Shown here piece after piece: positions 1 to 64,000 of a DNA stretch of 64,000 nucleotides. Positions within the stretch are counted from its first letter, which is position 1, and every line of letters starts with the position of its first letter. The DNA lies in the NCBI GenBank assembly GCA_024653355.1, contig JANLFQ010000001.1:186001-250000 (forward strand), in the 5' to 3' direction. The translations under genes and the position numbers were made by a program. This DNA is from a candidate division WOR-3 bacterium (GTDB lineage: Bacteria > Hydrothermota > Tepidihabitantia > Tepidihabitantales > Tepidihabitantaceae). The notes below the pieces were generated by a model. The model was given only the letters and a program-made list of their open reading frames with translations, ran no database searches and was not told where the DNA came from.

Positions 1-261
<261 letters not shown>

Positions 262-280
262 TTAAAGCAAATATGTTTCC

Positions 281-308
281 TTGACACTTGATAAATGCAA
301 TTTATAAT
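281..308 (+). promoter_or_regulatory. Promoter of tRNA-Arg and downstream genes
   Basis: Perfect consensus boxes TTGACA (281-286) and TATAAT (303-308) with a 16-bp spacer. Initiation about 7 bases downstream falls just before the tRNA at 318. No second clear promoter lies before the TPR gene, so the tRNA and mRNA are probably co-transcribed. Confidence 0.85.
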
Positions 309-317
309 GTTTCATTA

Positions 318-391
318 ACCCCTGTAGCTCAGGAGGATAGAGCGGCGGTTTCCTAAACCGCAGGTCGCCCGTTCGAATCGGGCCAGGGGTA
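318..391 (+). tRNA. tRNA-Arg (anticodon CCT)
   Basis: The sequence folds as a full cloverleaf: acceptor ACCCCTG (318-324) with CAGGGGT (384-390), D arm GCTC/GAGC, anticodon stem GCGGT/ACCGC with loop TTCCTAA (anticodon CCT, reading AGG), and T arm GCCCG-TTCGAAT-CGGGC (367-383). The discriminator is A391 and CCA is not encoded. It lies 17 bases before the next coding sequence. Confidence 0.96.
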
Positions 392-408
392 GAAAGGAGA
401 AATTAAGG

Positions 409-1110
409 GTGAGAATAAGACACCGCGTGGGTAAAGAGGAACTTAAAGAGGACAAGTTCCAACAAACGGTTGAAAAAGTTGCCGAGTTCTACTACGCAGA
501 CCCCAAGCGGTTTTGGATCGGGGTTGCACTCGGGTTGCTGGTAATTGTCGGCGTGATTTTGTTACTTCAGAATCGTCCGAAACCGGGGATAAACGCCGAA
601 GCCGAATTGCGGCTAATGGATGCCCTGGGAAATTACTTTCAGGGTAATAATGAGTACGCCGAGCAGGCGCTGAAAGAACTGGCGGCGAAATTTGGCCGTG
701 ATTACGCCGGGGTAAAAGCTCATTACTATCTCGGCAGTCTTTATCTTCGCCAGCAGCCCCCGCGCGTTGCTGAGGCAAAGCGCGAGTTTAATATCTTTTT
801 GAAAAAATCGGGTCGAGACCCGGTTCTAAATCCAGCGGCGTTGATGGGTTTAGCGTTGTGCGAAGAGAAGCAAGGCAACTATCTTAAAGCGGCAACTCTC
901 TACGAAAAAGTTTATCGGCAATTTGCGCAATCACCGCTGGGTTTTGAAGGAATGATGCAGGCTGGTCGATGCTATCGACAAGCAGGGGCGCTGGATAAGG
1001 CGGAAAAGGTGTACAACGAGTTGCTCAAAAAAGAGAAGGGGTCCGGTCCGAAAGTTGAGGAAATAAGAACCGAACTTGCCTTTATTCAGGCTTTGAAAAA
1101 TCGGTTATAA
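409..1110 (+). CDS. Membrane-anchored TPR protein
   Basis: A 233-residue protein with a charged cytoplasmic N-terminus, one transmembrane helix (about residues 36-53) and an external domain of tetratricopeptide repeats (about 65-230). The topology resembles YfgM/YbgF-like periplasmic scaffold proteins, but no specific function can be assigned. The GTG start is preceded by an AAAGGAG ribosome site directly after the tRNA-Arg 3' end, so the message is probably produced from a tRNA-mRNA precursor. guaB follows 13 bases later. Confidence 0.8.
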   Translation: MRIRHRVGKEELKEDKFQQTVEKVAEFYYADPKRFWIGVALGLLVIVGVILLLQNRPKPGINAEAELRLMDALGNYFQGNNEYAEQALKELAAKFGRDYAGVKAHYYLGSLYLRQQPPRVAEAKREFNIFLKKSGRDPVLNPAALMGLALCEEKQGNYLKAATLYEKVYRQFAQSPLGFEGMMQAGRCYRQAGALDKAEKVYNELLKKEKGSGPKVEEIRTELAFIQALKNRL

Positions 1111-1123
1111 TAAATATAGTTAG

Positions 1124-2584
1124 ATGAAAGAGGCTTTGACTTTTGACGATGTTTTACTTGTGCCGCAGCGTTCTTATGTGCTGCCGGCAGAGGTTGATAT
1201 CAGTTCCCGCTTCAGTAAAGGGATAACCTTACATCTACCACTGGTGAGTGCGGCAATGGATACGGTTACTGAAGCGAAAATGGCGATTGCGATGGCGCGG
1301 GCTGGTGGGATAGGAGTTATTCACAAGAATATGACGATTGAACAGCAGGCAGCGGAGGTGGCAAAGGTCAAGCGAGCTGAGAGTTCGATGATTGCCAATC
1401 CGTTTTCTATAACCCCGGAACGAACGGTTGCCGAGGTGCGCGATTTGTTTGCTCGTCACAATATTTCCGGTTTACCAGTTGTTGATGATGAAGGTAGGTT
1501 GATAGGTATCGTCACCCGACGCGACCTACTCTTTGAAGATGACGGAGAAAAACCCGTGCGAACCGTGATGACGAGCGATGGTCTGGTTACGGCACCGGAG
1601 GGAATTGGGTTTAAGCGGGCAAAGGAGATTCTCAAGAAAAACCGCTTGGAAAAGTTGCCGATAGTTGACCGGCAGGGAAGACTAAAAGGTTTGATTACCG
1701 CCAAAGATATCCTTAAAAGGGTTGAGCATCCGTATGCGACCGTGGACAGCAAACAGCGTTTGCGCTGTGCGGCTGCGGTGGGCACCGGTAAAGAAGCCCT
1801 GGAGCGGGCGCGGGCGCTGGTTGCGGCTGAAGTCGATGCGATTGTCATTGACACGGCGCATGGGCATCAAGCACGGGTGCTGGAAACAGCAAAGAAATTG
1901 CGCCGGCTTTTTCCCCAGCTGGAAATCGTTGCCGGCAATGTTGCGACCGCGGAAGGGGCGATTGCTTTGGCGAAATGCGGTGTCTCGGCGGTAAAGGTTG
2001 GTATCGGTCCCGGGTCTATCTGTACAACCCGGGTTGTTGCCGGGGTCGGTGTTCCGCAACTTTCCGCGATTATGGACTGCGCCGCAGCGTTGCGGCGTTA
2101 TCGGATACCGTTAATTGCTGATGGTGGCATAAGATTTTCCGGTGATGTTGCCAAGGCGCTGGCGGCAGGGGCGTCATCGGTGATGATGGGCAATTTACTT
2201 GCCGGAACCGATGAGAGCCCGGGTGAAGATGTTTTACTTGAAGGTCGAAGATATAAAGTTTATCGGGGGATGGGTTCGATTGATGCGATGCGCCGGGGTT
2301 CGGCAGACCGATATTTTCAGGAGAGCGGTGTTGAGCTCGTGCCGCAAGGCATCGTGGGCCGGGTGCCTTACCGTGGTAGTGTGCGCGATGTCCTTTTTCA
2401 ACTGGAAGGTGGGGTACGTGCTTCAATGGGGTTCTGTGGTGCCCGCAACATCACCGAATTTCAAAATCGGGCAAAGTTTGTGCGAATTACCAATGCAGGA
2501 TTGCGCGAAAGTCATCCGCACAGCGTCACAATAATTAAAGAGGCACCTAACTATGAGGTGCCTCAAGAAGACCAATTAGAATAA
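1124..2584 (+). CDS. guaB: Inosine-5'-monophosphate dehydrogenase
   Basis: IMP dehydrogenase oxidises IMP to XMP with NAD+, the committed step of GMP synthesis. At 486 residues it has the usual length and layout: a TIM-barrel start, two CBS domains (about 93-205), the catalytic loop [11 protein letters not shown] with Cys300, and the flap segment YRGMGS. It follows the TPR gene by 13 bases with no obvious ribosome site. The last codons carry a 9-bp hairpin (2540-2564) that probably serves the convergent malic enzyme transcript. Confidence 0.96.
2540..2564 (-). terminator. Hairpin inside the guaB 3' end, probable terminator for malic enzyme
   Basis: GAGGCACCT (2540-2548) and AGGTGCCTC (2556-2564) form a perfect 9-bp stem with a 7-base loop. 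Read on the minus strand, just past the malic enzyme stop, it is followed by an A/T-rich CTTTAATTATT tail. On the plus strand it is coding sequence for the guaB C-terminus with no U-tract. Confidence 0.5.
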
Positions 2585-2605
2585 ACTTCCGGACAGTCTA
2601 TCAAG

Positions 2606-3955
2606 TTAAGCCGGTGCGGGCAGGATAAACCCTTCTTTCATCAGCCACTGGGTCATTTCACGCGCCTGTTTGATTTTTTCGGTGGCGGTCTTTAGCAACT
2701 GTTCGCGCGTCATCGTAATCCGGGCAACACCCTGCTCAATCGCCTTCATTCCGACCGCAACCGCTTCTCGCGGAAATACCTCCCAGTCGTCCATTGTAGG
2801 AATCAGGTAGTCTTCGCGTAATCCCCGGTCTTCAGCGACTCGGGCAAGTTCCAGTGCTGCGGCGATACACATTTCATCGGTGATGGTGCGGGCGTTTACA
2901 TCAAGGGCACCGCGGAAGATGCCCGGAAAACCGAGCGAGTTGTTAACCTGGTTGGGGAAGTCGCTGCGGCCGGTGGCAACGACCCGGGCACCGGCTTCAA
3001 TCGCCTCCCAGGGCCAGATTTCGGGAATGGGGTTGGCGCAGACGAAGACGATTGGGTCTTTAGCCATCGCTTTAATCCATTCTGGTTTAACAACGCCGGG
3101 ACCTGGTGTTGAAAGGGCGATGAGGACATCGGCGCCTTTCATCGCATCGGCAATTGTGCCCCGAACATTTTCATCGTTGGAAATCTGACACATATGCCAT
3201 TTTTCCTTGAACTGCTCCTGAAGTTCGGTGCGCCCTTTGTGGAGAGTGCCTTTGGAGTCACACATTATGATGTTACCCGGTGTGACACCACCTTTGATGA
3301 TAACCCGGGCGATCGCGATGTTCGAGGCGCCGGCGCCCAGCATTGCGACCTTTACCTTTTTGATGTCCTTGCCAACGATTTTCAGGGCGTTGACCAGACC
3401 GGCATATGTAACGGCAGCGGTGCCCTGCTGGTCATCATGCCAGACCGGGACATCTAACTCGGCACGCAGCGTATCGAGTATCCGGAAGCATTTGGGCTGG
3501 GCGATGTCTTCGAGGTTAAAACCGCCGAAGGATGGTTCAAGCAGTTTAGCGGTGCGGATGAATTCGTCCGGGTCTTTGGTGCGGAGCGCAATCGGGACGG
3601 CGTCGACCCCGCCCAGGTATTTGAACAGTAGCGCCTTGCCTTCCATCACCGGCATTGACGCCTCAGGGCCGATGTCACCCAGCCCCAGAACTCTGGTGCC
3701 GTCGGTCAGGACGCAGATGGTGTTTGCCCGGTTGGTGTGGATGAACGATTGGTTTACATCTTGCTGGATGGCTTTGCAGGGTGCTGCGACACCCGGCGTA
3801 TACCAGATGGCGAAGTCGTTAAAATCCCGGACACAGCACTTGGGCACAATCTGGATTTTGCCGCGATAGAAGGGATGTAACTTCATCGCGTCTTCCGCCG
3901 GCTTTTTGGCTTTGGCGATTAGATTTTCGATTTCAACCGGCGACAGTTTTTTCAT
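2606..3955 (-). CDS. NAD(P)-dependent malic enzyme
   Basis: Oxidatively decarboxylates malate to pyruvate and CO2. The 449 residues match short prokaryotic malic enzymes: N-terminal motif WYTPGVAAPC with the probable catalytic Tyr52, LTDGTRVLGLGDIG (83-96), EGKALLFK with the probable catalytic Lys107, WHDDQQGTAA, and a Rossmann segment GAGASNIA. There is no phosphotransacetylase extension. The start has an AAAGGAG site. It is the last gene of a minus-strand run after acs and an MFS carrier, which suggests conversion between C4 acids, pyruvate and acetyl-CoA. Confidence 0.93.
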   Translation of the reverse strand: MKKLSPVEIENLIAKAKKPAEDAMKLHPFYRGKIQIVPKCCVRDFNDFAIWYTPGVAAPCKAIQQDVNQSFIHTNRANTICVLTDGTRVLGLGDIGPEASMPVMEGKALLFKYLGGVDAVPIALRTKDPDEFIRTAKLLEPSFGGFNLEDIAQPKCFRILDTLRAELDVPVWHDDQQGTAAVTYAGLVNALKIVGKDIKKVKVAMLGAGASNIAIARVIIKGGVTPGNIIMCDSKGTLHKGRTELQEQFKEKWHMCQISNDENVRGTIADAMKGADVLIALSTPGPGVVKPEWIKAMAKDPIVFVCANPIPEIWPWEAIEAGARVVATGRSDFPNQVNNSLGFPGIFRGALDVNARTITDEMCIAAALELARVAEDRGLREDYLIPTMDDWEVFPREAVAVGMKAIEQGVARITMTREQLLKTATEKIKQAREMTQWLMKEGFILPAPA

Positions 3956-3973
3956 TTTACAACTCCTTTCAGG

Positions 3974-5203
3974 TTAAGTGGTTTGTTTTGACCGCGGGCT
4001 CGGCGCTTTTAATAACAGAAAAACGACGATGGCGGCAAGCAGGCAGAGCAGGGCGGTGACGATGAACGCCGCATTGTAGTTGCCGGTAATCTCTTTCATC
4101 CGCGGGGCAAAGATATTGGAAAGTAAACCACCGACACCGTAAGCGGTGAAAACCAAACCATAGTTGATTCCAGAATTTTTTGTTCCGTAGTAATCGGCGG
4201 TGACCGCCGGGTAAATTGCGAGGTAGCCGCCGAAACTGGAACCGACCAGAGCAATCCCGAGCCAGAAAATTGCCGGTAGCGCGGGAATTAAGAAGTAGCC
4301 GAGTATCGCCACGGTATTGATGAGAAACATCAAAGATAGGGCACGGGTTCGGCCGATGCTGTCGGATACTCTTCCCCAGAAGATTCTGCCGAGGGTATTA
4401 AAAATGGCAAGCACACTGACACCGATAGCAGCGGTCTCTTTGCTAAAACGAGCCAACTCCTGCGCGATCGGCGATGTTTGACCGATAATCATCAATCCCG
4501 CAGCACACCCGGCAAAATAGGTCATCCAGATAAACCAGAACTGGGCCGTCTTTATCATTTGACCGGCTGAGAAGTCGCTGGTTTGCGGAGTTCGGGTTGT
4601 GGCCTGAGGATTCCAGCCCGCTGGACGATAACCAAGAGGCGGGTTTCTTAAAATCAGGGCACCGATAATGATTAAAACAAAATAGGCGATGCCGAGATAG
4701 CGAAAGGTTAGAAATGGACCGATGCGGTCAATCAATGCCCGGGCAAGTGGTCCGACAATCAGGGCTCCGGCACCAAAACCGGCGACTGCCAGACCGGTTA
4801 TCAACCCTCTTTTGTCCGGAAACCATTTGACCCCGGCAGAAATGGGACAGACATAGGCAAAACCGATACCGATACCGGAAACGACACCGTAGGCAACGAT
4901 GAGCATTACGATGTTCTGGGCAAAACTTGCAAGAATCATACCGGCGGCGAGCAAAATACCGCCAATAATAGCGACAACTCGGGGACCAAATTTGTCCTGA
5001 AGGCGGCCACCGATAACCGTTGCCAGAGCAAAGAAGATGAGGACAAACGAAAATGGAAGGGAAGCCTGGGTCGCGGTGATATTCAAACTGGTTTCAAGCG
5101 GTTTACGAAACACACTCCAGGCATAGATGGCACCGAGGCAGAGTTGAATCAGGATTGCGCCGACGACTATCAACCAGCGATTGAAAGTTTTACCTTCACT
5201 CAC
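3974..5203 (-). CDS. MFS transporter, oxalate/formate antiporter (OFA)-like
   Basis: A 409-residue integral membrane protein with about 12 hydrophobic segments and the major-facilitator loop motif GGRLQDKFGPR after helix 2. The sequence style (LCLGAIYAWSVFRKPLE near the N-terminus, YGVVSGIGIGFAYVCPIS in the middle) is typical of the OFA/monocarboxylate branch. Placement between acs and malic enzyme supports a small carboxylate substrate such as acetate, pyruvate or another monocarboxylate, though the substrate is inferred. The GTG start is preceded by AAAGGAGGT. Confidence 0.85.
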   Translation of the reverse strand: MSEGKTFNRWLIVVGAILIQLCLGAIYAWSVFRKPLETSLNITATQASLPFSFVLIFFALATVIGGRLQDKFGPRVVAIIGGILLAAGMILASFAQNIVMLIVAYGVVSGIGIGFAYVCPISAGVKWFPDKRGLITGLAVAGFGAGALIVGPLARALIDRIGPFLTFRYLGIAYFVLIIIGALILRNPPLGYRPAGWNPQATTRTPQTSDFSAGQMIKTAQFWFIWMTYFAGCAAGLMIIGQTSPIAQELARFSKETAAIGVSVLAIFNTLGRIFWGRVSDSIGRTRALSLMFLINTVAILGYFLIPALPAIFWLGIALVGSSFGGYLAIYPAVTADYYGTKNSGINYGLVFTAYGVGGLLSNIFAPRMKEITGNYNAAFIVTALLCLLAAIVVFLLLKAPSPRSKQTT

Positions 5204-5236
5204 AAACGACCTCCTTTTGAATTTTGCGGGAATTGG

Positions 5237-5268
5237 ACCGGGGCGTCCATAATTCTGGACGCCCCGGT
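5237..5268. terminator. 13-bp perfect hairpin between acs and the MFS gene
   Basis: ACCGGGGCGTCCA (5237-5249) and its exact reverse complement (5256-5268) enclose a 6-base loop. It lies in the 72-base gap between the acs stop and the MFS start, both minus strand. No U-run follows on either strand, so it may be a partial terminator or an mRNA-stabilising element that lowers expression of the transporter relative to acs. Confidence 0.55.
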
Positions 5269-5275
5269 TTCGGTG

Positions 5276-7177
5276 TTACTCATCTAAAGTTGAGATGTCG
5301 CCGATTGGCTTACCCAGCGCTTCGGCTTTAAGCAGGCGACGCATTATCTTACCCGAGCGGGTCTTGGGCAGTTTGTCCCGGAACTCAATGGATTCCGGTC
5401 GGGCAATGGGTCCGATTTCCTGAGCAACCCATTTTTTCAGTTCTTCGACAAGGGCATCGCTGGGCTGGAACCCGACTTTCAGGGTTACATAAGCCTTTGG
5501 CACATCGCCTTTGATTTCGTCCGGGATACCGATGACAGCCGCTTCGGCGACCGCAGGATGGGCAACGAGTGCCGACTCAATTTCGGCGGTGCCGAGTCGG
5601 TGTCCGGCAACATTGAGCACCTCATCGGCGCGGCCCCGGAACCAGAAGTAACCATCTTCATCCCTGGTGCAGGAGTCACCGGTAAGGTATTTGCCCGTGA
5701 ATCGGGACCAGTAGGATTGAACATAACGGTCCGGGTCTTTGTACAGGGTGCGAAGCATTGAGGGCCAGGGCCGAAGGATAACCGCGAAGCCATTTTCGTT
5801 GGGTTTAACCGGATTACCATTCTGATCGACAACATCGGCAGAGAATCCGGGCAGCGGTTTTGTTGCTGAGCCGGGTTTTAACGGGGTAATGGGCAAGGGA
5901 GAGATTACGAATGAACCGGTTTCGGTTTGCCACCAGGTGTCCATAATCTGCAGTTTATCGCCGCCGATGTTTTTGCGGTACCAGCGCCACGCCTCGGGGT
6001 TGATCGGTTCGCCGACCGAACCGAGAAGCCGCAAGGAGGAAAGGTTGTGCTTAGCCGGATACTCTTCACCAAAGCGCATAAACATTCTGATGGCGGTCGG
6101 TGATGTGTAAAGAATCGTTACCTTTTCCTTTTCGATGATTGACCACCAGCGGTCTGGTGCCGGATAGTCAGGCGCGCCCTCATAGAGGATAGAGGTGGCA
6201 CCTAACATCAACGGTGCATAGACGATGTAAGAATGGCCTGTGACCCAGCCGATGTCAGCGGCACACCAGTAGATGTCATCGGGTTTAATGTCAAATACAA
6301 ATTTCAATGTCGTGTAGGTGCCAACCGCATAGCCGCCATGGACATGAACCACACCTTTGGGTTTGCCGGTCGTGCCTGAAGTGTACAGGATATAAAGCAT
6401 ATCCTCGGCATCGAGCGGCTCAGTTGGGCACTCTTCGGATTCGTTTGCGGTGATTTCGTGCCACCAGAGGTCGCGGCCCGGTTTCATATCCACCGGATTA
6501 CCGGCGCGCCTAAATACGATGCAGTGTTCAATGGAGGGCGATTCGGCGAGTGCCGGGTCAGCGTTTGCTTTCAGGGTAACGAGTTTCCCCCGGCGATAAG
6601 CACCGTCGGCGGTTATCAAAACCTTTGCCTCGGCATCTTGAATCCGGTCACGGAGCGAAGCGGAGGAAAAGCCCGAGAAAACTACCGAATGAATCGCGCC
6701 GATTTTGGCACAGGCAAGCATCGCTACCGGTAACTGGGGAATCATCGGCATAAATATTGTTACCCGGTCACCCTTTTTCACACCAAGACGCTTGAGGGCG
6801 TTTGCCAGTTTGTTGACCTCTTTATAAAGTTGGGCATAGGTCCATTTTTCCACTTCGCCTGGTTCCGAGTGGTAGATGTAGGCGATTTTGTCTTTGACTC
6901 CGGTCTTCATATGCCGGTCAACACAGTTGCTGGCGATGTTGAATTTGCCACCGATAAACCATTTGTAGAAAGGAGCCTGGGACTCATCAAGAACCTTTTC
7001 CCAGGGCTTAAACCATTCCAGTTCCTTTGCCATTTCACCCCAGTACCATTCAAGGTCGCGCGCCCGCGCCAAGAGTTCGTCCAGCGTCTTGATGCCGTGC
7101 TTCTTCATAAACGCCATCACATTGGAGTTTTCCACCAACTCCTTTGGTGGCTCGTAAAAGTTTGCTTCAGCAGCCAT
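5276..7177 (-). CDS. acs: Acetyl-CoA synthetase (AMP-forming)
   Basis: Activates acetate to acetyl-CoA through acetyl-AMP. The 633-residue protein has the full ANL layout: N-terminal Acs domain, the ATP motif [11 protein letters not shown] (265-275), DTWWQTETG in the active site, [20 protein letters not shown] at the hinge, and the C-terminal [14 protein letters not shown] with Lys610, the lysine that is reversibly acetylated in the family. A ribosome site (AAAGGAGG) precedes the ATG and a strong promoter lies about 50 bases upstream. It is the first gene of acs-MFS-malic enzyme. Confidence 0.96.
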
Positions 7178-7227
7178 TTATCCTCCTTTGATTTTTTTAA
7201 TTAAATTCTTCTTATAAAAGGTTTTGT

Positions 7228-7256
7228 AGTATAGGGTGGAATTAATTCAGTGTCAA
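7228..7256 (-). promoter_or_regulatory. Promoter of acs
   Basis: On the minus strand TTGACA (7251-7256) and TATACT (7228-7233) are separated by exactly 17 bp. The predicted leader is about 45 bases and includes the GGAGG site, unlike the leaderless promoters elsewhere in the window. Confidence 0.85.
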
Positions 7257-7260
7257 GCGA

Positions 7261-7712
7261 AGAGTCTGAGTAATTAAGGCGTTATTATTAGGGCGCGGCA
7301 GTTGAAGAAAACCGGTACCGGCGGGCGAATTGTGTCAGAGAAAATTCCGGAGAGAGAAACAAATAAAGGGCTTTTATCTATCTTACAAGGCAGTTTGATG
7401 AACAGAGCAGGTTTGCTGTGCCGGTAGTTATCGCACAGTATGTCAAAAGGTTATCTGCATGATAAGGTGTCGGTTATTTTAACCCGTTATGAATCAACAA
7501 ATTAGCAGGACAGGTTGCGGTTAATGTTAAACCTAATGCTACTTCTGATAGGGTCCTGATAGGGGCTTGGTGAGTTGCTGTTAGAGCTGGTCTGTATTTG
7601 AGTCGGGGAACGGCTCAGGGAGCGGTTCTGGGAGTGGTTTTCTGGGTGATTCGTGGTGTGAATTGGTAAGCGGGTTAACGACTGATGTTGACCAGACGGT
7701 AGTGAGAATATA
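7261..7712. other. Gene-free interval between divergent acs and fmdB-like genes
   Basis: About 450 bases between two promoters. No reading frame with a plausible start and ribosome site was found on either strand, and no tRNA or recognisable riboswitch. The plus strand near 7610-7650 is rich in short G/T repeats (GGGAACGGCT, GGGAGCGGTT, GGGAGTGGTT), which could be decayed sequence or an unrecognised RNA. Confidence 0.4.
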
Positions 7713-7741
7713 TTGACAGAGCGACCGCTTTTGGATAATAG
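7713..7741 (+). promoter_or_regulatory. Promoter of the fmdB-like gene
   Basis: TTGACA (7713-7718) followed 17 bp later by TAATAG (7736-7741); an overlapping GATAAT at 7734-7739 is an alternative -10. Either gives a leader of about 28 bases that contains AAGGAGG. Confidence 0.6.
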
Positions 7742-7776
7742 AATTATATACGCAATAACAGATAAGGAGGCGCTAT

Positions 7777-8079
7777 ATGCCGGTATATGAGTACAGTTGT
7801 GATGATTGCGGTCATAAGTTTGACATTGTCGCCACTCTGGCAGAGAAGGAGGCAGGTCTGAAACCGGTTTGCCCGAATTGTGGTGGGAGAAGGGTGCACC
7901 AGATTTTTGGCCGGTTTACGGTTGTTGGGGGGTCAAAGAGCGAAGTGGATTTTGATGCGGGTATCGGGGATGAGGATTTAGAGGATAGTGAAGATTTGGG
8001 CGCGGGTTTGAGCGACCTTGATGAGGAACTGGGTGATGAAGGTGATATCGGGGAAAGTGATGAGTTTGATATTGATTGA
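7777..8079 (+). CDS. FmdB-family zinc-ribbon protein with acidic tail
   Basis: A 100-residue protein whose first 45 residues are an FmdB-type zinc ribbon: PVYEYSCDDCGHKF with Cys8/Cys11, then Cys32/Cys35 in CPNCGG. The C-terminal half (about 62-100) is almost entirely Asp, Glu, Gly, Ser and Leu, a highly acidic low-complexity tail. The family was named for putative regulators but its molecular role is unsettled. A strong AAGGAGG site precedes the ATG. The cvpA-like gene follows 18 bases later in what looks like one transcript. Confidence 0.85.
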   Translation: MPVYEYSCDDCGHKFDIVATLAEKEAGLKPVCPNCGGRRVHQIFGRFTVVGGSKSEVDFDAGIGDEDLEDSEDLGAGLSDLDEELGDEGDIGESDEFDID

Positions 8080-8097
8080 TTTTTAAAAGGAGGAGAG

Positions 8098-8604
8098 ATG
8101 TTCTGGTATGACTGGATGGCGTTAGGGGTTGTTTTAGGAGTGGCGATAATCCAGACGGTAAGGACGAGTAAAGCCGGGGGGATGGGGTTGACGTTGTTTG
8201 AGTTCGGTGGTTTGGTTGTTGCGGCGGTTGGGGCGGTCAATCTTTCGGGTTCGCTTGCTGAGTTGATAGGGGTCCAGCGGCTGGTGATGATGGTGATTCT
8301 TTTTGTTGTGTTTGCGGTTATCGGTTTTATTGTTGCCCGGTGGCTTTTTGGTTTGACGGGCTGGAGTTTTGAGTCGTTAGACGGTTTCTTTGGATTTGTC
8401 TGGGGTTTTGGTGCCGGGGTGGTCATCGCCCATATGATACTCCGATTGATTATTGAGTCCCAGGGTCCTAATGGCGCGGTGGCGGAAAATCTTGTCAATG
8501 CGCCGATTACCCGGGAGGTGTTTTATTTCAAAACCTGGAATGCGCTGATGAATCTGCTCTTTAAGGCAAAACTGGGGCCGGATTTCAATCCGGATGTCAA
8601 TTGA
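8098..8604 (+). CDS. CvpA-like integral membrane protein
   Basis: A 168-residue protein with four hydrophobic segments, starting FWYDWMALGVVLGV, with the Asp/Gly-rich first helix and the FGFVWGFGAGVVIAHMI segment typical of CvpA (colicin V production) family proteins. The family is linked to envelope homeostasis and its function is poorly defined. AGGAGGAG lies just before the ATG. An inverted repeat right after the stop (8609-8636) could end this transcript and overlaps the next promoter. Confidence 0.65.
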   Translation: MFWYDWMALGVVLGVAIIQTVRTSKAGGMGLTLFEFGGLVVAAVGAVNLSGSLAELIGVQRLVMMVILFVVFAVIGFIVARWLFGLTGWSFESLDGFFGFVWGFGAGVVIAHMILRLIIESQGPNGAVAENLVNAPITREVFYFKTWNALMNLLFKAKLGPDFNPDVN

Positions 8605-8625
8605 GAGTTTTTCGTCAATTCAGGG

Positions 8626-8654
8626 TTGACGGAAAATTGCACTTTTCATAGAAT
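8626..8654 (+). promoter_or_regulatory. Leaderless promoter of cobO, overlapped by an inverted repeat
   Basis: TTGACG (8626-8631), 17-bp spacer, TAGAAT (8649-8654), then 6 bases to the cobO GTG at 8661. The -35 lies in the right arm of an inverted repeat (CGTCAA 8613-8618 with TTGACG 8626-8631, extended by TTTT/AAAA around one bulged G), which could be a terminator for cvpA or an operator. Confidence 0.75.
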
Positions 8655-8660
8655 CAGGAT

Positions 8661-9170
8661 GTGATTGAAATCTACACCGGCGATGGCAAAGGGAAAACGA
8701 CCGCAGCATTAGGACTTGCGCTGCGCGCCGCCGGTCATAACTGGCGGGTGTTAATTGTCCAGTTTATGAAGGGTGACCCGGAATATGGCGAAGTCAAGGC
8801 GGTAAGGTTTGTTCCCGGGATTGAATTGCATCAGTTCGGATTGAAGACCTTTGTTAAAAGGGGCAGTCCTGATGAGGAGGATGTCCGGTTGGCAAACAAA
8901 GGGCTAAAGTTTGCGCAAGCGGCGATAAAAGGGGGCGGGTATCAGATGGTGATTCTGGATGAGGTCAATGTGGCAATAGATTATGGGTTACTTTCCCTAA
9001 GCGAGGTGTTACAGTTGGTCAAGGAGTGCCCCAAGGATGTGGAACTGGTTTTGACCGGCAGGAATGCCCCGCCGGAGTTAATTGCGGCGGCGGATTTGGT
9101 AAGTGAGGTGCGCGAGATTAAGCACCCGTTTCAAAAGGGGGTCGTGAATCGTGTCGGAATCGACCATTGA
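8661..9170 (+). CDS. cobO: Cob(I)alamin / corrinoid adenosyltransferase
   Basis: Transfers the 5'-deoxyadenosyl group of ATP to reduced corrinoid, making adenosylcobalamin. The 169-residue protein is a CobA/CobO/BtuR type: P-loop GDGKGKTT (7-14), VQFMKG near 33-38, LDEVNVAIDYGLLS, and VLTGRNAP. The GTG start lies 6 bases after the -10 with no ribosome site, so the mRNA is predicted leaderless. It overlaps meaB by 20 bases and heads the methylmalonyl-CoA mutase operon, so it probably supplies that enzyme's cofactor. Confidence 0.93.
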   Translation: MIEIYTGDGKGKTTAALGLALRAAGHNWRVLIVQFMKGDPEYGEVKAVRFVPGIELHQFGLKTFVKRGSPDEEDVRLANKGLKFAQAAIKGGGYQMVILDEVNVAIDYGLLSLSEVLQLVKECPKDVELVLTGRNAPPELIAAADLVSEVREIKHPFQKGVVNRVGIDH

Positions 9171-10113
9171 TGAGTTGATCAGCCGTTTTCGGAATGGTGA
9201 CCGCCGCGCCTGCGGACAGATAATTTCGCTGGTGGAAAACAATCTGCCCGAAGGGGCTTTAGTTCTGAATCAACTTTATCCTTTGATGGGCAGGGCATAC
9301 CGGATTGGTATCACCGGGCCACCAGGTGCAGGTAAGAGCACGCTGGTGGAGAAGTTGGCACTGGCGTTGCGCCGCAGCGGGGAAACGGTCGGGATTGTTG
9401 CGGTTGACCCGACTTCGCCTTTTTCGGGTGGGGCGGTGCTGGGCGACCGGGTTCGAATGGGCGGACTTTTTACCGACCCCGGGGTGTACATTCGTTCAAT
9501 GGCAACCCGGGGCAGTTTAGGTGGGCTGGCACGGAAGACAAAAGAGGTGTGCGATGTGCTGGATGCATTCGGGAAGAATTATCTCATAATTGAGACCGTT
9601 GGCGTGGGCCAGATGGAACTGGATATCGCTGAGGCGGCGGATTCAACGGTGGTTGTGCTGGTGCCGGAGTCGGGCGATGCGATTCAGACCTTAAAAGCCG
9701 GTTTGATGGAGATTGGCGAAATTTACTGTGTAAATAAGAGTGACCGGGATGGCGCGGACCGGATGGTTCTTGAAATTCGGGCGATGCTTGAGATGCGGGC
9801 GAAAAATGACGGCTGGTTTCCACCGGTGGTGAAGACAATCGCCACAACGGGCGTCGGCGTTGACGAGCTATTACAGGGGGTGCTCAGCCATCGGCAGCAT
9901 CAGGAGCAAACCGACCTACTGGCAGCGCGGCGTCGGCAGGCGCTCCGGATGGAGATGGAACGAATTGTCGAGGAGAAGTTGCGCCAGGAGTTTTTGTCCC
10001 AGCCCGAAGTTGTCCGCCTTATCGATAAACTGCTTATTGAAGTGGTAGAACGGAAAATTTCTCCTTATCAAGCCGCCGAGGCGGTCTGGAAAAGGTGTTT
10101 TAAAAGTGATTAA
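9151..10113 (+). CDS. meaB: Methylmalonyl-CoA mutase-associated GTPase MeaB
   Basis: A 320-residue G3E-type GTPase (formerly called ArgK/LAO transport ATPase) that gates cofactor loading and protects B12-dependent methylmalonyl-CoA mutase. Visible motifs are the P-loop GPPGAGKST (56-64), DPTSPFSGGAVLGDR, the switch segment ETVGVGQMELDI, and NKSD for guanine specificity. The GTG start overlaps cobO. The mutase large subunit follows 41 bases downstream, the standard context. Confidence 0.95.
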   Translation: MSESTIDELISRFRNGDRRACGQIISLVENNLPEGALVLNQLYPLMGRAYRIGITGPPGAGKSTLVEKLALALRRSGETVGIVAVDPTSPFSGGAVLGDRVRMGGLFTDPGVYIRSMATRGSLGGLARKTKEVCDVLDAFGKNYLIIETVGVGQMELDIAEAADSTVVVLVPESGDAIQTLKAGLMEIGEIYCVNKSDRDGADRMVLEIRAMLEMRAKNDGWFPPVVKTIATTGVGVDELLQGVLSHRQHQEQTDLLAARRRQALRMEMERIVEEKLRQEFLSQPEVVRLIDKLLIEVVERKISPYQAAEAVWKRCFKSD

Positions 10114-10154
10114 GGCAACTGAGCGAAGCGGGATTTGAGGAAAGGAGGTGTTGA

Positions 10155-11813
10155 ATGGCTCAGGATGATTTAGAAAGGATAAGAGAAGAGAAGGCACGCT
10201 GGGAAAGGTGTGTTGACAAAGGAGACCCGAACCGGTTTCAGACGGTATCGGGCGTGCCGGTGGATATTATTTATACCCCGGCAGATATAAAGGATTTAGA
10301 CTATCTACGCGATTTGGGATTTCCGGGCGAATATCCGTTTACCCGTGGCATCAGGCATAATATGTATCGCGGCCGATTGTGGACGATGCGACAGTTTTCC
10401 GGGTTCGGAACCGCGCGCCAGACAAACGCCCGATACAAATTTCTTTTAGCCCACGGTGAAACCGGGCTTTCGGTCGCGTTTGATTTCCCGACGCTTTACG
10501 GGCGTGATTCTGACGACCCGATGGCACGGGGCGAGGTGGGGAAATGCGGTGTTGCCGTCTCGTCGTTAGAAGATATGGAGACGCTTTTTGACGGCATTCC
10601 GCTGGGGGAAGTTTCTACTTCAATGACCATCAATGGTCCGGCAGCGGTGCTCTGGGCGTTTTATATTGTCGCAGCGGAGAAGCAGGGGGTGCCGAGTGAG
10701 AAGTTGCGCGGGACAATTCAGAATGACATTTTAAAGGAGTACATCGCCCAGAAGTCCTGGCTTTTCCCGCCCGAGCCCAGTTTGCGCATCATCACCGACA
10801 TAATGGCATTTGGCGCCGAGCGGGTGCCAAAATGGAATACGATTTCAATCTCCGGTTACCACATCCGGGAGGCGGGTTCAACCGCGGTCCAGGAACTGGC
10901 GTTTACACTGAAAGACGGGATGACCTATGTGGAAGCGGGTATCAAAGCCGGGCTGGATGTGGATTCGTTTGCGCCCCGGCTTTCTTTCTTTTTTAACTCG
11001 CACCTTGACTTCTTTGAGGAGATTGCCAAATTTCGGGCGGCACGGCGCATCTGGGCAAGGGAAATGCGGGAGACCTTTAAGGCAAAAAAGCCCGAATCGT
11101 GGCTTTTGCGTTTTCACACCCAGACCGCGGGTTGCACCCTGACGGCACAGCAACCGGAAAATAACATTGTCCGGACCGCGTTCCAGGCGCTGGCAGCGGT
11201 GCTGGGTGGAACCCAGAGTTTGCACACCAACTCGATGGACGAAACCTGGGCACTGCCAACCGAGAAGGCGGTTTTAATCGCCCTCCGGACGCAGCAGATT
11301 ATCGCTGAGGAGACCGGGGTGGTAAATGTGATTGACCCGCTGGGTGGTTCTTACTATCTTGAGCACCTTACGAATGAAATGGAGCGGCAGGCTTATGACT
11401 ATTTTGCGAAGATTGATGCGCTGGGTGGTATGGTGAAGGCGATTGAACAGGGTTTTCCCCAGCGTGAGATCGCCGAAGCCGCTTACCGTTACCAGAAGGC
11501 GGTCGATGAAAATGTCCGGACGGTGGTTGGGGTCAATAAGTATGTGCTGGAAGGCGAGAAACTGGAAATTCCGATTCTTAAAATTGAACCCGAAGTCGAG
11601 AAAGAGCAGTGCGAACGGCTGGCGCGGTTACGGCAGCGCCGGGATAATGCCCGGGTTCAGCGGACATTAAAAGACTTAAAAGACGCCTGCGCCGGCAAGG
11701 ACAATGTTATGTACCCGATTCTTGAGGCGGTGCGGGCTTATGCAACATTAGGAGAAATCTGTAATGCAATGAAGGAAATATTCGGTACTTATAGCGAGCC
11801 ACCGATGTTTTAG
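10155..11813 (+). CDS. mcmA1: Methylmalonyl-CoA mutase, large (catalytic) subunit
   Basis: Interconverts succinyl-CoA and (R)-methylmalonyl-CoA. The 552-residue protein is the substrate-binding TIM-barrel half of the split form: [33 protein letters not shown], the active-site [27 protein letters not shown] and [14 protein letters not shown]. The B12 domain is encoded separately by the next gene, 3 bases on. A GGAGGTG site precedes the ATG. Methylmalonyl-CoA epimerase and propionyl-CoA carboxylase are not seen in this window. Confidence 0.96.
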
Positions 11814-11816
11814 GAG

Positions 11817-12224
11817 GTGAAAATGGCAAAAAAACTGAGGGTTCTGATTGCGAAGCCCGGACTTGATGGTCATGACCGGGGAGCCAAGGTGGTGGCGCGG
11901 GCACTGCGCGATGCGGGGTTTGAGGTGATTTACACCGGTTTACACCAGACACCTGAGATGATTGCAGAGGCGGCGATTCAAGAGGATGTTGATGCCGTGG
12001 GGCTTTCGATTCTATCCGGTGCCCATATGACACTTTTTCCGGAGGTGATGCGTTTACTCAAAGAGAAGGGCGGGGAAGACATTCTGGTGTTCGGCGGCGG
12101 AATAATACCGCAGGAAGATATGGAGCAACTCTACCGGATGGGTTGCGGTAAACTTTTTGGTCCCGGGACGCCGACGCAAGAAATCGTCAACTATTTAAGG
12201 GAAAAGTTTCCTGACCGGGTTTAG
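11817..12224 (+). CDS. mcmA2: Methylmalonyl-CoA mutase, cobalamin-binding subunit
   Basis: A 135-residue Rossmann-like B12-binding domain. It carries the base-off signature D15-x-H17-x-x-G20 (in [12 protein letters not shown]), where His17 would ligate cobalt, then the downstream SILSGAH and [10 protein letters not shown] segments typical of mutase small subunits. The start has GGAGGTG and lies 3 bases after the large subunit. It ends the cobO-meaB-mcmA1-mcmA2 operon. Confidence 0.96.
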
Positions 12225-12311
12225 CGCGCCGCTACCCGCAGAGTTAAAGGCGCCCGGTCTTATCAAGAAAAAACAACCGCGGTGCTGGCGTTAACGGTAA
12301 ATCCATTTTTA

Positions 12312-12339
12312 TTGACACACCCCAGAGGGAGGTTACTCT
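12312..12339 (+). promoter_or_regulatory. Leaderless promoter of the lipoprotein gene
   Basis: TTGACA (12312-12317), 16-bp spacer, TACTCT (12334-12339), then 7 bases to the ATG at 12347. A GAGGGAGG at 12325-12332 is within the spacer and would not be transcribed. Confidence 0.65.
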
Positions 12340-12346
12340 TGATGGT

Positions 12347-12976
12347 ATGAGGAAACTTACACTGTTCATTACCGCGCTGGTTTTGTTTGTCGGTTGTCGC
12401 CGGCAGCGTTTAGATTTCTTTCCGCTGGTGCCGGGTGCGGTGCGCATTATGAAGGTGTACGAACATAAGATTGCGGGCCGGGATACGACAGCACAAACCG
12501 AGGTACGGGTAACCGAGGTCGTGATGGGAGTCAAGGATGTGCCTCAATTAGGTAAGGTTTGGGTAGTTGAGGCGCCGCTTGATTCCGGAAAGAAAACGGT
12601 CTATTTTTATGACCGCCGGGGTGATACGATATTTAAAATTGTCCCTGGTAGAGGAGGAAAACCGGAGCGGATTTTGTACCTGCGGCTGCCTTTAAGGGTG
12701 GGAGACCGCTGGTATGAGAGTGAGACGGAGCGGGAGTTGACCGAGGTTGTGGCGATTGACTCGGTTGATGTTCCGGCGGGCAAGTTCCAGAACTGTTATA
12801 AACTGGAGACAAAAAGCAATAAAGTAGATTTTCAACGGACGCTATGGCTTTTGCCCGGACTGGGTGCAGTTAAACGGGAGAAAATCCAGCGCTGGCGGCG
12901 CGGGGACACGATGTTTGAGTTGTTTCAGCGTGAGGAACTGGTTGAGTATCAGGTGATAAAAAAGAAGCGGCCGTGA
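12347..12976 (+). CDS. Predicted lipoprotein of unknown function
   Basis: A 209-residue protein with a short lipoprotein signal peptide ending in LFVGC (lipidated Cys17). The rest is beta-rich (alternating strands such as RVTEVVMGVKDV and VWVVEAPLDSG), with a central segment LPLRVGDRWYESETER and VPAGKFQNCYKLE, resembling generic secreted beta-sandwich/DUF3108-like proteins. No catalytic motif was seen. Its TGA overlaps the GTG of the next gene (GTGA), so they are translationally coupled. Confidence 0.7.
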   Translation: MRKLTLFITALVLFVGCRRQRLDFFPLVPGAVRIMKVYEHKIAGRDTTAQTEVRVTEVVMGVKDVPQLGKVWVVEAPLDSGKKTVYFYDRRGDTIFKIVPGRGGKPERILYLRLPLRVGDRWYESETERELTEVVAIDSVDVPAGKFQNCYKLETKSNKVDFQRTLWLLPGLGAVKREKIQRWRRGDTMFELFQREELVEYQVIKKKRP

Positions 12977-14613
12977 AGTGGCCCCGGCGAGATTGGTGGT
13001 ACTTAATTGTCCCGGCGTTGCTCGCACTCTTTGTGTATTTACCGACGCTGCGCTACCAGTTTGTCTGGGATGATGTCAATCTAATTGTCTATAGCAAGGG
13101 CGGTGTTTTAAGTTCGTTCGGTCACAGTTTCTGGCATGACAGCAAGACCCATCTTGGGCAGGACCCTTATTACCGCCCCTGGGTCAACTTTACCCTTGGA
13201 TTAGAGCGACGGCTCTTCGGTCTCAAGCCGGGATTGTTTCATCTTAGTAATGTGTTGCTGCACGGTGCGGTTACATTTCTAATCGCACTGCTCTTATTCC
13301 AGTTGTGCCGGACGGCAGTGATTGCGGGTGTTGCCGGAAGTTTATTTGGTTTGCACCCCCTTTTTGTTGATAACGTCGCTTACATAAGTGGCCGGACCGA
13401 TTTGTGGGCAACGCTGGGTGTGGTTGTTGCAGCGCTCGGTGCCCTTGGTTATTTAAGGAAAGGCGAAAGGAAAGGTTTATTGTTCGCCGCAGCCGGTTTT
13501 ACGCTCGGTATCTTTTCGAAAGAAAGTGCGGTGTTTTTCATTGTTGTTGGGTTGGTGATTTTGCTTTCTGTTCGTGGGGCGAAAAGGCGCTGGGGGTTAT
13601 TGATAACTCTGGGAACGGTGCTGGTGCTTTATCTGGGGGCACGGTTTTGGGTGCTGAAAAATTTTTTAGGAGTCAGTCCGGTAGCGAATTGGAATTCAAT
13701 AGCATTACTGAGCCTGAACAGTTTTGGTCGCCAGTTAACATTTTTTCTCTTTCCGTTTCGCACCCCGCTGTTTTGGGGGCAGTTTACGCCCAGCGACCGT
13801 TTATCAGGATATGGGATTTTGGGATTGGGGTGGTTATTGATGCCACTGATGATAAGAAGGTTGCAATCTTCCCGTTTGTTTTTCTGGGGCTGGCTATGGG
13901 TGACCGGGACACTTTTGCCTTTTGCCTGGAGCATTCAGTTTGGACCTGCCGGACGGCTGCTATATCTGCCCGGGGTCGGGATGGCGCTGTTGCTGGCAAT
14001 TCTGTTAGAAAATTTCCGGGAGGCAAAACCGGGTTTGGGGCGAATTTTGCCCGGGCTGGTGTTACTCTGGTGTGCTGCCGGAGTGCCGGTGTTATTTAAG
14101 AGAATGAGTTTCTGGCAGGGCGAGATACCGTTGTTTTCCAAAATGGTAGAAGAGATGCCGCTGTATGGGCCCGGCTATTACAACCTCGGCACTGCGCTAC
14201 TTGCTAAAGGTGACACCAGCGGCGCAATTCGTGCCTTCCGGCAGGCGGTGGCGCTTGATTCCGAAGCGGCTGCACCGGCGCTTAATCTCGCAGCACTGTT
14301 GCAAAAACAGGGGCGATTTAACGAGGCTGAGGAGTTGTACTGGCAGATTATCCGTAAAAAAGCTGATTACCCGCCGGCTTATGTAAACCTGGGGTTACTA
14401 CTTTATCGCCGTGGCCAGATCAAGCAGGCGATTGAAATGTTGAAGATTGCCTGCGGGATGGCGCCAAACGATGCGGTGGCTTTTTACAACCTAGCGCAAC
14501 TTTATTGGATTGATGGACAACCGGATTCCGCCCGCCAAGCGATTGAAACCGCGTGCCGGTTGATGCCCGACAATCAACGCTTTCAGGAGTTTTGGCGCCA
14601 AATAAGCCGGTGA
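12973..14613 (+). CDS. TMTC-like GT-C glycosyltransferase with C-terminal TPRs
   Basis: A 546-residue membrane protein. The N-terminal 370 residues have 9-11 hydrophobic helices, the first external loop carries the acidic VWDD motif (about residue 33) expected of GT-C transferases, and LHPLFVDNVAYISGRTDL matches the HP..V..VA...GR.DL signature of TMTC O-mannosyltransferases. Residues about 400-540 are three to four TPRs (PLYGPGYYNLGTALLAKGD and similar). It probably transfers a sugar from a polyprenyl phosphate onto a periplasmic acceptor; donor and acceptor are unknown. Confidence 0.75.
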   Translation: MKWPRRDWWYLIVPALLALFVYLPTLRYQFVWDDVNLIVYSKGGVLSSFGHSFWHDSKTHLGQDPYYRPWVNFTLGLERRLFGLKPGLFHLSNVLLHGAVTFLIALLLFQLCRTAVIAGVAGSLFGLHPLFVDNVAYISGRTDLWATLGVVVAALGALGYLRKGERKGLLFAAAGFTLGIFSKESAVFFIVVGLVILLSVRGAKRRWGLLITLGTVLVLYLGARFWVLKNFLGVSPVANWNSIALLSLNSFGRQLTFFLFPFRTPLFWGQFTPSDRLSGYGILGLGWLLMPLMIRRLQSSRLFFWGWLWVTGTLLPFAWSIQFGPAGRLLYLPGVGMALLLAILLENFREAKPGLGRILPGLVLLWCAAGVPVLFKRMSFWQGEIPLFSKMVEEMPLYGPGYYNLGTALLAKGDTSGAIRAFRQAVALDSEAAAPALNLAALLQKQGRFNEAEELYWQIIRKKADYPPAYVNLGLLLYRRGQIKQAIEMLKIACGMAPNDAVAFYNLAQLYWIDGQPDSARQAIETACRLMPDNQRFQEFWRQISR

Positions 14614-14620
14614 AGTTTTC

Positions 14621-14648
14621 TTGACTTGGACTGCTTAGGGATTAAAAT
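14621..14648 (+). promoter_or_regulatory. Promoter of the PP-loop/nfu pair
   Basis: TTGACT (14621-14626), 16-bp spacer, TAAAAT (14643-14648). The predicted leader to the ATG at 14721 is about 66 bases. Confidence 0.6.
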
Positions 14649-14720
14649 TATTTTAAGAAGTTAAGTTCCTTGCAGAATAGTATAAATGGTAGTGGTTTTT
14701 ATTACGGGAATGGAAGAGAA

Positions 14721-15776
14721 ATGATTTCCAGCCGGAAAGCAAAAGCGATTGGACTTTTTTCCGGAAGCCTGGACTCAATTCTGGCAACAAAGTTGATTAC
14801 CGAGCAAGGTGTTAATGTTGTTGCCCTTCATTTTCAGGTGCCATTTGCGGTGCCGGGTCGATTTCCCGATAGTGAGCAGTTACAATCACTGGCAGAGTTG
14901 TTGGGGGTGAGTCTGGTTTCAGTAGAGGTTGGGGCAGAATATCTCGATATCATTCGCGCACCCCAGTTTGGCTATACCCGCTATCTGGCGCCCTGTGTTG
15001 ACTGTCGGGCATATATGTTGAAAAAGGCAAAGGAGTTGATGGAGGAAATTAAAGCCGACTTTGTCTTTACCGGTGAGGTGCTGGGGCAACAGCCGTTTTC
15101 GCAAAACAAAAGGTCGCTAAAACTGCTGGAGAAAAGTACCGGGCTAAATGGCCGACTTTTGCGCCCGCTTTCCGCAAAGATTCTTGACCCAACAATTCCC
15201 GAATTGTCCGGTTTAGTACGGCGGGAGCGATTCTTTGATTTTCATGGTCAAAAGCGGCGCCGACAGATAAGACTGGCGCGGGAGTTCGGTATTGTTGATT
15301 ATCCGATTCCGGGCGGCGGTTGCCTTTTGACCGACAGTAATTTTGCGGCGCGCTGTCGGGATGCGCTGGAACACAATGAGTTGACTTTAGAAGAGGTCAA
15401 ACTGCTGCGTTACGGCAGGCATTTCCGGTTACCGAGTGGTGCAAAGGTGATTGTGGGCCGCAATGAAAAAGAGAACGAAACACTGGAGCGGCTCGCTGCC
15501 GGTCAGGATGTCGTTGTTTGCAAACCGGTTGATGTGATGGGTCCGGTTGCACTGTATCGGGCAAAAAGGAAAACCAAAAAGGAAACCGAGTTGGTCGCCC
15601 GAATCTGCGCCCGTTATTCGGACGCCGCCGATGGTCAGACCGTTAAAATAAACTGCGGCGGCCGGGAAATTGCCGTTGCGGTAGTAAAAGATGACGAGGT
15701 TGCGAACGGGCGCATTGTCTGGGACCGTGACTGGTCGCGGGAGAAAGAGCCGATGGTTGATAAGGAGAACAAATGA
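14721..15776 (+). CDS. PP-loop ATPase, probable tRNA thiolation enzyme
   Basis: A 351-residue protein with an N-terminal PP-loop pyrophosphatase domain: FSGSLDSILA with motif SGSLDS (14-19), then APCVDCRAYML carrying a CxxC pair, and FVFTGEVLGQQPFSQ. The arrangement resembles MnmA/ThiI-type tRNA thiouridylases and related uncharacterised families. IPGGGCLLTD adds another Cys. A TTG at 14670 would add 17 residues, but GGAAGAGA before the ATG favours 14721. Overlap with nfu (ATGA) suggests the two act together in sulfur or Fe-S transfer. Confidence 0.75.
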   Translation: MISSRKAKAIGLFSGSLDSILATKLITEQGVNVVALHFQVPFAVPGRFPDSEQLQSLAELLGVSLVSVEVGAEYLDIIRAPQFGYTRYLAPCVDCRAYMLKKAKELMEEIKADFVFTGEVLGQQPFSQNKRSLKLLEKSTGLNGRLLRPLSAKILDPTIPELSGLVRRERFFDFHGQKRRRQIRLAREFGIVDYPIPGGGCLLTDSNFAARCRDALEHNELTLEEVKLLRYGRHFRLPSGAKVIVGRNEKENETLERLAAGQDVVVCKPVDVMGPVALYRAKRKTKKETELVARICARYSDAADGQTVKINCGGREIAVAVVKDDEVANGRIVWDRDWSREKEPMVDKENK

Positions 15777-16012
15777 ATCAAGAGACAAAGGAGAAAGTTA
15801 AAAAGGTGATTGAGGAAAAGGTGCGTCCCAACCTTAGAATGGATGGGGGTGACATTGAGTTGGTTGATGTTACCGATGAGGGGGTAGTTAAAGTCCGTCT
15901 TAAAGGTGCCTGTGCGCACTGCCCCTTTTCCAGCATGACCGTTGCCGTAGGGGTGGAACAGACGATAAAGGAAATCGTGCCGGAAGTGGTTCGAATCGAG
16001 CCGGTGATTTGA
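15773..16012 (+). CDS. NifU C-terminal (Nfu)-type Fe-S scaffold protein
   Basis: A 79-residue stand-alone Nfu domain: EEKVRPNLRMDGGDIELVDV and GACAHCPFSSMTVAVGVEQ with the CxxC pair Cys47/Cys50 that binds a [4Fe-4S] cluster across a dimer. Such proteins carry clusters to client enzymes. It overlaps the PP-loop gene by 4 bases; some tRNA thiolases need a [4Fe-4S] cluster, so delivery to that partner is a reasonable inference. Confidence 0.92.
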   Translation: MNQETKEKVKKVIEEKVRPNLRMDGGDIELVDVTDEGVVKVRLKGACAHCPFSSMTVAVGVEQTIKEIVPEVVRIEPVI

Positions 16013-16034
16013 GCTGCGGGGCAGCAGGTAATTT

Positions 16035-17270
16035 CTAAGGGTAAGGTATTCCTTCGAGAAAATTTTGCCGATAGGCAAGGCTATAAGGGATAAGATAGGC
16101 TGCTGTTGAGTAAAAGCCAACCCGACGCGGGCGCCGAATAAACCGGTCGATAAGTGCACTCAGGGCGTAGAAATGGTTTTTTACCCAGGTTGGGTCATCA
16201 GGTTTAAGCATTGGCCGATAAGCCAGGGGAACGAGATGTTTTTTACCATCGGGTTCTTCCGTAATGAATCTTACCTCCACAAAATCGAGGTCAATACGGG
16301 AGAGCAGGTGGGCGATTTCGTTAAAGTTTTTTTCTTCGATGTTCAGAGTCAGTTTGGCGCCGACGAGAATACGTCGGGATTGCAGAAATTTGACGCGGCG
16401 GTAGAGTTGTTTAGCCATTTTTTCTGATGTCAGGGCGGTTTTAAGCCGAACGGTAAGGAAGGTGTCGTTTAAAAAGACGATTTTGGTGCCGGCTTTAGCC
16501 AGCAACCGGATGAAATCGGGATAGCGAAACAGGCGCTCTCCGGCATTGACCGACCAATGGCGCCGATAGTTCCAGAGGATTTTAAACAGGTCATAGTAGT
16601 ACTCGGGGAAGCAAGAGATGTCCTCGTCAAGGAGATGGATATGTTTGCCGGGGAGAGAGAGAATTTCACCGACCACTTCTTCTTTGCGGCGCAATCGGGT
16701 ATTTTCTCGGTAGTAGAGGTATTCGGGGCAGAGCAGGCGCAGCGGTTCCCAGCAGAAGCAACCACGAACAAACTGGGCGGTTTGGTAAACTGTATTCATA
16801 ACCGGACGTTTGCCCATACCGTATTTCGGGACGACATAATTGGGTTGATGCGGTGATTCGTACAGCGGTTTCAGCCGGTGCCGGGAGGCGTCATTTCTAA
16901 TTTCGTCGAACACCAGAGTTATGTCGCCCTTTACGCGGTTGGTCACCCAGGAAGGCGGGTTTTCACCCCAGGCGGTTACTCCGGGACCGAACAAAACCAC
17001 CGGTTGTTTTGCGCGGGCAAATTCGTCCACGAGCCAGCGGGCAGCTTCTTCCTGCCCGAAGTTGCAACGGGCAAGGACGAGGTCAAAGTCCGCCGTAGCC
17101 TGAATTTGTTCAACCCGTTCATCAAGGTAGGTGAACTGGTCTTCGACACATAGAGCGGCAAGGCGGCTTATTTCGATATCAGGACGGAGAAATAACCAGG
17201 CACCTTTTGGGGGATAACCGGGGACAAAACGTTGCGCTTCGTCGGCAAGCGCAACCGCAAGGATTTTCAC
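16035..17270 (-). CDS. Radical-SAM/B12-binding-like protein with atypical Cys motif
   Basis: A 411-residue protein organised like B12-binding radical SAM enzymes: an N-terminal Rossmann-like region (DLVLARCN, VVLFGPGV), a VRGC junction, then EEVVGEI, HIHLLDEDI, a WSVNAG strand, YPDFIRLLAKAG and VFLNDTF. The usual CxxxCxxC is absent. After VRGC171 come Cys173 and Cys181 (C-x-C-x7-C), with Pro and Arg where the second and third ligands should be. It may bind an unusual cluster or have lost radical chemistry. It overlaps rseP by 4 bases at the end of trpS-ispD-dxr-rseP. Confidence 0.65.
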   Translation of the reverse strand: MKILAVALADEAQRFVPGYPPKGAWLFLRPDIEISRLAALCVEDQFTYLDERVEQIQATADFDLVLARCNFGQEEAARWLVDEFARAKQPVVLFGPGVTAWGENPPSWVTNRVKGDITLVFDEIRNDASRHRLKPLYESPHQPNYVVPKYGMGKRPVMNTVYQTAQFVRGCFCWEPLRLLCPEYLYYRENTRLRRKEEVVGEILSLPGKHIHLLDEDISCFPEYYYDLFKILWNYRRHWSVNAGERLFRYPDFIRLLAKAGTKIVFLNDTFLTVRLKTALTSEKMAKQLYRRVKFLQSRRILVGAKLTLNIEEKNFNEIAHLLSRIDLDFVEVRFITEEPDGKKHLVPLAYRPMLKPDDPTWVKNHFYALSALIDRFIRRPRRVGFYSTAAYLIPYSLAYRQNFLEGIPYP

Positions 17271-18526
17271 TTTTTGATCAGCCTCAGCAGGTCGTTAAAG
17301 ATTGTAAATGCGATGAGGAGTCCGATCAGCATCCAGCCGATGTTTGATGCCCAGGTCAGTTCTTTGTCGGTGAGGCGGCGCCGTCGAATACCGCCGATGA
17401 GGTCAAGGACGATGCGGCCGCCATCGAGAACGGGTATCGGCAGCATATTGACGACAAACAGATTGATGGAAAGTAGCGCCCAGAGGGCAAGGAAGTATTC
17501 GGCACCCCATGATGCTCCTTCGTAGGCAATTTTGGCAACCATAATCGGTCCGCCGATCGCCCGGGTCGAAATTTTGCGGGTAACAACTTTATAGATTATC
17601 ACAAAGGTCTGAACGGTGATGTACCCGGTTCGGCGCAACGCTTCCCACAGAGCACGGGGCAGGGAGAGGGAGATTCGTGGTAACATTACCCAGACGCCAA
17701 TCTGGCCAAACTTTTCCTCTGACATCTGGTCTTTTTCGACCGCCGGTGTAATCGAATCGGAAATTATCTTATCCTGCCGTTGATAGGTTATGGGGATGGA
17801 CTTGCCGCCGTTCTCGCGAACAATTTCGACAAAGTCGTTCCAGCGCCGGACATTTATGCCGGCAACAGAAATTATCCGGTCACCGGGTTTCAAGCCAATT
17901 TTTGCCGCCGGGCTGCCCGACCTTACCCGGTCAATGACCGGCGCCATAAATGGTTCAATGTCAAGGGACTCGGGAACCAGATAAGTAAAAATTAGGCGCT
18001 CGTTCTGGCGTCGTACCGTCAAAGATACTTCCTTGCCGGTGTGCGCCTGAAGAGTTTGCTCCAGTGCTTCAAAACTGGGAATGGTCTCACCGGCAACATT
18101 GACGATTGTGTCCGCGGTCAGGAGTCCAATTGATTCGGCACGGGAATTGGGAACCGGGTCGATTACCGGCGGCAGGTACTTAATGCCGAAGATTAGATAC
18201 ATTGTAACCATCAGGACAAATCCTAAAACGAGATTAAAAAATGGGCCGGCGGCGATAACGGCAATGCGGATGCCGAGCGGTTTTTGGCTGAAGCCGCCTT
18301 CTTCGGGATTTTCTTCGCCCGTCATTTTGATGTAACCGCCCAGCGGAATGATGGAAAGTCGATATTCGGTTTCGCCGATTTTCTTTTTGAGGATTACCGG
18401 ACCGAAACCGACGGAAAACGATTCAACCGGGATATGGGCAAGTTTGGCAACGATGAGATGACCGAACTCATGGAAGGTAATGAGGACACCAATAAATATG
18501 ATGACCAGGAGGATTGATGTTGCCAT
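17267..18526 (-). CDS. rseP: RIP metalloprotease RseP (site-2 protease)
   Basis: A 419-residue M50 zinc protease of the inner membrane that cleaves transmembrane substrates such as anti-sigma factors. HEFGH (19-23) supplies two zinc ligands and the catalytic Glu; the third ligand is in LPIPVLDGGR near 370. Two PDZ domains lie between (about 110-165 and 187-245), as in other RseP proteins. It follows dxr by 3 bases, the classic dxr-rseP pairing. Confidence 0.95.
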   Translation of the reverse strand: MATSILLVIIFIGVLITFHEFGHLIVAKLAHIPVESFSVGFGPVILKKKIGETEYRLSIIPLGGYIKMTGEENPEEGGFSQKPLGIRIAVIAAGPFFNLVLGFVLMVTMYLIFGIKYLPPVIDPVPNSRAESIGLLTADTIVNVAGETIPSFEALEQTLQAHTGKEVSLTVRRQNERLIFTYLVPESLDIEPFMAPVIDRVRSGSPAAKIGLKPGDRIISVAGINVRRWNDFVEIVRENGGKSIPITYQRQDKIISDSITPAVEKDQMSEEKFGQIGVWVMLPRISLSLPRALWEALRRTGYITVQTFVIIYKVVTRKISTRAIGGPIMVAKIAYEGASWGAEYFLALWALLSINLFVVNMLPIPVLDGGRIVLDLIGGIRRRRLTDKELTWASNIGWMLIGLLIAFTIFNDLLRLIKK

Positions 18527-18529
18527 TGA

Positions 18530-19696
18530 TTAACAGTTACTCCGTTCAATAAGCGCCCGGGCATAGGCAACTGCCCAATTTTCGGCTTGCCGCAATGCCG
18601 CAAGTGTTACTCGGGTATTTTTCTTTGAACGCATATACTTTTTTAAAGTTTTCATAATTATACCGGGAATTGAACCAAAGGCAATTTTATTAGCAAGGAA
18701 TGCCTTTACGGCGGTTTCGTTAGCGGCGTTGAGGACACAGGTTGCAATAGGTCCGTATGCCAGGGCTTCGTAGGCAAGTTTAAGGCAGGGAAAACGATGG
18801 AAATCGGTCGGGAAGAATTGGAGCCGCCTGATTTGTTCAAGACACAGGGGTTTGACCAGTGAGGGTAACCTTTCAGGATATGTGAGGCAATACTGAATCG
18901 GCAGTCGCATATCAGGATGAGAGAGTTGGGCAAGGATTGAGCCGTCTTTAAATTCGACAAGTGAGTGAACAATGGACTCGGGGTGAATGACCGTTGTCAC
19001 CTGCTGTGGTTTGACACCGAAGAGACGCACGGTTTCAATCACTTCCAAACCTTTGTTCATCAGGGTTGCCGAATCGACGGTAATCTTCTTGCCCATCTTC
19101 CATACCGGGTGGCGCAGGACAGTTTCCCGGGGAGCATTTCGGGGCGGTCCTTTTTGCCAGAAAGGGCCGCCGGATGCGGTCAGGATAAGTCTTTGAACGG
19201 TGTCGGGGTCTCTGCCATTAAGGCATTGATGTAACGCCGCCAGTTCCGAGTCAACAGGTAAAATTTGGGCGCGGTATTTCCGGGCAAGGGAGGTTACTAA
19301 ATTGCCATAACTGACGAGGATTTCCTTTGTGGCTAAGGCGATGGTCTTGCCGGCTTTGAGAGCGGTGATGACGGCGTCAATACCCGCGGTACCGCTCATC
19401 GCCATTACGATAATATCAACCTCATCAGAGCGGGCGAGTTGTGAGAGGGCATCGATTCCGGTCTGGATTTTGAACTTTTTTGCTAATATCGCCCGGGCGG
19501 ATTCTGCGGCGGCAGGGTCGGTGAGGACAACATATCTGGGATGATAATTTTGTGCCTGGAGGCAAATCTGGCGGACGGCCTGATGGGCGGTGATTGCGAC
19601 CAGTTTAAGTTTTCCCGGAAGATGGGCGATCACCTCAAGGGTGGCGTTACCAATTGAGCCGGTAGAACCGAAAACGGCGACTCTTTTTGGCGTCAT
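18530..19696 (-). CDS. dxr: 1-deoxy-D-xylulose 5-phosphate reductoisomerase
   Basis: Second enzyme of the MEP isoprenoid pathway; converts DXP to MEP with NADPH. The 388-residue protein shows the NADPH motif GSTGSIGNATLEV (9-21), the metal-site VDSELAALHQCL, the SGGPFW loop, MNKGLEVIE and the C-terminal NAANETAVKAFL. The ATG overlaps the ispD stop by 4 bases. The other MEP genes here are ispD (next door) and dxs at 63.5 kb. Confidence 0.96.
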   Translation of the reverse strand: MTPKRVAVFGSTGSIGNATLEVIAHLPGKLKLVAITAHQAVRQICLQAQNYHPRYVVLTDPAAAESARAILAKKFKIQTGIDALSQLARSDEVDIIVMAMSGTAGIDAVITALKAGKTIALATKEILVSYGNLVTSLARKYRAQILPVDSELAALHQCLNGRDPDTVQRLILTASGGPFWQKGPPRNAPRETVLRHPVWKMGKKITVDSATLMNKGLEVIETVRLFGVKPQQVTTVIHPESIVHSLVEFKDGSILAQLSHPDMRLPIQYCLTYPERLPSLVKPLCLEQIRRLQFFPTDFHRFPCLKLAYEALAYGPIATCVLNAANETAVKAFLANKIAFGSIPGIIMKTLKKYMRSKKNTRVTLAALRQAENWAVAYARALIERSNC

Positions 19697-20370
19697 AGCA
19701 GTGCCTGACAGAGGAGGAGGTCAGCTTTCGTTGTTACCTTGATGTTCCAGGGTGTGCCGGGAAGCAGTTGGGGTTTGATTTTGAGCTGTTCAACAAGCGC
19801 GCAATCATCAGTGGCAGTTAGCTTTTTTGCCCGGGCGTAAGCATAGGCGCGGCGGATGATTTCCAAAGAGAAAAATTGCGGTGTTTGAATGGCAAACAGC
19901 CCGGACCGGTCGATGGTGCGAACAATCTGATTTCTATTGTTTACTTTCTTGACGGTGTCAACGATTGGAATGCCAAAGGTGACTGCAGGGTGGCGACGGC
20001 AAGCCCAAAATCCCTGAGTTAGCATCTCGGGCTTAAGTAGCGGACGGACACCGTCATGGATTGCCACATAGCCTTTTTCGGGCAGGTTTAACAAACCCTG
20101 TTCTACCGAATCCATCCGCTCTTTACCACCGGCAACCACCGCAAGCAGTTTTTGGCTGCGATAACGACGGAGCAGATTGCTAACGGCTTCGATCTTTGAT
20201 TTGTTTGTTACGACGACATAACCGGTTACCTCGGAACAGATTTCAAAGGGGCGAACAGCGTAGAGCAGCAGGGGTTTGTTTTTTACGAGCGCAAACTGTT
20301 TTTGCCCGCCGAATCGTTTTCCCTGACCGGCGGCAACAATGATACCGTAATTGAATTGGTTTTTAACCAT
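19693..20370 (-). CDS. ispD: 2-C-methyl-D-erythritol 4-phosphate cytidylyltransferase
   Basis: Third MEP-pathway enzyme; makes CDP-ME from MEP and CTP. The 225 residues show the nucleotide-binding start IIVAAGQGKRFG, a central VAIHDGVRPLL, the IPIVDTVK segment and QTPQFF. It is coupled to dxr by a 4-base overlap and follows trpS after 49 bases with no clear promoter between. No ispF or fused IspDF is present. Confidence 0.94.
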   Translation of the reverse strand: MVKNQFNYGIIVAAGQGKRFGGQKQFALVKNKPLLLYAVRPFEICSEVTGYVVVTNKSKIEAVSNLLRRYRSQKLLAVVAGGKERMDSVEQGLLNLPEKGYVAIHDGVRPLLKPEMLTQGFWACRRHPAVTFGIPIVDTVKKVNNRNQIVRTIDRSGLFAIQTPQFFSLEIIRRAYAYARAKKLTATDDCALVEQLKIKPQLLPGTPWNIKVTTKADLLLCQALL

Positions 20371-20419
20371 TGTTAATGTGCTGGTTTAGTGACGGTGGGA
20401 CATCAGTTGATGGTGCCGA

Positions 20420-21406
20420 TTAGAAGTAATCAATCTTCATCGCCTTACGCACCAGTGCCATTGTCTTTTCCCCTTCCTCGCGGGCACGCTGGGTACCTTT
20501 TAGCAGGATATCCCAAACGGTATCGGTATGTTTTTCCAATTCGAGCCGGCGCTGCCGGATGGGTTCGAGGAACTGATTGAGAACCTCGACAAGGTGTTTT
20601 TTGCAGGGGACACAGCCGATTTTGCCCTGACGGCAGCGTTCTTCAATGTCGGCTGCTTCTTGTTTGTTAAAGGTACTGTGATAGGCAAATACGACGCACA
20701 CCTCGGGATGGCCTTTGTCCTGCGGGTGAATGCGTGCCGGGTCGGTCACCGCCCGATTGACTTTTCGAGTAATTTCTTCTGGCGGGTCAGAAAGGTAAAT
20801 CGCGTTTCCCATACTTTTTGACATTTTGGTGTTACCGTCGAGCCCGACCAGACGGGGGTTCAATATCGGCTCGGGTTCAACGAGCACCGTATCGTAAATT
20901 GAGTTGAACTTGCGGACGATTTTTCTGGTCAGTTCGATGTGGGGTGCTTGGTCTTCGCCGACGGGAACCAGATGGGCGCGACAGAAGGTGATGTCTGCCG
21001 CCTGACTCACCGGATAGCCAAGGAATCCGTAAGGCATTGACTCTTCAAAATGGTACTGAGCGGCTTCAGTTTTGATTGTCGGATTGTGGAAAAGTTGCTG
21101 CACGGTGACGAGATTGGCATAGATGATTGTCAGTTCGGCAATTGCCGGGACCATCGATTGGATGAAAAGCGTTGCTCTGTTCGGGTCAACGCCGCAGGCG
21201 ATATTGTCCATTGCGACATTTAGTACATCCTGGCGTAATTTTTCCGGATGGTCAAAGTTGGTGGTCAGTGCCTGGACATCGGCGATGATGATGAATGTTT
21301 CATACTCATCCTGAAGCCGGACACGGTGAGCAACCGAACCGATGTAATGACCAAGATGAAGCGGACCGGTAGGCCGGTCACCGGTGAGAATCCGTTTCTT
21401 TTCCAT
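20420..21406 (-). CDS. trpS: Tryptophanyl-tRNA synthetase
   Basis: A 328-residue class I synthetase with the HIGH-like HLGHYIG (about 17-23), GEDQAPHIELTRKI, and the KMSKS loop in NTKMSKSMGNAI. Length and layout match bacterial TrpRS. The ATG lies 7 bases after a TATAAT box with no ribosome site, so its mRNA is predicted leaderless. It heads the run trpS-ispD-dxr-rseP-radical SAM-like gene. Confidence 0.95.
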   Translation of the reverse strand: MEKKRILTGDRPTGPLHLGHYIGSVAHRVRLQDEYETFIIIADVQALTTNFDHPEKLRQDVLNVAMDNIACGVDPNRATLFIQSMVPAIAELTIIYANLVTVQQLFHNPTIKTEAAQYHFEESMPYGFLGYPVSQAADITFCRAHLVPVGEDQAPHIELTRKIVRKFNSIYDTVLVEPEPILNPRLVGLDGNTKMSKSMGNAIYLSDPPEEITRKVNRAVTDPARIHPQDKGHPEVCVVFAYHSTFNKQEAADIEERCRQGKIGCVPCKKHLVEVLNQFLEPIRQRRLELEKHTDTVWDILLKGTQRAREEGEKTMALVRKAMKIDYF

Positions 21407-21413
21407 TGTTCCG

Positions 21414-21441
21414 ATTATACGGGATTAGATTTCCTGGTCAA
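21414..21441 (-). promoter_or_regulatory. Leaderless promoter of trpS
   Basis: Minus strand TTGACC (21436-21441), 16-bp spacer, TATAAT (21414-21419), then 7 bases to the ATG. The divergent promoter for the GT-C gene begins 25 bases further on. Confidence 0.82.
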
Positions 21442-21465
21442 GCAAACGGTCGGGGCTTCCTCTCC

Positions 21466-21493
21466 TTGACATTGAACGAGAAACCGCTATAAG
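21466..21493 (+). promoter_or_regulatory. Leaderless promoter of the GT-C gene
   Basis: TTGACA (21466-21471), 16-bp spacer, TATAAG (21488-21493), then 8 bases to the TTG at 21502. No ribosome site is present. Confidence 0.78.
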
Positions 21494-21501
21494 ATGTATC
21501 A

Positions 21502-22836
21502 TTGGTTGGTAAACGAACCCTGTACACCCAACGATGGGTGGGTGCGATTGTTCTCGGAGCGTTGCTTTTGCGGTTGGTGGTTGCCGGAATTTACCGGAAT
21601 CGTCTTTCCCCGGGCGAAATTGTAAAACAGCCGGCTTCAGAATCAGAGTATCTGCGCCGGGCTTATATTGAAATCGGTGACTCCCAGCAGTATTTGGAAC
21701 TGGCGAAAAATCTCCGTCAGAAACTTTTTTTCTCTTGGGATGGTAAAACGCCGGTGACTTTTCGGACCCCGGGTTATCCGATTTTTCTTGCCTTGATTGA
21801 TAACAATCCAGTTTTACTATTTGTGCTGCAGGCGCTATTTGGTGCCCTGACCGTTTTTTTTATTTTTTTAATCGGTGCGGCATGGTTTGGCAGGCGAGCC
21901 GGTATCGTAGCGGCGGTTTTAATGGCATTGGACCTGCCGGCGATTGCCCATACGGGAATGGTGATGAGCGAAACGCTGTTCGTTTTTCTGCTAACTGTTG
22001 CCTGCTGGCTGTTTACCGTCGCCTGGCGAAAGCCGGCGCCAGTTTGGGGCGGCTTAAGCGGTGCCGTGCTAGGAATTGCGGCACTTACCCGGCCGATAGC
22101 GCTTTTTGCCTGGGTGCCTTTTCTCGTGGTACTGGCATTAAGAGGTCGCTGGAAACATGGGCTGCTTTTCTTTTTGGGGTTTGTCGTAATGTGTGGAGGC
22201 TGGGTGGTCAGGAACTACCGTCATTACCAGCGGCTAGGGTTCAGCTCTATCGGTGGTTACAATTTGCTTTTCTACAATGCCGCGGCACTGGTTGCCGACC
22301 GCGCCCAAATACCATTTCAGGAAGCGCGCGAAAAACTGGAGCGGGATTACGCACAAAATCTGACAACTGATAATCCACTGGAGTTAGCAGGACAACTCGG
22401 GAGAGTGGCAACCCGTCTTATAAGTTCTGACCCACTGCGTTACGCGAAAGTTTATTTGAGAGGACTGTTGCAAATCATCGTCGGTGTTAAATCGGATGAG
22501 ATTGTTTTCCGGGTCAGGGGAAGTGACCTTCGGCTCGCGAATTTTAAGGATATTCTAAGGGCGCATAGCCTGCCGCTGATGACAAGATTGGTTGCGGTGC
22601 TGCTGGCGATAATTGAGTTGTTAATGACTTTTGGTGCAGTTCTCGGGGCAACGGTGGGATTGATTAAACGGCGGGATTTGCCGGTGTTGTTTTGGGCGCT
22701 GCTTGGCTGGTACTTTCTTCTTGCGGCAGCACCCTTGCCCGATGGCCGCTTTAAAATTCCCGCCCTGCCGTTTTTTTATCTGACCTGCGGTGGGTTGATT
22801 TTCCCGGGCAGGACAACGGAAAACGAACCGGGATGA
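21502..22836 (+). CDS. GT-C fold membrane glycosyltransferase (ArnT/PMT-like)
   Basis: A 444-residue protein with 10-12 hydrophobic helices. The first external loop carries acidic residues (IGDSQQYLELAKNL), followed by FRTPGYPIFLAL, as in glycosyltransferase family 39/83 proteins that use polyprenyl-phosphate sugars. The start is TTG at 21502, placed by the promoter; an in-frame GTG at 21538 is an alternative. It heads a three-gene run with a GT2 and a sugar-phosphate transferase, so it probably modifies an envelope polysaccharide or lipid. Confidence 0.72.
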   Translation: MVGKRTLYTQRWVGAIVLGALLLRLVVAGIYRNRLSPGEIVKQPASESEYLRRAYIEIGDSQQYLELAKNLRQKLFFSWDGKTPVTFRTPGYPIFLALIDNNPVLLFVLQALFGALTVFFIFLIGAAWFGRRAGIVAAVLMALDLPAIAHTGMVMSETLFVFLLTVACWLFTVAWRKPAPVWGGLSGAVLGIAALTRPIALFAWVPFLVVLALRGRWKHGLLFFLGFVVMCGGWVVRNYRHYQRLGFSSIGGYNLLFYNAAALVADRAQIPFQEAREKLERDYAQNLTTDNPLELAGQLGRVATRLISSDPLRYAKVYLRGLLQIIVGVKSDEIVFRVRGSDLRLANFKDILRAHSLPLMTRLVAVLLAIIELLMTFGAVLGATVGLIKRRDLPVLFWALLGWYFLLAAAPLPDGRFKIPALPFFYLTCGGLIFPGRTTENEPG

Positions 22837-22846
22837 GAGGTAGGTA

Positions 22847-23749
22847 GTGAAGAGAAGGCCATCGGTTTCACTGATTTTTATAAACTACAATTCAACCGAT
22901 TTTTTGGAAAGGGCGTTGTTGAGTCTTGAACAAGCCGAGCCGGAACTGGACAAGGAGATAATAGTTGTTGATAATTGCTCTTATGATAGAGAGTCGGTCA
23001 AGCGTTTATGCGGGCGGTTTTTTTGTCGACTGGTGCTTTTGAATAAAAACCGTGGTTACGGCGCCGCCGCAAATCGAGGTTTTTTACACGCCCGGGGTGA
23101 TTTTATTACCGTTGTCAATCCCGATGTTGAGTTTACACCGCAGGCGCTAAGTCGACTGGTCGCATTTATGAACGAGAACGACGATGTCGGAGTGGTAGCG
23201 CCCCAGCTTTTATATCCTGATCGAACACCGCAACCCTCTTCCCGGCGTCTGCCCAAATTGCGCTACATACTCGCGGGCCGGCGTTCCCCTCTGGTGCGGT
23301 TGTTTCCACGGTATGCGCCGGCACAGGAATTTCTTTACACCGATGTCTGGCAACAAACAGCGCCGGTTGAGGTTGAAGCGGTTATCGGGACATTGATGGT
23401 TTTTCGGCGCACCGCCTTTGTTTCCGTTGGTGGGTTTGATGAAAATTATTTTATGTTTGCCGAGGACCTTGATATCTGTCAGCGACTTCGCGAACAGGGC
23501 TGGAAGGTTTACCTGGAGCCCGGGGTAAAAATCGTCCATTACTATGGTGGGGTGCGGCGCCGCTGGCGACGATTTACTGAGTTTCACCGAATTAAAGCCC
23601 TCTACCGTTTTTTCATAAGAGGAAAAAGCCGAATGATAAAAATTTTTTATGCGGTGGCTTTTGCGGGCTACTTTTTTATTATTGAGGGTGGGGGATTGGT
23701 GGGGTTGGGTGAGTATGAATACTCCTGGCGTTTACGGGCTAAGAGATGA
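22847..23749 (+). CDS. Family 2 glycosyltransferase, WbbL-like
   Basis: A 300-residue GT-A enzyme: SLIFINYNSTDFLERAL at the start, nucleotide-sugar motif VVDNCSYD, the acidic motif NPDVEF, and GFDENYFMFAEDLDICQRL, characteristic of rhamnosyltransferase-like WbbL proteins. A hydrophobic segment near the C-terminus may anchor it to the membrane. The GTG start has a weak GAGAGGTAGG site. Its TGA overlaps the next ATG (ATGA). Confidence 0.85.
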   Translation: MKRRPSVSLIFINYNSTDFLERALLSLEQAEPELDKEIIVVDNCSYDRESVKRLCGRFFCRLVLLNKNRGYGAAANRGFLHARGDFITVVNPDVEFTPQALSRLVAFMNENDDVGVVAPQLLYPDRTPQPSSRRLPKLRYILAGRRSPLVRLFPRYAPAQEFLYTDVWQQTAPVEVEAVIGTLMVFRRTAFVSVGGFDENYFMFAEDLDICQRLREQGWKVYLEPGVKIVHYYGGVRRRWRRFTEFHRIKALYRFFIRGKSRMIKIFYAVAFAGYFFIIEGGGLVGLGEYEYSWRLRAKR

Positions 23750-25125
23750 GAAGGATTAAAGGGGCGCTTTCCGTTTTAATACTGGTTGTTGGTGATTTAG
23801 TTGCGGTGTTCGTGAGTTTCGTTTTAGGCTATTTGTTCCGGGCTTTGCTTTCGGGAAACGGGCTTTCGGGTGGGGTGGCACCAGAGGCGCTTTTCAGCCG
23901 GGTCTATTTTTTGTTACTCTACCCGTTTGTTTTTGTCTACGAAGGGCTTTACACCAAGCGGTTACAGGTCTGGGAAGAGCGGAGACGCTGTCTGCGGGGC
24001 GTGATCGTGGCGAGCGCATTACTGACCATTGTTTTGTTTATGGTCCGGCTCTGGATTGTTTCCCGATTTGTTGTGCTGCTGGCGATGGTACTTGGTATCG
24101 TGCTCGTTCCGCTCGTCCGGACGGTGCTGAAACGACTTTTAGTACGGGTTGGATTTTTTAACCAACCGTTAATAATAGTCGGGGACCCGCATGCTGAGGA
24201 GATGTTCAATCGAGAGTTGCAGGTTCATCAGACACTGGGTTATTCGGTTGTGCAGCGCCTTGGCCGAAAAGACGAGAACGAGACGGTGGAGATGCTCTTG
24301 GCGCGAGCCGATATCCCAGATGGCGCTTTGATGGTGGTTATGAGCCAGTCTTTCTCTCCTGAGGAATTGAAGAAGATTTTCCGTTACGCCGAGGAGCATT
24401 GTGCGGAGTTGATGGTCGTGCCTGATGCCAGTTTACTGGCGACATCTGCTGCGGAACTGGAACAGGTCGGGAGCCTTTTGGTGTTGAAGTACCACTACAA
24501 TTTGCTGCGGCCATTGAACATCTGGACGAAACAGATATTTGAATTTGTCTTCGGGTTGATATTGATGATTTTATTTTTGCCCCTTTTTTTGATTTTATCG
24601 CTTTTGGTCAAAATTTCTTCACCCGGACCGGTACTTTTCCGTCAGAAACGGATTGGCAAGGCCGGCAGAACTTTCACCTGTTTCAAGTTTCGCACGATGT
24701 ATCAGGATGCCGAGAACAGACTCAAGGAGTTGTTGGAGAAAAATCCAATAAAGAGGGCAGAATGGGAGCGGTTTCGTAAAATCGTTGACGACCCGCGCAT
24801 CACACCGGTCGGTAAATTCCTGCGCCGTTTCAGTCTTGATGAACTGCCGCAACTAATTAATGTGCTAAAAGGCGAAATGGCGATTGTTGGTCCGCGTCCT
24901 TACCTTCCGGAAGAGGTGCATCGGGTTGGTGACTACATCAAGACCATTGTTCGGGTTCGGCCGGGTTTGACCGGTTTATGGCAGGTATCAGGCCGGTCTG
25001 AACTGCCAATGCGTGACCGGGTTTTGCTTGATGAGTTTTATATCCGGAACTGGTCGCTCTGGCTCGATTTTTCAATTGTTATCCGTACAATCAAAGCGGT
25101 CCTGACAGGCCGTGGTGCTTATTGA
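23746..25125 (+). CDS. Polyprenyl glycosylphosphotransferase (exopolysaccharide-initiating)
   Basis: A 459-residue protein of the WbaP/PssY/WcaJ type. Four N-terminal transmembrane helices and a CoA-binding-like domain (about 140-235) precede a further helix near 265-290 and the conserved sugar transferase domain: KISSPGPVLFRQKRIG, FTCFKFRTMY, DELPQLINVLKG, GPRPYLPEEV and RPGLTGLWQVSGR. It would transfer a sugar 1-phosphate onto undecaprenyl phosphate to start polysaccharide synthesis. It completes the GT-C, GT2, GPT run. Confidence 0.93.
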   Translation: MRRIKGALSVLILVVGDLVAVFVSFVLGYLFRALLSGNGLSGGVAPEALFSRVYFLLLYPFVFVYEGLYTKRLQVWEERRRCLRGVIVASALLTIVLFMVRLWIVSRFVVLLAMVLGIVLVPLVRTVLKRLLVRVGFFNQPLIIVGDPHAEEMFNRELQVHQTLGYSVVQRLGRKDENETVEMLLARADIPDGALMVVMSQSFSPEELKKIFRYAEEHCAELMVVPDASLLATSAAELEQVGSLLVLKYHYNLLRPLNIWTKQIFEFVFGLILMILFLPLFLILSLLVKISSPGPVLFRQKRIGKAGRTFTCFKFRTMYQDAENRLKELLEKNPIKRAEWERFRKIVDDPRITPVGKFLRRFSLDELPQLINVLKGEMAIVGPRPYLPEEVHRVGDYIKTIVRVRPGLTGLWQVSGRSELPMRDRVLLDEFYIRNWSLWLDFSIVIRTIKAVLTGRGAY

Positions 25126-25127
25126 TT

Positions 25128-25659
25128 CCTGACGGGTTTTTATACCGATGTTCCGGTTCACCGGCACAGGTGATTCTGTTCTCCGAAGACCGAATCGGGT
25201 CCAATAAAGGTGCATATTTTGCCATTGGCAGGTGGTAATTTGTTTCCAGGTTTACACCGGTAGGGTCTCGTGAGCTTTCCGGGTTACTAACCTGAAAAGG
25301 ACCGCTGGAGCAGATTCGGAGACAGAGTTGTAAACAAGGTTAATGGTTCGTCAAAAGATTGTCGGGTTTATTAGCCTCAGTGGGGTGCAGAATAGGTTAT
25401 TCGTTATAACATTCTTGATTATCAATAAGATAGACGGTTCAACGGTATCCGGAAGGGTTTAAGGAAGGTTAAGAGAAAGGGCAGAAGCGGTGATTAACGA
25501 AAGGGTGCTGGAGGCTATCATAGGAATTGACCGGGGACTGTGGAGGGGATGGAATTTTGTCACTTTTACTTGTTTTTTCGTATGTAAATTTATCGGGGTG
25601 AACACTAAGCGGGTCTTTGTTCTGAATTTTCGCTTTAACTATCAGGGCGGTTGAATGTG
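25128..25659. other. Gene-free interval upstream of the propeller gene
   Basis: About 530 bases with no convincing reading frame, tRNA or known riboswitch. The right-hand part (25411-25550) resembles an intergenic segment at 59283-59420 (see repeat entries). The remainder is G/T-rich on the plus strand and shows nothing else recognisable. Confidence 0.45.
25411..25550 (+). repeat. Imperfect intergenic repeat, copy A
   Basis: Matches 59283-59420 in the same orientation. Two blocks are clear: 25415-25435 against 59287-59307 (18/21 identical) and 25499-25519 against 59371-59391 (19/21 identical). The blocks are exactly 84 bases apart in both copies. A third similar stretch (GGAATTGACCGGGG against GGAACTGTACCCGGG) follows. 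Both copies precede promoters of plus-strand genes. Confidence 0.6.
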
Positions 25660-25687
25660 TTGACTTAACTACGGGGTAAGATATTAT
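25660..25687 (+). promoter_or_regulatory. Promoter of the propeller gene
   Basis: TTGACT (25660-25665), 16-bp spacer, TATTAT (25682-25687). The predicted leader before the ATG at 25705 is about 10 bases with no ribosome site. Confidence 0.62.
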
Positions 25688-25704
25688 CAAACAAACACAT
25701 ATTT

Positions 25705-27834
25705 ATGCTATTGGCATTGGCGCTTGTTATAATTAGTAACGGCAGCGGCTGGCAGACATTTACTCACCCTGATTACATCTTTGATATCTGGGGCGACGAT
25801 TCGACGGTTAATCTCGCTACTGCCGGTGGCGTGGTGGTGTTAGAGACAAGAGCCGAACCCCCTATATTGAAGCGCCGGTTTGTTCACACCGATGGTCTGG
25901 GGGTAAATCGTTGTCTTGCCATTGCCAAGGACGATGCCGGTAACCTCTGGGTTGGGACCGATGGGGCAGGGCTGGTGGTGATTCCGCTCGACTCGAGCCG
26001 GGCAGTTTCATATCGAACCGCAGAACTGCCGGTAAGAGTTAGGACGGTCTTTGTTCAAGGTAATAGAGTTTTGCTGGGGTCGGATGACGGGCTTTTTGTC
26101 ATTGATACTAAAGGTACGCCCCTTGATTTCAATGACGATGCTATCCGCCATTTTCGGGTTAGTGCGGTGCGGGAGTTGCTGAGCGACCAGGTGCGGGCGC
26201 TTTTTGCCTTTAATGGGAAATACTGGATTGGTACCAATCGTGGGCTGACCAGTGTTGATACCGGCTTAAGCAACTGGCGTGCCTATCCGCGACCGCTGGG
26301 CGATTCGGTGCTGGCATTCGGTGTTTTTCCGGATGGCAGTTTAGTACTGGGAACGGAAAGGGGGGTTGCGCGCGGTGATACCAGCGGGTTTACTCCCCTT
26401 GTTGAATTTCCTCTGGCGCGGGCGGTAACCGACATCGCAGTTTATGGCTGGGATGTTTATCTGGCAGCGGGTGATACTCTGTTCAAAGTGGATTCTGCAG
26501 GAGGCAGGATATCGGTTCTGGTCAGCAAGCCAAGGGCATTGTGGATTGGCGATAAGTTGTGGGTTGGCCTTGGTGGTTCTGAGGATGCGGGCTGGGGGTT
26601 GTTGTATCAAAACAGCGGTGCCTCATGGCAGGGTGTTTATCTTGGTGGTCTTGCTGCCGGGTTTATCAGCGACTGTACATTCGCTAAGGACGGCAGCGTG
26701 TACCTCGGGCACAATTCGAGCTGGTTTTCCCGGATTCTACCCGACGGAGGAATTCAGATTATGAATTCGCCTCTGCCCTGGGTGGTGCAAATTCGGTGCG
26801 ACCGTCAGGGTCGGTTGTGGTTTTCTCACTTTTCTTATCAGGGTGGAGTTAGTGTTTACGACCCGGTGGCAGATACTTGGGGGGTTGTGCAGTGGGGTAG
26901 TTCCAGTGCCCGTAATGTCATCCAGGCATTCGGAATTGACCGACAGGATACGAAATGGGTTTACAATATGGGAGGACTGGTTGTGGCGATTGACTCAACC
27001 GGTCGCCAGCAGGAGTTCAGTTTACCGGAGTTAACACCACCGCCGGACGGCTCTTACGAGTTTGCCTTTGACTCCCGCAATCGAGTATGGCTTGGTCTTA
27101 CCAACGGGCTGGAAGAACTGGATTACAACGGGACGCTCTTTAACCTTGAAGACGATTTTCACACCCTCCATACCACCGGACTACCTTCGCTTCAGGTTCG
27201 TTCTATTGCCGTGGACCATCAGGACCGGGTTTGGGTTGCGACGCCCCAGGGTGGAGCGTTCTGGGACGGCAGGGCGTTTAAGGTTTTCAACAGCGGTAAC
27301 AGTCCGCTACTTTCTAACAACCTTTTCCGGGTGCGGGTTGACGGTGCGGACCGGGTCTGGTTTCTTTCGGACCAGGGGATTTCAATTTTTGACCAGGCAT
27401 CGAGCCGCTGGACCAACTATACACCTCAGAACAGTGGTATGATTCCCAACCCTCAGGGTCTGGCAAACTTTTACACCGCCCTTGACCTTGACGACAATCG
27501 CGGTATAGCCGGCGTGGGTAGCGCCCGGGGCTTTTCGCTTTTCAGTTTTGCCCCGGAGTTAGAGTCGACGCTCGTGGGTTTGAAAATCTACCCCAACCCC
27601 TGTATTCTTGGAGTTCATCAGGGGGTAGTTGTTGAAGGTTTGCCGGCTGATGCGCGGGTTCAAGTATATTCCATTAGCGGTCAGCCCGTAGCACAATTGA
27701 CGACCAGTCCAGGAATGGGAAGAGCGGTTTGGTATCCGCGGCGTGTTGCCAGCGGGCTCTACCTTTTGGTCGCGACGGCAAAGGGTAAGTTTAGAGTAGA
27801 AAAGGTGGCGCTGGTTGTTCCCGGTGGTAATTAG
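25705..27834 (+). CDS. Secreted beta-propeller protein with C-terminal sorting domain
   Basis: A 709-residue exported protein. After a short hydrophobic signal (MLLALALVIISNGSG) it consists of two-component-regulator-type propeller repeats, recognisable by NLWVGTDGAGLVV, YWIGTNRGL, RVWLGLTNGLEEL and DRVWVATPQGGAFWDG. The last 80 residues, beginning GLKIYPNPC and running through VQVYSISGQPVAQL, match the type IX secretion (type A) sorting domain. No sensor kinase or regulator domain is attached, so it is a secreted or surface protein. Its stop is 3 bases from the convergent small gene. Confidence 0.85.
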   Translation: MLLALALVIISNGSGWQTFTHPDYIFDIWGDDSTVNLATAGGVVVLETRAEPPILKRRFVHTDGLGVNRCLAIAKDDAGNLWVGTDGAGLVVIPLDSSRAVSYRTAELPVRVRTVFVQGNRVLLGSDDGLFVIDTKGTPLDFNDDAIRHFRVSAVRELLSDQVRALFAFNGKYWIGTNRGLTSVDTGLSNWRAYPRPLGDSVLAFGVFPDGSLVLGTERGVARGDTSGFTPLVEFPLARAVTDIAVYGWDVYLAAGDTLFKVDSAGGRISVLVSKPRALWIGDKLWVGLGGSEDAGWGLLYQNSGASWQGVYLGGLAAGFISDCTFAKDGSVYLGHNSSWFSRILPDGGIQIMNSPLPWVVQIRCDRQGRLWFSHFSYQGGVSVYDPVADTWGVVQWGSSSARNVIQAFGIDRQDTKWVYNMGGLVVAIDSTGRQQEFSLPELTPPPDGSYEFAFDSRNRVWLGLTNGLEELDYNGTLFNLEDDFHTLHTTGLPSLQVRSIAVDHQDRVWVATPQGGAFWDGRAFKVFNSGNSPLLSNNLFRVRVDGADRVWFLSDQGISIFDQASSRWTNYTPQNSGMIPNPQGLANFYTALDLDDNRGIAGVGSARGFSLFSFAPELESTLVGLKIYPNPCILGVHQGVVVEGLPADARVQVYSISGQPVAQLTTSPGMGRAVWYPRRVASGLYLLVATAKGKFRVEKVALVVPGGN

Positions 27835-27837
27835 AAA

Positions 27838-28005
27838 TTAACCCTTTTGAATTCGGCGGACCGAGGGGCGACGCGACTTGCTGTTTTCTACACCGGAATC
27901 TTCCATACAGGAGTCAAAGTATGGGCACTGAGTGCAGCAGTCGTCGTCGCTTGTTTTGCCTTTATTCCGGCAGATATCATAACCGGGGCAGGCACGACAA
28001 CACAT
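27838..28005 (-). CDS. 55-residue protein with duplicated cysteine motif
   Basis: A small gene directly behind speB: an AAAGGAGG site lies between the speB stop and the ATG at 28005. The 55-residue product has eight cysteines (2, 3, 6, 12, 23, 24, 27, 33) in two copies of one motif, CCRACPGYDIC (2-12) and CCTQCPYFDSC (23-33), consensus C-C-x-x-C-P-x-[YF]-D-x-C, joined by an acidic/basic linker, then a basic Ser/Arg tail. I do not recognise the family. Two matching four-cysteine sites suggest Zn or Fe-S binding. Translational coupling to speB is likely. Confidence 0.75.
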   Translation of the reverse strand: MCCRACPGYDICRNKGKTSDDDCCTQCPYFDSCMEDSGVENSKSRRPSVRRIQKG

Positions 28006-28020
28006 AATGTTTATCCTCCT

Positions 28021-28848
28021 TTACTGAGAGAGCAGCAGGATAAGTTCCCGGATAAGTTCGGCGACAACCGGTGCGGTTGCCGGTACCGCATTACTGCGCG
28101 GGCAGTACTCAACGATATCGGCGCCGATGATGTGCAAACCGGCAAAATTGGCAAGTGCCTGCGCCAGTTCGCGGTAGGAACAACCGCCCGGTTGCGGGGT
28201 TTGGACATCGGGCATTACACTCGGGTCCAGGACATCGATGTCAAGGGTGATGTAAACCGGCTGGTGCGCGATTTTCTTCCGGATTTCCTGGCTGGCATTC
28301 AGAACTTCAAAGGGGAACATATTGGGGAGCGTCATCTCCTCGGGTAATACAAACGAGCGGATTCCCAGTTGGAATAAACGGGTGCGCGGTAGATGGTCTA
28401 AAACGCGCCGCATTGCTGTAGCATGGCAGCAGGGTTCACCTAAAAACTCGTCGCGCAGGTCGGCGTGGGCGTCAAACTGGACGACACACAGGTCGGGATA
28501 GATTTTTATTAGTTCCGATATGATAACCGGTGTGATGGTGTGTTCGCCGCCCACCGCTAACTGAACCTTTTTTTCCTGATAATTTTTTTTCGTGGTGGAC
28601 TTGATGAGTTCGAACGGTGCTTCCGCAGTTTCGTACGTCAGAAAAAGGTCGCCGGCGTCGTAGATTCGGTTCTGTGATAGGTCGCGTTTTTGATAGGGGC
28701 TGAATGTTTCGATATTGGCGGTACCGAGCCTTCCGATTTCTGGACCGAACCTTGTCCCGGGGATAAAGGAACTGGTGCGGTCCAGCGGAATGCCGATGAT
28801 GACCACCTCGGCTTCAGCAAAGTTACAATTGGCAAAGTATGACGCCAT
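28021..28848 (-). CDS. speB: Ureohydrolase, probable agmatinase
   Basis: A 275-residue arginase/agmatinase-family enzyme that releases urea from agmatine or a related guanidino substrate. Binuclear manganese ligands are visible: the His of GGEHTITP, the Asp-His-Asp of FDAHADLRDE, and the Asp pair in ITLDIDVLDPS. The TPQPGG loop is typical. An upstream in-frame ATG at 28890 would overlap the promoter -35 box, so I use the ATG at 28848. Agmatinase against another ureohydrolase cannot be settled from sequence. The 55-aa cysteine protein follows in the same transcript. Confidence 0.88.
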   Translation of the reverse strand: MASYFANCNFAEAEVVIIGIPLDRTSSFIPGTRFGPEIGRLGTANIETFSPYQKRDLSQNRIYDAGDLFLTYETAEAPFELIKSTTKKNYQEKKVQLAVGGEHTITPVIISELIKIYPDLCVVQFDAHADLRDEFLGEPCCHATAMRRVLDHLPRTRLFQLGIRSFVLPEEMTLPNMFPFEVLNASQEIRKKIAHQPVYITLDIDVLDPSVMPDVQTPQPGGCSYRELAQALANFAGLHIIGADIVEYCPRSNAVPATAPVVAELIRELILLLSQ

Positions 28849-28859
28849 AAAGGCACAAT

Positions 28860-28887
28860 AGCATAAAGGAGTAAAAAGCGATGTCAA
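28860..28887 (-). promoter_or_regulatory. Promoter of speB
   Basis: Minus strand TTGACA (28882-28887), 16-bp spacer, TATGCT (28860-28865), then 11 bases to the ATG at 28848. Leader of about 5 bases, no ribosome site. It is back to back with the lpxB promoter, with 29 bases between the two -35 boxes. Confidence 0.65.
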
Positions 28888-28916
28888 CAAAACCGTCTTG
28901 CCTGATATGGGAGGAT

Positions 28917-28944
28917 TTGACAGAATTGCGTCCCGGGATAACCT
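28917..28944 (+). promoter_or_regulatory. Leaderless promoter of lpxB
   Basis: TTGACA (28917-28922), 16-bp spacer, TAACCT (28939-28944), then 8 bases to the GTG at 28953. This places the lpxB start 72 bases inside the longest open frame. Confidence 0.68.
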
Positions 28945-28952
28945 ACTCCACG

Positions 28953-30011
28953 GTGAAAGTTTTGATTGCCGCGGGTGAAAAATCCGGTTTTATCCTTGCA
29001 GAGATGCTGCAAGGGGAAATCAAAAGATTGAACCCGAGAGTCGAGATAAGGGTATTTGACATCTCCGCCACGGTGGACAGTACCCTGGGATTCTGGGAAG
29101 GTGCGAAAAAGTTCAGCCGTTTGAAGAAGGTTCTGGTCGCGGCATCAAGGGTAATAGAGGAGTTTTGTCCTGATGTGTTTGTCCCTATTGCCTTCCCTGG
29201 AGTTAACATCATCCTGAGCTGGATGGTGCGCCGTAAAGGGGTAAGGGTAATTTATCTGGCACCGCCCCAGTTCTGGGCTTGGGGCAGGTTTCGGGTCAAG
29301 ATACTGCCGCACTGCGCCGATGAGTTTATCTGTCTCTTTGCCTTTGAGAAAGAGTTTTTCCAGCGTGCAAATTTAAACGCGGCATATTTTGGCTATCCAT
29401 TTCTTGATTCGGTGGTCGTGCGGCAGTCCGAAGCTGAAACCCGGGCGCTACTGGGATTTTCCCCGGAAACAAAATACATCGCCTTTTTACCCGGTTCCCG
29501 GAGAGACGAAATCAGGTTTCATCAGCCCCTGTTTATAAATCTTTTCTGCCGGCTCCGGCGCCGCGACCAGAAATTAAAAGGGGTAATTGTGGGCGGTGAG
29601 GATGCTGTATTTCCTGATGGAATGGTGCGGGTTGGGTCTGAGCATCGCTATGAGACCATCCGCTATGCCCGGGTTGCGGTTGTTGTTTCCGGGACCGCAA
29701 CAGCAGAAACGGCGCTTCTCGGGACGCCGATGGTTGTCACCTACCATTTCGACCAGCCAAGTCGTTTTTTTGCCCGGATGTTTGTGAGGGTTAAATTTTT
29801 TTCCATTCCCAATCTGGTGTTGAATCGGCCGGTTGTGCCCGAACTTTTTGAACCGGATGAAGTAAGACTCAACAGAATCGTCCTCCGGTTGTTAAAAGAC
29901 GAAGAGTACCGGACGCAGATGATGGTCAACTTGAAGCGGGTTCAGGAGTTGCTGGGTCCGAAAGGGGCGCTGGCGCAAATTGCGCGTACTGTGCTGGATA
30001 CCGGCTTTTAA
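28953..30011 (+). CDS. lpxB: Lipid-A-disaccharide synthase
   Basis: Condenses UDP-2,3-diacylglucosamine with lipid X to form the lipid A disaccharide. From the GTG at 28953 the 352-residue protein begins VKVLIAAGEKSGFILAEML, aligning with the N-terminus of known LpxB. Later motifs are VPIAFPGVN, APPQFWAW, FGYPFLD, FLPGSRRDEI, and the GT-B donor-site segment VSGTATAETALLGTPMVV. With the LpxL-type gene at 57 kb it indicates an LPS-bearing outer membrane. Confidence 0.88.
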   Translation: MKVLIAAGEKSGFILAEMLQGEIKRLNPRVEIRVFDISATVDSTLGFWEGAKKFSRLKKVLVAASRVIEEFCPDVFVPIAFPGVNIILSWMVRRKGVRVIYLAPPQFWAWGRFRVKILPHCADEFICLFAFEKEFFQRANLNAAYFGYPFLDSVVVRQSEAETRALLGFSPETKYIAFLPGSRRDEIRFHQPLFINLFCRLRRRDQKLKGVIVGGEDAVFPDGMVRVGSEHRYETIRYARVAVVVSGTATAETALLGTPMVVTYHFDQPSRFFARMFVRVKFFSIPNLVLNRPVVPELFEPDEVRLNRIVLRLLKDEEYRTQMMVNLKRVQELLGPKGALAQIARTVLDTGF

Positions 30012-30027
30012 CCGTCTCCGGTTTATC

Positions 30028-30056
30028 TTGACCGTAAATGGAGGATAGAATATAAT
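30028..30056 (+). promoter_or_regulatory. Promoter of FBP aldolase/phosphatase
   Basis: TTGACC (30028-30033), 17-bp spacer, TATAAT (30051-30056). The leader is about 70 bases and carries AAAGGAGG. A TCATTT/AAATGA inverted repeat straddles the predicted start site and could be an operator. Confidence 0.8.
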
Positions 30057-30133
30057 CATTTTAATTTAAATGACGCCAAGCGGTGAAATTATCCACAGGA
30101 CGAGTTGATGCAAAATTTTGAAAGGAGGAAAAT

Positions 30134-31225
30134 GTGGGTAGCAACGATAAGATAACGGTATCGGTAATCAAGGCGGATATCGGCGGTTATGTTGGCCATT
30201 CCGCAAGTCATCCGGACATTATCGCCCGTGCCCAGGAGATGCTTAAAAGTGCCCGAGAAAATGGGCTGTTGATTGACTTTTATGTCACGAGTTGTGGTGA
30301 TGACCTCGAGTTGATTATGACCCATAACCGGGGTAACGACTGTGCCGATGTTCACAAACTGGCTTGGGACACTTTTATGGCGTGCACCCGCCGGGCACAG
30401 GAGTTGAAACTGTACGGTGCCGGCCAGGATATGCTGGCGGATGCATTTTCCGGCAATGTGAAAGGGATGGGTCCGGGTGTTGCCGAGATGAGTTTTGTGG
30501 AGCGCAAATCTGAACCGCTGATTGTATTCTGCGGGGACAAGTGTGCACCCGGTGCCTGGAATCTGCCCCTGTTCAAAATATTCGCCGACCCGTTCAACAC
30601 CATCGGTTTGGTTATTGACCCTTCAATGCACGATGGGTTTGTGTTTGAGGTCCACGATGTGTTTGAGGGCAAGGATATGAAACTCTCCTGCCCGGAGGAG
30701 ATGTACGACCTTCTGGTGTTGATTGGGTCACCGGAGAACTACTGTGTGAAAAATGTTTACCGGAAGGACGGCGAGATTGCCGCCACCAGTTCAACCCAGA
30801 AACTGGCTTTAATTGCGGGAAAGTATGTGGGTAAAGATGACCCGGTGATGATGGTGCGCTGTCAGTCGGGCTTTCCCGCGGTGGGTGAGGTTTTAGAGGC
30901 GTTCGTGTTTCCCCATCTGGTATCGGGCTGGATGCGAGGTTCGCACTATGGTCCTTTGATGCCGGTGGCGCAGCACCAAGCAACGCCGTCAAGGTTTGAC
31001 GGTCCGCCGCGCGTAATCGCCCTTGGTTTTCAACTGGACAATGGCCATCTTGTTGGACCGCGGGATATGTTTGATGACCCGGGTTTTGACCGGGCACGGC
31101 AGGAGGCAAACGAACTGGCAGATTATATGCGGCGGCACGGACCGTTTGAACCGCACCGGCTGGGGTTGAAGGAGATGGAGTATACGACCCTGCCTCAGGT
31201 GTTGAAGAAACTCCTGAAGCGATAA
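30134..31225 (+). CDS. Fructose-1,6-bisphosphate aldolase/phosphatase (archaeal-type)
   Basis: The 363-residue class V enzyme, a bifunctional aldolase/phosphatase that drives gluconeogenesis from triose phosphates. Signature segments are TVSVIKADIGGYVGH at the N-terminus, LELIMTHNRG, KGMGPGVAEM, a tyrosine/lysine pair in AGKYVGKDDPVM and RCQSGFPAVGEVLE. The start is GTG at 30134, read inside ATGTG; the overlapping ATG is out of frame and stops after seven codons. AAAGGAGG precedes it. The enzyme is common in archaea and deep-branching, often thermophilic, bacteria. Confidence 0.93.
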   Translation: MGSNDKITVSVIKADIGGYVGHSASHPDIIARAQEMLKSARENGLLIDFYVTSCGDDLELIMTHNRGNDCADVHKLAWDTFMACTRRAQELKLYGAGQDMLADAFSGNVKGMGPGVAEMSFVERKSEPLIVFCGDKCAPGAWNLPLFKIFADPFNTIGLVIDPSMHDGFVFEVHDVFEGKDMKLSCPEEMYDLLVLIGSPENYCVKNVYRKDGEIAATSSTQKLALIAGKYVGKDDPVMMVRCQSGFPAVGEVLEAFVFPHLVSGWMRGSHYGPLMPVAQHQATPSRFDGPPRVIALGFQLDNGHLVGPRDMFDDPGFDRARQEANELADYMRRHGPFEPHRLGLKEMEYTTLPQVLKKLLKR

Positions 31226-31276
31226 GGACAGCATCAGGGTTCAAAAAAAGAGGTTATTCTCAGAGGGAGGACGGTT

Positions 31277-32281
31277 TTGACGACAAAAGAAACGGGCGGG
31301 AGCGATGTTGCCGCGGTAGCCCGACTCGGTGAGGCACGGCGGCGAATTGAAGCCGAGGTTGCAAAGGTCATCGTCGGTCAAAAGGAGGTGGTGGAGCAGG
31401 TTTTGATTTGCCTTTTGGCGCACGGGCACGCCCTTTTAATCGGGGTTCCGGGACTGGCAAAAACATTACTGGTAAACACCCTGGCGCAGGTTCTTGACCT
31501 TTCTTTTAACCGGGTTCAGTTCACACCCGACCTGATGCCATCGGACATCACCGGCACGGAGATAATTGAAGACGACCCGGATACCAAAATGAGACGGTTT
31601 CGGTTTGTGCCCGGACCGATATTTGCCAATGTTGTGCTGGCGGACGAGATCAACCGCACTCCACCAAAAACCCAGGCGGCGCTGCTGCAGGCGATGCAGG
31701 AGTATCGGGTAACGGTGGCGGGCAAGACTTACCAGTTGCCAGCACCCTTTTTTGTTCTGGCGACGCAGAACCCGATTGAACTGGAGGGCACCTATCCTTT
31801 ACCGGAAGCCCAGCTGGACCGGTTTATGTTTTCGATTGTGGTCGATTATCCCAGTGCTGAGGAGGAGAAGGAGATTGTAAAAAGCACGACCTCGGCTTAC
31901 ACGCCGATGTTGAACCGGGTGCTTTCTGCCGCAGATATTAGCGCATTGCAGGAACTGGTGCGCCGCGTGCCGGTGGCAGATGAGGTTGTTGACTATGCGG
32001 TGCGTTTGGTGGCGTTGAGTCGACCGCGGCATCCTCAAGCACCGAAATTTGTCCGGGAGTGGGTGAGCTGGGGTGCGGGACCGCGGGCGTCGCAGTATTT
32101 AATCCTCGCCGCCAAAACCCGGGCGATTCTCGCCGGGCTTTATACCCCGACCGTTGACGATGTCAAGGCATGTGCCTTACCGGTGTTAAGGCACCGCATT
32201 GTGACCAGTTTTGCCGCTGAGGCGGAGAATGTCCGTTCTGAGGATGTGATTGCGCGGTTACTGGCGGAGTGCCCGAGGTAA
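31277..32281 (+). CDS. MoxR-family AAA+ ATPase
   Basis: A 334-residue chaperone-like ATPase: Walker A GVPGLAKT (56-63), Walker B LADEINRTPPKTQAALLQAMQE, and the MoxR segment TYPLPEAQLDRFMF, with a C-terminal lid domain. MoxR proteins usually assist maturation of metalloproteins or von Willebrand factor A partners. No DUF58 or VWA gene is adjacent, so its client is unknown. The TTG start has GAGGGAGGA upstream, and the frame ends close to the start of the yceD-like gene. Confidence 0.92.
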   Translation: MTTKETGGSDVAAVARLGEARRRIEAEVAKVIVGQKEVVEQVLICLLAHGHALLIGVPGLAKTLLVNTLAQVLDLSFNRVQFTPDLMPSDITGTEIIEDDPDTKMRRFRFVPGPIFANVVLADEINRTPPKTQAALLQAMQEYRVTVAGKTYQLPAPFFVLATQNPIELEGTYPLPEAQLDRFMFSIVVDYPSAEEEKEIVKSTTSAYTPMLNRVLSAADISALQELVRRVPVADEVVDYAVRLVALSRPRHPQAPKFVREWVSWGAGPRASQYLILAAKTRAILAGLYTPTVDDVKACALPVLRHRIVTSFAAEAENVRSEDVIARLLAECPR

Positions 32282-32286
32282 AAGCG

Positions 32287-32811
32287 ATGCGGAAGTTAGG
32301 GTTGATTGCCCTTGCGACCTTGAAGCCCGGGGACAATAAGTTTGACCTTGAAGGCGAACCCCGGGACTTTGGTTGCGAAGCCCGGGAGGTTAAGGAAAAT
32401 CCGTCTTTTCAAAAACTTTTAGGGCGGATCAAGGTCGGGGTTGTCATCACGCGGAGCGGGCAGCGGTTTCTGGTGCGGGGCCGGATGCGGTTTAAGGCAC
32501 AACTGGAATGCGCAATCTGCTGGCAGGAGTACGAGCAGGATTTTGATGAGGAGATAACCGCCGAGTTTACAACGCTGGAACGCAGTCGGAGCGGTAGTTA
32601 TGCGCGGGAACTGGAACCGGTAGAACTTGACCGCGTCCCAATCGATGCCGATTTCATAGACTTGAGCGGTTTGATCCGGGATACGATTCATCTCGCAATT
32701 CCGATTGCCCCGAAGTGTCAAGAAGACTGTCGCGGTGTCTGCCCGGTATGTGGTGCGAATTTGAATTTTGAGGAGTGTCGGTGCCACCGTAAGACGACCG
32801 AAAAGAAATAG
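32287..32811 (+). CDS. YceD/DUF177-family protein
   Basis: A 174-residue protein of the YceD family: a beta-rich N-terminal half, then QLECAICWQEYEQDF (a CxxC pair) and a C-terminal metal-binding block CQEDCRGVCPVCGANLNFEECRC. In many bacteria the gene lies next to rpmF and contributes to ribosomal RNA or ribosome assembly; here rpmF does not follow. An upstream GTG at 32269 would overlap moxR, and GAGG before the ATG favours 32287. Confidence 0.82.
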   Translation: MRKLGLIALATLKPGDNKFDLEGEPRDFGCEAREVKENPSFQKLLGRIKVGVVITRSGQRFLVRGRMRFKAQLECAICWQEYEQDFDEEITAEFTTLERSRSGSYARELEPVELDRVPIDADFIDLSGLIRDTIHLAIPIAPKCQEDCRGVCPVCGANLNFEECRCHRKTTEKK

Positions 32812-32826
32812 TGGGTGGTTATTTTC

Positions 32827-32854
32827 TTGACAGGGGAAATTAGTTCACGATACT
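32827..32854 (+). promoter_or_regulatory. Promoter of the beta-flower gene
   Basis: TTGACA (32827-32832), 16-bp spacer, GATACT (32849-32854). The leader is about 24 bases and includes GGGAGG. Confidence 0.6.
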
Positions 32855-32884
32855 TTAACACGATATTTAATTTTGGGAGGAATT

Positions 32885-33244
32885 GTGAACGAGAAAGTGG
32901 TTTTTAATCGCTATGGTAAAGCGGTATATCGGATTTGTGGCACGGTCGTCTACGACTTTTTAGGCAAGCCCCGGGGTTTTTTGATTGGTAAGACGCTTTA
33001 CGACACTCAGGGGCGGCATCGTGGCTTCTTTTTTGATAATGTCGTCTGGGACCGGATGGGTCGGGTGGTTGGTTTTCTTTCGGGTGCGGTGGTTGAGGGG
33101 GTAAATTTTCCGCCGGTTGAAGTACCGCCGGTTCCGTACAAAGATTTGCCGGCGCCAGAGCCGCCGGCTGATGCCCGGGACCTTGAGTGCCCCAATCGGG
33201 TACCGCTCTGGTCGATAATGAGGCTGGAAAACCTGCTCGTTTAA
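32885..33244 (+). CDS. Predicted 4-fold beta-flower protein
   Basis: A 119-residue protein whose first 80 residues are four short repeats of the form V-[FY]-[ND]-x-x-G-[KR]-x-x-G-[FY], for example VFNRYGKAVYRI, VYDFLGKPRGF, LYDTQGRHRGF and VWDRMGRVVGF. This matches the small 4-fold beta-flower family, whose function is unknown. A proline-rich linker (PPVEVPPVPYKDLPAPEPP) and a short tail follow. The GTG at 32885 has GGGAGG four bases upstream, better than an upstream TTG at 32873. Confidence 0.6.
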   Translation: MNEKVVFNRYGKAVYRICGTVVYDFLGKPRGFLIGKTLYDTQGRHRGFFFDNVVWDRMGRVVGFLSGAVVEGVNFPPVEVPPVPYKDLPAPEPPADARDLECPNRVPLWSIMRLENLLV

Positions 33245-33292
33245 TTCTGTCCGATTTATCAAGTCATCAAATCAGGGCGCAAGAATTTAGTT

Positions 33293-33805
33293 GTGAAATA
33301 TGCCGCGCGGGCAGGCCGGTTTCTTTTCCGGTGGCGGGGAGCCATCGGCTTTTTAGCGTTTGTTGTTGTTTACATTTTCGGTCACCCTGCAATCAAGTCG
33401 GTTTGCGCCGGGTTGCCCTTTCTCTTTGCCGGTTTGATTTTACGGTTCTGGGCGATGGGTTATATTGGCGAACGGGCTCGAACCCGGGCAATTCAGGTTT
33501 ATGAGGTTGTCAACAGCGGACCCTATCGCATATTTCCGCACCCGATTTATGCGGGTAACTTTCTGCTCGTTCTGGCGTTCCTTGTCTGCCTGAACCCTGA
33601 TATTAAACTGGCGCTGGGTGTTGGGCTGGGTTTTGTAATTGAATACGGGTTGATCGCTTATGCCGAAACGCAGGCTTTAAGGGAGAGTGGTCTTAAGCCC
33701 AAATCGGTCAAGTTTGACCGGCAGCGGGCGTTGAGTGATTTGCCCACCTGGGGTGTGAGCGGGCTCGCTTATCTTCTGTGCTTAGCGCGTCTTTTTTGGT
33801 TTTAG
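33293..33805 (+). CDS. ICMT/PEMT-like membrane methyltransferase
   Basis: A 170-residue protein with four to five hydrophobic helices and the ICMT/phospholipid methyltransferase signature GPYRIFPHPIYAGN (about 78-91), followed by an acidic pair in YAETQAL. Such enzymes use SAM to methylate isoprenylcysteine, phosphatidylethanolamine or other membrane substrates; the substrate here is unknown. The 3' end overlaps the convergent GWxTD gene by 24 bases. Confidence 0.82.
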   Translation: MKYAARAGRFLFRWRGAIGFLAFVVVYIFGHPAIKSVCAGLPFLFAGLILRFWAMGYIGERARTRAIQVYEVVNSGPYRIFPHPIYAGNFLLVLAFLVCLNPDIKLALGVGLGFVIEYGLIAYAETQALRESGLKPKSVKFDRQRALSDLPTWGVSGLAYLLCLARLFWF

Positions 33806-35107
33806 CCGGATTGGTGCGGTGAGTGAAATTGTTCTGTTGCTATTTAAATCGCGGACCCGGGCGATAATGAGATAGGCGCCCGGTTTTAAGTCCATCGTGT
33901 GGAACCGTTCAACCGCAACCCCGGTTGTGCCGGTGCCGGCGATGAATCGGGTTGGGGTGGGAATGACCATCGCTTGCTTATTAGCAAGGTCGACAATTTC
34001 GTAGGTTGCTTCAAGCCGATGCCGGTTCAGACTGTCAACGGTCAGATTGTAAACCTCGTACAGGATGTAGCAGGTACTACCCGAGTACACTTCCGGTGGT
34101 ATTAAAGGGACAACCCGGCGCAAATCGCTCCGTTCAAACTGGGGGCTCTGAAAAGTTGAGTCAACAAGAGTGTAAAATATGATGTCGGAACAGGGCTGGG
34201 CGCGCCGGACATAGTCGATGAGGTTTAACTGCTGATTGATTTGCGCCCAACTTTTACCGTCAATCGTTGTGGCGCTGGCGGTTACGGCGTAGATGTCAAC
34301 CGGCAGATTGAGCGTCTGGCGCCCAACGATATAGGATGGTGGCGAGTCCGGAGTGCAGCCAAACCAGCCTTTGACAGTGGAAGTATAACGGCGGGAACGG
34401 AATGTCAATTCAATGTAAATCAGGTTTTGTTTGTCGGGGGTTAAAGCCGGGTCGGTGCCATCAATTCCGTAATGGAGTTCGACGAGCACCGAATCGTGAT
34501 GCTGGTGGCGCCGATAGAGGTTGACAGCAAAGTTGAGAAGGCGGTGGTCGGGCGCGGGTGGCGGTGGCGGTTTGCCGTAATCGACCGGTTCAAGTGCCGG
34601 GGGAAACCAGTTTTTACCAAAGCGGGACTGCCCAACCTGCTGGTAGCGGGTCCCGATTTTGACAAAGTCGAGCTGGATGCCCAGTGAGTCGTAAGTCCAG
34701 ATTTCTGCCGGGTTGACGAAAACCCGGCCGCTATCGGTTGTCAACGGCTTTGGGGTGTACGCCTCGCGCCGCGGGGCGCCGTAGCGGATGTAGGCAACAA
34801 CCCGTTCATCGTTGAGCAGGTCAAGGGAACCAAAAAGCTCTTTTGCCTTTATCGCCCTTGTCAGGTAAATGGGGTATTCTGCCCGGTTGCGGTTTTGCCA
34901 GAACCAGTTGCGGTACTCAGCCCGGTTTTGCGGTGTGTTCAGGGTCAGATACTCTTTTGCCGCAACCGGGTCAAGGGCTTTGAGGATGAGGTATTCCAGT
35001 TTTTCATCGGGATTGAGCAGGTCGGCACGGGAAAGGGTTTTGAACGGTGTGCAGAAAGATAGCAGGCTCAAACAGTAGAGGAGTAGTGCCCGGTAAAGGC
35101 GGGACAC
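33782..35107 (-). CDS. GWxTD-domain secreted protein
   Basis: A 441-residue protein with an N-terminal hydrophobic signal (LYRALLLYCLSLLSFC). The first third resembles the GWxTD domain: EYLTLNTPQNRAEYRNWFWQ, then ERVVAYIRYGAPR and EIWTYDSLGIQLDFV, where the core motif is diverged. The remainder is beta-rich and may form immunoglobulin-like domains (RLEATYEIVDL, MDLKPGAYLIIARVRD). The family is common in FCB-group and other uncultured genomes, with unknown function. It follows hutU by 3 bases. Confidence 0.7.
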   Translation of the reverse strand: MSRLYRALLLYCLSLLSFCTPFKTLSRADLLNPDEKLEYLILKALDPVAAKEYLTLNTPQNRAEYRNWFWQNRNRAEYPIYLTRAIKAKELFGSLDLLNDERVVAYIRYGAPRREAYTPKPLTTDSGRVFVNPAEIWTYDSLGIQLDFVKIGTRYQQVGQSRFGKNWFPPALEPVDYGKPPPPPAPDHRLLNFAVNLYRRHQHHDSVLVELHYGIDGTDPALTPDKQNLIYIELTFRSRRYTSTVKGWFGCTPDSPPSYIVGRQTLNLPVDIYAVTASATTIDGKSWAQINQQLNLIDYVRRAQPCSDIIFYTLVDSTFQSPQFERSDLRRVVPLIPPEVYSGSTCYILYEVYNLTVDSLNRHRLEATYEIVDLANKQAMVIPTPTRFIAGTGTTGVAVERFHTMDLKPGAYLIIARVRDLNSNRTISLTAPIRLKPKKTR

Positions 35108-35110
35108 GAT

Positions 35111-36835
35111 TTACTCTTTGTCGAGCAAGGGGATTTTAATCCCGCGGGCGCGGGCAACCGCCTTTGCCTCTTCGTAGCCCGCGTCGGCATGCCGACAGAC
35201 GCCAATCCCCGGGTCGTTGGTCAAAACACGCTTGATGCGCTCATCCATCTCGGGGGAACCATCACAAACCGTCACCTGTCCGGCGTGAATTGAATAGCCG
35301 ATGCCCACACCGCCGCCCGAATGAATCGATACCCAGGAGGCGCCCGAAGCGACATTGAGCAGAGCGTTGAGCAGAGGCCAGTCGGCAATCGCATCCGAGC
35401 CATCGAGCATCGCTTCGGTTTCCCGGTTGGGGGAAGCCACTGAGCCGGTGTCAAGGTGGTCACGGCCGATGACGATGGGACCGCGTAACCGACCGGTGCG
35501 AACCGCCTGGTTGAAAGCCAGACCGACTCGGTCCCGTTCGCCGTAGCCGAGCCAGCAGATGCGAGCGGGCAGCCCCTGGAAGGGCACCATTGACGCCGCT
35601 TTTTCAAGCCAGTTGCGCAGGGGCTGGTTTTGCGGGAAAAGTTCACTCACGATGCGGTCGGTTTCAAAGATGTCTTCTGGTTCGCCGCTCAGTGCCACCC
35701 AGCGGAAAGGTCCCATACCCTGACAGAAAAGTGGCCGGATGTAGGCGGGAACAAAACCGGGGTATTTCCAGGAACCGATTTTACCCGGCGTACGAATCTC
35801 CGCTTCGGCTAAGAAACCACCTTCAATTGCCTTACCCCGCAGATTGTTGCCGTAGTCAAAGGTCACGGCACCGCGTGACTGGAGGAGAAGCATCAGCCGG
35901 ACATGTTCCGCCATCGTTTGATAGGAGCGTTTCCGGTACTCCTGCGGGTCGGTACGGCGCAGGGTCAGCGCTTCGGAAAATGAGATGCCGGCGGGCACAT
36001 AGCCATTCAACTCGTCGTGCGCCGAGGTCTGGTCGGTTAACAGGTCCGGGGTAATGTTCCGTTCCACCAGGCGGCGCAAAAGGTCAACGATGTTGCCACA
36101 CCAGGCGATGCTCTTGGCAAGGCGGTGATTTTTTGCTTCAAGGGCGGCGTCAATCGCCCGGTCCAAATCGTCAATGCGTTCGTCAAGGTAGCGGGGCTTC
36201 CTTGATGCGAGCCGCCGTTCAATCCGTGCCGGGTCGACTTCGGCACCAAGGTAGGTCGCATTTGCCATCGTCGCCGCAAGGGGTTGGGCACCGCTCATGC
36301 CCCCCAAGCCGCCCGAGACCACCAGTTTGCCGCTCAAATCACCGCTGCCGAAATGCTTGATTCCGGCGCTGACAAATGTCTGGTAAGTGCCCTGTAAAAT
36401 CCCCTGGGTGCCGATGTAAATCCAGGAGCCGGCGGTCATCTGTCCGTACATAATCAAGCCCGCGGCTTCCAGTTCGTCAAAGTACGGTTTGGTTGCCCAG
36501 TGGGGGACGAGGTTGGAGTTGGCGATTAAGACCCGTGGTGCGTAAGAGAATGTTTTAAACACACCAACCGGTTTGCCGGACTGAACAAGCAGGGTTTCAT
36601 CGTTTTCCAGTTCCTGCAAGCATTGGACAATCGCGGCAAAACATTCCCAGTTGCGGGCGGCGCGGCCTGTGCCACCGTAAACGATCAACTCTTCGGGTTT
36701 TTCCGCGACTTCCGGGTCCAGGTTGTTCATCAACATCCGGAGCGCCGCTTCCTGTTGCCAGCCTTTGCAGGAGAGAGTTTTGCCGCGGGGCGCGCGGATT
36801 GGTTTGTATTCAAAACTTTTTTTCATACCCATCAC
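35111..36835 (-). CDS. hutU: Urocanate hydratase
   Basis: Hydrates urocanate to imidazolone propionate with a tightly bound NAD+, in histidine degradation. The 574-residue protein has [28 protein letters not shown], the [11 protein letters not shown] region and [17 protein letters not shown], all typical of the family. Start choice is ambiguous: GTG 36835 fits the promoter distance, and ATG codons at 36832 and 36826 are in frame. The partner hut genes (hutH, hutI) are not in the window. Confidence 0.94.
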
Positions 36836-36843
36836 CTCAGGAT

Positions 36844-36872
36844 ATGATAGATGCGGATTGAGATGGTGTCAA
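36844..36872 (-). promoter_or_regulatory. Promoter of hutU
   Basis: Minus strand TTGACA (36867-36872), 17-bp spacer, TATCAT (36844-36849). Transcription should begin 1-2 bases before the GTG at 36835, giving a leaderless or nearly leaderless mRNA. Confidence 0.78.
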
Positions 36873-37256
36873 CTGGAAACCGGGATTAAATCGATTCCGT
36901 GACGTCGAATCATTTACCACAGCACCTTTGTTGAGTTTGCGGTTCGTAGTCGTGGTAAAAAATGGTGGCATAGGCGCGTTCGTCAACTCTGGTGATAAAT
37001 TCGGTTGAGAGTTGGGGTTTTAGTAAACAGGGGAACAGAAAGGAGAAACAGGTTGTCCCGAGAGATTGCCAATCGGATGCCGATCCCAAACAATTTCCAT
37101 TACCATTCCCGAGACTATCCCGGGGTTGGGTAGGGAAAATCGGGTAATCACAGATTAAGTTGCTAAATTACAATGCGTTATGGGTATAAGCGGCACAGGG
37201 TGTAGTATACTTTAAAGTATACAACTACGGTGGGTTGAAAAGGTTTCTGGCGTGTG
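36873..37256. other. Gene-free interval between korC and hutU
   Basis: About 380 bases. It holds an 18-bp palindrome at 37205-37222. A 26-codon frame from TTG 37053 to 37133 has AAAGGAG upstream, but no promoter or family supports it, so it is not called. No tRNA or known RNA motif was seen. Confidence 0.4.
37205..37222. promoter_or_regulatory. 18-bp perfect palindrome, possible operator
   Basis: GTATACTTTAAAGTATAC is fully self-complementary, flanked by GTA on the left and CTAC on the right. It lies 34 bases past the korC stop. The high A/T content and absence of a U-run argue against a terminator, and the symmetry suits a dimeric DNA-binding protein. Confidence 0.4.
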
Positions 37257-37793
37257 TTAAGAAATCTTTTCAGCGAGGTTCCAGCCCAGTTCTATCGCCT
37301 TCACATTGATGTCGATGAACTGCTTGGGCACACGGCTGGCAACGGTCTTTTTTAAAGATTCAAGGGTGATCAGTCCGGTGATGCGAGCCACGGCGCCCAG
37401 GGTAAGGATGTTGGTAAAAAGTTCCCTGCCCAGTTCCTGACGGGCGGTTTCCGAAAGGGGTAAACAGATTGTTTTTGGATGCGGACATTCGCGGACATAA
37501 AATTGGTCGATGATTGCCACACCCCGAACCTTTAAGTCGGTGATGTATTTTTCAACCGCGGGCTGACTCAAGCAAACTAAAAAGTCAAGTTTCCGGCATT
37601 TCGGGAACAGGATTGGTTGGTCTGATACGATAACATCAGCCCGCGAAGCACCACCCCGGGCTTCAGGTCCATAACTCTGGGTTTGAACCACCTGCCAGCC
37701 CTCGTGAACACCAGCCGCCTCGGCGAAGACCACGCTGGCAAGAATCACGCCCTGGCCACCGGTTCCGGCAAAACGAATCTCAAACTTCTTCAT
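37257..37793 (-). CDS. korC: 2-oxoacid:ferredoxin oxidoreductase, gamma subunit
   Basis: A 178-residue gamma subunit: IRFAGTGGQGVILASVVFAEAA at the N-terminus, QTQSYGPEARGG, and a C-terminal helix. With alpha, beta and delta it forms the thiamine-pyrophosphate, Fe-S enzyme that oxidatively decarboxylates a 2-oxoacid to acyl-CoA and reduces ferredoxin. It overlaps korB by 4 bases and ends the run. Confidence 0.92.
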   Translation of the reverse strand: MKKFEIRFAGTGGQGVILASVVFAEAAGVHEGWQVVQTQSYGPEARGGASRADVIVSDQPILFPKCRKLDFLVCLSQPAVEKYITDLKVRGVAIIDQFYVRECPHPKTICLPLSETARQELGRELFTNILTLGAVARITGLITLESLKKTVASRVPKQFIDINVKAIELGWNLAEKIS

Positions 37794-38617
37794 TTTCCTC
37801 GGGAGCGTTCGCGGACCTCTTCATAAAGCTGAGTATAGGGTTCAATCTCTTGCTGGTCGTGCAGGACACCGATGACGAATTTGTCTTTTTGATGCCAGGG
37901 GTCGGAAACCTTGCTGACATCAATTGAGCGGGCACGGAGCCATTCCAGCATCTGGACCGCATCACCAATACCCTGGTACCGGCCATAGAATGTCGGGCAC
38001 TGGCTGATGACCTCAACGACACTGAACCCTTTTTTCTTGAGCGCCAGTTCGAGCATTTTCTTGAGATGAGCAACATGGAAGGTTGTGCTGCGGGCAACAA
38101 ACATTGCCCCGGCAGCCCGGGCAAGAAAACAGACATCAAAACTGCGCTCGACATTGCCGAAGGGGGCGGTGGCAGCCCGTTCATGGGTTGGGGTGGTTGG
38201 CGAGTACTGACCGCCGGTCATCGCATAGGTAAAGTTGTTGACGACAATCACCGTCAGGTCAAGGTTGCGCCGTGCGGCATGGATGAAATGGTTGCCGCCA
38301 ATTGCCATAATGTCGCCATCACCGCCAATCACGACTACTTTCAGTTCGGGCTTTGCCAGTTTCACGCCGGTGGCGGCAGGCAGGGCACGGCCATGCAGGG
38401 TGTGAAAGGTGTCACAGTCCAGATAGCCGGGCACACGAGAAGAACAGCCGATGCCCGATACAACACAGAGTTCATCCTGTTTTATTCCCAGTTCGAGAAA
38501 AGCCCGAACCATTGTTGCCATCGTGGTGCCGATGCCACAGCCTGGGCATAGGATATGGGGGAATCTTTCGTCCAGGCGAAAGTAGTTAAGAAAACGGTCG
38601 TCTTTTAGTTCAATCAT
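37790..38617 (-). CDS. korB: 2-oxoacid:ferredoxin oxidoreductase, beta subunit
   Basis: The 275-residue subunit that binds thiamine pyrophosphate and a [4Fe-4S] cluster. It shows FPHILCPGCGIGT with the CxxC pair, the SGIGCSSR segment, and the TPP motif VIGGDGDIMAIGGNHF running to NNFTYAMTGGQYSPTTP. The layout is typical of 2-oxoglutarate oxidoreductases (korB) rather than pyruvate ones, though specificity is inferred. It overlaps korA and korC by 4 bases each. Confidence 0.92.
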   Translation of the reverse strand: MIELKDDRFLNYFRLDERFPHILCPGCGIGTTMATMVRAFLELGIKQDELCVVSGIGCSSRVPGYLDCDTFHTLHGRALPAATGVKLAKPELKVVVIGGDGDIMAIGGNHFIHAARRNLDLTVIVVNNFTYAMTGGQYSPTTPTHERAATAPFGNVERSFDVCFLARAAGAMFVARSTTFHVAHLKKMLELALKKKGFSVVEVISQCPTFYGRYQGIGDAVQMLEWLRARSIDVSKVSDPWHQKDKFVIGVLHDQQEIEPYTQLYEEVRERSRGK

Positions 38618-39720
38618 AAATGAGAGATAATCTCCTCCGGGGTCAGCATCTCCCCATCGTAGCGTTGAACCGAAACCACAGGGACATGGAGACTGACGGT
38701 GCGTTCGATCTCCCGATAAAGTTGTCCCTGATTCATCTCCGGAACAATTACCCGTCGGGCGCTGCGCAAGAGGGCGATGAGCCTTTCGTTGGGAAAGGGC
38801 CAGACCATGCGCAGACGGACGATACCCACCCGCTGACCGGTTTTAAGTTCAAACTGGCGCTTCGCCTCCATTCCCGCACGCGCCGCGCTGCCGTAACAGA
38901 CGATGACCGTTTCTGAGCCAATGTCCTCGTAATAGATGTCCCAGAGCCAGGAGCGGTTCTGCTCAATCTTGTTGCGGAGCCGGTCAAGGTTCCACTTGAT
39001 TATTTCCGGGTCATCGGTCGGAAAGCCGTCTTTGCGATGCGTTAAACCGGTGAGATGGACGCGGTAACCTTCCCCGAAACTGGCGATGGCGGCATCGTAG
39101 TTGTTGCGGTCGTCGTAATGGTAGTAATCTTCGGGCGCCGGTTTGGGTTGCGCCGGGCGCCAGATTTCTACCTCGGTGGGCAGTTCAACCACTTCCCGCA
39201 TATGGCCCACGATTTCGTCCATCAATACGATAACCGGGATGCGCAACCTCTCCGAGATGTTGACCGCCGCAACCGTTAGGTCAAAACATTCCCGAACACT
39301 CCAGGGGCAGAGGGCGACAATTGGATGGTCGCCGTGGGTACCATAACGGGCTTGCATTACATCGGCCTGAGAGGTGCGGGTTGGCGTGCCAGTTGCCGGT
39401 CCACCGCGCATCACATTGACAATGATACAGGGCAGTTCTGCCATTATTGAGTAACCGATACCCTCCTGCATCAAAGAGAATCCCGGGCCTGAGGTTGCGG
39501 TCATCGCCTTGACACCGGCAGCGGTGGCGCCGTTCATACAGCAGATAGAACCAATCTCATCTTCCATCTGGATGAAAGTTCCCCCGACCCGCGGTAGTTC
39601 CCGGGCGAGGTATTCGGCGATTTCGGTTGAAGGTGTGATGGGATAGCCGGCAAAGAAGCGGACACCGGCACGGATGGCACCGATGGCACAGGCTTCGTTT
39701 CCGGAGAGTAACTGCTTCAT
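38614..39720 (-). CDS. korA: 2-oxoacid:ferredoxin oxidoreductase, alpha subunit
   Basis: The 368-residue alpha subunit: LLSGNEACAIGAIRAGVRFFAGYPITPSTEI is the classic start, with MEDEIGSICCMNGATAAGVK, ATSGPGFSLM and GGPATGTPTRTSQ downstream, and a C-terminal VPEMNQGQLYREIE. The TPP pyrimidine-side residues are intact. It is flanked by korD and korB with 4-base overlaps, indicating translational coupling of the whole complex. Confidence 0.94.
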   Translation of the reverse strand: MKQLLSGNEACAIGAIRAGVRFFAGYPITPSTEIAEYLARELPRVGGTFIQMEDEIGSICCMNGATAAGVKAMTATSGPGFSLMQEGIGYSIMAELPCIIVNVMRGGPATGTPTRTSQADVMQARYGTHGDHPIVALCPWSVRECFDLTVAAVNISERLRIPVIVLMDEIVGHMREVVELPTEVEIWRPAQPKPAPEDYYHYDDRNNYDAAIASFGEGYRVHLTGLTHRKDGFPTDDPEIIKWNLDRLRNKIEQNRSWLWDIYYEDIGSETVIVCYGSAARAGMEAKRQFELKTGQRVGIVRLRMVWPFPNERLIALLRSARRVIVPEMNQGQLYREIERTVSLHVPVVSVQRYDGEMLTPEEIISHL

Positions 39721-39980
39721 TGTTCGCTATTCTTTTCTTTCTTTTTTGCCGGGGTGACAAAAATCGCTAAATCCGGGCAGCGCAGTTCGCACAACCGGCA
39801 ACCGATACACCGTTCGGGATGGGCAACCGTTACTTTGAACCGTTCATCAAGGTCCAGGGTTTGGGTGGGACAGAAGGCAACACAGAGCCGGCACCCTTTA
39901 CAAAAGCGCTTCAGCAACCGATGGCGATGACCTTTTGGGCCGACAACTTCGATTGGTTCTTCAAGGAGAAATTTCTTCAT
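39717..39980 (-). CDS. korD: 2-oxoacid:ferredoxin oxidoreductase, delta (2[4Fe-4S]) subunit
   Basis: An 87-residue ferredoxin-like subunit with two [4Fe-4S] motifs: FCKGCRLCVAFCPTQ and RCIGCRLCELRCPDL. It would relay electrons from the TPP site to soluble ferredoxin. A short basic N-terminus and a Lys/Glu tail flank the clusters. It follows the deaminase gene by 4 bases. Confidence 0.93.
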   Translation of the reverse strand: MKKFLLEEPIEVVGPKGHRHRLLKRFCKGCRLCVAFCPTQTLDLDERFKVTVAHPERCIGCRLCELRCPDLAIFVTPAKKKEKNSEQ

Positions 39981-39984
39981 TTTG

Positions 39985-40467
39985 TCAATACGGTTTGCTT
40001 TGCCCCTGATTGCGCCACAGGTTAAAAATCTGCCGGCACCTATCGGCTAAGAAGTCGGGGACGATTTCAATTTTGTCCTGACCGATGGTTTTCATCTGCA
40101 GGGCAGAGATTGCCAGTTCATTGAAACCGGCGGCGCGGGCGTCGCCAATTCGGGCACCAAAGACAATTTTGCCGATTCGTGCCCAGTGCGCAAGTGAGTA
40201 GCACATCGGGCATGGTTCGCAGGTGCAGTACATAACCGCATCGATTAAGTGAATCGTGCCCAGGTGGCGACATGCCTGGCGGACGGCATTGACTTCAGCA
40301 TGGGCGGATGGGTCGTTGTCCTGCCAGACGGTGTTGTGGGCGGCTGCGATAATTACCCCGTTTTTAACGATGACGCAGCCAAATGGTGCCTGACCGGCGG
40401 CGATACCAGCGAGGGCTTGTTCTATTGCCCGTTCCATCGCCTGGTGGTCGGATACCGTTTCGCCCAT
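39985..40467 (-). CDS. Nucleoside/guanine deaminase-family protein
   Basis: A 160-residue cytidine-deaminase-fold zinc enzyme: HAEVNAV supplies one zinc ligand and the catalytic Glu, and CEPCPMCYSLAHWA supplies the two Cys ligands. The length and the FGARIGDARAAGFNE segment resemble guanine deaminases more than tRNA-adenosine deaminase TadA, but the substrate is uncertain. It is the promoter-proximal gene of the kor run, an unusual partner. The ATG is 6 bases from the -10, so the mRNA is leaderless. Confidence 0.85.
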   Translation of the reverse strand: MGETVSDHQAMERAIEQALAGIAAGQAPFGCVIVKNGVIIAAAHNTVWQDNDPSAHAEVNAVRQACRHLGTIHLIDAVMYCTCEPCPMCYSLAHWARIGKIVFGARIGDARAAGFNELAISALQMKTIGQDKIEIVPDFLADRCRQIFNLWRNQGQSKPY

Positions 40468-40473
40468 AGATAA

Positions 40474-40502
40474 ATTTTCACCGTGTGGTCGGGTTCTGTC
40501 AA
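40474..40502 (-). promoter_or_regulatory. Leaderless promoter of deaminase-korDABC
   Basis: Minus strand TTGACA (40497-40502), 17-bp spacer, GAAAAT (40474-40479), then 6 bases to the ATG at 40467. It is the only clear promoter before the kor genes. Confidence 0.7.
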
Positions 40503-40521
40503 TTTTGTATTTTTCTTCCCT

Positions 40522-40980
40522 TTATTTTTTAGTGTAAGTGATTTGCAGTTGTGTCCCGCTATCCTGAGATGACACATTTATCATCACAAACTCCTTTTCA
40601 TCCTGACTGGCGTACATCAGCATCGTCATATCCTGGGTTTCGCTGGCGAGGGAGGACTTCCAGCCGGAAAGCGCACTCTTGTAGAACTGAACAACCTGGC
40701 TGCGGGCGTCTTTGGTTTCAAATGCCCAGACCGTTCCGGAGCCGTCTTTGGTATTGACCTGCCATTTTGCTTTGGCAACCGCATTCGGGTAGCGGAGATT
40801 TTGCGGCAGGTCCGAGATGTCAACGGTACCGAAATCGGCTTTAACCTTACCACCGCTTGTCTGTTCAGCCATCTTCTCGGCAACCTTTTCCGATGCCTTT
40901 TCGCCGCATTTCATACAGCCGGTGTTCGCGGCCAAAATCAGGGCAAACACCAGCACGCCGACAACTAACGCATTACGCAT
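40522..40980 (-). CDS. Predicted lipoprotein of unknown function
   Basis: A 152-residue protein with a hydrophobic signal ending at Cys22 (LILAANTGC, a loose lipobox). A short coiled segment KASEKVAEKMAEQ follows, then a globular domain with VVQFYKSALSGWK and VMINVSSQ, which resembles the generic fold of small secreted lipoproteins. The ATG at 40980 has AAGGAGG six bases upstream, preferred over the longer frame from 41019. It lies upstream of the deaminase gene but has its own promoter. Confidence 0.7.
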   Translation of the reverse strand: MRNALVVGVLVFALILAANTGCMKCGEKASEKVAEKMAEQTSGGKVKADFGTVDISDLPQNLRYPNAVAKAKWQVNTKDGSGTVWAFETKDARSQVVQFYKSALSGWKSSLASETQDMTMLMYASQDEKEFVMINVSSQDSGTQLQITYTKK

Positions 40981-41005
40981 TAAACGCCTCCTTATTGTTT
41001 GGGAT

Positions 41006-41033
41006 ATGTTACCGGGCAACTATCAGAAGTCAA
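41006..41033 (-). promoter_or_regulatory. Promoter of the lipoprotein gene
   Basis: Minus strand TTGACT (41028-41033), 16-bp spacer, TAACAT (41006-41011). The leader is about 18 bases and contains AAGGAGG. Confidence 0.62.
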
Positions 41034-41153
41034 CTTAACCCGTATGCCGATTTTGTATTCGGTTGACCAGGACCATTATTTGTTGTTTACGATTTATAAT
41101 CAGTGCCCGGGGACAAAATCTGAGAATGCAGGATATTTTCGGGTCACGAATAC

Positions 41154-41181
41154 TTGACCTGAATGATGGTTTCCTTATAAT
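41154..41181 (+). promoter_or_regulatory. Promoter of the Fe-S/SppA/oxidoreductase operon
   Basis: TTGACC (41154-41159), 16-bp spacer, TATAAT (41176-41181). The predicted leader before the ATG at 41196 is about 7 bases with no ribosome site. Confidence 0.78.
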
Positions 41182-41195
41182 CAGGTGCGTTTATT

Positions 41196-41705
41196 ATGGG
41201 TTTAAAGAGTTATCAGCGAATCGGAGTATTGCGGAAATCGGACCTCAAGGCACGAGGTTTGATTCCCGGTATCGAAAGGTTGAAAAAGGGACCGGTGGTG
41301 ATTGTTGAATGTGTAGAAAACATTCCCTGTAACCCTTGCGTTGATGCCTGTCCGCGCCGGGCGATTACAATGAAAGGCAATCTGACCGATACCCCGCAGG
41401 TGGATTTTAACCGATGTAACGGCTGCGGAATGTGTGTTGCGCGCTGTCCCGGCCTGGCAATCTTTGTCGTAAATTACAACTACTCCTTGAAAGAGGCGAC
41501 GGTCAGTCTGCCTTATGAGCTTTTACCCCGGCCTGAAACTGGAGAGAAGGTTGTTGCCCTAAACCGTCAAGGGAAAAAGGTCTGCGATGGCCGGGTTGTG
41601 AAGGTGCTGGATACCAGGGTTCAAAATCGGTGTGCCGTGGTTACGGTGGCGGTGCCAAAACGGTACTGGAACGATGTTCGGGGCATCGCCTTGAAACGGA
41701 GGTAG
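41196..41705 (+). CDS. 4Fe-4S protein of an amino-acid-oxidase-like complex
   Basis: A 169-residue protein with two [4Fe-4S] motifs: PCNPCVDACPRRAI (preceded by another Cys in VIVECVENI) and RCNGCGMCVARCPG. The remaining 90 residues are a beta-rich domain (ETGEKVVALNRQGKKVCDG, RCAVVTVAVPK). Similar proteins accompany BFD-like and DAO-family FAD subunits in multi-subunit dehydrogenases of amino acids such as proline or sarcosine. The matching BFD and FAD genes lie 2.2 kb downstream, after sppA. Confidence 0.75.
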   Translation: MGLKSYQRIGVLRKSDLKARGLIPGIERLKKGPVVIVECVENIPCNPCVDACPRRAITMKGNLTDTPQVDFNRCNGCGMCVARCPGLAIFVVNYNYSLKEATVSLPYELLPRPETGEKVVALNRQGKKVCDGRVVKVLDTRVQNRCAVVTVAVPKRYWNDVRGIALKRR

Positions 41706-41709
41706 CCTT

Positions 41710-43911
41710 ATGTTGGGAACAATAGTTCTTGCCTGGATTCTAACGGTGACACCCGAGATGCCTCTGAGTATTGCTCACACCGATGACGGTTTAGCGATTT
41801 TTGCCAATCCGGCTGGTTTAGGAACCGAGCGCGGATTTGAGTTTTACTATCTTTACGACTTTCAACCCCAGGCGTTTTTGTCCAACAACAGTTTCGCCCT
41901 GCGTATCGGTACTCTGGGTGTTTTCCTTGAGCCGGAGCCACTCCGCTATGGTTTGGCGCTGGGCGCAAAGCAGGACAATTTGCTTGCCGGTGTGCGGCTG
42001 GTACGGGATTCACTTACCCACTGGGATATCGGTGCCATGGTGCGGTTCGGAAAATGGGTTTCGCTCGGCGGTGTGTGGCAGGATTTGAATCACAAGGGTG
42101 GCAGGCTCGGTGCGGGTGCTGCGGTAAGGCCATTTGGTTCCCGTTTCACAATTTTCAGCGAATCGTATTTTAACCCGTTCCAGCCGTTTGCGGGCTTTGA
42201 GGTTGAACCCGTTTCCGGTTTGAAGTTTAAAATCAGGGCAAAACTGGGAACCGGAGAAGATTTTGGATTTCTTGCCGGGTTGACTTTGAGTCTGGGCAGG
42301 TTTGGTGTGGGAGTTTTAGGGTCTCCAAAGCCACAGCGAGTCGCCGGCGAGGTGCGTATCAGTCAGGATTTGTACCGGTCAATTTTACCTCCCAGAAAGC
42401 GCTTTCTTGAATGGCGGTTAAGCGAACATGTTGCTGACCAGAAGCCGGGTTTCAGTTTAATGGGAGCAGGGAAGGTCCGAACAACCTACGCGCTGCTTGA
42501 TTTGGTAAAGCGGGCAAAAGATGACCGTGTCCTGACCGGAATGGTTTTGCGACTGGAAGGCGAAAATTTAAGTTTTGCCCAGGCTCAGGAGTTGCGTCAG
42601 GCGTTAGCGGATTTCCGTGCCGCGGGTAAAAAAGTGTGGGTTTATGCGCCATCGCTGGGGATGATTGGCTACTACCTTGCTTCTGCGGCCGATAAGGTGA
42701 TTGTCCATCCAATGGGCGATGTGGTAATACCCGGGGTATCGGTTCAAGCCCAGTTTATCAAGGGGGCACTGGATAAGTTGGGAATCAAGACCGAAACCTA
42801 CCGTTTTGGTAAGTATAAAAGTGCGGTTGAGATGTTTACCGAGGAGACACTTTCGGTTTACAATCGGGAGCAGTTGCAGGCGCTGGTTGACGGAATTTAC
42901 GAAGATTTTATTCAAACCGTAAGTGCGGGAAGGTCTCTGGACACCAAAACAATGGAAAGCCTGGTGGGGCGGGCGCTTTTCCGTGCCGATGAGGCAAAGG
43001 CGCTCGGGCTCGTTGACACCCTCTGTTATGAGGATGAACTGGATTCGCTTATCCGGTTGGCGTTTAAGGGTCGGCAAAAGATTGACGAGAAGTTTTTACA
43101 ACGGGCAGAAATTGTTCAGGACCAATGGGGAGAGCCAGCGCAAATTGCGGTGATATACATAACCGGTAGTATTGTCCGGGGTGAGTCGCGAACAAATTTT
43201 CTTACCGGTGAGCAGGAGGTTGGTTCAACAACAGTCTGCCGGGCGATTAAACAGGCAGGAAAGGATAAGAAGGTAAAAGGAGTTGTTCTTCGGGTTGATT
43301 CGCCGGGCGGTGACGGTTTTGCTTCGGATTTAATCTGGCGGGAACTGGAACTCGTAAAGAAGAAAAAACCGGTGGTGGTTTCGATGGGAACGCTGGCGGC
43401 ATCGGGCGGCTATTATGTCTCCTGTAATGCGGATAAGATTTTTGCCCTGCCGGGCACAATAACCGGTTCAATTGGCGTTTTCAACCTCCGGCTGATTACC
43501 GAAGGGTTTTACAATAAACTTGGAATCAGAAGGCAGACGGTCAAGAGGGGTGAGCACGCCGACTTACTTTCGGACATCCGCGAGGCGACACCGGAGGAGG
43601 ATTCAATTATCCAGAGTCAGATCGACTGGTTTTATAACCAGTTTATCACCAAGGTGGCGAAGGGCAGGGGACTGACACTTGAAGGCGTTGACTCCGTTGC
43701 TCAGGGCAGGGTCTGGCTGGCAAAGGATGCCCGAAGGTTCGGACTGGTGGATTCGCTGGGAGGACTTATTGAAGCGATTGAGTTCTGCCGGGAAAAGGCA
43801 AAATTGGGTCGCGATTACCGCCTGGAGTTCTATCCGAAAAGGAGATTCGGGCTCGGGTCATTATTGGAGCAGAGGTTTGAGCAGTTACTGTTTGATGTTA
43901 TGGGACGATGA
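41710..43911 (+). CDS. sppA: Signal peptide peptidase SppA fused to an outer-membrane-barrel-like domain
   Basis: A 733-residue protein. Residues about 240-733 are a full-length (67K-type) SppA with two repeated domains, the catalytic Lys370 (GKYKSAVEMF) and the catalytic Ser565 (LAASGGYYVS) both present, plus VLRVDSPGG. Residues 1-215 are not SppA: a short signal, then IAHTDDGLAIFANPAGLG, the hallmark of PorV/FadL-like barrel proteins, and about ten alternating strands. The gene sits between the Fe-S and BFD genes with tight spacing (4-base gap and 4-base overlap). An outer-membrane location is inferred. Confidence 0.85.
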   Translation: MLGTIVLAWILTVTPEMPLSIAHTDDGLAIFANPAGLGTERGFEFYYLYDFQPQAFLSNNSFALRIGTLGVFLEPEPLRYGLALGAKQDNLLAGVRLVRDSLTHWDIGAMVRFGKWVSLGGVWQDLNHKGGRLGAGAAVRPFGSRFTIFSESYFNPFQPFAGFEVEPVSGLKFKIRAKLGTGEDFGFLAGLTLSLGRFGVGVLGSPKPQRVAGEVRISQDLYRSILPPRKRFLEWRLSEHVADQKPGFSLMGAGKVRTTYALLDLVKRAKDDRVLTGMVLRLEGENLSFAQAQELRQALADFRAAGKKVWVYAPSLGMIGYYLASAADKVIVHPMGDVVIPGVSVQAQFIKGALDKLGIKTETYRFGKYKSAVEMFTEETLSVYNREQLQALVDGIYEDFIQTVSAGRSLDTKTMESLVGRALFRADEAKALGLVDTLCYEDELDSLIRLAFKGRQKIDEKFLQRAEIVQDQWGEPAQIAVIYITGSIVRGESRTNFLTGEQEVGSTTVCRAIKQAGKDKKVKGVVLRVDSPGGDGFASDLIWRELELVKKKKPVVVSMGTLAASGGYYVSCNADKIFALPGTITGSIGVFNLRLITEGFYNKLGIRRQTVKRGEHADLLSDIREATPEEDSIIQSQIDWFYNQFITKVAKGRGLTLEGVDSVAQGRVWLAKDARRFGLVDSLGGLIEAIEFCREKAKLGRDYRLEFYPKRRFGLGSLLEQRFEQLLFDVMGR

Positions 43912-44234
43912 AATCAGAGAAGAAATTGGCAAAGGCGGGTTCTAAAAAATCTTTTGGTGTTAAAATTGTGTGTCGGTGTGAGGAGGTCACTGAAGATGAA
44001 GTCCGCGCTGTTATCCGCAGGGGTTACCATTCGCTGGAAGAGATAAAGCGGATATTACGGACCGGGATGGGACATTGTGGCGGCCGCGGGTGTTTGAAGG
44101 TCATCGCCCGTTTAGTGGAAGAGGAGACCGGGATTCCAATCGCCCATCAGAAGTTCCCCGGGTCAAGACCGCCGCTCAAGCCAATACCGTTAGGTCAACT
44201 TGGTTCATACGAAAATGAGCAGAAAGAGCGCTGA
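43908..44234 (+). CDS. BFD-like [2Fe-2S]-binding protein
   Basis: A 108-residue protein with the BFD-type [2Fe-2S] domain: VCRCEEVTEDEV (C-x-C) and GMGHCGGRGC (C-x4-C), the four cluster ligands. Such domains serve as electron-transfer subunits beside FAD-dependent amino-acid dehydrogenases. It overlaps sppA by 4 bases and the FAD subunit by 20 bases, so the pair should be translated together. Confidence 0.86.
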   Translation: MKSEKKLAKAGSKKSFGVKIVCRCEEVTEDEVRAVIRRGYHSLEEIKRILRTGMGHCGGRGCLKVIARLVEEETGIPIAHQKFPGSRPPLKPIPLGQLGSYENEQKER

Positions 44235-45351
44235 CGCGATTATCATCGGTGGCGGCATTATCGGTGCTGCCACCGGTTATTACCTCGCCAAACGGGGGTT
44301 AAAGGTCTTTGTCCTTGAGCGTAAATTTCCCTGTGCTGGTTCAACCGGTCGATGTATTGGTGGCATCAGGGCGCAGTTTACCCACGATTTGACAATCAGG
44401 GTGATGCTCAAGAGTATCAAGATGTTTCAGGAACTTGATGAGGAGCTGGAAACCGATGTTGAATGGTATGCGGGTGGTTATCTGTTTCTTGCCTTTGATG
44501 AATCAAAGGCAAACTCATTTAAGCAGGCAATTGAAATACAGAGAAGATACGGTCTTAAAGTAGATTTTATTTCACCTGATGAATGTTGCCAAGTGGTGCC
44601 CGGTTTGAATCGGGAAGGGCTATTGGGCGGTGCCTGGTGTCCGACTGACGGTCAGGCAAATCCATTTAAGGTTACCTATGGTTATCTTGAAGGGGTCAAG
44701 CGATTTAAGGGTCAGGTTTTTGTGGGTGCGGAGGTGAAGAAAATCAACCTTGCCGGGACAAGGGTTGTTTCGGTGGAGACGGCGAATGGCGATGAGTTTT
44801 CGGCACCGGTGGTGGTGAACGCTGCCGGTCCCTGGGCTTGTGAGATTGGCAAACTTGTCGGCATAGATATTCCGGTGAAACCGGACCGACACGAGGCGCT
44901 GGTTACCGAAGCGGTTGAACGGTGTTTAGAGCCCATGCTGGTTGATTATCGACCGGATGGCTGTTACTTTGTCCAGCACTACGGAACCGGTCATTTTATC
45001 GGTTGTTATACTCCGGTGCCCATTGTACCGGGTGACAGAGTAGATGCTTCGGACGAGTTTATTACCGAAATGCCGCGGCGTATGGTTCGACTCCTTCCCA
45101 AACTTGCTTCGGTAAAAGTGCTCAGGCAGTGGGCGGGTTCTTACGAAATGAGCCCGGATGGTAATCCAATCTGCGGTAAGACTTCAGTTGAAGGTTTTTA
45201 TGTCTCGGCCGGGATGAGTGGTCATGGGTTTATGTTTGGTCCGGCGCTGGGTGATTTGATGGCAGAACTGATTACCACCGGTAAATCGTCAATTGACCTT
45301 GCGGAGTTTCGGCTTGACCGGCAGTGGACTAAAGCCGAAGCGATGAAGTAG
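44215..45351 (+). CDS. FAD-dependent oxidoreductase, DAO/sarcosine-oxidase-beta-like
   Basis: A 378-residue flavoprotein of the D-amino-acid-oxidase (GR2) fold: dinucleotide motif IIIGGGIIGAATGYYLA, the STGRCIGGIRAQF segment typical of sarcosine oxidase beta-like subunits, NAAGPWA, and a C-terminal VSAGMSGHGFMFGPALG. It probably oxidises a secondary amine or amino acid and passes electrons to the BFD and 4Fe-4S subunits. The ATG at 44215 is preferred over a TTG at 44200. The substrate cannot be read from sequence. Confidence 0.87.
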   Translation: MSRKSADAIIIGGGIIGAATGYYLAKRGLKVFVLERKFPCAGSTGRCIGGIRAQFTHDLTIRVMLKSIKMFQELDEELETDVEWYAGGYLFLAFDESKANSFKQAIEIQRRYGLKVDFISPDECCQVVPGLNREGLLGGAWCPTDGQANPFKVTYGYLEGVKRFKGQVFVGAEVKKINLAGTRVVSVETANGDEFSAPVVVNAAGPWACEIGKLVGIDIPVKPDRHEALVTEAVERCLEPMLVDYRPDGCYFVQHYGTGHFIGCYTPVPIVPGDRVDASDEFITEMPRRMVRLLPKLASVKVLRQWAGSYEMSPDGNPICGKTSVEGFYVSAGMSGHGFMFGPALGDLMAELITTGKSSIDLAEFRLDRQWTKAEAMK

Positions 45352-45420
45352 TAAAGTAATAATACTCTCCGGATAAAGCAGGCATCGGGCAACATAAGAA
45401 GTGATTAAAAGCCATTTTTA

Positions 45421-45449
45421 TTGACGGCGGCGTGGGTCAGGTTTAATAT
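45421..45449 (+). promoter_or_regulatory. Leaderless promoter of tilS-ftsH
   Basis: TTGACG (45421-45426), 17-bp spacer, TAATAT (45444-45449), then 6 bases to the GTG at 45456. Confidence 0.78.
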
Positions 45450-45455
45450 CTTTGC

Positions 45456-46442
45456 GTGAAAAGGGTTTCGGTACTGCATCAGTTTCTCGATACAGTTGAA
45501 CAGTACCGCTTAGTTGAGCCGGGAGACAGAGTACTGGTTGGTGTTTCGGGCGGTGCCGATTCAATTTGCCTGCTGGACCTTTTCCGGGTGGTGGCGAAGC
45601 GCTGGCGGCTTGAACTTTGCGCGGTTCACATCAACCATCAATTGCGACAAAGTGCCGAGCGGGATGAGCGATTCGTGAAAGGTTTGCTCGAATCCTGGGG
45701 GGTAAATTTGAGTGTTGTTAAGGTTGATGTTGCCAATTATGCGCACCGTCACAAATTGGGCATTGAGGAGGCGGCAAGAGCACTACGTTACCAAAACTAT
45801 TACCGGGTGGCAAAGAGGTTAAAATGTAATCGGGTGGCACTGGGCCACAATGCCGATGACAATCTGGAAACGGTGATTCTTAATTTGATTCGAGGTGCCG
45901 GGTTGCGTGGTCTTTCCGGAATTCCAATACGAAGGGATATTTTTATTCGACCGCTTTTGAGGGTAAGGCGGGATGCGATTCGCAACTATCTGCGGGCAAG
46001 AGAGATAAACTGGGTTGAGGATGAGACAAATGAAGATGTGCGATTTCGTCGGAACATGGTCCGGCAGGAGGTGGTACCGGTCCTAAAGCGGATTAATCCC
46101 GCAGTTGTGGAGAATGTGGCACGCGGGACAGAGATTATCGCTGCTGAGGATATGTTTCTTGACTTCCTTGCGACCCGAGTTCTGGAAAAAGTGACGCGCG
46201 GGGTAGCACGGCGAGTTATAATTGACAATCAGGAGTTTAATTCTTATAATGATGTTTTGAAGCGGCGAATGATAAAAGTTTTACTTCCGCAGATTGATGC
46301 CGATGCCACTGAGCGGCTGATTTTTTTAATTGAGCGCAATAAAGGCGGAAAATATCTGTTGACCCGGGGAGTTGAAGTGGAAATTAAAAGAGGTGTTACA
46401 ACAGTGCCGGTTTTCCGGCAAAGGAATTTTGATGCCGATTAA
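45456..46442 (+). CDS. tilS: tRNA(Ile)-lysidine synthase
   Basis: Modifies C34 of tRNA-Ile(CAU) to lysidine, switching its decoding to AUA. The 328-residue protein has the PP-loop VSGGADSICLL (SGGADS 31-36), HINHQLRQSAERDE, GHNADDNLETVI and RPLLRVRR. It is shorter than proteobacterial TilS, with a reduced C-terminal region. The GTG start is predicted leaderless. ftsH overlaps its 3' end by 11 bases, the common tilS-ftsH order. Confidence 0.94.
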   Translation: MKRVSVLHQFLDTVEQYRLVEPGDRVLVGVSGGADSICLLDLFRVVAKRWRLELCAVHINHQLRQSAERDERFVKGLLESWGVNLSVVKVDVANYAHRHKLGIEEAARALRYQNYYRVAKRLKCNRVALGHNADDNLETVILNLIRGAGLRGLSGIPIRRDIFIRPLLRVRRDAIRNYLRAREINWVEDETNEDVRFRRNMVRQEVVPVLKRINPAVVENVARGTEIIAAEDMFLDFLATRVLEKVTRGVARRVIIDNQEFNSYNDVLKRRMIKVLLPQIDADATERLIFLIERNKGGKYLLTRGVEVEIKRGVTTVPVFRQRNFDAD

Positions 46443-48303
46443 ACCCGCAGCGAGCAAGGCGATCGGTTCAATTGTCGTCTGGATTTTTATATTCGTTGCC
46501 GCCTGGTTGGTTTGGACGATTTTTTCCCAGCGTCAGGCAGGCGCGGCGAGGATAACATACACCGAGTTTATCAAGCAGGTTGAAGCAAATAATGTCGTCC
46601 GAGTGGTGTTGACCGAGCAGGACATTTCTGGGACGCTGCGGGAACCGATTACACCCGGTGGCGACAAAAATAAGAAGAGTTTTACCGAGTTCCGAACAAC
46701 CGTTCCGAAAAATGACCCGGAACTCATATCCCGCCTTTTGAAGAGCGATGTTTATATTGATGCCCGAGAGCGGTCGCAGTGGCCCACAATTCTTATTTCG
46801 GTATTGCCCTGGGTTCTGGTGATTGGTATCTGGGTGCTTTTTATGCGGCGGATGACTTCGGGTCAGGACCGGGCTTTTACATTTGGCCGGTCAAGGGCGC
46901 GTCTGGTCACTTCGGACCGCCCCCAGGTGACATTTCAGGATGTTGCCGGTGTTGAGGAGGCGAAGGAGGAGTTACAGGAGGTGATTGCCTTTCTTAAATC
47001 ACCCCAGAAGTTCCAACGGCTCGGGGGCAGAATCCCGAAAGGGGTGCTGTTGGTGGGACCGACCGGAACTGGTAAGACACTACTTGCCAAGGCGGTGGCG
47101 GGCGAAGCCGGGGTGCCGTTTCTATCCATTTCCGGCTCCGATTTTGTTGAGATGTTTGTTGGTGTTGGTGCGGCACGGGTTCGGGACCTATTTGAACAGG
47201 GCAAACGGAATGCGCCCTGTATTATCTTCATCGATGAGATTGACGCGGTCGGCAGGCAGCGCGGTGCGGGTTTGGGCGGTGGTCATGATGAGCGCGAACA
47301 GACTTTAAATCAGTTACTGGTTGAGATGGATGGTTTTGAGGCGGCGGATGGAGTAATCATTATGGCGGCAACAAACCGGCCCGACATTCTGGACCCGGCG
47401 CTTTTAAGGCCGGGAAGGTTTGACCGCCGGATTGTGGTTGACCTGCCCGATGTTGTCGGACGCGAAGGGATTTTGCAGGTGCACATTCGCAAGATTGCGG
47501 TTGCGCCCGATGTCGATGTCAAGGTTTTAGCAAGGGGAACGCCGGGCTTTTCCGGTGCCGATTTAGCGAATATGGTCAATGAGGCGGCGCTTCTGGCAGC
47601 GCGCCGGGGTCGCTCAGCAGTAACGATGCAGGATTTTGAAGATGCCAAAGATAAGGTTTTGATGGGGGTAGAGAGAAGAAGTTTGTTAATCAGCGAGCAG
47701 GAGCGAAGGTGGATTGCCTATCACGAGTCCGGTCATGCGCTCGTGTCAAGGTTGATTCCGGGTACGGACCCGATTCATAAGGTAACAATTATACCCCGGG
47801 GCCGGGCACTGGGCGTGACGCAACAACTGCCGCTTGACGACAAACGAATTTATTCGCGCCAGTACTGTCTTAATCAACTGGCGATTATGCTTGGGGGACG
47901 AGCGGCGGAAATGATTGTCTTTGGTGATATTTCGACCGGTTCCCGGGACGATATCGACCGGGCAACGATGCTTGCCCGCCGGATGGTTACCGAATGGGGT
48001 ATGAGCGAGAAACTCGGTCCTTTGACCTTTGGGAAAGGTGAAGAGGAGATTTTTCTCGGTCGGGAACTTGGTTTGCACCGCACCTTTTCTGAAGAGACCG
48101 CGCAGTTGATTGATTCGGAGATCAAGCGGTTTGTTGATGGTCAGGCAGAAAGGGCGTTCCGGCTGGTGAATGAAAACCGAGAGAAACTGGAGGCGCTGGC
48201 AAAAACGCTGCTGGAAAAAGAGGTTTTAACCGGTGCCGATGTTGACCGCATCCTCGGTATTGCGGTCGGGGACAATCAGGAGTCATTGACGCCGCCGCTT
48301 TAA
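46432..48303 (+). CDS. ftsH: ATP-dependent zinc metalloprotease FtsH
   Basis: A 623-residue membrane-anchored AAA+ protease that degrades unassembled membrane and regulatory proteins. Two N-terminal helices (about 11-32 and 118-138) flank a periplasmic domain. The AAA module has Walker A GPTGTGKT (209-216), Walker [13 protein letters not shown] and the second region of homology [17 protein letters not shown]; the zinc site is HESGH (431-435). The ATG at 46432 has an AAAGGA site, whereas a longer frame from 46372 lies wholly inside tilS. Confidence 0.96.
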
Positions 48304-48324
48304 TGAAAACTCAGGAGGTGGCAG

Positions 48325-49209
48325 ATGTTTTCAGGTTGTATAACCGCGCTGATTACCCCGTTTAAAAACGGGGCGCTGGATATTGAAGGGTTAAGGGCAA
48401 ATATCAAATTCCAACTTTCTGCTGGAGTGAGTGGATTACTTGTATGTGGTTCTACCGGTGAGGCGCCAAATCTGCTCGAAGAGGAGTGGCAAGAGGTAGT
48501 AAGGGTCGCGGTTGCCGAAGCCGGGGGTAAAACAAAGGTACTTGCCGGTGCCGGGACAAACAGTACAGCGAAGTCGATAAAACAGGTGAAAAAGGCTGAG
48601 GAACTGGGTGTTGATGGGGTACTGATTGTTGCTCCTTACTACAATAAACCAACGCAGGAGGGACTCTACCGCCATTTCCGTGCCTGTGCCGAAGCGACAA
48701 AACTGCCGGTGATTATTTACAACATTCCACCCCGCAGCGTGGTGAATGTTCTACCGGTGACGGTAGAAAGACTGGCAAAGGACTGTTCTAATATTATGGC
48801 GGTAAAAGAGGCATCGGGTAGTATTGACCAGTCGAGCGAAATAGTTGTGCGGTGCGGGGAAAGGGTGGTTGTCCTTTCCGGTGATGACTCGCTGACGCTG
48901 CCGATTCTCGCAGTGGGTGGCAAAGGGGTGATTTCAGTTGTTTCAAACATCGTACCCGGTGATGTTGAACAGATGGTCCAGGACTATCTTGCGGGCAGGG
49001 TGAATGAGGCACGCCAGAAACACTTGAAACTGTTTCCTTTAGTAAAGGCGTTGTTTGTGGAAACCAATCCGATACCGGTCAAGGCAGCAATGAATATGCT
49101 AGGAATGGCAGCGGGCGAGCCGAGGTTGCCGCTCTGTCCATTGAGCAAGGAAAACGAGCCGTTATTACGCCGGGCACTTGCCGAGTATGGATTGTTGATA
49201 GAGAGATAG
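48325..49209 (+). CDS. dapA: 4-hydroxy-tetrahydrodipicolinate synthase
   Basis: Condenses pyruvate with aspartate semialdehyde in the lysine/diaminopimelate pathway. The 294-residue protein has the class I aldolase layout with GLLVCGSTGEAPNL, APYYNKPTQEG, the tyrosine in VIIYNIPPRS and Schiff-base Lys161 in MAVKEASG. CAGGAGGTG precedes the ATG. It follows ftsH by 21 bases and abuts dapB with no gap. Confidence 0.95.
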   Translation: MFSGCITALITPFKNGALDIEGLRANIKFQLSAGVSGLLVCGSTGEAPNLLEEEWQEVVRVAVAEAGGKTKVLAGAGTNSTAKSIKQVKKAEELGVDGVLIVAPYYNKPTQEGLYRHFRACAEATKLPVIIYNIPPRSVVNVLPVTVERLAKDCSNIMAVKEASGSIDQSSEIVVRCGERVVVLSGDDSLTLPILAVGGKGVISVVSNIVPGDVEQMVQDYLAGRVNEARQKHLKLFPLVKALFVETNPIPVKAAMNMLGMAAGEPRLPLCPLSKENEPLLRRALAEYGLLIER

Positions 49210-49932
49210 ATGATAAAGGTTGTAGTGGTTGGCGTTTGCGGACGGATGGGAAGCGAAATCGTGCGCCTAATTCAGGAACAGCCGGATATGAAGATTGTTG
49301 CCGGAGTGGAAGCACCGGGTCATCCATTAGTCGGAACACCGGTAGGAAGCGGATTGGTGGTCAGCGAACTGAGTCAGGTGGTTGGTGAAGGAGATGTGGT
49401 GGTGGATTTTTCGGTTCCTGATGTGGTGCTGGAGAGCGTGCCGGTTTGCGTTCGGGCTGGTAAACCACTCGTTACCGGTGTTACCGGATTTAGGGAGGGC
49501 GAGATTGAAATACTCAAAGATGCCGGAAAGAAAGTTCCGATTCTGTATGCGGCAAACTTTTCAACCGGTATTGCGGTATTAAAAAGACTGGTAAAAGAAA
49601 CTGCTCGGTTACTGGGGAAAAACTGGGATGTGCACATTGTCGAAGCGCATCACACAAAGAAAAAAGACACACCATCAGGAACGGCTAAGATGCTTGTCTC
49701 AGCGATAAAAGAGCAAATAGAAGACAAGTCGGTTGCGGTGAGCAGTATTCGGGCCGGGGATATAGTGGGTGTGCATCGAATTCTATTTGCCGGTCCGGGC
49801 GAACACATTGAACTGACTCATCAGGCAGAGAGCCGCGTCGCCTTTGTCTGGGGTGTAATAACAGGAGTTCGCTGGATAATTGGTAAAAAGCCAGGTTTCT
49901 ATTCAATCGACGAAGTCATCGGTCTGAGTTAA
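49210..49932 (+). CDS. dapB: 4-hydroxy-tetrahydrodipicolinate reductase
   Basis: Reduces the DapA product with NAD(P)H. The 240-residue protein shows [35 protein letters not shown], the substrate motif [15 protein letters not shown] and [17 protein letters not shown]. Its TAA overlaps the hslV TAA of the opposite strand within one TTAA tetranucleotide (49929-49932). Confidence 0.95.
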
Positions 49933-50468
49933 ATCGTCTCGACAAAAATTTCGGTGTTGGTGTAGACACACACCTGGGCAGCTGTTTCGATTGCGGTACG
50001 GGCGATTTTATCGGCGGGTAACTGGGTGTATTTTAGTAAAAGTCGGGCAGCAATCAGGGCATAGGGGCCACCTGAGCCGATGGCAACAATGCCGTCGTCC
50101 GGTTCAATCACATCACCCGAACCGGAGACGATAAAAGAAAATTGGTGGTCAATTATACCCAGAAGTGCTTCAAGGCGGCGGAGAATTCGGTCGGTACGCC
50201 AATCTTTTGCCAGTTCTACTACTGCCCGGGGCAGGTTGCCAGAAAATTCGTCCAACTTTGCCTCAAACCGTTCAAACAGGGTAAAGGCGTCGGCGGTAGC
50301 ACCGGCAAAACCAACCAGTACCCGGCCGTTGTGTAGTTTGCGAATTTTTCGGGCACCCTGCTTGACAATCGTATCACCCATTGTTACCTGGCCATCCGAT
50401 GCCATAGCGACCAAGTTGTTACGACGCAGTCCGATGATTGTTGTGCGGTGCATACTAACTCTGTCCAT
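49929..50468 (-). CDS. hslV: HslV/ClpQ proteasome-like peptidase
   Basis: The 179-residue beta-type peptidase that pairs with the HslU ATPase. After a short propeptide (MDRVSMHR) the mature chain would begin with nucleophile Thr9: [23 protein letters not shown], with [18 protein letters not shown] and [15 protein letters not shown] downstream. hslU is not adjacent and not in the window. An ATG at 50453 (MHR) is an alternative start, but the promoter distance favours 50468. Confidence 0.93.
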
Positions 50469-50476
50469 CAGGGTTC

Positions 50477-50505
50477 ATTTTAATTGGAAAAGGGCGATTT
50501 GTAAA
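50477..50505 (-). promoter_or_regulatory. Leaderless promoter of hslV
   Basis: Minus strand TTTACA (50500-50505), 17-bp spacer, TAAAAT (50477-50482), then 8 bases to the ATG. Back to back with the metG promoter; only 9 bases separate the -35 boxes. Confidence 0.72.
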
Positions 50506-50514
50506 GTGAAACAC

Positions 50515-50542
50515 TTGACTTTATTCAGACAATCGCTATTCT
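50515..50542 (+). promoter_or_regulatory. Leaderless promoter of metG
   Basis: TTGACT (50515-50520), 16-bp spacer, TATTCT (50537-50542), then 8 bases to the GTG at 50551. This fixes the metG start well inside a longer open frame that runs across hslV. Confidence 0.75.
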
Positions 50543-50550
50543 TTACCGCT

Positions 50551-52557
50551 GTGAAAATACTGGTAACGAGTGCGTTGCCCTACGCAAACGGAGAGATTCA
50601 TTTTGGGCATCTTGCTGGTGCATACCTTCCTGCGGACATCTATGTGAAATACCACCGGCTGAAAGGTTCGGATATTGTTTTTATCTGTGGTTCGGATGAA
50701 CACGGCGTGCCGATTACCATTGCCGCCCAGCAGGCAGGCATATCACCCCGGGAGTTGATTGAACGGTACCACCATTCAATAAAAAAGTCCTTTCAGGATT
50801 TTGGCATTGAATTCGACAACTATTCCCGGACCTCCTTGCCGATTCATTACGACACAGCGCAGGATTTTTTTCTCAGGGTTTACCGCAATGGATATATCGC
50901 TCCCAAAACAACAAAACAGCTTTACTGTCCCCGGTGTCAGATGTTTCTTGCTGACCGTTATGTTGAGGGTGTTTGTCCGGCGTGTGGTAATACCGGCGCC
51001 CGCGGTGACCAGTGTGAAACTTGCGGTAAATGGCTGGAGCCGTTTGAACTGATTGAACCTAAATGTAAGACCTGTGGTGCAACTCCCGAAGTTAAGGAGA
51101 CGACCCATTGGTTTTTTGCCCTCTCTAAGCTTGAAGCCCGATTAAAAGGATGGCTGGAAACGAAACAGCACTGGAAGTCCAATGTTAAGCGGTTTTGTGA
51201 AGGTTGGTTCAAGCGCGGTTTGCAGGATCGGCCAATCACCCGGGATTTAAGCTGGGGGGTTCCTGTTCCCCTACCAGAGGCAAAAGATAAAGTAATGTAT
51301 GTATGGTTTGATGCGCCGATTGGATACATATCTTCTACCAGGGAGTGGGCAAAAAATATCGGCAAGCCCGATAAGTGGCAGGATTACTGGCTGGACCAGA
51401 ATACGAAACTGGTTCACTTCATCGGTAAAGACAATATCGTCTTTCATGCGATTGTCTGGCCCGCAATGCTTATGGCGCATGGCGATTTCGTCCTGCCTGC
51501 GGAGATTCCGGCAAACGAGTTTCTTAATCTTGAAGGTGCGAAGTTGTCCACCTCGCGGAACTGGGCGATATGGTTACCGGATTATCTGAAAAGGTACAAA
51601 GCCGACCCGTTAAGATACACTTTAGCCGTGAATCTACCGGAAAATCGCGATGTGGACTTTACCTGGGCAGATTTTCATGCGCGGAACAACAACGAACTGG
51701 CAGATATTTTCGGGAACTTTGTAAATCGGGTTGCGGTGTTTATCAAAAAGAATTACGGCGGCAGGGTGCCTGATGCTTCCGGGATTGATGAATCAGCCCA
51801 GGAGGTGCTGACCGCTTTGAGTAAAACAACGCAGGAGATCGGCCGGTTGATAGAGTCGTTTCAGATTAAGGATGCGACACGATTGTTGATGACCTTGCCG
51901 GCATTGGGGAATCGGTATTTTGACCACGAAATGCCCTGGCGGACATTACGGGATAATCGCGGCCGCTGTGACCGCACGATGAATGTCTGTGTGCGGCTGG
52001 TATCGGCGCTGGAGATTTTGACCTTTCCGTTTATGCCGGAGACGAGCCGTAAAATCGGGCGGATGCTTGGTCTTGGAAAAAGGTCCTGGGATGATGCCGC
52101 GCATCCGGCGCTTCCCAAAGAGTTCGCCGGACCGGTTGAAATTCTGTTTGAAAAACTGGACGAGGCGATTGTAATTCAGGAACGAGCCCGTTTAGGGGCA
52201 GGGTCGGTAAATGAACCAAAAGAGGAGGAGCAGAAGATGATAACAATTGACGATTTTAAGAAGGTGGAGTTGCGGGTCGCCCGCATCGTCAGTGCCGAGC
52301 GTGTTGCCGGTACCGCGAAGTTGATGAAGATGATAATTGACCTGGGAAATGAACAACGGCAGATTGTCGCCGGAATCGGTGCGGCGTATCAACCGGAAGC
52401 GTTGATAGGCCGTAATGTTGTCGTCGTTGCCAATCTCCAGCCGGCACGAATCCGGGGTGTTGAGTCAAACGGTATGTTACTGGCAGCGGTTGACGGGTCT
52501 AAAGTGGCGCTGGTAACCGTTGACCAGGAAGTTAACCCCGGCGCAGCGGTTTCGTAG
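50551..52557 (+). CDS. metG: Methionyl-tRNA synthetase with C-terminal tRNA-binding domain
   Basis: A 668-residue class I synthetase. HFGH (17-20) and KLSTS (331-335) are the two signature loops. A double zinc-knuckle insert carries four CxxC pairs (CPRC, CPAC, CETC, CKTC; about 130-175). The C-terminal 105 residues (DDFKKVELRVARIVSAERV onward) are an EMAP/Trbp111-type tRNA-binding domain. The GTG start gives the canonical VKILVTSALPYANG N-terminus. tatD follows 4 bases after the stop. Confidence 0.96.
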   Translation: MKILVTSALPYANGEIHFGHLAGAYLPADIYVKYHRLKGSDIVFICGSDEHGVPITIAAQQAGISPRELIERYHHSIKKSFQDFGIEFDNYSRTSLPIHYDTAQDFFLRVYRNGYIAPKTTKQLYCPRCQMFLADRYVEGVCPACGNTGARGDQCETCGKWLEPFELIEPKCKTCGATPEVKETTHWFFALSKLEARLKGWLETKQHWKSNVKRFCEGWFKRGLQDRPITRDLSWGVPVPLPEAKDKVMYVWFDAPIGYISSTREWAKNIGKPDKWQDYWLDQNTKLVHFIGKDNIVFHAIVWPAMLMAHGDFVLPAEIPANEFLNLEGAKLSTSRNWAIWLPDYLKRYKADPLRYTLAVNLPENRDVDFTWADFHARNNNELADIFGNFVNRVAVFIKKNYGGRVPDASGIDESAQEVLTALSKTTQEIGRLIESFQIKDATRLLMTLPALGNRYFDHEMPWRTLRDNRGRCDRTMNVCVRLVSALEILTFPFMPETSRKIGRMLGLGKRSWDDAAHPALPKEFAGPVEILFEKLDEAIVIQERARLGAGSVNEPKEEEQKMITIDDFKKVELRVARIVSAERVAGTAKLMKMIIDLGNEQRQIVAGIGAAYQPEALIGRNVVVVANLQPARIRGVESNGMLLAAVDGSKVALVTVDQEVNPGAAVS

Positions 52558-52561
52558 TTCA

Positions 52562-53362
52562 ATGGCACGCCGGAGTAAGGCAAATCCTGATGGTCTCTTT
52601 ATTTTCGATTCCCACTGCCACTTAACCGACAACCAGTTTATCAACGATTTAAGTGAGGTTTTGAAACGTGCCCGGCAGGCGGGCGTAAGGGAGATGCTAA
52701 CCGTTAGTATGAATGTCCCTGATAGCCAGGAGGCGATAGAGTTGTGTCGTGAACGAGAGGGAATTTACTGCACCGTAGGAATTCATCCTCATGAGGCGGA
52801 CTCTTTTCGGAGTATGGATATCCAGAGTCTCAAAGATATGTGTATTGAACCGCAGGTAAAGGCGATAGGTGAAACCGGGCTTGATTTCTTCCGAAACTTC
52901 TCTACCAGGGCGAATCAGGAGACGGCGTTTCGTGCCCAGATTGAACTTGCCCGGATGCTCAATTTACCGCTGGTGATTCACATCCGGGATGCAGCGCAGA
53001 CGGCAATGGCGGTGCTGGAAGAGCACGGTTATTTTCACGGTGTCTTACACTGCTTTTCTGAAGGGAGAAAGTTTGCGGAGTGGGCAGTGGAAAAGGGGTT
53101 TTATATTTCATTTTCGGGAACATTGACTTACGGTGATAAGAAGTTGATTGAGGTTGCCCGGGCGATCCCGCAGGAACGTATCCTGGTTGAAACCGATGCC
53201 CCGTATCTGGTGCCTGAACCGGAAAGGGGTCCGGGCAAGCGCAATGAGCCAGCGTTGATCAGGCTAACGGTTAAAGCGTTAGGCGACATTCTGGGATTAA
53301 CACCAGTTGAAGTCGCCCGCGTTACCCGCAATAACGCCCGAAGGTGTTTCCAGATAGGATAA
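52562..53362 (+). CDS. tatD: TatD-family metal-dependent hydrolase
   Basis: A 266-residue TIM-barrel hydrolase: FDSHCHL metal motif, VGIHPHEAD, AIGETGLDFF, LVIHIRDA and ETDAPYL, all diagnostic of TatD (Mg-dependent DNase/3'-exonuclease). The ATG at 52562 fits better than an upstream ATG at 52520 inside metG. It lies between metG and rsmA, a widespread order. Confidence 0.94.
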   Translation: MARRSKANPDGLFIFDSHCHLTDNQFINDLSEVLKRARQAGVREMLTVSMNVPDSQEAIELCREREGIYCTVGIHPHEADSFRSMDIQSLKDMCIEPQVKAIGETGLDFFRNFSTRANQETAFRAQIELARMLNLPLVIHIRDAAQTAMAVLEEHGYFHGVLHCFSEGRKFAEWAVEKGFYISFSGTLTYGDKKLIEVARAIPQERILVETDAPYLVPEPERGPGKRNEPALIRLTVKALGDILGLTPVEVARVTRNNARRCFQIG

Positions 53363-53376
53363 GATATAACAACTGA

Positions 53377-54186
53377 TTGGCCTGTTTTGTGGCAGGTATC
53401 CGTCCCATAAAGTCTTTAGGTCAGGTTTTTTTAACCCACGGTAAAACTGCGGACGCGATTGTTGAGGCAATAGAACCCAAAACAGGGGATACGGTTCTCG
53501 AAATTGGGCCCGGAAAAGGGATTTTAACAAAGCGGTTGCTCGAAACGGGGTGTCAGGTAATCGGGGTGGAGATTGACACGCGGTTGGTTAATCTGCTTAA
53601 AACGACAATCGGTGCGGCGCCTAATTTGACGCTGGTAAATGACGACTTTCTGCGGTTTGATATGGGGCGGTTTTCTGGGATAAAAATAGTAGGCAATTTA
53701 CCCTATTACCTATCTACGGAAATCGTTTTGAAACTGCTGGAAAACAGTTCGGTATGGAAGCGCGCGGTGTTGACAACCCAGAGGGAGTTTGCCGAACGGG
53801 TTTTAAGTAAACCCGGGACCAGACACTACTGCGCCCTGAGCGTAATCTGTTCTTTTTTGTGCACGGGGCGTCGGTTGTTCAATATCCCACCGAGGTTTTT
53901 CAAGCCCAGCCCCGGAGTAATGTCAACAACATTTGTTTTGTCAAGGCGTTCACCAGCGATAAAGGTTGCGGATGATAAATGGTTTTATCAGGTGATTCAA
54001 GCCGCTTTTACCCCCCAACGGCGCAAGACCGTCTTGAATAACATCTGTCTCAATCTCAATCTAAATAAAGAACTGGCAATTAAAGCTTTTTCGCAAATCA
54101 ATCTTAACCAGAATGTCCGGGCCGAAGAGTTGAGTCTGGAGCAGTTTGGTTTATTAAGCGAGGCGCTGGCGAAACTTATCAAGTAG
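53377..54186 (+). CDS. rsmA: 16S rRNA dimethyladenosine transferase RsmA/KsgA
   Basis: Dimethylates A1518 and A1519 of 16S rRNA. The 269-residue SAM enzyme has SLGQVFLTH, motif I VLEIGPGKGILT, EIDTRLVNLL, the catalytic NLPYYLS and a C-terminal helical domain. The TTG at 53377 lies 6 bases after a TATAAC box (53365-53370) with a weak -35, so it may be leaderless; GTG 53389 is the alternative. The 3' end overlaps the convergent GT4 gene by 33 bases. Confidence 0.94.
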   Translation: MACFVAGIRPIKSLGQVFLTHGKTADAIVEAIEPKTGDTVLEIGPGKGILTKRLLETGCQVIGVEIDTRLVNLLKTTIGAAPNLTLVNDDFLRFDMGRFSGIKIVGNLPYYLSTEIVLKLLENSSVWKRAVLTTQREFAERVLSKPGTRHYCALSVICSFLCTGRRLFNIPPRFFKPSPGVMSTTFVLSRRSPAIKVADDKWFYQVIQAAFTPQRRKTVLNNICLNLNLNKELAIKAFSQINLNQNVRAEELSLEQFGLLSEALAKLIK

Positions 54187-55314
54187 TTCGTAGTAATAAT
54201 CGCTGGTTTTTTTTGCAATTACAGGCCAGGCATAATACTGAACGGTTTCTAAACCAGCAGTGATTAATCTATTTCTAAGCTCTTGGTCTGTAAATATTTT
54301 TATCACTGATTGAGAAAGTGCTTCAATATCGTTGGGGGGAAACAGGATGCCGTTTACATTATGTCGAACCGTTTCGTCATAGCCCGGGATGTCAGAGGCG
54401 ACGACGGGTGTGCCGCACGCCATCGCTTCGAGGAGTACGATGCCCTGTGTTTCTCCGCCCAGTGTTGGTGCGCAGTAAACATCACAGTTCTGGTAGTAAA
54501 AAGGCAGGTCTTTTCTCGGTACCGCGCCCACCAGTTGTACCGTTTCGGTTAATCCCAGCTCTTTGATTATCTGGCGACATTTTTTTTCCATTATACCGGT
54601 ACCAACAACGGTAACGCGGATGTTGGCTATGGACTTTTGAATCAGGGGCAGAGCCCGCAGCAGGACATCAATCCCTTTTCTTTTGTCAAGGCGTCCGAGA
54701 AAAAGTATCGTCGGGGGGCGCTCGGTTTTATTTTGATTGGCGGGGGGACAAAAAAGGTTAAGGTCTATTCCTGAGGGAATGATGCGGTATTCACCGGGGA
54801 TGTACGGTTCAATTGCGGCGCGGGCGCGCTGTGATATGGCGATTTTGCCGTGAATTTTTCTTATCTGATTGCGGAAAAAGGTTTGAAAAAGAGTGCTACC
54901 AGCGCGGTGCAGGCGAAAGCCGGCGGTGAGAAATGTTATTAAATTTACACTCCGGCTGTAGCGTAAAGCCCAGTAGGAGATTTCCGGCCAGAAAACACCC
55001 TGGCAGTGGACAATGTCAAATTGGTAAGATTGGAGAAAGTGTGCGATCTGGGAAGGGAGTTTTAAGCCCACCGGCAGGGTGGCATAGGAACGGTTAAGGG
55101 GCACAAGAACTGCCCTGCCAAAGCGGTGCACCGGAATTTCATCAATGGTTTCATTGGCGAGGTAGTTGAACTGGGGAAACTTTGTGGTCAGGATGGAAAC
55201 CTCGTGTCCCGCTTTTTTCAAATTCAAAGCAAGGTTGTGAGTATGTTCGCTGACACCTGATGGATAAGGGCGATAGGCGGCAGAGACCAGCAGGATTCGC
55301 AGCGGTCGGTTCAT
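54154..55314 (-). CDS. Family 4 glycosyltransferase (paralogue 1)
   Basis: A 386-residue GT-B retaining glycosyltransferase: glycine-rich start VSAAYRPYPSGVSEHTHNL, linker IIPSGIDLNLF, ILFLGRLDKRKGIDVLL, and the donor-site EAMACGTPVVASDIPGYDE with the E-x7-E pattern. It is a clear paralogue of the upstream gene, sharing N-terminal, linker and donor segments, so a tandem duplication is likely. It overlaps its paralogue by 4 bases. The sugar donor and acceptor are unknown; the neighbouring lipid A acyltransferase suggests envelope glycolipids. Confidence 0.88.
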   Translation of the reverse strand: MNRPLRILLVSAAYRPYPSGVSEHTHNLALNLKKAGHEVSILTTKFPQFNYLANETIDEIPVHRFGRAVLVPLNRSYATLPVGLKLPSQIAHFLQSYQFDIVHCQGVFWPEISYWALRYSRSVNLITFLTAGFRLHRAGSTLFQTFFRNQIRKIHGKIAISQRARAAIEPYIPGEYRIIPSGIDLNLFCPPANQNKTERPPTILFLGRLDKRKGIDVLLRALPLIQKSIANIRVTVVGTGIMEKKCRQIIKELGLTETVQLVGAVPRKDLPFYYQNCDVYCAPTLGGETQGIVLLEAMACGTPVVASDIPGYDETVRHNVNGILFPPNDIEALSQSVIKIFTDQELRNRLITAGLETVQYYAWPVIAKKTSDYYYELLDKFRQRLA

Positions 55315-56426
55315 CTGTTGATTACCTCCTGATAGACCTGCGCTACTTGCGGGCCAATTTTTTTCCAGTCAAAGTCTCGGGCACGGGCGCGAGCTTCACA
55401 GGACAGTTGTCTGCGCAACTTTTCGGAATCCAATACGGTTATTATCGCCTGGGCAAGCGCTTGATGATTACCCGGGGGCACAAGGATGCCATTGACACCA
55501 TTGGTCACGATCTCATTATAACCCGGGATATCAGAGGCAACAACAGGCCGAGCGCAGGATAGGGCTTCAATCAGGACGATGCCCATCGCCTCCTTACCGA
55601 TTGTCGGAGCCACATACACCGTGGCGCTGGTGTAATAATTAGGAAGCAGGTCGTTTGGTACAGCATCAAGAAAGGTGACTGCTTGATTGACGCCGATATC
55701 AACAGTGACTTTTCGGTAATAGTTTTTAAGCGGTCCGTAACCAACAACCACCAGTCTGGCACGGGGATAGTGCCTGATGACTTCCGGTAAAGCCCGCAGT
55801 AACGTGTCCAGTCCTTTACGTTTTTCCAGTCGGCCGACAAATAAAATTAGCGGTCGGTTTTCGTTTAATAGTGGGGGAATGTCAGGGTGAAAGCGGTCAA
55901 TATCAACGCCATTGGGGATGATGCGAAAATCACCGGTGAAGAATTTCTCTGCCCAGAGCTGACAGCCGTGTGACACGGCGATTTTTACTTTTATTTTGCG
56001 GTCAAGTTTTTTGAGAAGAAAACCAACCGTTTTACACACAATGTTGGGCAATTCCGGGGTAACAGTATGAAATGTTACCACAAGGGGATCTTTCGTATAG
56101 TGTGCCGCCCAGTATGCCAGTTCGGGCGGAAATATCCCGTGGCAGTGAACGATGTCAAAACGGTTGGCGGCAAAAAATTTTTTAGTGGCTAAAGGGAGGT
56201 TGAATTTGAAAGGCAGAGTGAATTGGCCTTGGGCAAATGGTAAAAGTAAACCTTTGCCCAGCCTTGTGGCGGGGAATGCGCCATTGTCCGGGAACGATGT
56301 GTAACTGGTGGTCAAGATGTGGACCGAATGCCCAAGGTTTTGTAGTTCCCGGGCAAGATGGTGTACATGTTCACCTACACCCGAGATGTAAGGTCGATAG
56401 GCGCTTGATACAAGGCAGATGCGCAT
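55311..56426 (-). CDS. Family 4 glycosyltransferase (paralogue 2)
   Basis: A 371-residue GT-B enzyme nearly colinear with the next gene: VSSAYRPYISGVGEHVHHL at the start, IIPNGVDIDRF, ILFVGRLEKRKGLDTLL and EALSCARPVVASDIPGYNE. The start abuts the dut stop without a gap and its end overlaps the paralogue, so dut and both transferases are probably on one message. Confidence 0.88.
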   Translation of the reverse strand: MRICLVSSAYRPYISGVGEHVHHLARELQNLGHSVHILTTSYTSFPDNGAFPATRLGKGLLLPFAQGQFTLPFKFNLPLATKKFFAANRFDIVHCHGIFPPELAYWAAHYTKDPLVVTFHTVTPELPNIVCKTVGFLLKKLDRKIKVKIAVSHGCQLWAEKFFTGDFRIIPNGVDIDRFHPDIPPLLNENRPLILFVGRLEKRKGLDTLLRALPEVIRHYPRARLVVVGYGPLKNYYRKVTVDIGVNQAVTFLDAVPNDLLPNYYTSATVYVAPTIGKEAMGIVLIEALSCARPVVASDIPGYNEIVTNGVNGILVPPGNHQALAQAIITVLDSEKLRRQLSCEARARARDFDWKKIGPQVAQVYQEVINR

Positions 56427-56864
56427 TTACCGCCCGGTGTGTCCAAACCCCCCTTTACCCCGTTTCGTGGGCGTGAGTGAGTGATTCTCTTCAAATTCAA
56501 CTTCAACCGTCCTGCTAAATACAATCTGTGCAATCCGGTCCTTGGGTTTTATTGCAAAATCGACATCCGAAAGGTTGAAAAGAATGACCTTGATTTCGCC
56601 CCGGTAATCAGGGTCAATTGTTCCCGGGCTGTTCAACACGCCGATACCGTAGCGTAGTGCCAGTCCGGAGCGGGCGCGAACCTGACCTTCAACGCCCCGG
56701 GGTAGTTCAATGGCGATGCCGGTGCTGACAACCCCGAAACTGCGGGCTTTGATGACGACTCCTTCTGCGGCGTGCAGGTCAAATCCGACCGAGTCCGGTG
56801 TTGCGCGCGTTGGTAAAGGGATGTTTTTTTTCAAGCGTAAAATCCGAATTTTGACTTTTTTCAT
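56427..56864 (-). CDS. dut: dUTP diphosphatase
   Basis: A 145-residue trimeric dUTPase that removes dUTP and supplies dUMP. All five motifs are visible: SVGFDLHAAEG (I), RARSGLALRYG (II), GVLNSPGTIDPDYRGEIKV (III), KDRIAQIVF (IV) and the C-terminal KRGKGGFGHTG (V). The ATG at 56864 overlaps the stop of the acyltransferase (ATGA); an upstream in-frame start at 56891 lies inside that gene. Confidence 0.95.
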   Translation of the reverse strand: MKKVKIRILRLKKNIPLPTRATPDSVGFDLHAAEGVVIKARSFGVVSTGIAIELPRGVEGQVRARSGLALRYGIGVLNSPGTIDPDYRGEIKVILFNLSDVDFAIKPKDRIAQIVFSRTVEVEFEENHSLTPTKRGKGGFGHTGR

Positions 56865-57736
56865 TGCCAGCCGGCGTTGAACACGAGCCACTGCTCGGGA
56901 TATTGTTTAATGACTTCGTTGAGTTTTTGGGCGATGATTCGGGTCAGGGAAACAATGTCGGCGTCGATGTCGCCGGTCGGGTTGAATTCAACCGGCCCGG
57001 ATATTACGCCGAGATAGGGTGGTTTATTGCGCCGGCGCTGTCGGACGAAATAGCCGATGACAATTGGAATGTTGTAACGCAGAGAGTAAACCGCCGGTCC
57101 TTTTGGGAAAGAACGGTGGGCGTCAAATGCCGGACAGACGATACCCCGTCCGGTAAGGTCACGGTCGGCAACGAGTGCCAGAATGCGTTTATTCTCCAGT
57201 GCCTGAATGATGCGATGGCGTTCCGGAATCGGAATTGTCTCCATCGCCAGTGCCTTGCGATAACGATTAAAGGTTTTCATCCAGCCACCCGGCACCGGTT
57301 CTACTACTGCGGATAGCGGATAGCCGAGCGCGGTCAGAAATACACCGGCGAGGTCCCAGTTGCCGATGTGTCCGGTAACAAGAATCGCACCTTTACCCTG
57401 AGATAGTACCTGGTCAAACCGCTTGCGGTTCAATTCACCGATGAGGGCGGTTCGCTTTTTCATCACGGGAACACGGAGCAGGTCGGCGTAAAAAATCGCC
57501 ATATTTTCAAACGCCCGACAGGCGGTGTGCAAAATCTGCTTTTCCGTAGCATCAGTACCAAAGATATGGCGATAGTTTTCCATAAGTCGCCGACGCTGAC
57601 GGCGGTTTATCCGGAAGGCAACCTTTCCCAAAAGCAGTGCGATGCGAACGGTTAAAAAACGGGGCAACATAAACTGAATAAGTGTTCCCAGCGGCATCAG
57701 CCATGTTACCGCAGCGTTACGGTTCCTTTTTTTCAT
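56861..57736 (-). CDS. LpxL/HtrB-like lipid A acyltransferase
   Basis: A 291-residue protein of the lysophospholipid/lipid A acyltransferase family. The HX4D catalytic motif is TGHIGNWD (His123, Asp128), with a hydrophobic N-terminal segment (TWLMPLGTLIQFML), IPIPERHRII and GIVCPAFDAHRSFPKGPA downstream. It probably adds a secondary acyl chain to lipid A, with lpxB at 29 kb. The ATG at 57736 overlaps the rnhA end by 20 bases. The acyl donor is not predictable. Confidence 0.85.
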   Translation of the reverse strand: MKKRNRNAAVTWLMPLGTLIQFMLPRFLTVRIALLLGKVAFRINRRQRRRLMENYRHIFGTDATEKQILHTACRAFENMAIFYADLLRVPVMKKRTALIGELNRKRFDQVLSQGKGAILVTGHIGNWDLAGVFLTALGYPLSAVVEPVPGGWMKTFNRYRKALAMETIPIPERHRIIQALENKRILALVADRDLTGRGIVCPAFDAHRSFPKGPAVYSLRYNIPIVIGYFVRQRRRNKPPYLGVISGPVEFNPTGDIDADIVSLTRIIAQKLNEVIKQYPEQWLVFNAGWQ

Positions 57737-58190
57737 ACCGGGAGCCGAATTTGTCCGAAGCAGATTTTGCCAGTTTGTCGGTGGCTTTATTCTGATCGCG
57801 CGGGCAGAATACAATTTGTACTTCGGGCAGTAGATTAAGAAGTTGTCGTGCCTGCTCGTAAAGTACTTTCAGGTTTTTGTCCCGGACCCGATATTCACCC
57901 TTTAACTGGCGATAGACAAGTTCGGAATCGGTTTTGATTATTACGGGTTGATTGGGACAGAGGGTACGGATTTCCTGCAATGCGGTGATGAGCGCTTCGT
58001 ACTCTGCCTGATTGTTGGTCTTTATGCCGATAAAACGACTAATCTCCTTTAGGACGCTCTGGTCTGGCCGCAATATCCTTATGCCGATTCCGGCGGGCCC
58101 GGGGTTATAACGCGCCGAACCGTCCACTTCAACCAGATAGGCTAAAGAAGGAGTTTCGCTCAATCTCGAACTTTTCGGTTCTGACGTCAA
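57717..58190 (-). CDS. rnhA: Ribonuclease HI-type protein
   Basis: A 157-residue RNase H fold enzyme that cleaves the RNA strand of RNA/DNA hybrids. The DEDD carboxylates are in place: Asp23 (VDGSARYNPGPAG), Glu63 (NNQAEYEAL), Asp88 (IKTDSELV) and Asp138 (ATDKLAK). The basic handle is missing, as in archaeal-like RNase HI. It overlaps the zinc-ribbon gene by 4 bases. Confidence 0.9.
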   Translation of the reverse strand: MTSEPKSSRLSETPSLAYLVEVDGSARYNPGPAGIGIRILRPDQSVLKEISRFIGIKTNNQAEYEALITALQEIRTLCPNQPVIIKTDSELVYRQLKGEYRVRDKNLKVLYEQARQLLNLLPEVQIVFCPRDQNKATDKLAKSASDKFGSRYEKKEP

Positions 58191-58915
58191 TTTTTCTTAT
58201 TTTGCGATTCAATCTGGGCAGGGAGTAGTATTCTGCCGCAGGTTTCACAGAGATAAAGTTTATTTTGCTTTTCGATTTCAAGGATGCGCTGGGGCGGGAT
58301 TGGGCTGAGACAGCCATTACAGCGGTTGTTTTCCGTGCTCGTGACCGCCAGTCCGCCCTTACTTTTGCGAATCCTTTCATAGCGTTGCAAAAGGTCCGGC
58401 GGCAAAGAGCGGGCGACTTCCTGGCGTCTGGCTTCCCTTTCCTGAATCGCCATTTGCAGTTCCTTCTTCTCGGCTTCGAGGGCGTTTATTTTCTTCGTCG
58501 TCTGGCTTTCATTTTCCGCGGCGTTCTTTTCCAGCGATTTAATTTCCTTCTCCAGCGCTTCCATCTCTTCCATCAGGACAATCATTTTGTCCTCAATCTC
58601 CGATTTAATTCGCTTCTGCGTTTCAATCTCCTTTAAAAATGCCTTGTACTGCTCATTGGTTTTTGCCGAATACAGCTGGACTGAATAACTGGCGATTTTC
58701 TCTTCGGCGGCACGCAGGTCAACCTCGGCAAGTTTATACTGTTTTTTGTGTTCAACCACACCCTGCTTGCGTGATTCCAGGGCTTTTTTAAACTCGTCCA
58801 CCTGCCGGCGGAGTTCTTCAATGCTTTTGGGGATATCCTGCAACCTCTCGTTCAGACTCTTAAGTTCTGTGTCTATTTCCTGTAATGTACGCAGCAGGTG
58901 AAAGTTCTCTTTCAT
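58187..58915 (-). CDS. Coiled-coil protein with C4 zinc ribbon (DUF164-like)
   Basis: A 242-residue protein with a long coiled coil (about 5-175, rich in Glu, Lys and Leu heptads) followed by a C4 zinc ribbon, RCNGCLSPIPPQ and YLCETCGRIL. The architecture matches the CT398/DUF164 family, whose role is unclear. No ribosome site precedes the ATG, which lies 28 bases after tRNA-Val, so the gene is probably read from the tRNA promoter. Confidence 0.85.
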   Translation of the reverse strand: MKENFHLLRTLQEIDTELKSLNERLQDIPKSIEELRRQVDEFKKALESRKQGVVEHKKQYKLAEVDLRAAEEKIASYSVQLYSAKTNEQYKAFLKEIETQKRIKSEIEDKMIVLMEEMEALEKEIKSLEKNAAENESQTTKKINALEAEKKELQMAIQEREARRQEVARSLPPDLLQRYERIRKSKGGLAVTSTENNRCNGCLSPIPPQRILEIEKQNKLYLCETCGRILLPAQIESQNKKN

Positions 58916-58943
58916 TTATGATTGGGTTTATTTAAGATAAAAA

Positions 58944-59019
<76 letters not shown>

Positions 59020-59048
59020 GATTGTTGTTGAACAGTTCAAGTTAATTT

Positions 59049-59076
59049 AATATATTAATTCCTATTCCGTTGTCAA
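59049..59076 (-). promoter_or_regulatory. Promoter of tRNA-Val and the downstream operon
   Basis: Minus strand TTGACA (59071-59076), 16-bp spacer, TATATT (59049-59054). Initiation would give a 5' leader of about 22 bases before the mature tRNA. Confidence 0.8.
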
Positions 59077-59456
59077 GAAATCAAATTTAGTGTTGTAACT
59101 CGTATTCCGGTCACAATTTCAAGTTTGCCGGTCAGGGTGATACAGGTGAAATAACCGGGCAGGTTTGCAGGTGTTATCTAAAATTATGTTGTATTAGAGC
59201 AGAAGAGGGCAATCAAGGTGGTAAAGAACATTACCGGTGCCAATTTTCAGGGGCAGGATTCAGATTGGGCATCGTTCTTAACCTTATTGACTATCAGTGA
59301 GATAGACCGTGAAACAACATTGGAAACCCGGGGCAGGATGTTGCCAATGATAGCGAAAAGGGCAAATTCACAAAGGGTGCTGAAGGCTATCCCCGGAACT
59401 GTACCCGGGCAGGGGAGGTAATAAAACCCACATTTTATGTTAACTTCTGCTCTTTC
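59077..59456. other. Gene-free interval between tRNA-Val and the zinc-finger gene
   Basis: About 380 bases between two promoters. Its right part (59283-59420) is one copy of the intergenic repeat. A 67-codon frame from 59218 covers that copy but lacks a ribosome site and matches no family I recognise. Nothing else was seen. Confidence 0.45.
59283..59420 (+). repeat. Imperfect intergenic repeat, copy B
   Basis: Second copy of the element at 25411-25550, same orientation relative to the gene that follows. The two conserved blocks start at 59287 and 59371, with the same 84-base spacing as copy A. An insertion/deletion of about 9 bases between AAAGGG motifs is compensated elsewhere. Confidence 0.6.
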
Positions 59457-59485
59457 TTGCATTTAACGATTATATGTGGTAATAT
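59457..59485 (+). promoter_or_regulatory. Leaderless promoter of the zinc-finger gene
   Basis: TTGCAT (59457-59462), 17-bp spacer, TAATAT (59480-59485), then 7 bases to the ATG at 59493. No ribosome site is present. Confidence 0.65.
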
Positions 59486-59492
59486 TTTACAA

Positions 59493-60107
59493 ATGGTTTC
59501 AGAGGTGTGCAGTCACTGTGGTCGGCACCGACCTAATCGGTTCTGTCCGGTTATCGGTAAACCACTGTGTTCCCAGTGTTGCGGTAGAAATCGGCGCAAG
59601 TTGATAACCTGTTCTGACGACTGCCGTTACCTACTGGAAAGTCGTCGTCAGGCGCTGAAAAAGCTGATAACTTTCAGCGGCGACGGTGCGTTTGAACTGA
59701 AGATGTTTCCGGTTTTGCACGACTTTCGGTTTGCGCTGATTAAATTCCGGGAGAGTCTTAAAGGCGCCATATCGGATGAGGAAATAGTTACGGCGATTGG
59801 TAATGCGATAGAGACCCTGAGGGTTCGTGCGCGCGGGCTCATCTACGACTTTCATTCGGCAAACCCTGATGTCCAGCGGGCAACGGATGTGTTGCTCGGC
59901 ATTGCGGAACTGTATCAGAATGATGGCAGGGCAAATAGGAGGATTGCGTCCGAGGATTTAATCGCCTGTTTGAGGTATCTGGAGAAACAGATTACCGATG
60001 TTAAGGCAAAGGGAGGCAGTTTCTGGAACCTGACAAGAGAAACTGTTGGTATGCGTCTGATTGCAAAGCCCCCGGAGCGGGGAGATGGTAAAATTTTAAC
60101 ACCTTGA
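59493..60107 (+). CDS. Zinc-finger protein of unknown function
   Basis: A 204-residue protein. The first 40 residues hold a cysteine cluster, VCSHCGRHRPNRFCP, CSQCCGRNRR and TCSDDC, that looks like a treble-clef or two-site zinc finger. The rest is predicted helical, with IRVRARGLIYDFHS-like and YLEKQITDVKAKGG segments. I do not recognise the family. The ATG at 59493 is placed by the promoter; an upstream TTG at 59457 lies on the -35 box. htrA follows 75 bases later with its own ribosome site. Confidence 0.7.
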   Translation: MVSEVCSHCGRHRPNRFCPVIGKPLCSQCCGRNRRKLITCSDDCRYLLESRRQALKKLITFSGDGAFELKMFPVLHDFRFALIKFRESLKGAISDEEIVTAIGNAIETLRVRARGLIYDFHSANPDVQRATDVLLGIAELYQNDGRANRRIASEDLIACLRYLEKQITDVKAKGGSFWNLTRETVGMRLIAKPPERGDGKILTP

Positions 60108-60182
60108 TTTCACGGTTGAAGTTGCTATAAACCTGAAACGGCCCGAGATACAGATGAGTCTTATTTATATAAAGGAGGTATG

Positions 60183-61616
60183 ATGAAAAGAGAAGTTACA
60201 TCAATCGGCAAATTACCGGTGCTGGTAGTTTTTACGATTTTTAGTTGGGTATTGGTCTATGCCGGAGCCGACTCTCTTGTTGTAAATCATAGTCCTTTTG
60301 TTAAGGCGGTGGAACGAGCTATGCCGGCGGTGGTTAACATCTCAGCAGAGAAGGTGGTTAAGTTTTCCCGTGAGCAGATATTTCCTGATTTTGGCGGACC
60401 TTTTGATGAGTTCTTCAGGGAGTTTTTTCGGGGAATGCCAGTTCCCGAGCAGAATATCCGTACATTGGGCTCTGGGGTTATTGTCAGTTCTGATGGTTAC
60501 ATTGTTACCAATAACCATGTTATCGCTGGTTATGAAGATATCGTGGTAAAACTGGCGGACGGCACAGTTTTCAAGGGTGATGATGTTAAGGTTGTCGGCC
60601 GAGACCCACAAACCGACCTGGCGGTTTTGAAGGTTAATGCTACCAAGCCGTTGACGGCAATAAAGTATGCGGACCCGACAAGTATTAAGGTTGGGGATTG
60701 GGCGATAGCGATTGGCAACCCCTTCGGGCTGCAGGGAACGGTTACCGTGGGTGTGGTTTCAGCGACGGGCCGTTCGGGAATTCCTTTGCCGGAAGGGCCA
60801 ACACGCCAGGATTTTATTCAGACCGATGCGGCGATAAACCCGGGAAATTCCGGTGGCGCACTGGTGAATATCAATGGTGAGTTGATCGGGATTAACACCG
60901 CCCTGAGTTCTCCGGTGGGCGCCAATGTTGGTGTTGGTTTTGCGGTGCCGGTTAGTTATGTGAAGTCGGTTGTGGAGCAGTTGATTGCTTACGGTAAGGT
61001 AATAAGGGGTTATCTCGGTGTTAGACCGCAGGTGATTAGCGAGAAAATCCGACAGGCTTTGAAACTTGATGACACAACCGGGGTGTTGATAAGTGAGGTT
61101 GTTGCAAATACACCAGCGGAAAAGGCGGGTTTACAGCCCGGTGATGTCATTGTGGCGATAAATGGCGAAAGTTTTGCCGGAGTGGAAAGTTTTCGTAAAA
61201 GGATAGCGGAGTTCAAGCCGGGAACAGAGGTAGTTTTAACCGTGATAAGAAATGGCAAACGGTTGACAAAAAAGGCGGTTCTAACAGAATTTCCCGAAGA
61301 GAGGGCGGAAACTACCCCAAGCGATAAGGAAAAAATTAAAGGCTGGCTGGGTATTAAGGTCGGGGAAATTTCACCGGAGGAAAAAAAGAGTGCCAATGTT
61401 GGTGATGGTGTGAAGGTTGTTGGGGTTGAGAAGGGGAGTCCGGCAGATAAGGCGGGAATTGAGGTTGGGGATTTGATTCTGAAGATGGGGGACGAAACGG
61501 TAAGAGGAGTAGATGAGTTTTACCGGCTTGCCGAAAAGTTGTCCGGGACAAAGGAGCCGCTGCTTTTGTATATTAAACGCGGTAACCAGCCGATGTTTGT
61601 TGCGGTTGAACCGTAA
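60183..61616 (+). CDS. Periplasmic serine protease HtrA/Do
   Basis: A 477-residue Do-type protease with an N-terminal signal/anchor (about 8-28), the trypsin-like domain with the catalytic triad His112 (TNNHVIAG), Asp145 (PQTDLAVL) and Ser223 (NPGNSGGALV), and two PDZ domains (about 280-365 and 385-477). It degrades misfolded envelope proteins. AAAGGAGGT precedes two adjacent ATGs (60180 and 60183); the second has better spacing. Confidence 0.93.
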   Translation: MKREVTSIGKLPVLVVFTIFSWVLVYAGADSLVVNHSPFVKAVERAMPAVVNISAEKVVKFSREQIFPDFGGPFDEFFREFFRGMPVPEQNIRTLGSGVIVSSDGYIVTNNHVIAGYEDIVVKLADGTVFKGDDVKVVGRDPQTDLAVLKVNATKPLTAIKYADPTSIKVGDWAIAIGNPFGLQGTVTVGVVSATGRSGIPLPEGPTRQDFIQTDAAINPGNSGGALVNINGELIGINTALSSPVGANVGVGFAVPVSYVKSVVEQLIAYGKVIRGYLGVRPQVISEKIRQALKLDDTTGVLISEVVANTPAEKAGLQPGDVIVAINGESFAGVESFRKRIAEFKPGTEVVLTVIRNGKRLTKKAVLTEFPEERAETTPSDKEKIKGWLGIKVGEISPEEKKSANVGDGVKVVGVEKGSPADKAGIEVGDLILKMGDETVRGVDEFYRLAEKLSGTKEPLLLYIKRGNQPMFVAVEP

Positions 61617-61633
61617 ATCAAATAGACCCGATG

Positions 61634-61662
61634 TTGACGAACGGCGGAATTTTTGTCACAAT
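61634..61662 (+). promoter_or_regulatory. Possible folD promoter with an orphan ribosome site in the leader
   Basis: TTGACG (61634-61639) is followed after 17 bp by CACAAT (61657-61662), a weak -10. A perfect AAGGAGGT at 61673-61680 follows, but no start codon lies within reach (TTATAGCGTAG follows), and folD starts 120 bases later. Confidence 0.4.
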
Positions 61663-61800
61663 ATAAACTGATAAGGAGGTTTATAGCGTAGTTTTTCGTT
61701 TTAATGACAGAAGTTAGCAGTTTTATTTGTTGTTTATTTAATAAAGGGAAATCAGTTTTTTTCAATCTTCCCTCAAAAAAGAAGGGTGGTTTTTTATATT

Positions 61801-62682
61801 ATGGATGTTTTTAAAGAAAGACCTTTGATACTTGATGGCAAAAAGGTGTCCCATATTGTCCGGGACGAACTGAAAGTTAAAGTGGCTTCATTAAGGAATA
61901 AAGGCGTTGTTCCGAAACTGGCGATTGTCATTGCCGGCGAGTATCCACCATCGCTTATCTATGTGGCAAATAAGGAACGGGCGTGCCAGTCTGTCGGCAT
62001 TGAAGTAGAAACCTTTCGTTTTCGGGCAGATGTTGAACAGAAGCTGGTGCAGGAAACGATTGAGCGGTGTAACGAAGACCGGCGTACTCATGGTATTATA
62101 CTGCAATTACCGCTGCCCGCGCATTTAGACAAGGATAAACTGTTTGACCTTGTTGACCCAAACAAGGATGTTGACGGTTTAACACTGGTAAATTCAGGGA
62201 GACTGGCAGCAGGAAAACCGAAGTTCATTCCCGCAACACCAAGAGGAATTGTAGAACTGCTTATGCGCTATACTATTTCACCCCGCGGTCGGCGGGTGGT
62301 AATTGTCGGCAGAGGCGAACTGGTGGGCAAACCGCTGGCGAATCTTTTGCTTATGAAGGGTGAACGAGGCGATGCGACTGTAACGGTGTGCCATAGCCAG
62401 ACCCCTGATCTAAAATCGGTTTGCCTTGACGCCGAGATTTTGATCGTGGCGGCGGGAAAGCCGGGGTTGATTAAGGGTGATATGGTGGCACCAGGTGCGG
62501 TGGTGATTGACGCCGGTATTCACCGAACCGAACAGGGTATTGTGGGCGATGTTGATTTTAACAGTGTGGCAAAGGTTGCGGGCGCAATTACCCCGGTGCC
62601 GGGTGGTGTGGGACCAATGACGGTGGCGATGCTGTTGTGCAATACCGTAGAGGCGGCTGATGGCGCGGGTGCTGGAAACTGA
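61801..62682 (+). CDS. folD: Methylene-THF dehydrogenase / methenyl-THF cyclohydrolase
   Basis: A bifunctional one-carbon enzyme of 293 residues: catalytic YVANKERACQSVGIEVE with its lysine, QLPLPAHLDKDKLFDLVDPNKDVDG, VIVGRGELVGKPLANLL and the C-terminal TPVPGGVGPMTVAMLL. The ATG at 61801 follows a TATATT box directly; a GTG at 61786 is in frame but less likely. The 3' end overlaps idsA by 23 bases. Confidence 0.94.
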   Translation: MDVFKERPLILDGKKVSHIVRDELKVKVASLRNKGVVPKLAIVIAGEYPPSLIYVANKERACQSVGIEVETFRFRADVEQKLVQETIERCNEDRRTHGIILQLPLPAHLDKDKLFDLVDPNKDVDGLTLVNSGRLAAGKPKFIPATPRGIVELLMRYTISPRGRRVVIVGRGELVGKPLANLLLMKGERGDATVTVCHSQTPDLKSVCLDAEILIVAAGKPGLIKGDMVAPGAVVIDAGIHRTEQGIVGDVDFNSVAKVAGAITPVPGGVGPMTVAMLLCNTVEAADGAGAGN

Positions 62683-63487
62683 AGCGGTTTTGACAAAAGA
62701 CCAGATACTGATTAATAGAGAACTGCACAGGATTTTTGATAGTTTTGCGGGCGTGCCATCACGGTTGCGGTCCGCAATGCGCTATGCGGTTTTTTCCGGG
62801 GGAAAGCGGTTGCGTCCCATTCTGGCGTTGGAGAGTTATCGCGCCTGCGGGGGAAAGAAAGTGAACTGGATTATACCTTTTTGTTCCGGGATTGAATTGA
62901 TTCACACTTTTTCTCTTATTCACGACGACCTGCCGGCAATGGACAACGACGACTTTCGACGCGGCAAACCGACACTCCATCGTCAGTTTGATGAAGGAAC
63001 AGCGATTCTGGCGGGTGATGCGCTTTTTGCTCTGGCGTTTGAGTTGTTCACACTGAGTGCGGCACCGGCGCCGTATCGGGTAAAAGCGGTCCGTTTGATC
63101 GCTCAGGCGGTAGGACCAAGAGGGATGGCAGGGGGGCAGATGTTTGATATTGAGGGTTCAACGAAAACCGAGCAGGTGGCACGGTTGAAGACCGCCGAGT
63201 TTATTGCGGCTTCAATTGATGTCGGCGCCGTGGTTGCAGGTGCACCGGTAAAACTCCAGAGAAAGTTGCACCGGCTGGGTTTAATTACCGGGGTGCTTTT
63301 CCAGCTTACTGACGACCTCCTTGATATCGAACAGGATGCGGTCTCAAATAGTAGCCGAAAACGGTCTTATCTTACTCGAAGGGCAAATTTGCTCTCTGAG
63401 CGAGCCGCAAAGGGGTTCGCCACGCTGGGAAGCAGTTTTTCCTTTTTTGCTGAGCTGCCCAAGTTTATTATTAGTCGGAAGGCTTAA
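62660..63487 (+). CDS. Short polyprenyl diphosphate synthase (farnesyl/geranylgeranyl-type)
   Basis: A 275-residue trans-prenyltransferase that elongates DMAPP with IPP. The first aspartate motif is HDDLPAMDNDD and the second is QLTDDLLDIEQD, with GGKRLRPIL for IPP binding. After the second motif only about 53 residues remain, some 15 fewer than in E. coli IspA, and the usual GK...G.D...KSTY segment is replaced by a Ser/Arg-rich stretch. It lies between folD and dxs, so the product probably feeds the isoprenoid route encoded here. Confidence 0.85.
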   Translation: MARVLETEAVLTKDQILINRELHRIFDSFAGVPSRLRSAMRYAVFSGGKRLRPILALESYRACGGKKVNWIIPFCSGIELIHTFSLIHDDLPAMDNDDFRRGKPTLHRQFDEGTAILAGDALFALAFELFTLSAAPAPYRVKAVRLIAQAVGPRGMAGGQMFDIEGSTKTEQVARLKTAEFIAASIDVGAVVAGAPVKLQRKLHRLGLITGVLFQLTDDLLDIEQDAVSNSSRKRSYLTRRANLLSERAAKGFATLGSSFSFFAELPKFIISRKA

Positions 63488-64000
63488 ATGGCGATATTAG
63501 ATGCCATCAATTCACCGGAGGACATCCGGAAACTTTCCCTTAATGAACTGAGGCAACTTGCCCGCGAGATTAGAGATTTGATAATAACAACGACAGCGCA
63601 TACCGGCGGTCATCTGGCGCCGAACCTGGGTGTGGTGGAGTTGACCTTAGCGCTTCATTATGTCTTTAATACACCGGAAGACCGCATTGTCTGGGATGTA
63701 GGTCATCAGTGTTACACTCATAAGATTATTACCGGTCGCAAGGAGCGGTTTGGTAGTTTACGCCAGTACGGCGGTATCGCCGGTTTTCCCAAAAGGGCAG
63801 AAAGTGTTTACGATGTCTTTGATACCGGGCATTCCGGCAACTCCATCTCGGTCTCTCTGGGAATGGTAACCGCCGACTATTTGCTGGGCAGTGATAAAAG
63901 GCACACTGTGGCGGTGATTGGCGACGGGTCAATCGTCACCGGTATGGCGCTGGAGGCGCTGAATCATGCCGGAATGTTGAAGCGCGATATCATAGTGGTC
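63488..64000 (+). CDS. dxs: 1-deoxy-D-xylulose-5-phosphate synthase (5' part)
   Basis: The first 171 codons of DXS, cut by the right window edge. Visible are [41 protein letters not shown], the histidine-rich [31 protein letters not shown] and the TPP-binding [22 protein letters not shown]. It makes DXP from pyruvate and glyceraldehyde 3-phosphate, the first MEP-pathway step. The ATG follows the upstream stop without a gap. Confidence 0.96.

What the first reader, a model, noticed from the sequence alone, without database searches (positions are those of the whole stretch)
27838..28005. Unrecognised 55-residue protein with two copies of CCxxCPx[YF]DxC
A small gene hidden behind speB has a strong ribosome site and eight cysteines arranged as two matching blocks (residues 2-12 and 23-33), consensus C-C-x-x-C-P-x-[YF]-D-x-C. 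Internal duplication of a four-cysteine unit in a 55-residue protein suggests pseudo-symmetric binding of two metal ions or Fe-S clusters. It is coupled to a manganese-dependent ureohydrolase, so it could be a metallochaperone, a sensor or a small partner of that enzyme. It is too short for routine gene callers.
Basis: partly seen in the sequence, partly recalled or inferred. Interest (0 to 1): 0.65.

Follow-up and report, generated by a model that had tools for sequence, protein, structure and literature searches.

The report
Small eight-cysteine protein beside agmatinase gene
The 55-residue cysteine protein behind the agmatinase gene is a real, conserved gene in a group of uncultured WOR-3 bacteria and belongs to an unnamed family of small, probably metal-binding modules that also occurs, alone or joined to an ATPase, in Omnitrophota, so it is probably not a dedicated agmatinase part.

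Summary
ORF 27838-28005 on the minus strand encodes a 55-residue protein with two CC-x2-C-x2-[YF]-x2-C blocks, a strong ribosome site (AAAGGAGG) and a start 15 nt after the speB stop. It is a gene: homologues occur in 22 of 28 genomes of its order in candidate phylum WOR-3, all eight cysteines are invariant, and most pairwise dN/dS values are about 0.05-0.45. In all 22 genomes it lies directly 3' of speB. No Pfam or NCBIfam model matches.

The agmatinase-specific reading is weak. SpeB homologues occur without it in 81 other WOR-3 genomes, including four of the same family, three of which keep speB's neighbourhood minus the small gene. Homologues in Omnitrophota lie elsewhere: one type with an acidic tail follows a small exported-looking protein; a third type mostly faces an MFS gene and, in seven genomes, is fused to AAA_22 (ExeA-like) ATPases. 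In WOR-3 the basic-tailed (A) and acidic-tailed (B) types often stand in tandem behind speB.

Best reading: a small two-site metal module, Zn2+ more likely than Fe-S, serving as an adaptor whose charged tail helps set its partner. Metal and partner are inferred, not shown.

The parts
27838..28005 (-). Gene of the 55-aa two-block cysteine protein (type A, basic tail)
   Evidence: homologues; purifying selection
27970..28002 (-). Block 1, residues 2-12, CCRACPGYDIC
   Evidence: Cys invariant
27907..27939 (-). Block 2, residues 23-33, CCTQCPYFDSC
   Evidence: Cys invariant
27841..27903 (-). C-terminal tail, residues 35-55, net basic (6 K/R, 3 D/E); type B homologues have an acidic tail
28015..28022 (-). 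Shine-Dalgarno sequence AAAGGAGG, 9 nt before the ATG, overlapping the speB stop codon
28021..28851 (-). speB, agmatinase (ATG start at 28851 inferred from homologues; the ORF listing gives a TTG at 28890); motifs GGEHT, DAHAD, DIDVLD intact
   Evidence: TIGR01230 217.6 bits against a cut-off of 174.3; PF00491; motifs
25705..27834 (+). Convergent gene of a 709-aa beta-propeller-like protein with a C-terminal sorting-like region; syntenic neighbour, not part of the operon
   Evidence: the propeller reading is by eye

Best explanation
The gene makes a small cytosolic protein built of two copies of one module, CC-x2-C-x2-[YF]-x2-C: a cysteine knuckle followed by a short helix that carries the fourth Cys. 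The eight cysteines bind two metal ions, more likely Zn2+ than Fe-S, and give a pseudo-symmetric scaffold. The scaffold serves as a binding adaptor; a disordered charged tail (basic in type A, acidic in type B) helps to choose the partner. In this WOR-3 order it is probably co-transcribed with agmatinase and often followed by an acidic-tailed paralogue. It may act together with SpeB or polyamine-related targets, but it is not needed for SpeB to be kept. Shown: gene, conservation, purifying selection, duplication, speB adjacency, paralogues, ATPase fusions. Inferred: metal binding, choice of Zn, adaptor role, co-transcription.
For: Eight Cys invariant over 48 sequences from two phyla while most other positions vary. 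dN/dS about 0.05-0.45 in most pairs. Tail charge is consistent within each type: A basic in nearly all (one is near neutral), B acidic, in every WOR-3 member examined. The module occurs alone and, as type C, at the C-terminus of AAA_22 ATPases, seven fused ORFs seen, as expected of an interaction module (Pfam run on two of them). The A/B profile and the type C profile are related: hhalign probability 93, E 3e-7. AlphaFold2 places a helix after each knuckle (residues 9-15 and 30-38), at low confidence. Among 14 tested small C(P)XCG proteins of Haloferax, nine bound zinc (PMC11241148).
Against: No metal was measured. Models are of low confidence (mean pLDDT 63 and 65), and Foldseek found no credible PDB match. 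C-x2-C-x5-C also ligates Fe-S clusters in SPASM-type domains (PMC10452713). Adjacent cysteines seldom both bind one zinc ion (own knowledge). No partner is known. Five of the 14 tested small C(P)XCG proteins were zinc-free.
Confidence: 0.45

Rival explanations
1. Iron-sulphur protein: each half, or the two halves together, holds a [4Fe-4S] cluster, and the protein is a small electron carrier or an O2/redox sensor.
For: C-x2-C-x5-C is the spacing of SPASM/twitch auxiliary-cluster ligands (PMC10452713). Some Omnitrophota type B genes lie next to a lysine 2,3-aminomutase-like radical SAM gene, and several type C genes next to an ORF read as RnfC, by eye only. The hosts are probably anaerobic (own knowledge).
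Against: No ferredoxin, SPASM or other Fe-S model matched. The WOR-3 neighbours and the AAA_22 fusion partner are not redox enzymes. The radical SAM and RnfC links are not constant.
Confidence: 0.25
2. Agmatinase-specific partner or metallochaperone: the protein delivers metal to SpeB, senses it, or regulates it.
For: Directly 3' of speB in 22 of 22 WOR-3 genomes that have it, same strand, gaps 1-215 nt where measured for the first small gene. The link persists in family f3 although the surrounding block is gone.
Against: SpeB homologues are present without it in 81 WOR-3 genomes, including four of the same family. Omnitrophota homologues are not next to speB in the loci seen. Outside f3 the linkage is part of a larger syntenic block that holds unrelated genes. 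Agmatinase Mn2+ is bound by O/N ligands, so a thiol-rich chaperone is a poor chemical match (own knowledge).
Confidence: 0.15
3. Metallothionein-like storage or buffering of Zn, Cu, Cd or Hg.
For: Eight Cys in 33 residues. An ArsR-family regulator gene lies upstream of some Omnitrophota type B genes.
Against: Invariant spacing, conserved aromatic residues and a type-specific charged tail are unlike metallothioneins. AAA_22 fusions do not fit storage. No metal-resistance genes were noticed beside it in WOR-3.
Confidence: 0.08
4. Not a gene: a chance cysteine-rich ORF between two convergent genes.
For: It is short, and the other strand carries an overlapping ORF.
Against: Conserved in 22 genomes, codon-position bias, conserved ribosome sites, invariant cysteines.
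Confidence: 0.01

Closest known systems
Small zinc-finger micro-proteins (C(P)XCG proteins of Haloferax volcanii, HVO_2753 type; PMC11241148)
   Same: Under 70 residues, two cysteine modules, predicted metal sites, mostly unknown partners.
   Different: Those have C(P)XCG motifs; here each module is CC-x2-C-x2-[YF]-x2-C, with no CxCG-type pairs and a charged tail.
DUF2769 (PF10967)
   Same: Two cysteine modules with CxxCP followed by an aromatic residue; the type B protein of L024 gave the only, weak, Pfam lead (E 0.17).
   Different: DUF2769 has C-x-C-x2-C-P-S-[WYF] modules plus FC/YYC and GK elements. Profile comparison finds no relation (hhalign probability 3.7); genuine DUF2769 proteins exist in some of the same genomes as separate proteins.
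SPASM/twitch auxiliary Fe-S domains of radical SAM enzymes
   Same: C-x2-C-x5-C ligand spacing (PMC10452713).
   Different: No radical SAM domain; free-standing 55 aa; an extra Cys before each CxxC; no Pfam or NCBIfam match.
Gal4-type Zn2Cys6 clusters
   Same: Pseudo-symmetric pair of C-x2-C-x6-C halves with a basic flank (own knowledge).
   Different: Spacing is x5, not x6; eight rather than six cysteines; a eukaryotic family; no profile match. Analogy only.

Membership tests
DUF2769 (PF10967) | Score over the Pfam gathering cut-off of 22.8 bits | tested here: not met
   No match for the window protein; best relative 12.9 bits; hhalign probability 3.7
SPASM domain | Match to a SPASM/radical SAM model | tested here: not met
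   No such model among Pfam or NCBIfam matches
SPASM domain | C-x2-C-x5-C ligand spacing | tested here: met
   Each block contains it; motif described in PMC10452713
C(P)XCG zinc-finger micro-proteins | Two C(P)XCG motifs | tested here: not met
   Sequence: no C(P)XCG
C(P)XCG zinc-finger micro-proteins | Binds zinc | not testable with these tools
   Needs purified protein
Family described here (two CC-x2-C-x2-[YF]-x2-C blocks, types A, B and C) | Eight invariant Cys in two blocks; profile match | tested here: met
Agmatinase (the neighbouring gene) | TIGR01230 cut-off and metal motifs | tested here: met
   217.6 bits against 174.3; GGEHT, DAHAD, DIDVLD

The most novel reading that the evidence does not exclude
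A new metal module in which each C-x2-C-x5-C half takes its fourth ligand, the first Cys of the CC pair, from the other half. This would give a cross-locked two-metal unit that uncultured bacteria use as a general adaptor: free-standing with basic or acidic tails (a charge-matched A/B pair behind speB in WOR-3) and appended to AAA_22 ATPases in Omnitrophota.
Probability: 0.15. Interest if true: 0.6.

Novelty: new variant of a known kind. Interest (0 to 1): 0.42.

Why it matters
It defines an unnamed protein family, absent from Pfam-A and NCBIfam, that spans two candidate phyla and has free-standing, tandem and fused forms. It gives those phyla a clear handle (motif and profile) for annotating small genes, and the fused forms point to partners that can be tested. 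It also shows that a striking 22-of-22 gene neighbourhood need not mean a shared function.

Tried and rejected
DUF2769 membership: rejected by profile comparison. Single-block matches elsewhere in the genome: three short ORFs without the second block, taken as chance. A link to the protein-arginine kinase McsB, whose gene precedes speB in two genera (g13, g14): a guanido-kinase domain is nearly universal in the class and lies elsewhere in the other genomes, so this is lineage-specific. Structure: two AlphaFold2 runs of low confidence, Foldseek against PDB empty or meaningless. PDB sequence search with the profile: only chance matches to complex I subunits. Viral contigs: none. Literature: nothing on a cysteine-rich partner of agmatinase or on this family. 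Searches failed for technical reasons.

Full report
Observation. The minus-strand ORF 27838-28005 encodes MCCRACPGYDICRNKGKTSDDDCCTQCPYFDSCMEDSGVENSKSRRPSVRRIQKG. AAAGGAGG stands 9 nt before its ATG, and the speB stop lies 15 nt upstream. The gene ends 3 nt from the convergent gene 25705-27834. SpeB passes the NCBIfam agmatinase cut-off (217.6 against 174.3 bits) and keeps its metal motifs. In 2,000,000 shuffles of the 55 residues one block appeared 1,096 times and two blocks never. In the whole genome the block pattern matches five times (reversed control none), and only the two matches in this ORF belong to a conserved protein.

It is a conserved gene. Of the 28 genomes of its order (G000-G027), 22 have it; the other 119 genomes of the phylum that were searched have none at E <= 0.01 (two further weak partial matches fall within genomes already counted). 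Named contigs that carry the same genes are titled candidate division WOR-3. Met1 and all eight cysteines are invariant. Substitutions favour third positions (for example 5/4/16, 0/3/15 and 2/0/8 by codon position), and dN/dS is about 0.05-0.45 in all pairs except one with almost no differences. Ribosome sites are conserved except for type A in family f3, where the gene starts about 1 nt after speB in the genome measured.

Two types in WOR-3. Type A has a tail that is basic in nearly all members (one, L007, is near neutral), type B an acidic one. Families f3, f4 and f5 mostly carry A followed by B; genus g13 has B alone behind speB; f1, to which the window belongs, has A alone.

The link with speB. 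All 22 genomes have the gene directly 3' of speB on the same strand. This looks like strong evidence for a shared function, but the surroundings weaken it. In f1, f4 and f5 a whole block is syntenic, including the convergent propeller-like gene and, in most, sugar-transferase-like genes further on. In f3 that block is gone and speB-A stays, which does favour a link. Against it, a SpeB homologue is present in 103 of 147 WOR-3 genomes, 81 of which lack the small gene. Four of these are in the same family (G003, G007, G008, G012); in G003, G007 and G008 the propeller gene follows speB directly, as if the small gene had been lost cleanly (in G012 the contig ends). So SpeB does not need it to be kept.

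Relatives outside WOR-3. A pattern scan of 84,980 species returned WOR-3 and Omnitrophota, plus unclassified 'uncultured bacterium' records and one record titled Latescibacterota whose contig length equals that of G027 of this order. The Omnitrophota proteins resemble type B, acidic tail included. They usually follow a small gene with a signal-like N-terminus (one gives DUF5666 below cut-off, E 5.8e-5), in some loci with an ArsR-family gene before it and a lysine 2,3-aminomutase-like gene after it. A profile search then revealed type C, NCCExCQxYWTCETKWYRGERGEENxCCPVCNYYxxC, convergent with an MFS gene (read by eye) in most loci shown. With all types in one profile, 102 of 391 genomes related to G386 match at E <= 0.001. 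Types A/B and C are related by hhalign, probability 93 and E 3e-7, with 40 columns aligned. In seven genomes type C is the C-terminus of a 320-360 residue ORF; Pfam finds AAA_22 in both tested, and the sequences look ExeA-like (own reading). One more ORF joins type C to what looks like a membrane segment (L193).

What it probably is. Free-standing, tandem and fused forms with invariant cysteines and variable tails are typical of a small structural module that holds metal and binds a partner (inference). Zn is favoured over Fe-S because neither the WOR-3 neighbours nor the ATPase partner are redox enzymes and because most tested small C(P)XCG proteins of Haloferax bind zinc, though some do not (PMC11241148). 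Fe-S stays open: C-x2-C-x5-C is the ligand spacing of SPASM auxiliary clusters (PMC10452713). The adjacent cysteines suggest that each half may lend one ligand to the other (inference only). AlphaFold2 gives a helix after each knuckle at low confidence; PDB comparisons by fold and by sequence found nothing.

Known families. No Pfam or NCBIfam family matches types A, B or C. DUF2769 was the only lead and failed. I found no paper on it. It is best called an unnamed family of a known broad kind, small cysteine-rich metal-binding modules.

Limits. Genomes are mostly metagenome-assembled; absences in G011 and G018 (82-83% complete, no speB found either) mean little. The wide scan required ATG before the first CC. 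Co-transcription, metal and partner are untested.

Noticed in passing
L128, L186-L191 (Omnitrophota genomes G386, G472, G459, G388, G512, G322, G381): AAA_22 (ExeA-like) ATPases with a C-terminal two-block cysteine module of type C, not described by Pfam.
   Followed up: partly
L086-L090, L093, L095, L097, L105, L106 (Omnitrophota): Type B gene usually follows a small exported-looking protein (EYSYGTV...QIVVxEYD), in some loci with an ArsR-family gene before it and a lysine 2,3-aminomutase-like gene after it.
   Followed up: partly
L193 (G514): Type C module at the start of a 146-residue ORF that seems to carry membrane segments.
   Followed up: no
L016, L022 (G027, G025): A protein-arginine kinase McsB-like gene lies directly upstream of speB in genera g13 and g14 only.
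   Followed up: partly
window 30134-31225 (+): ORF that by eye resembles the bifunctional fructose-1,6-bisphosphate aldolase/phosphatase of thermophiles; no family search was run.
   Followed up: no
L141-L145 (G003, G011, G016, G004, G037): Genuine DUF2769 proteins, some with a lipoprotein-like N-terminus, in scattered WOR-3 genomes.
   Followed up: partly
window 25705-27834 (+): Propeller-like protein with a C-terminal sorting-like region (LKIYPNPC...), syntenic with speB over several families.
   Followed up: partly
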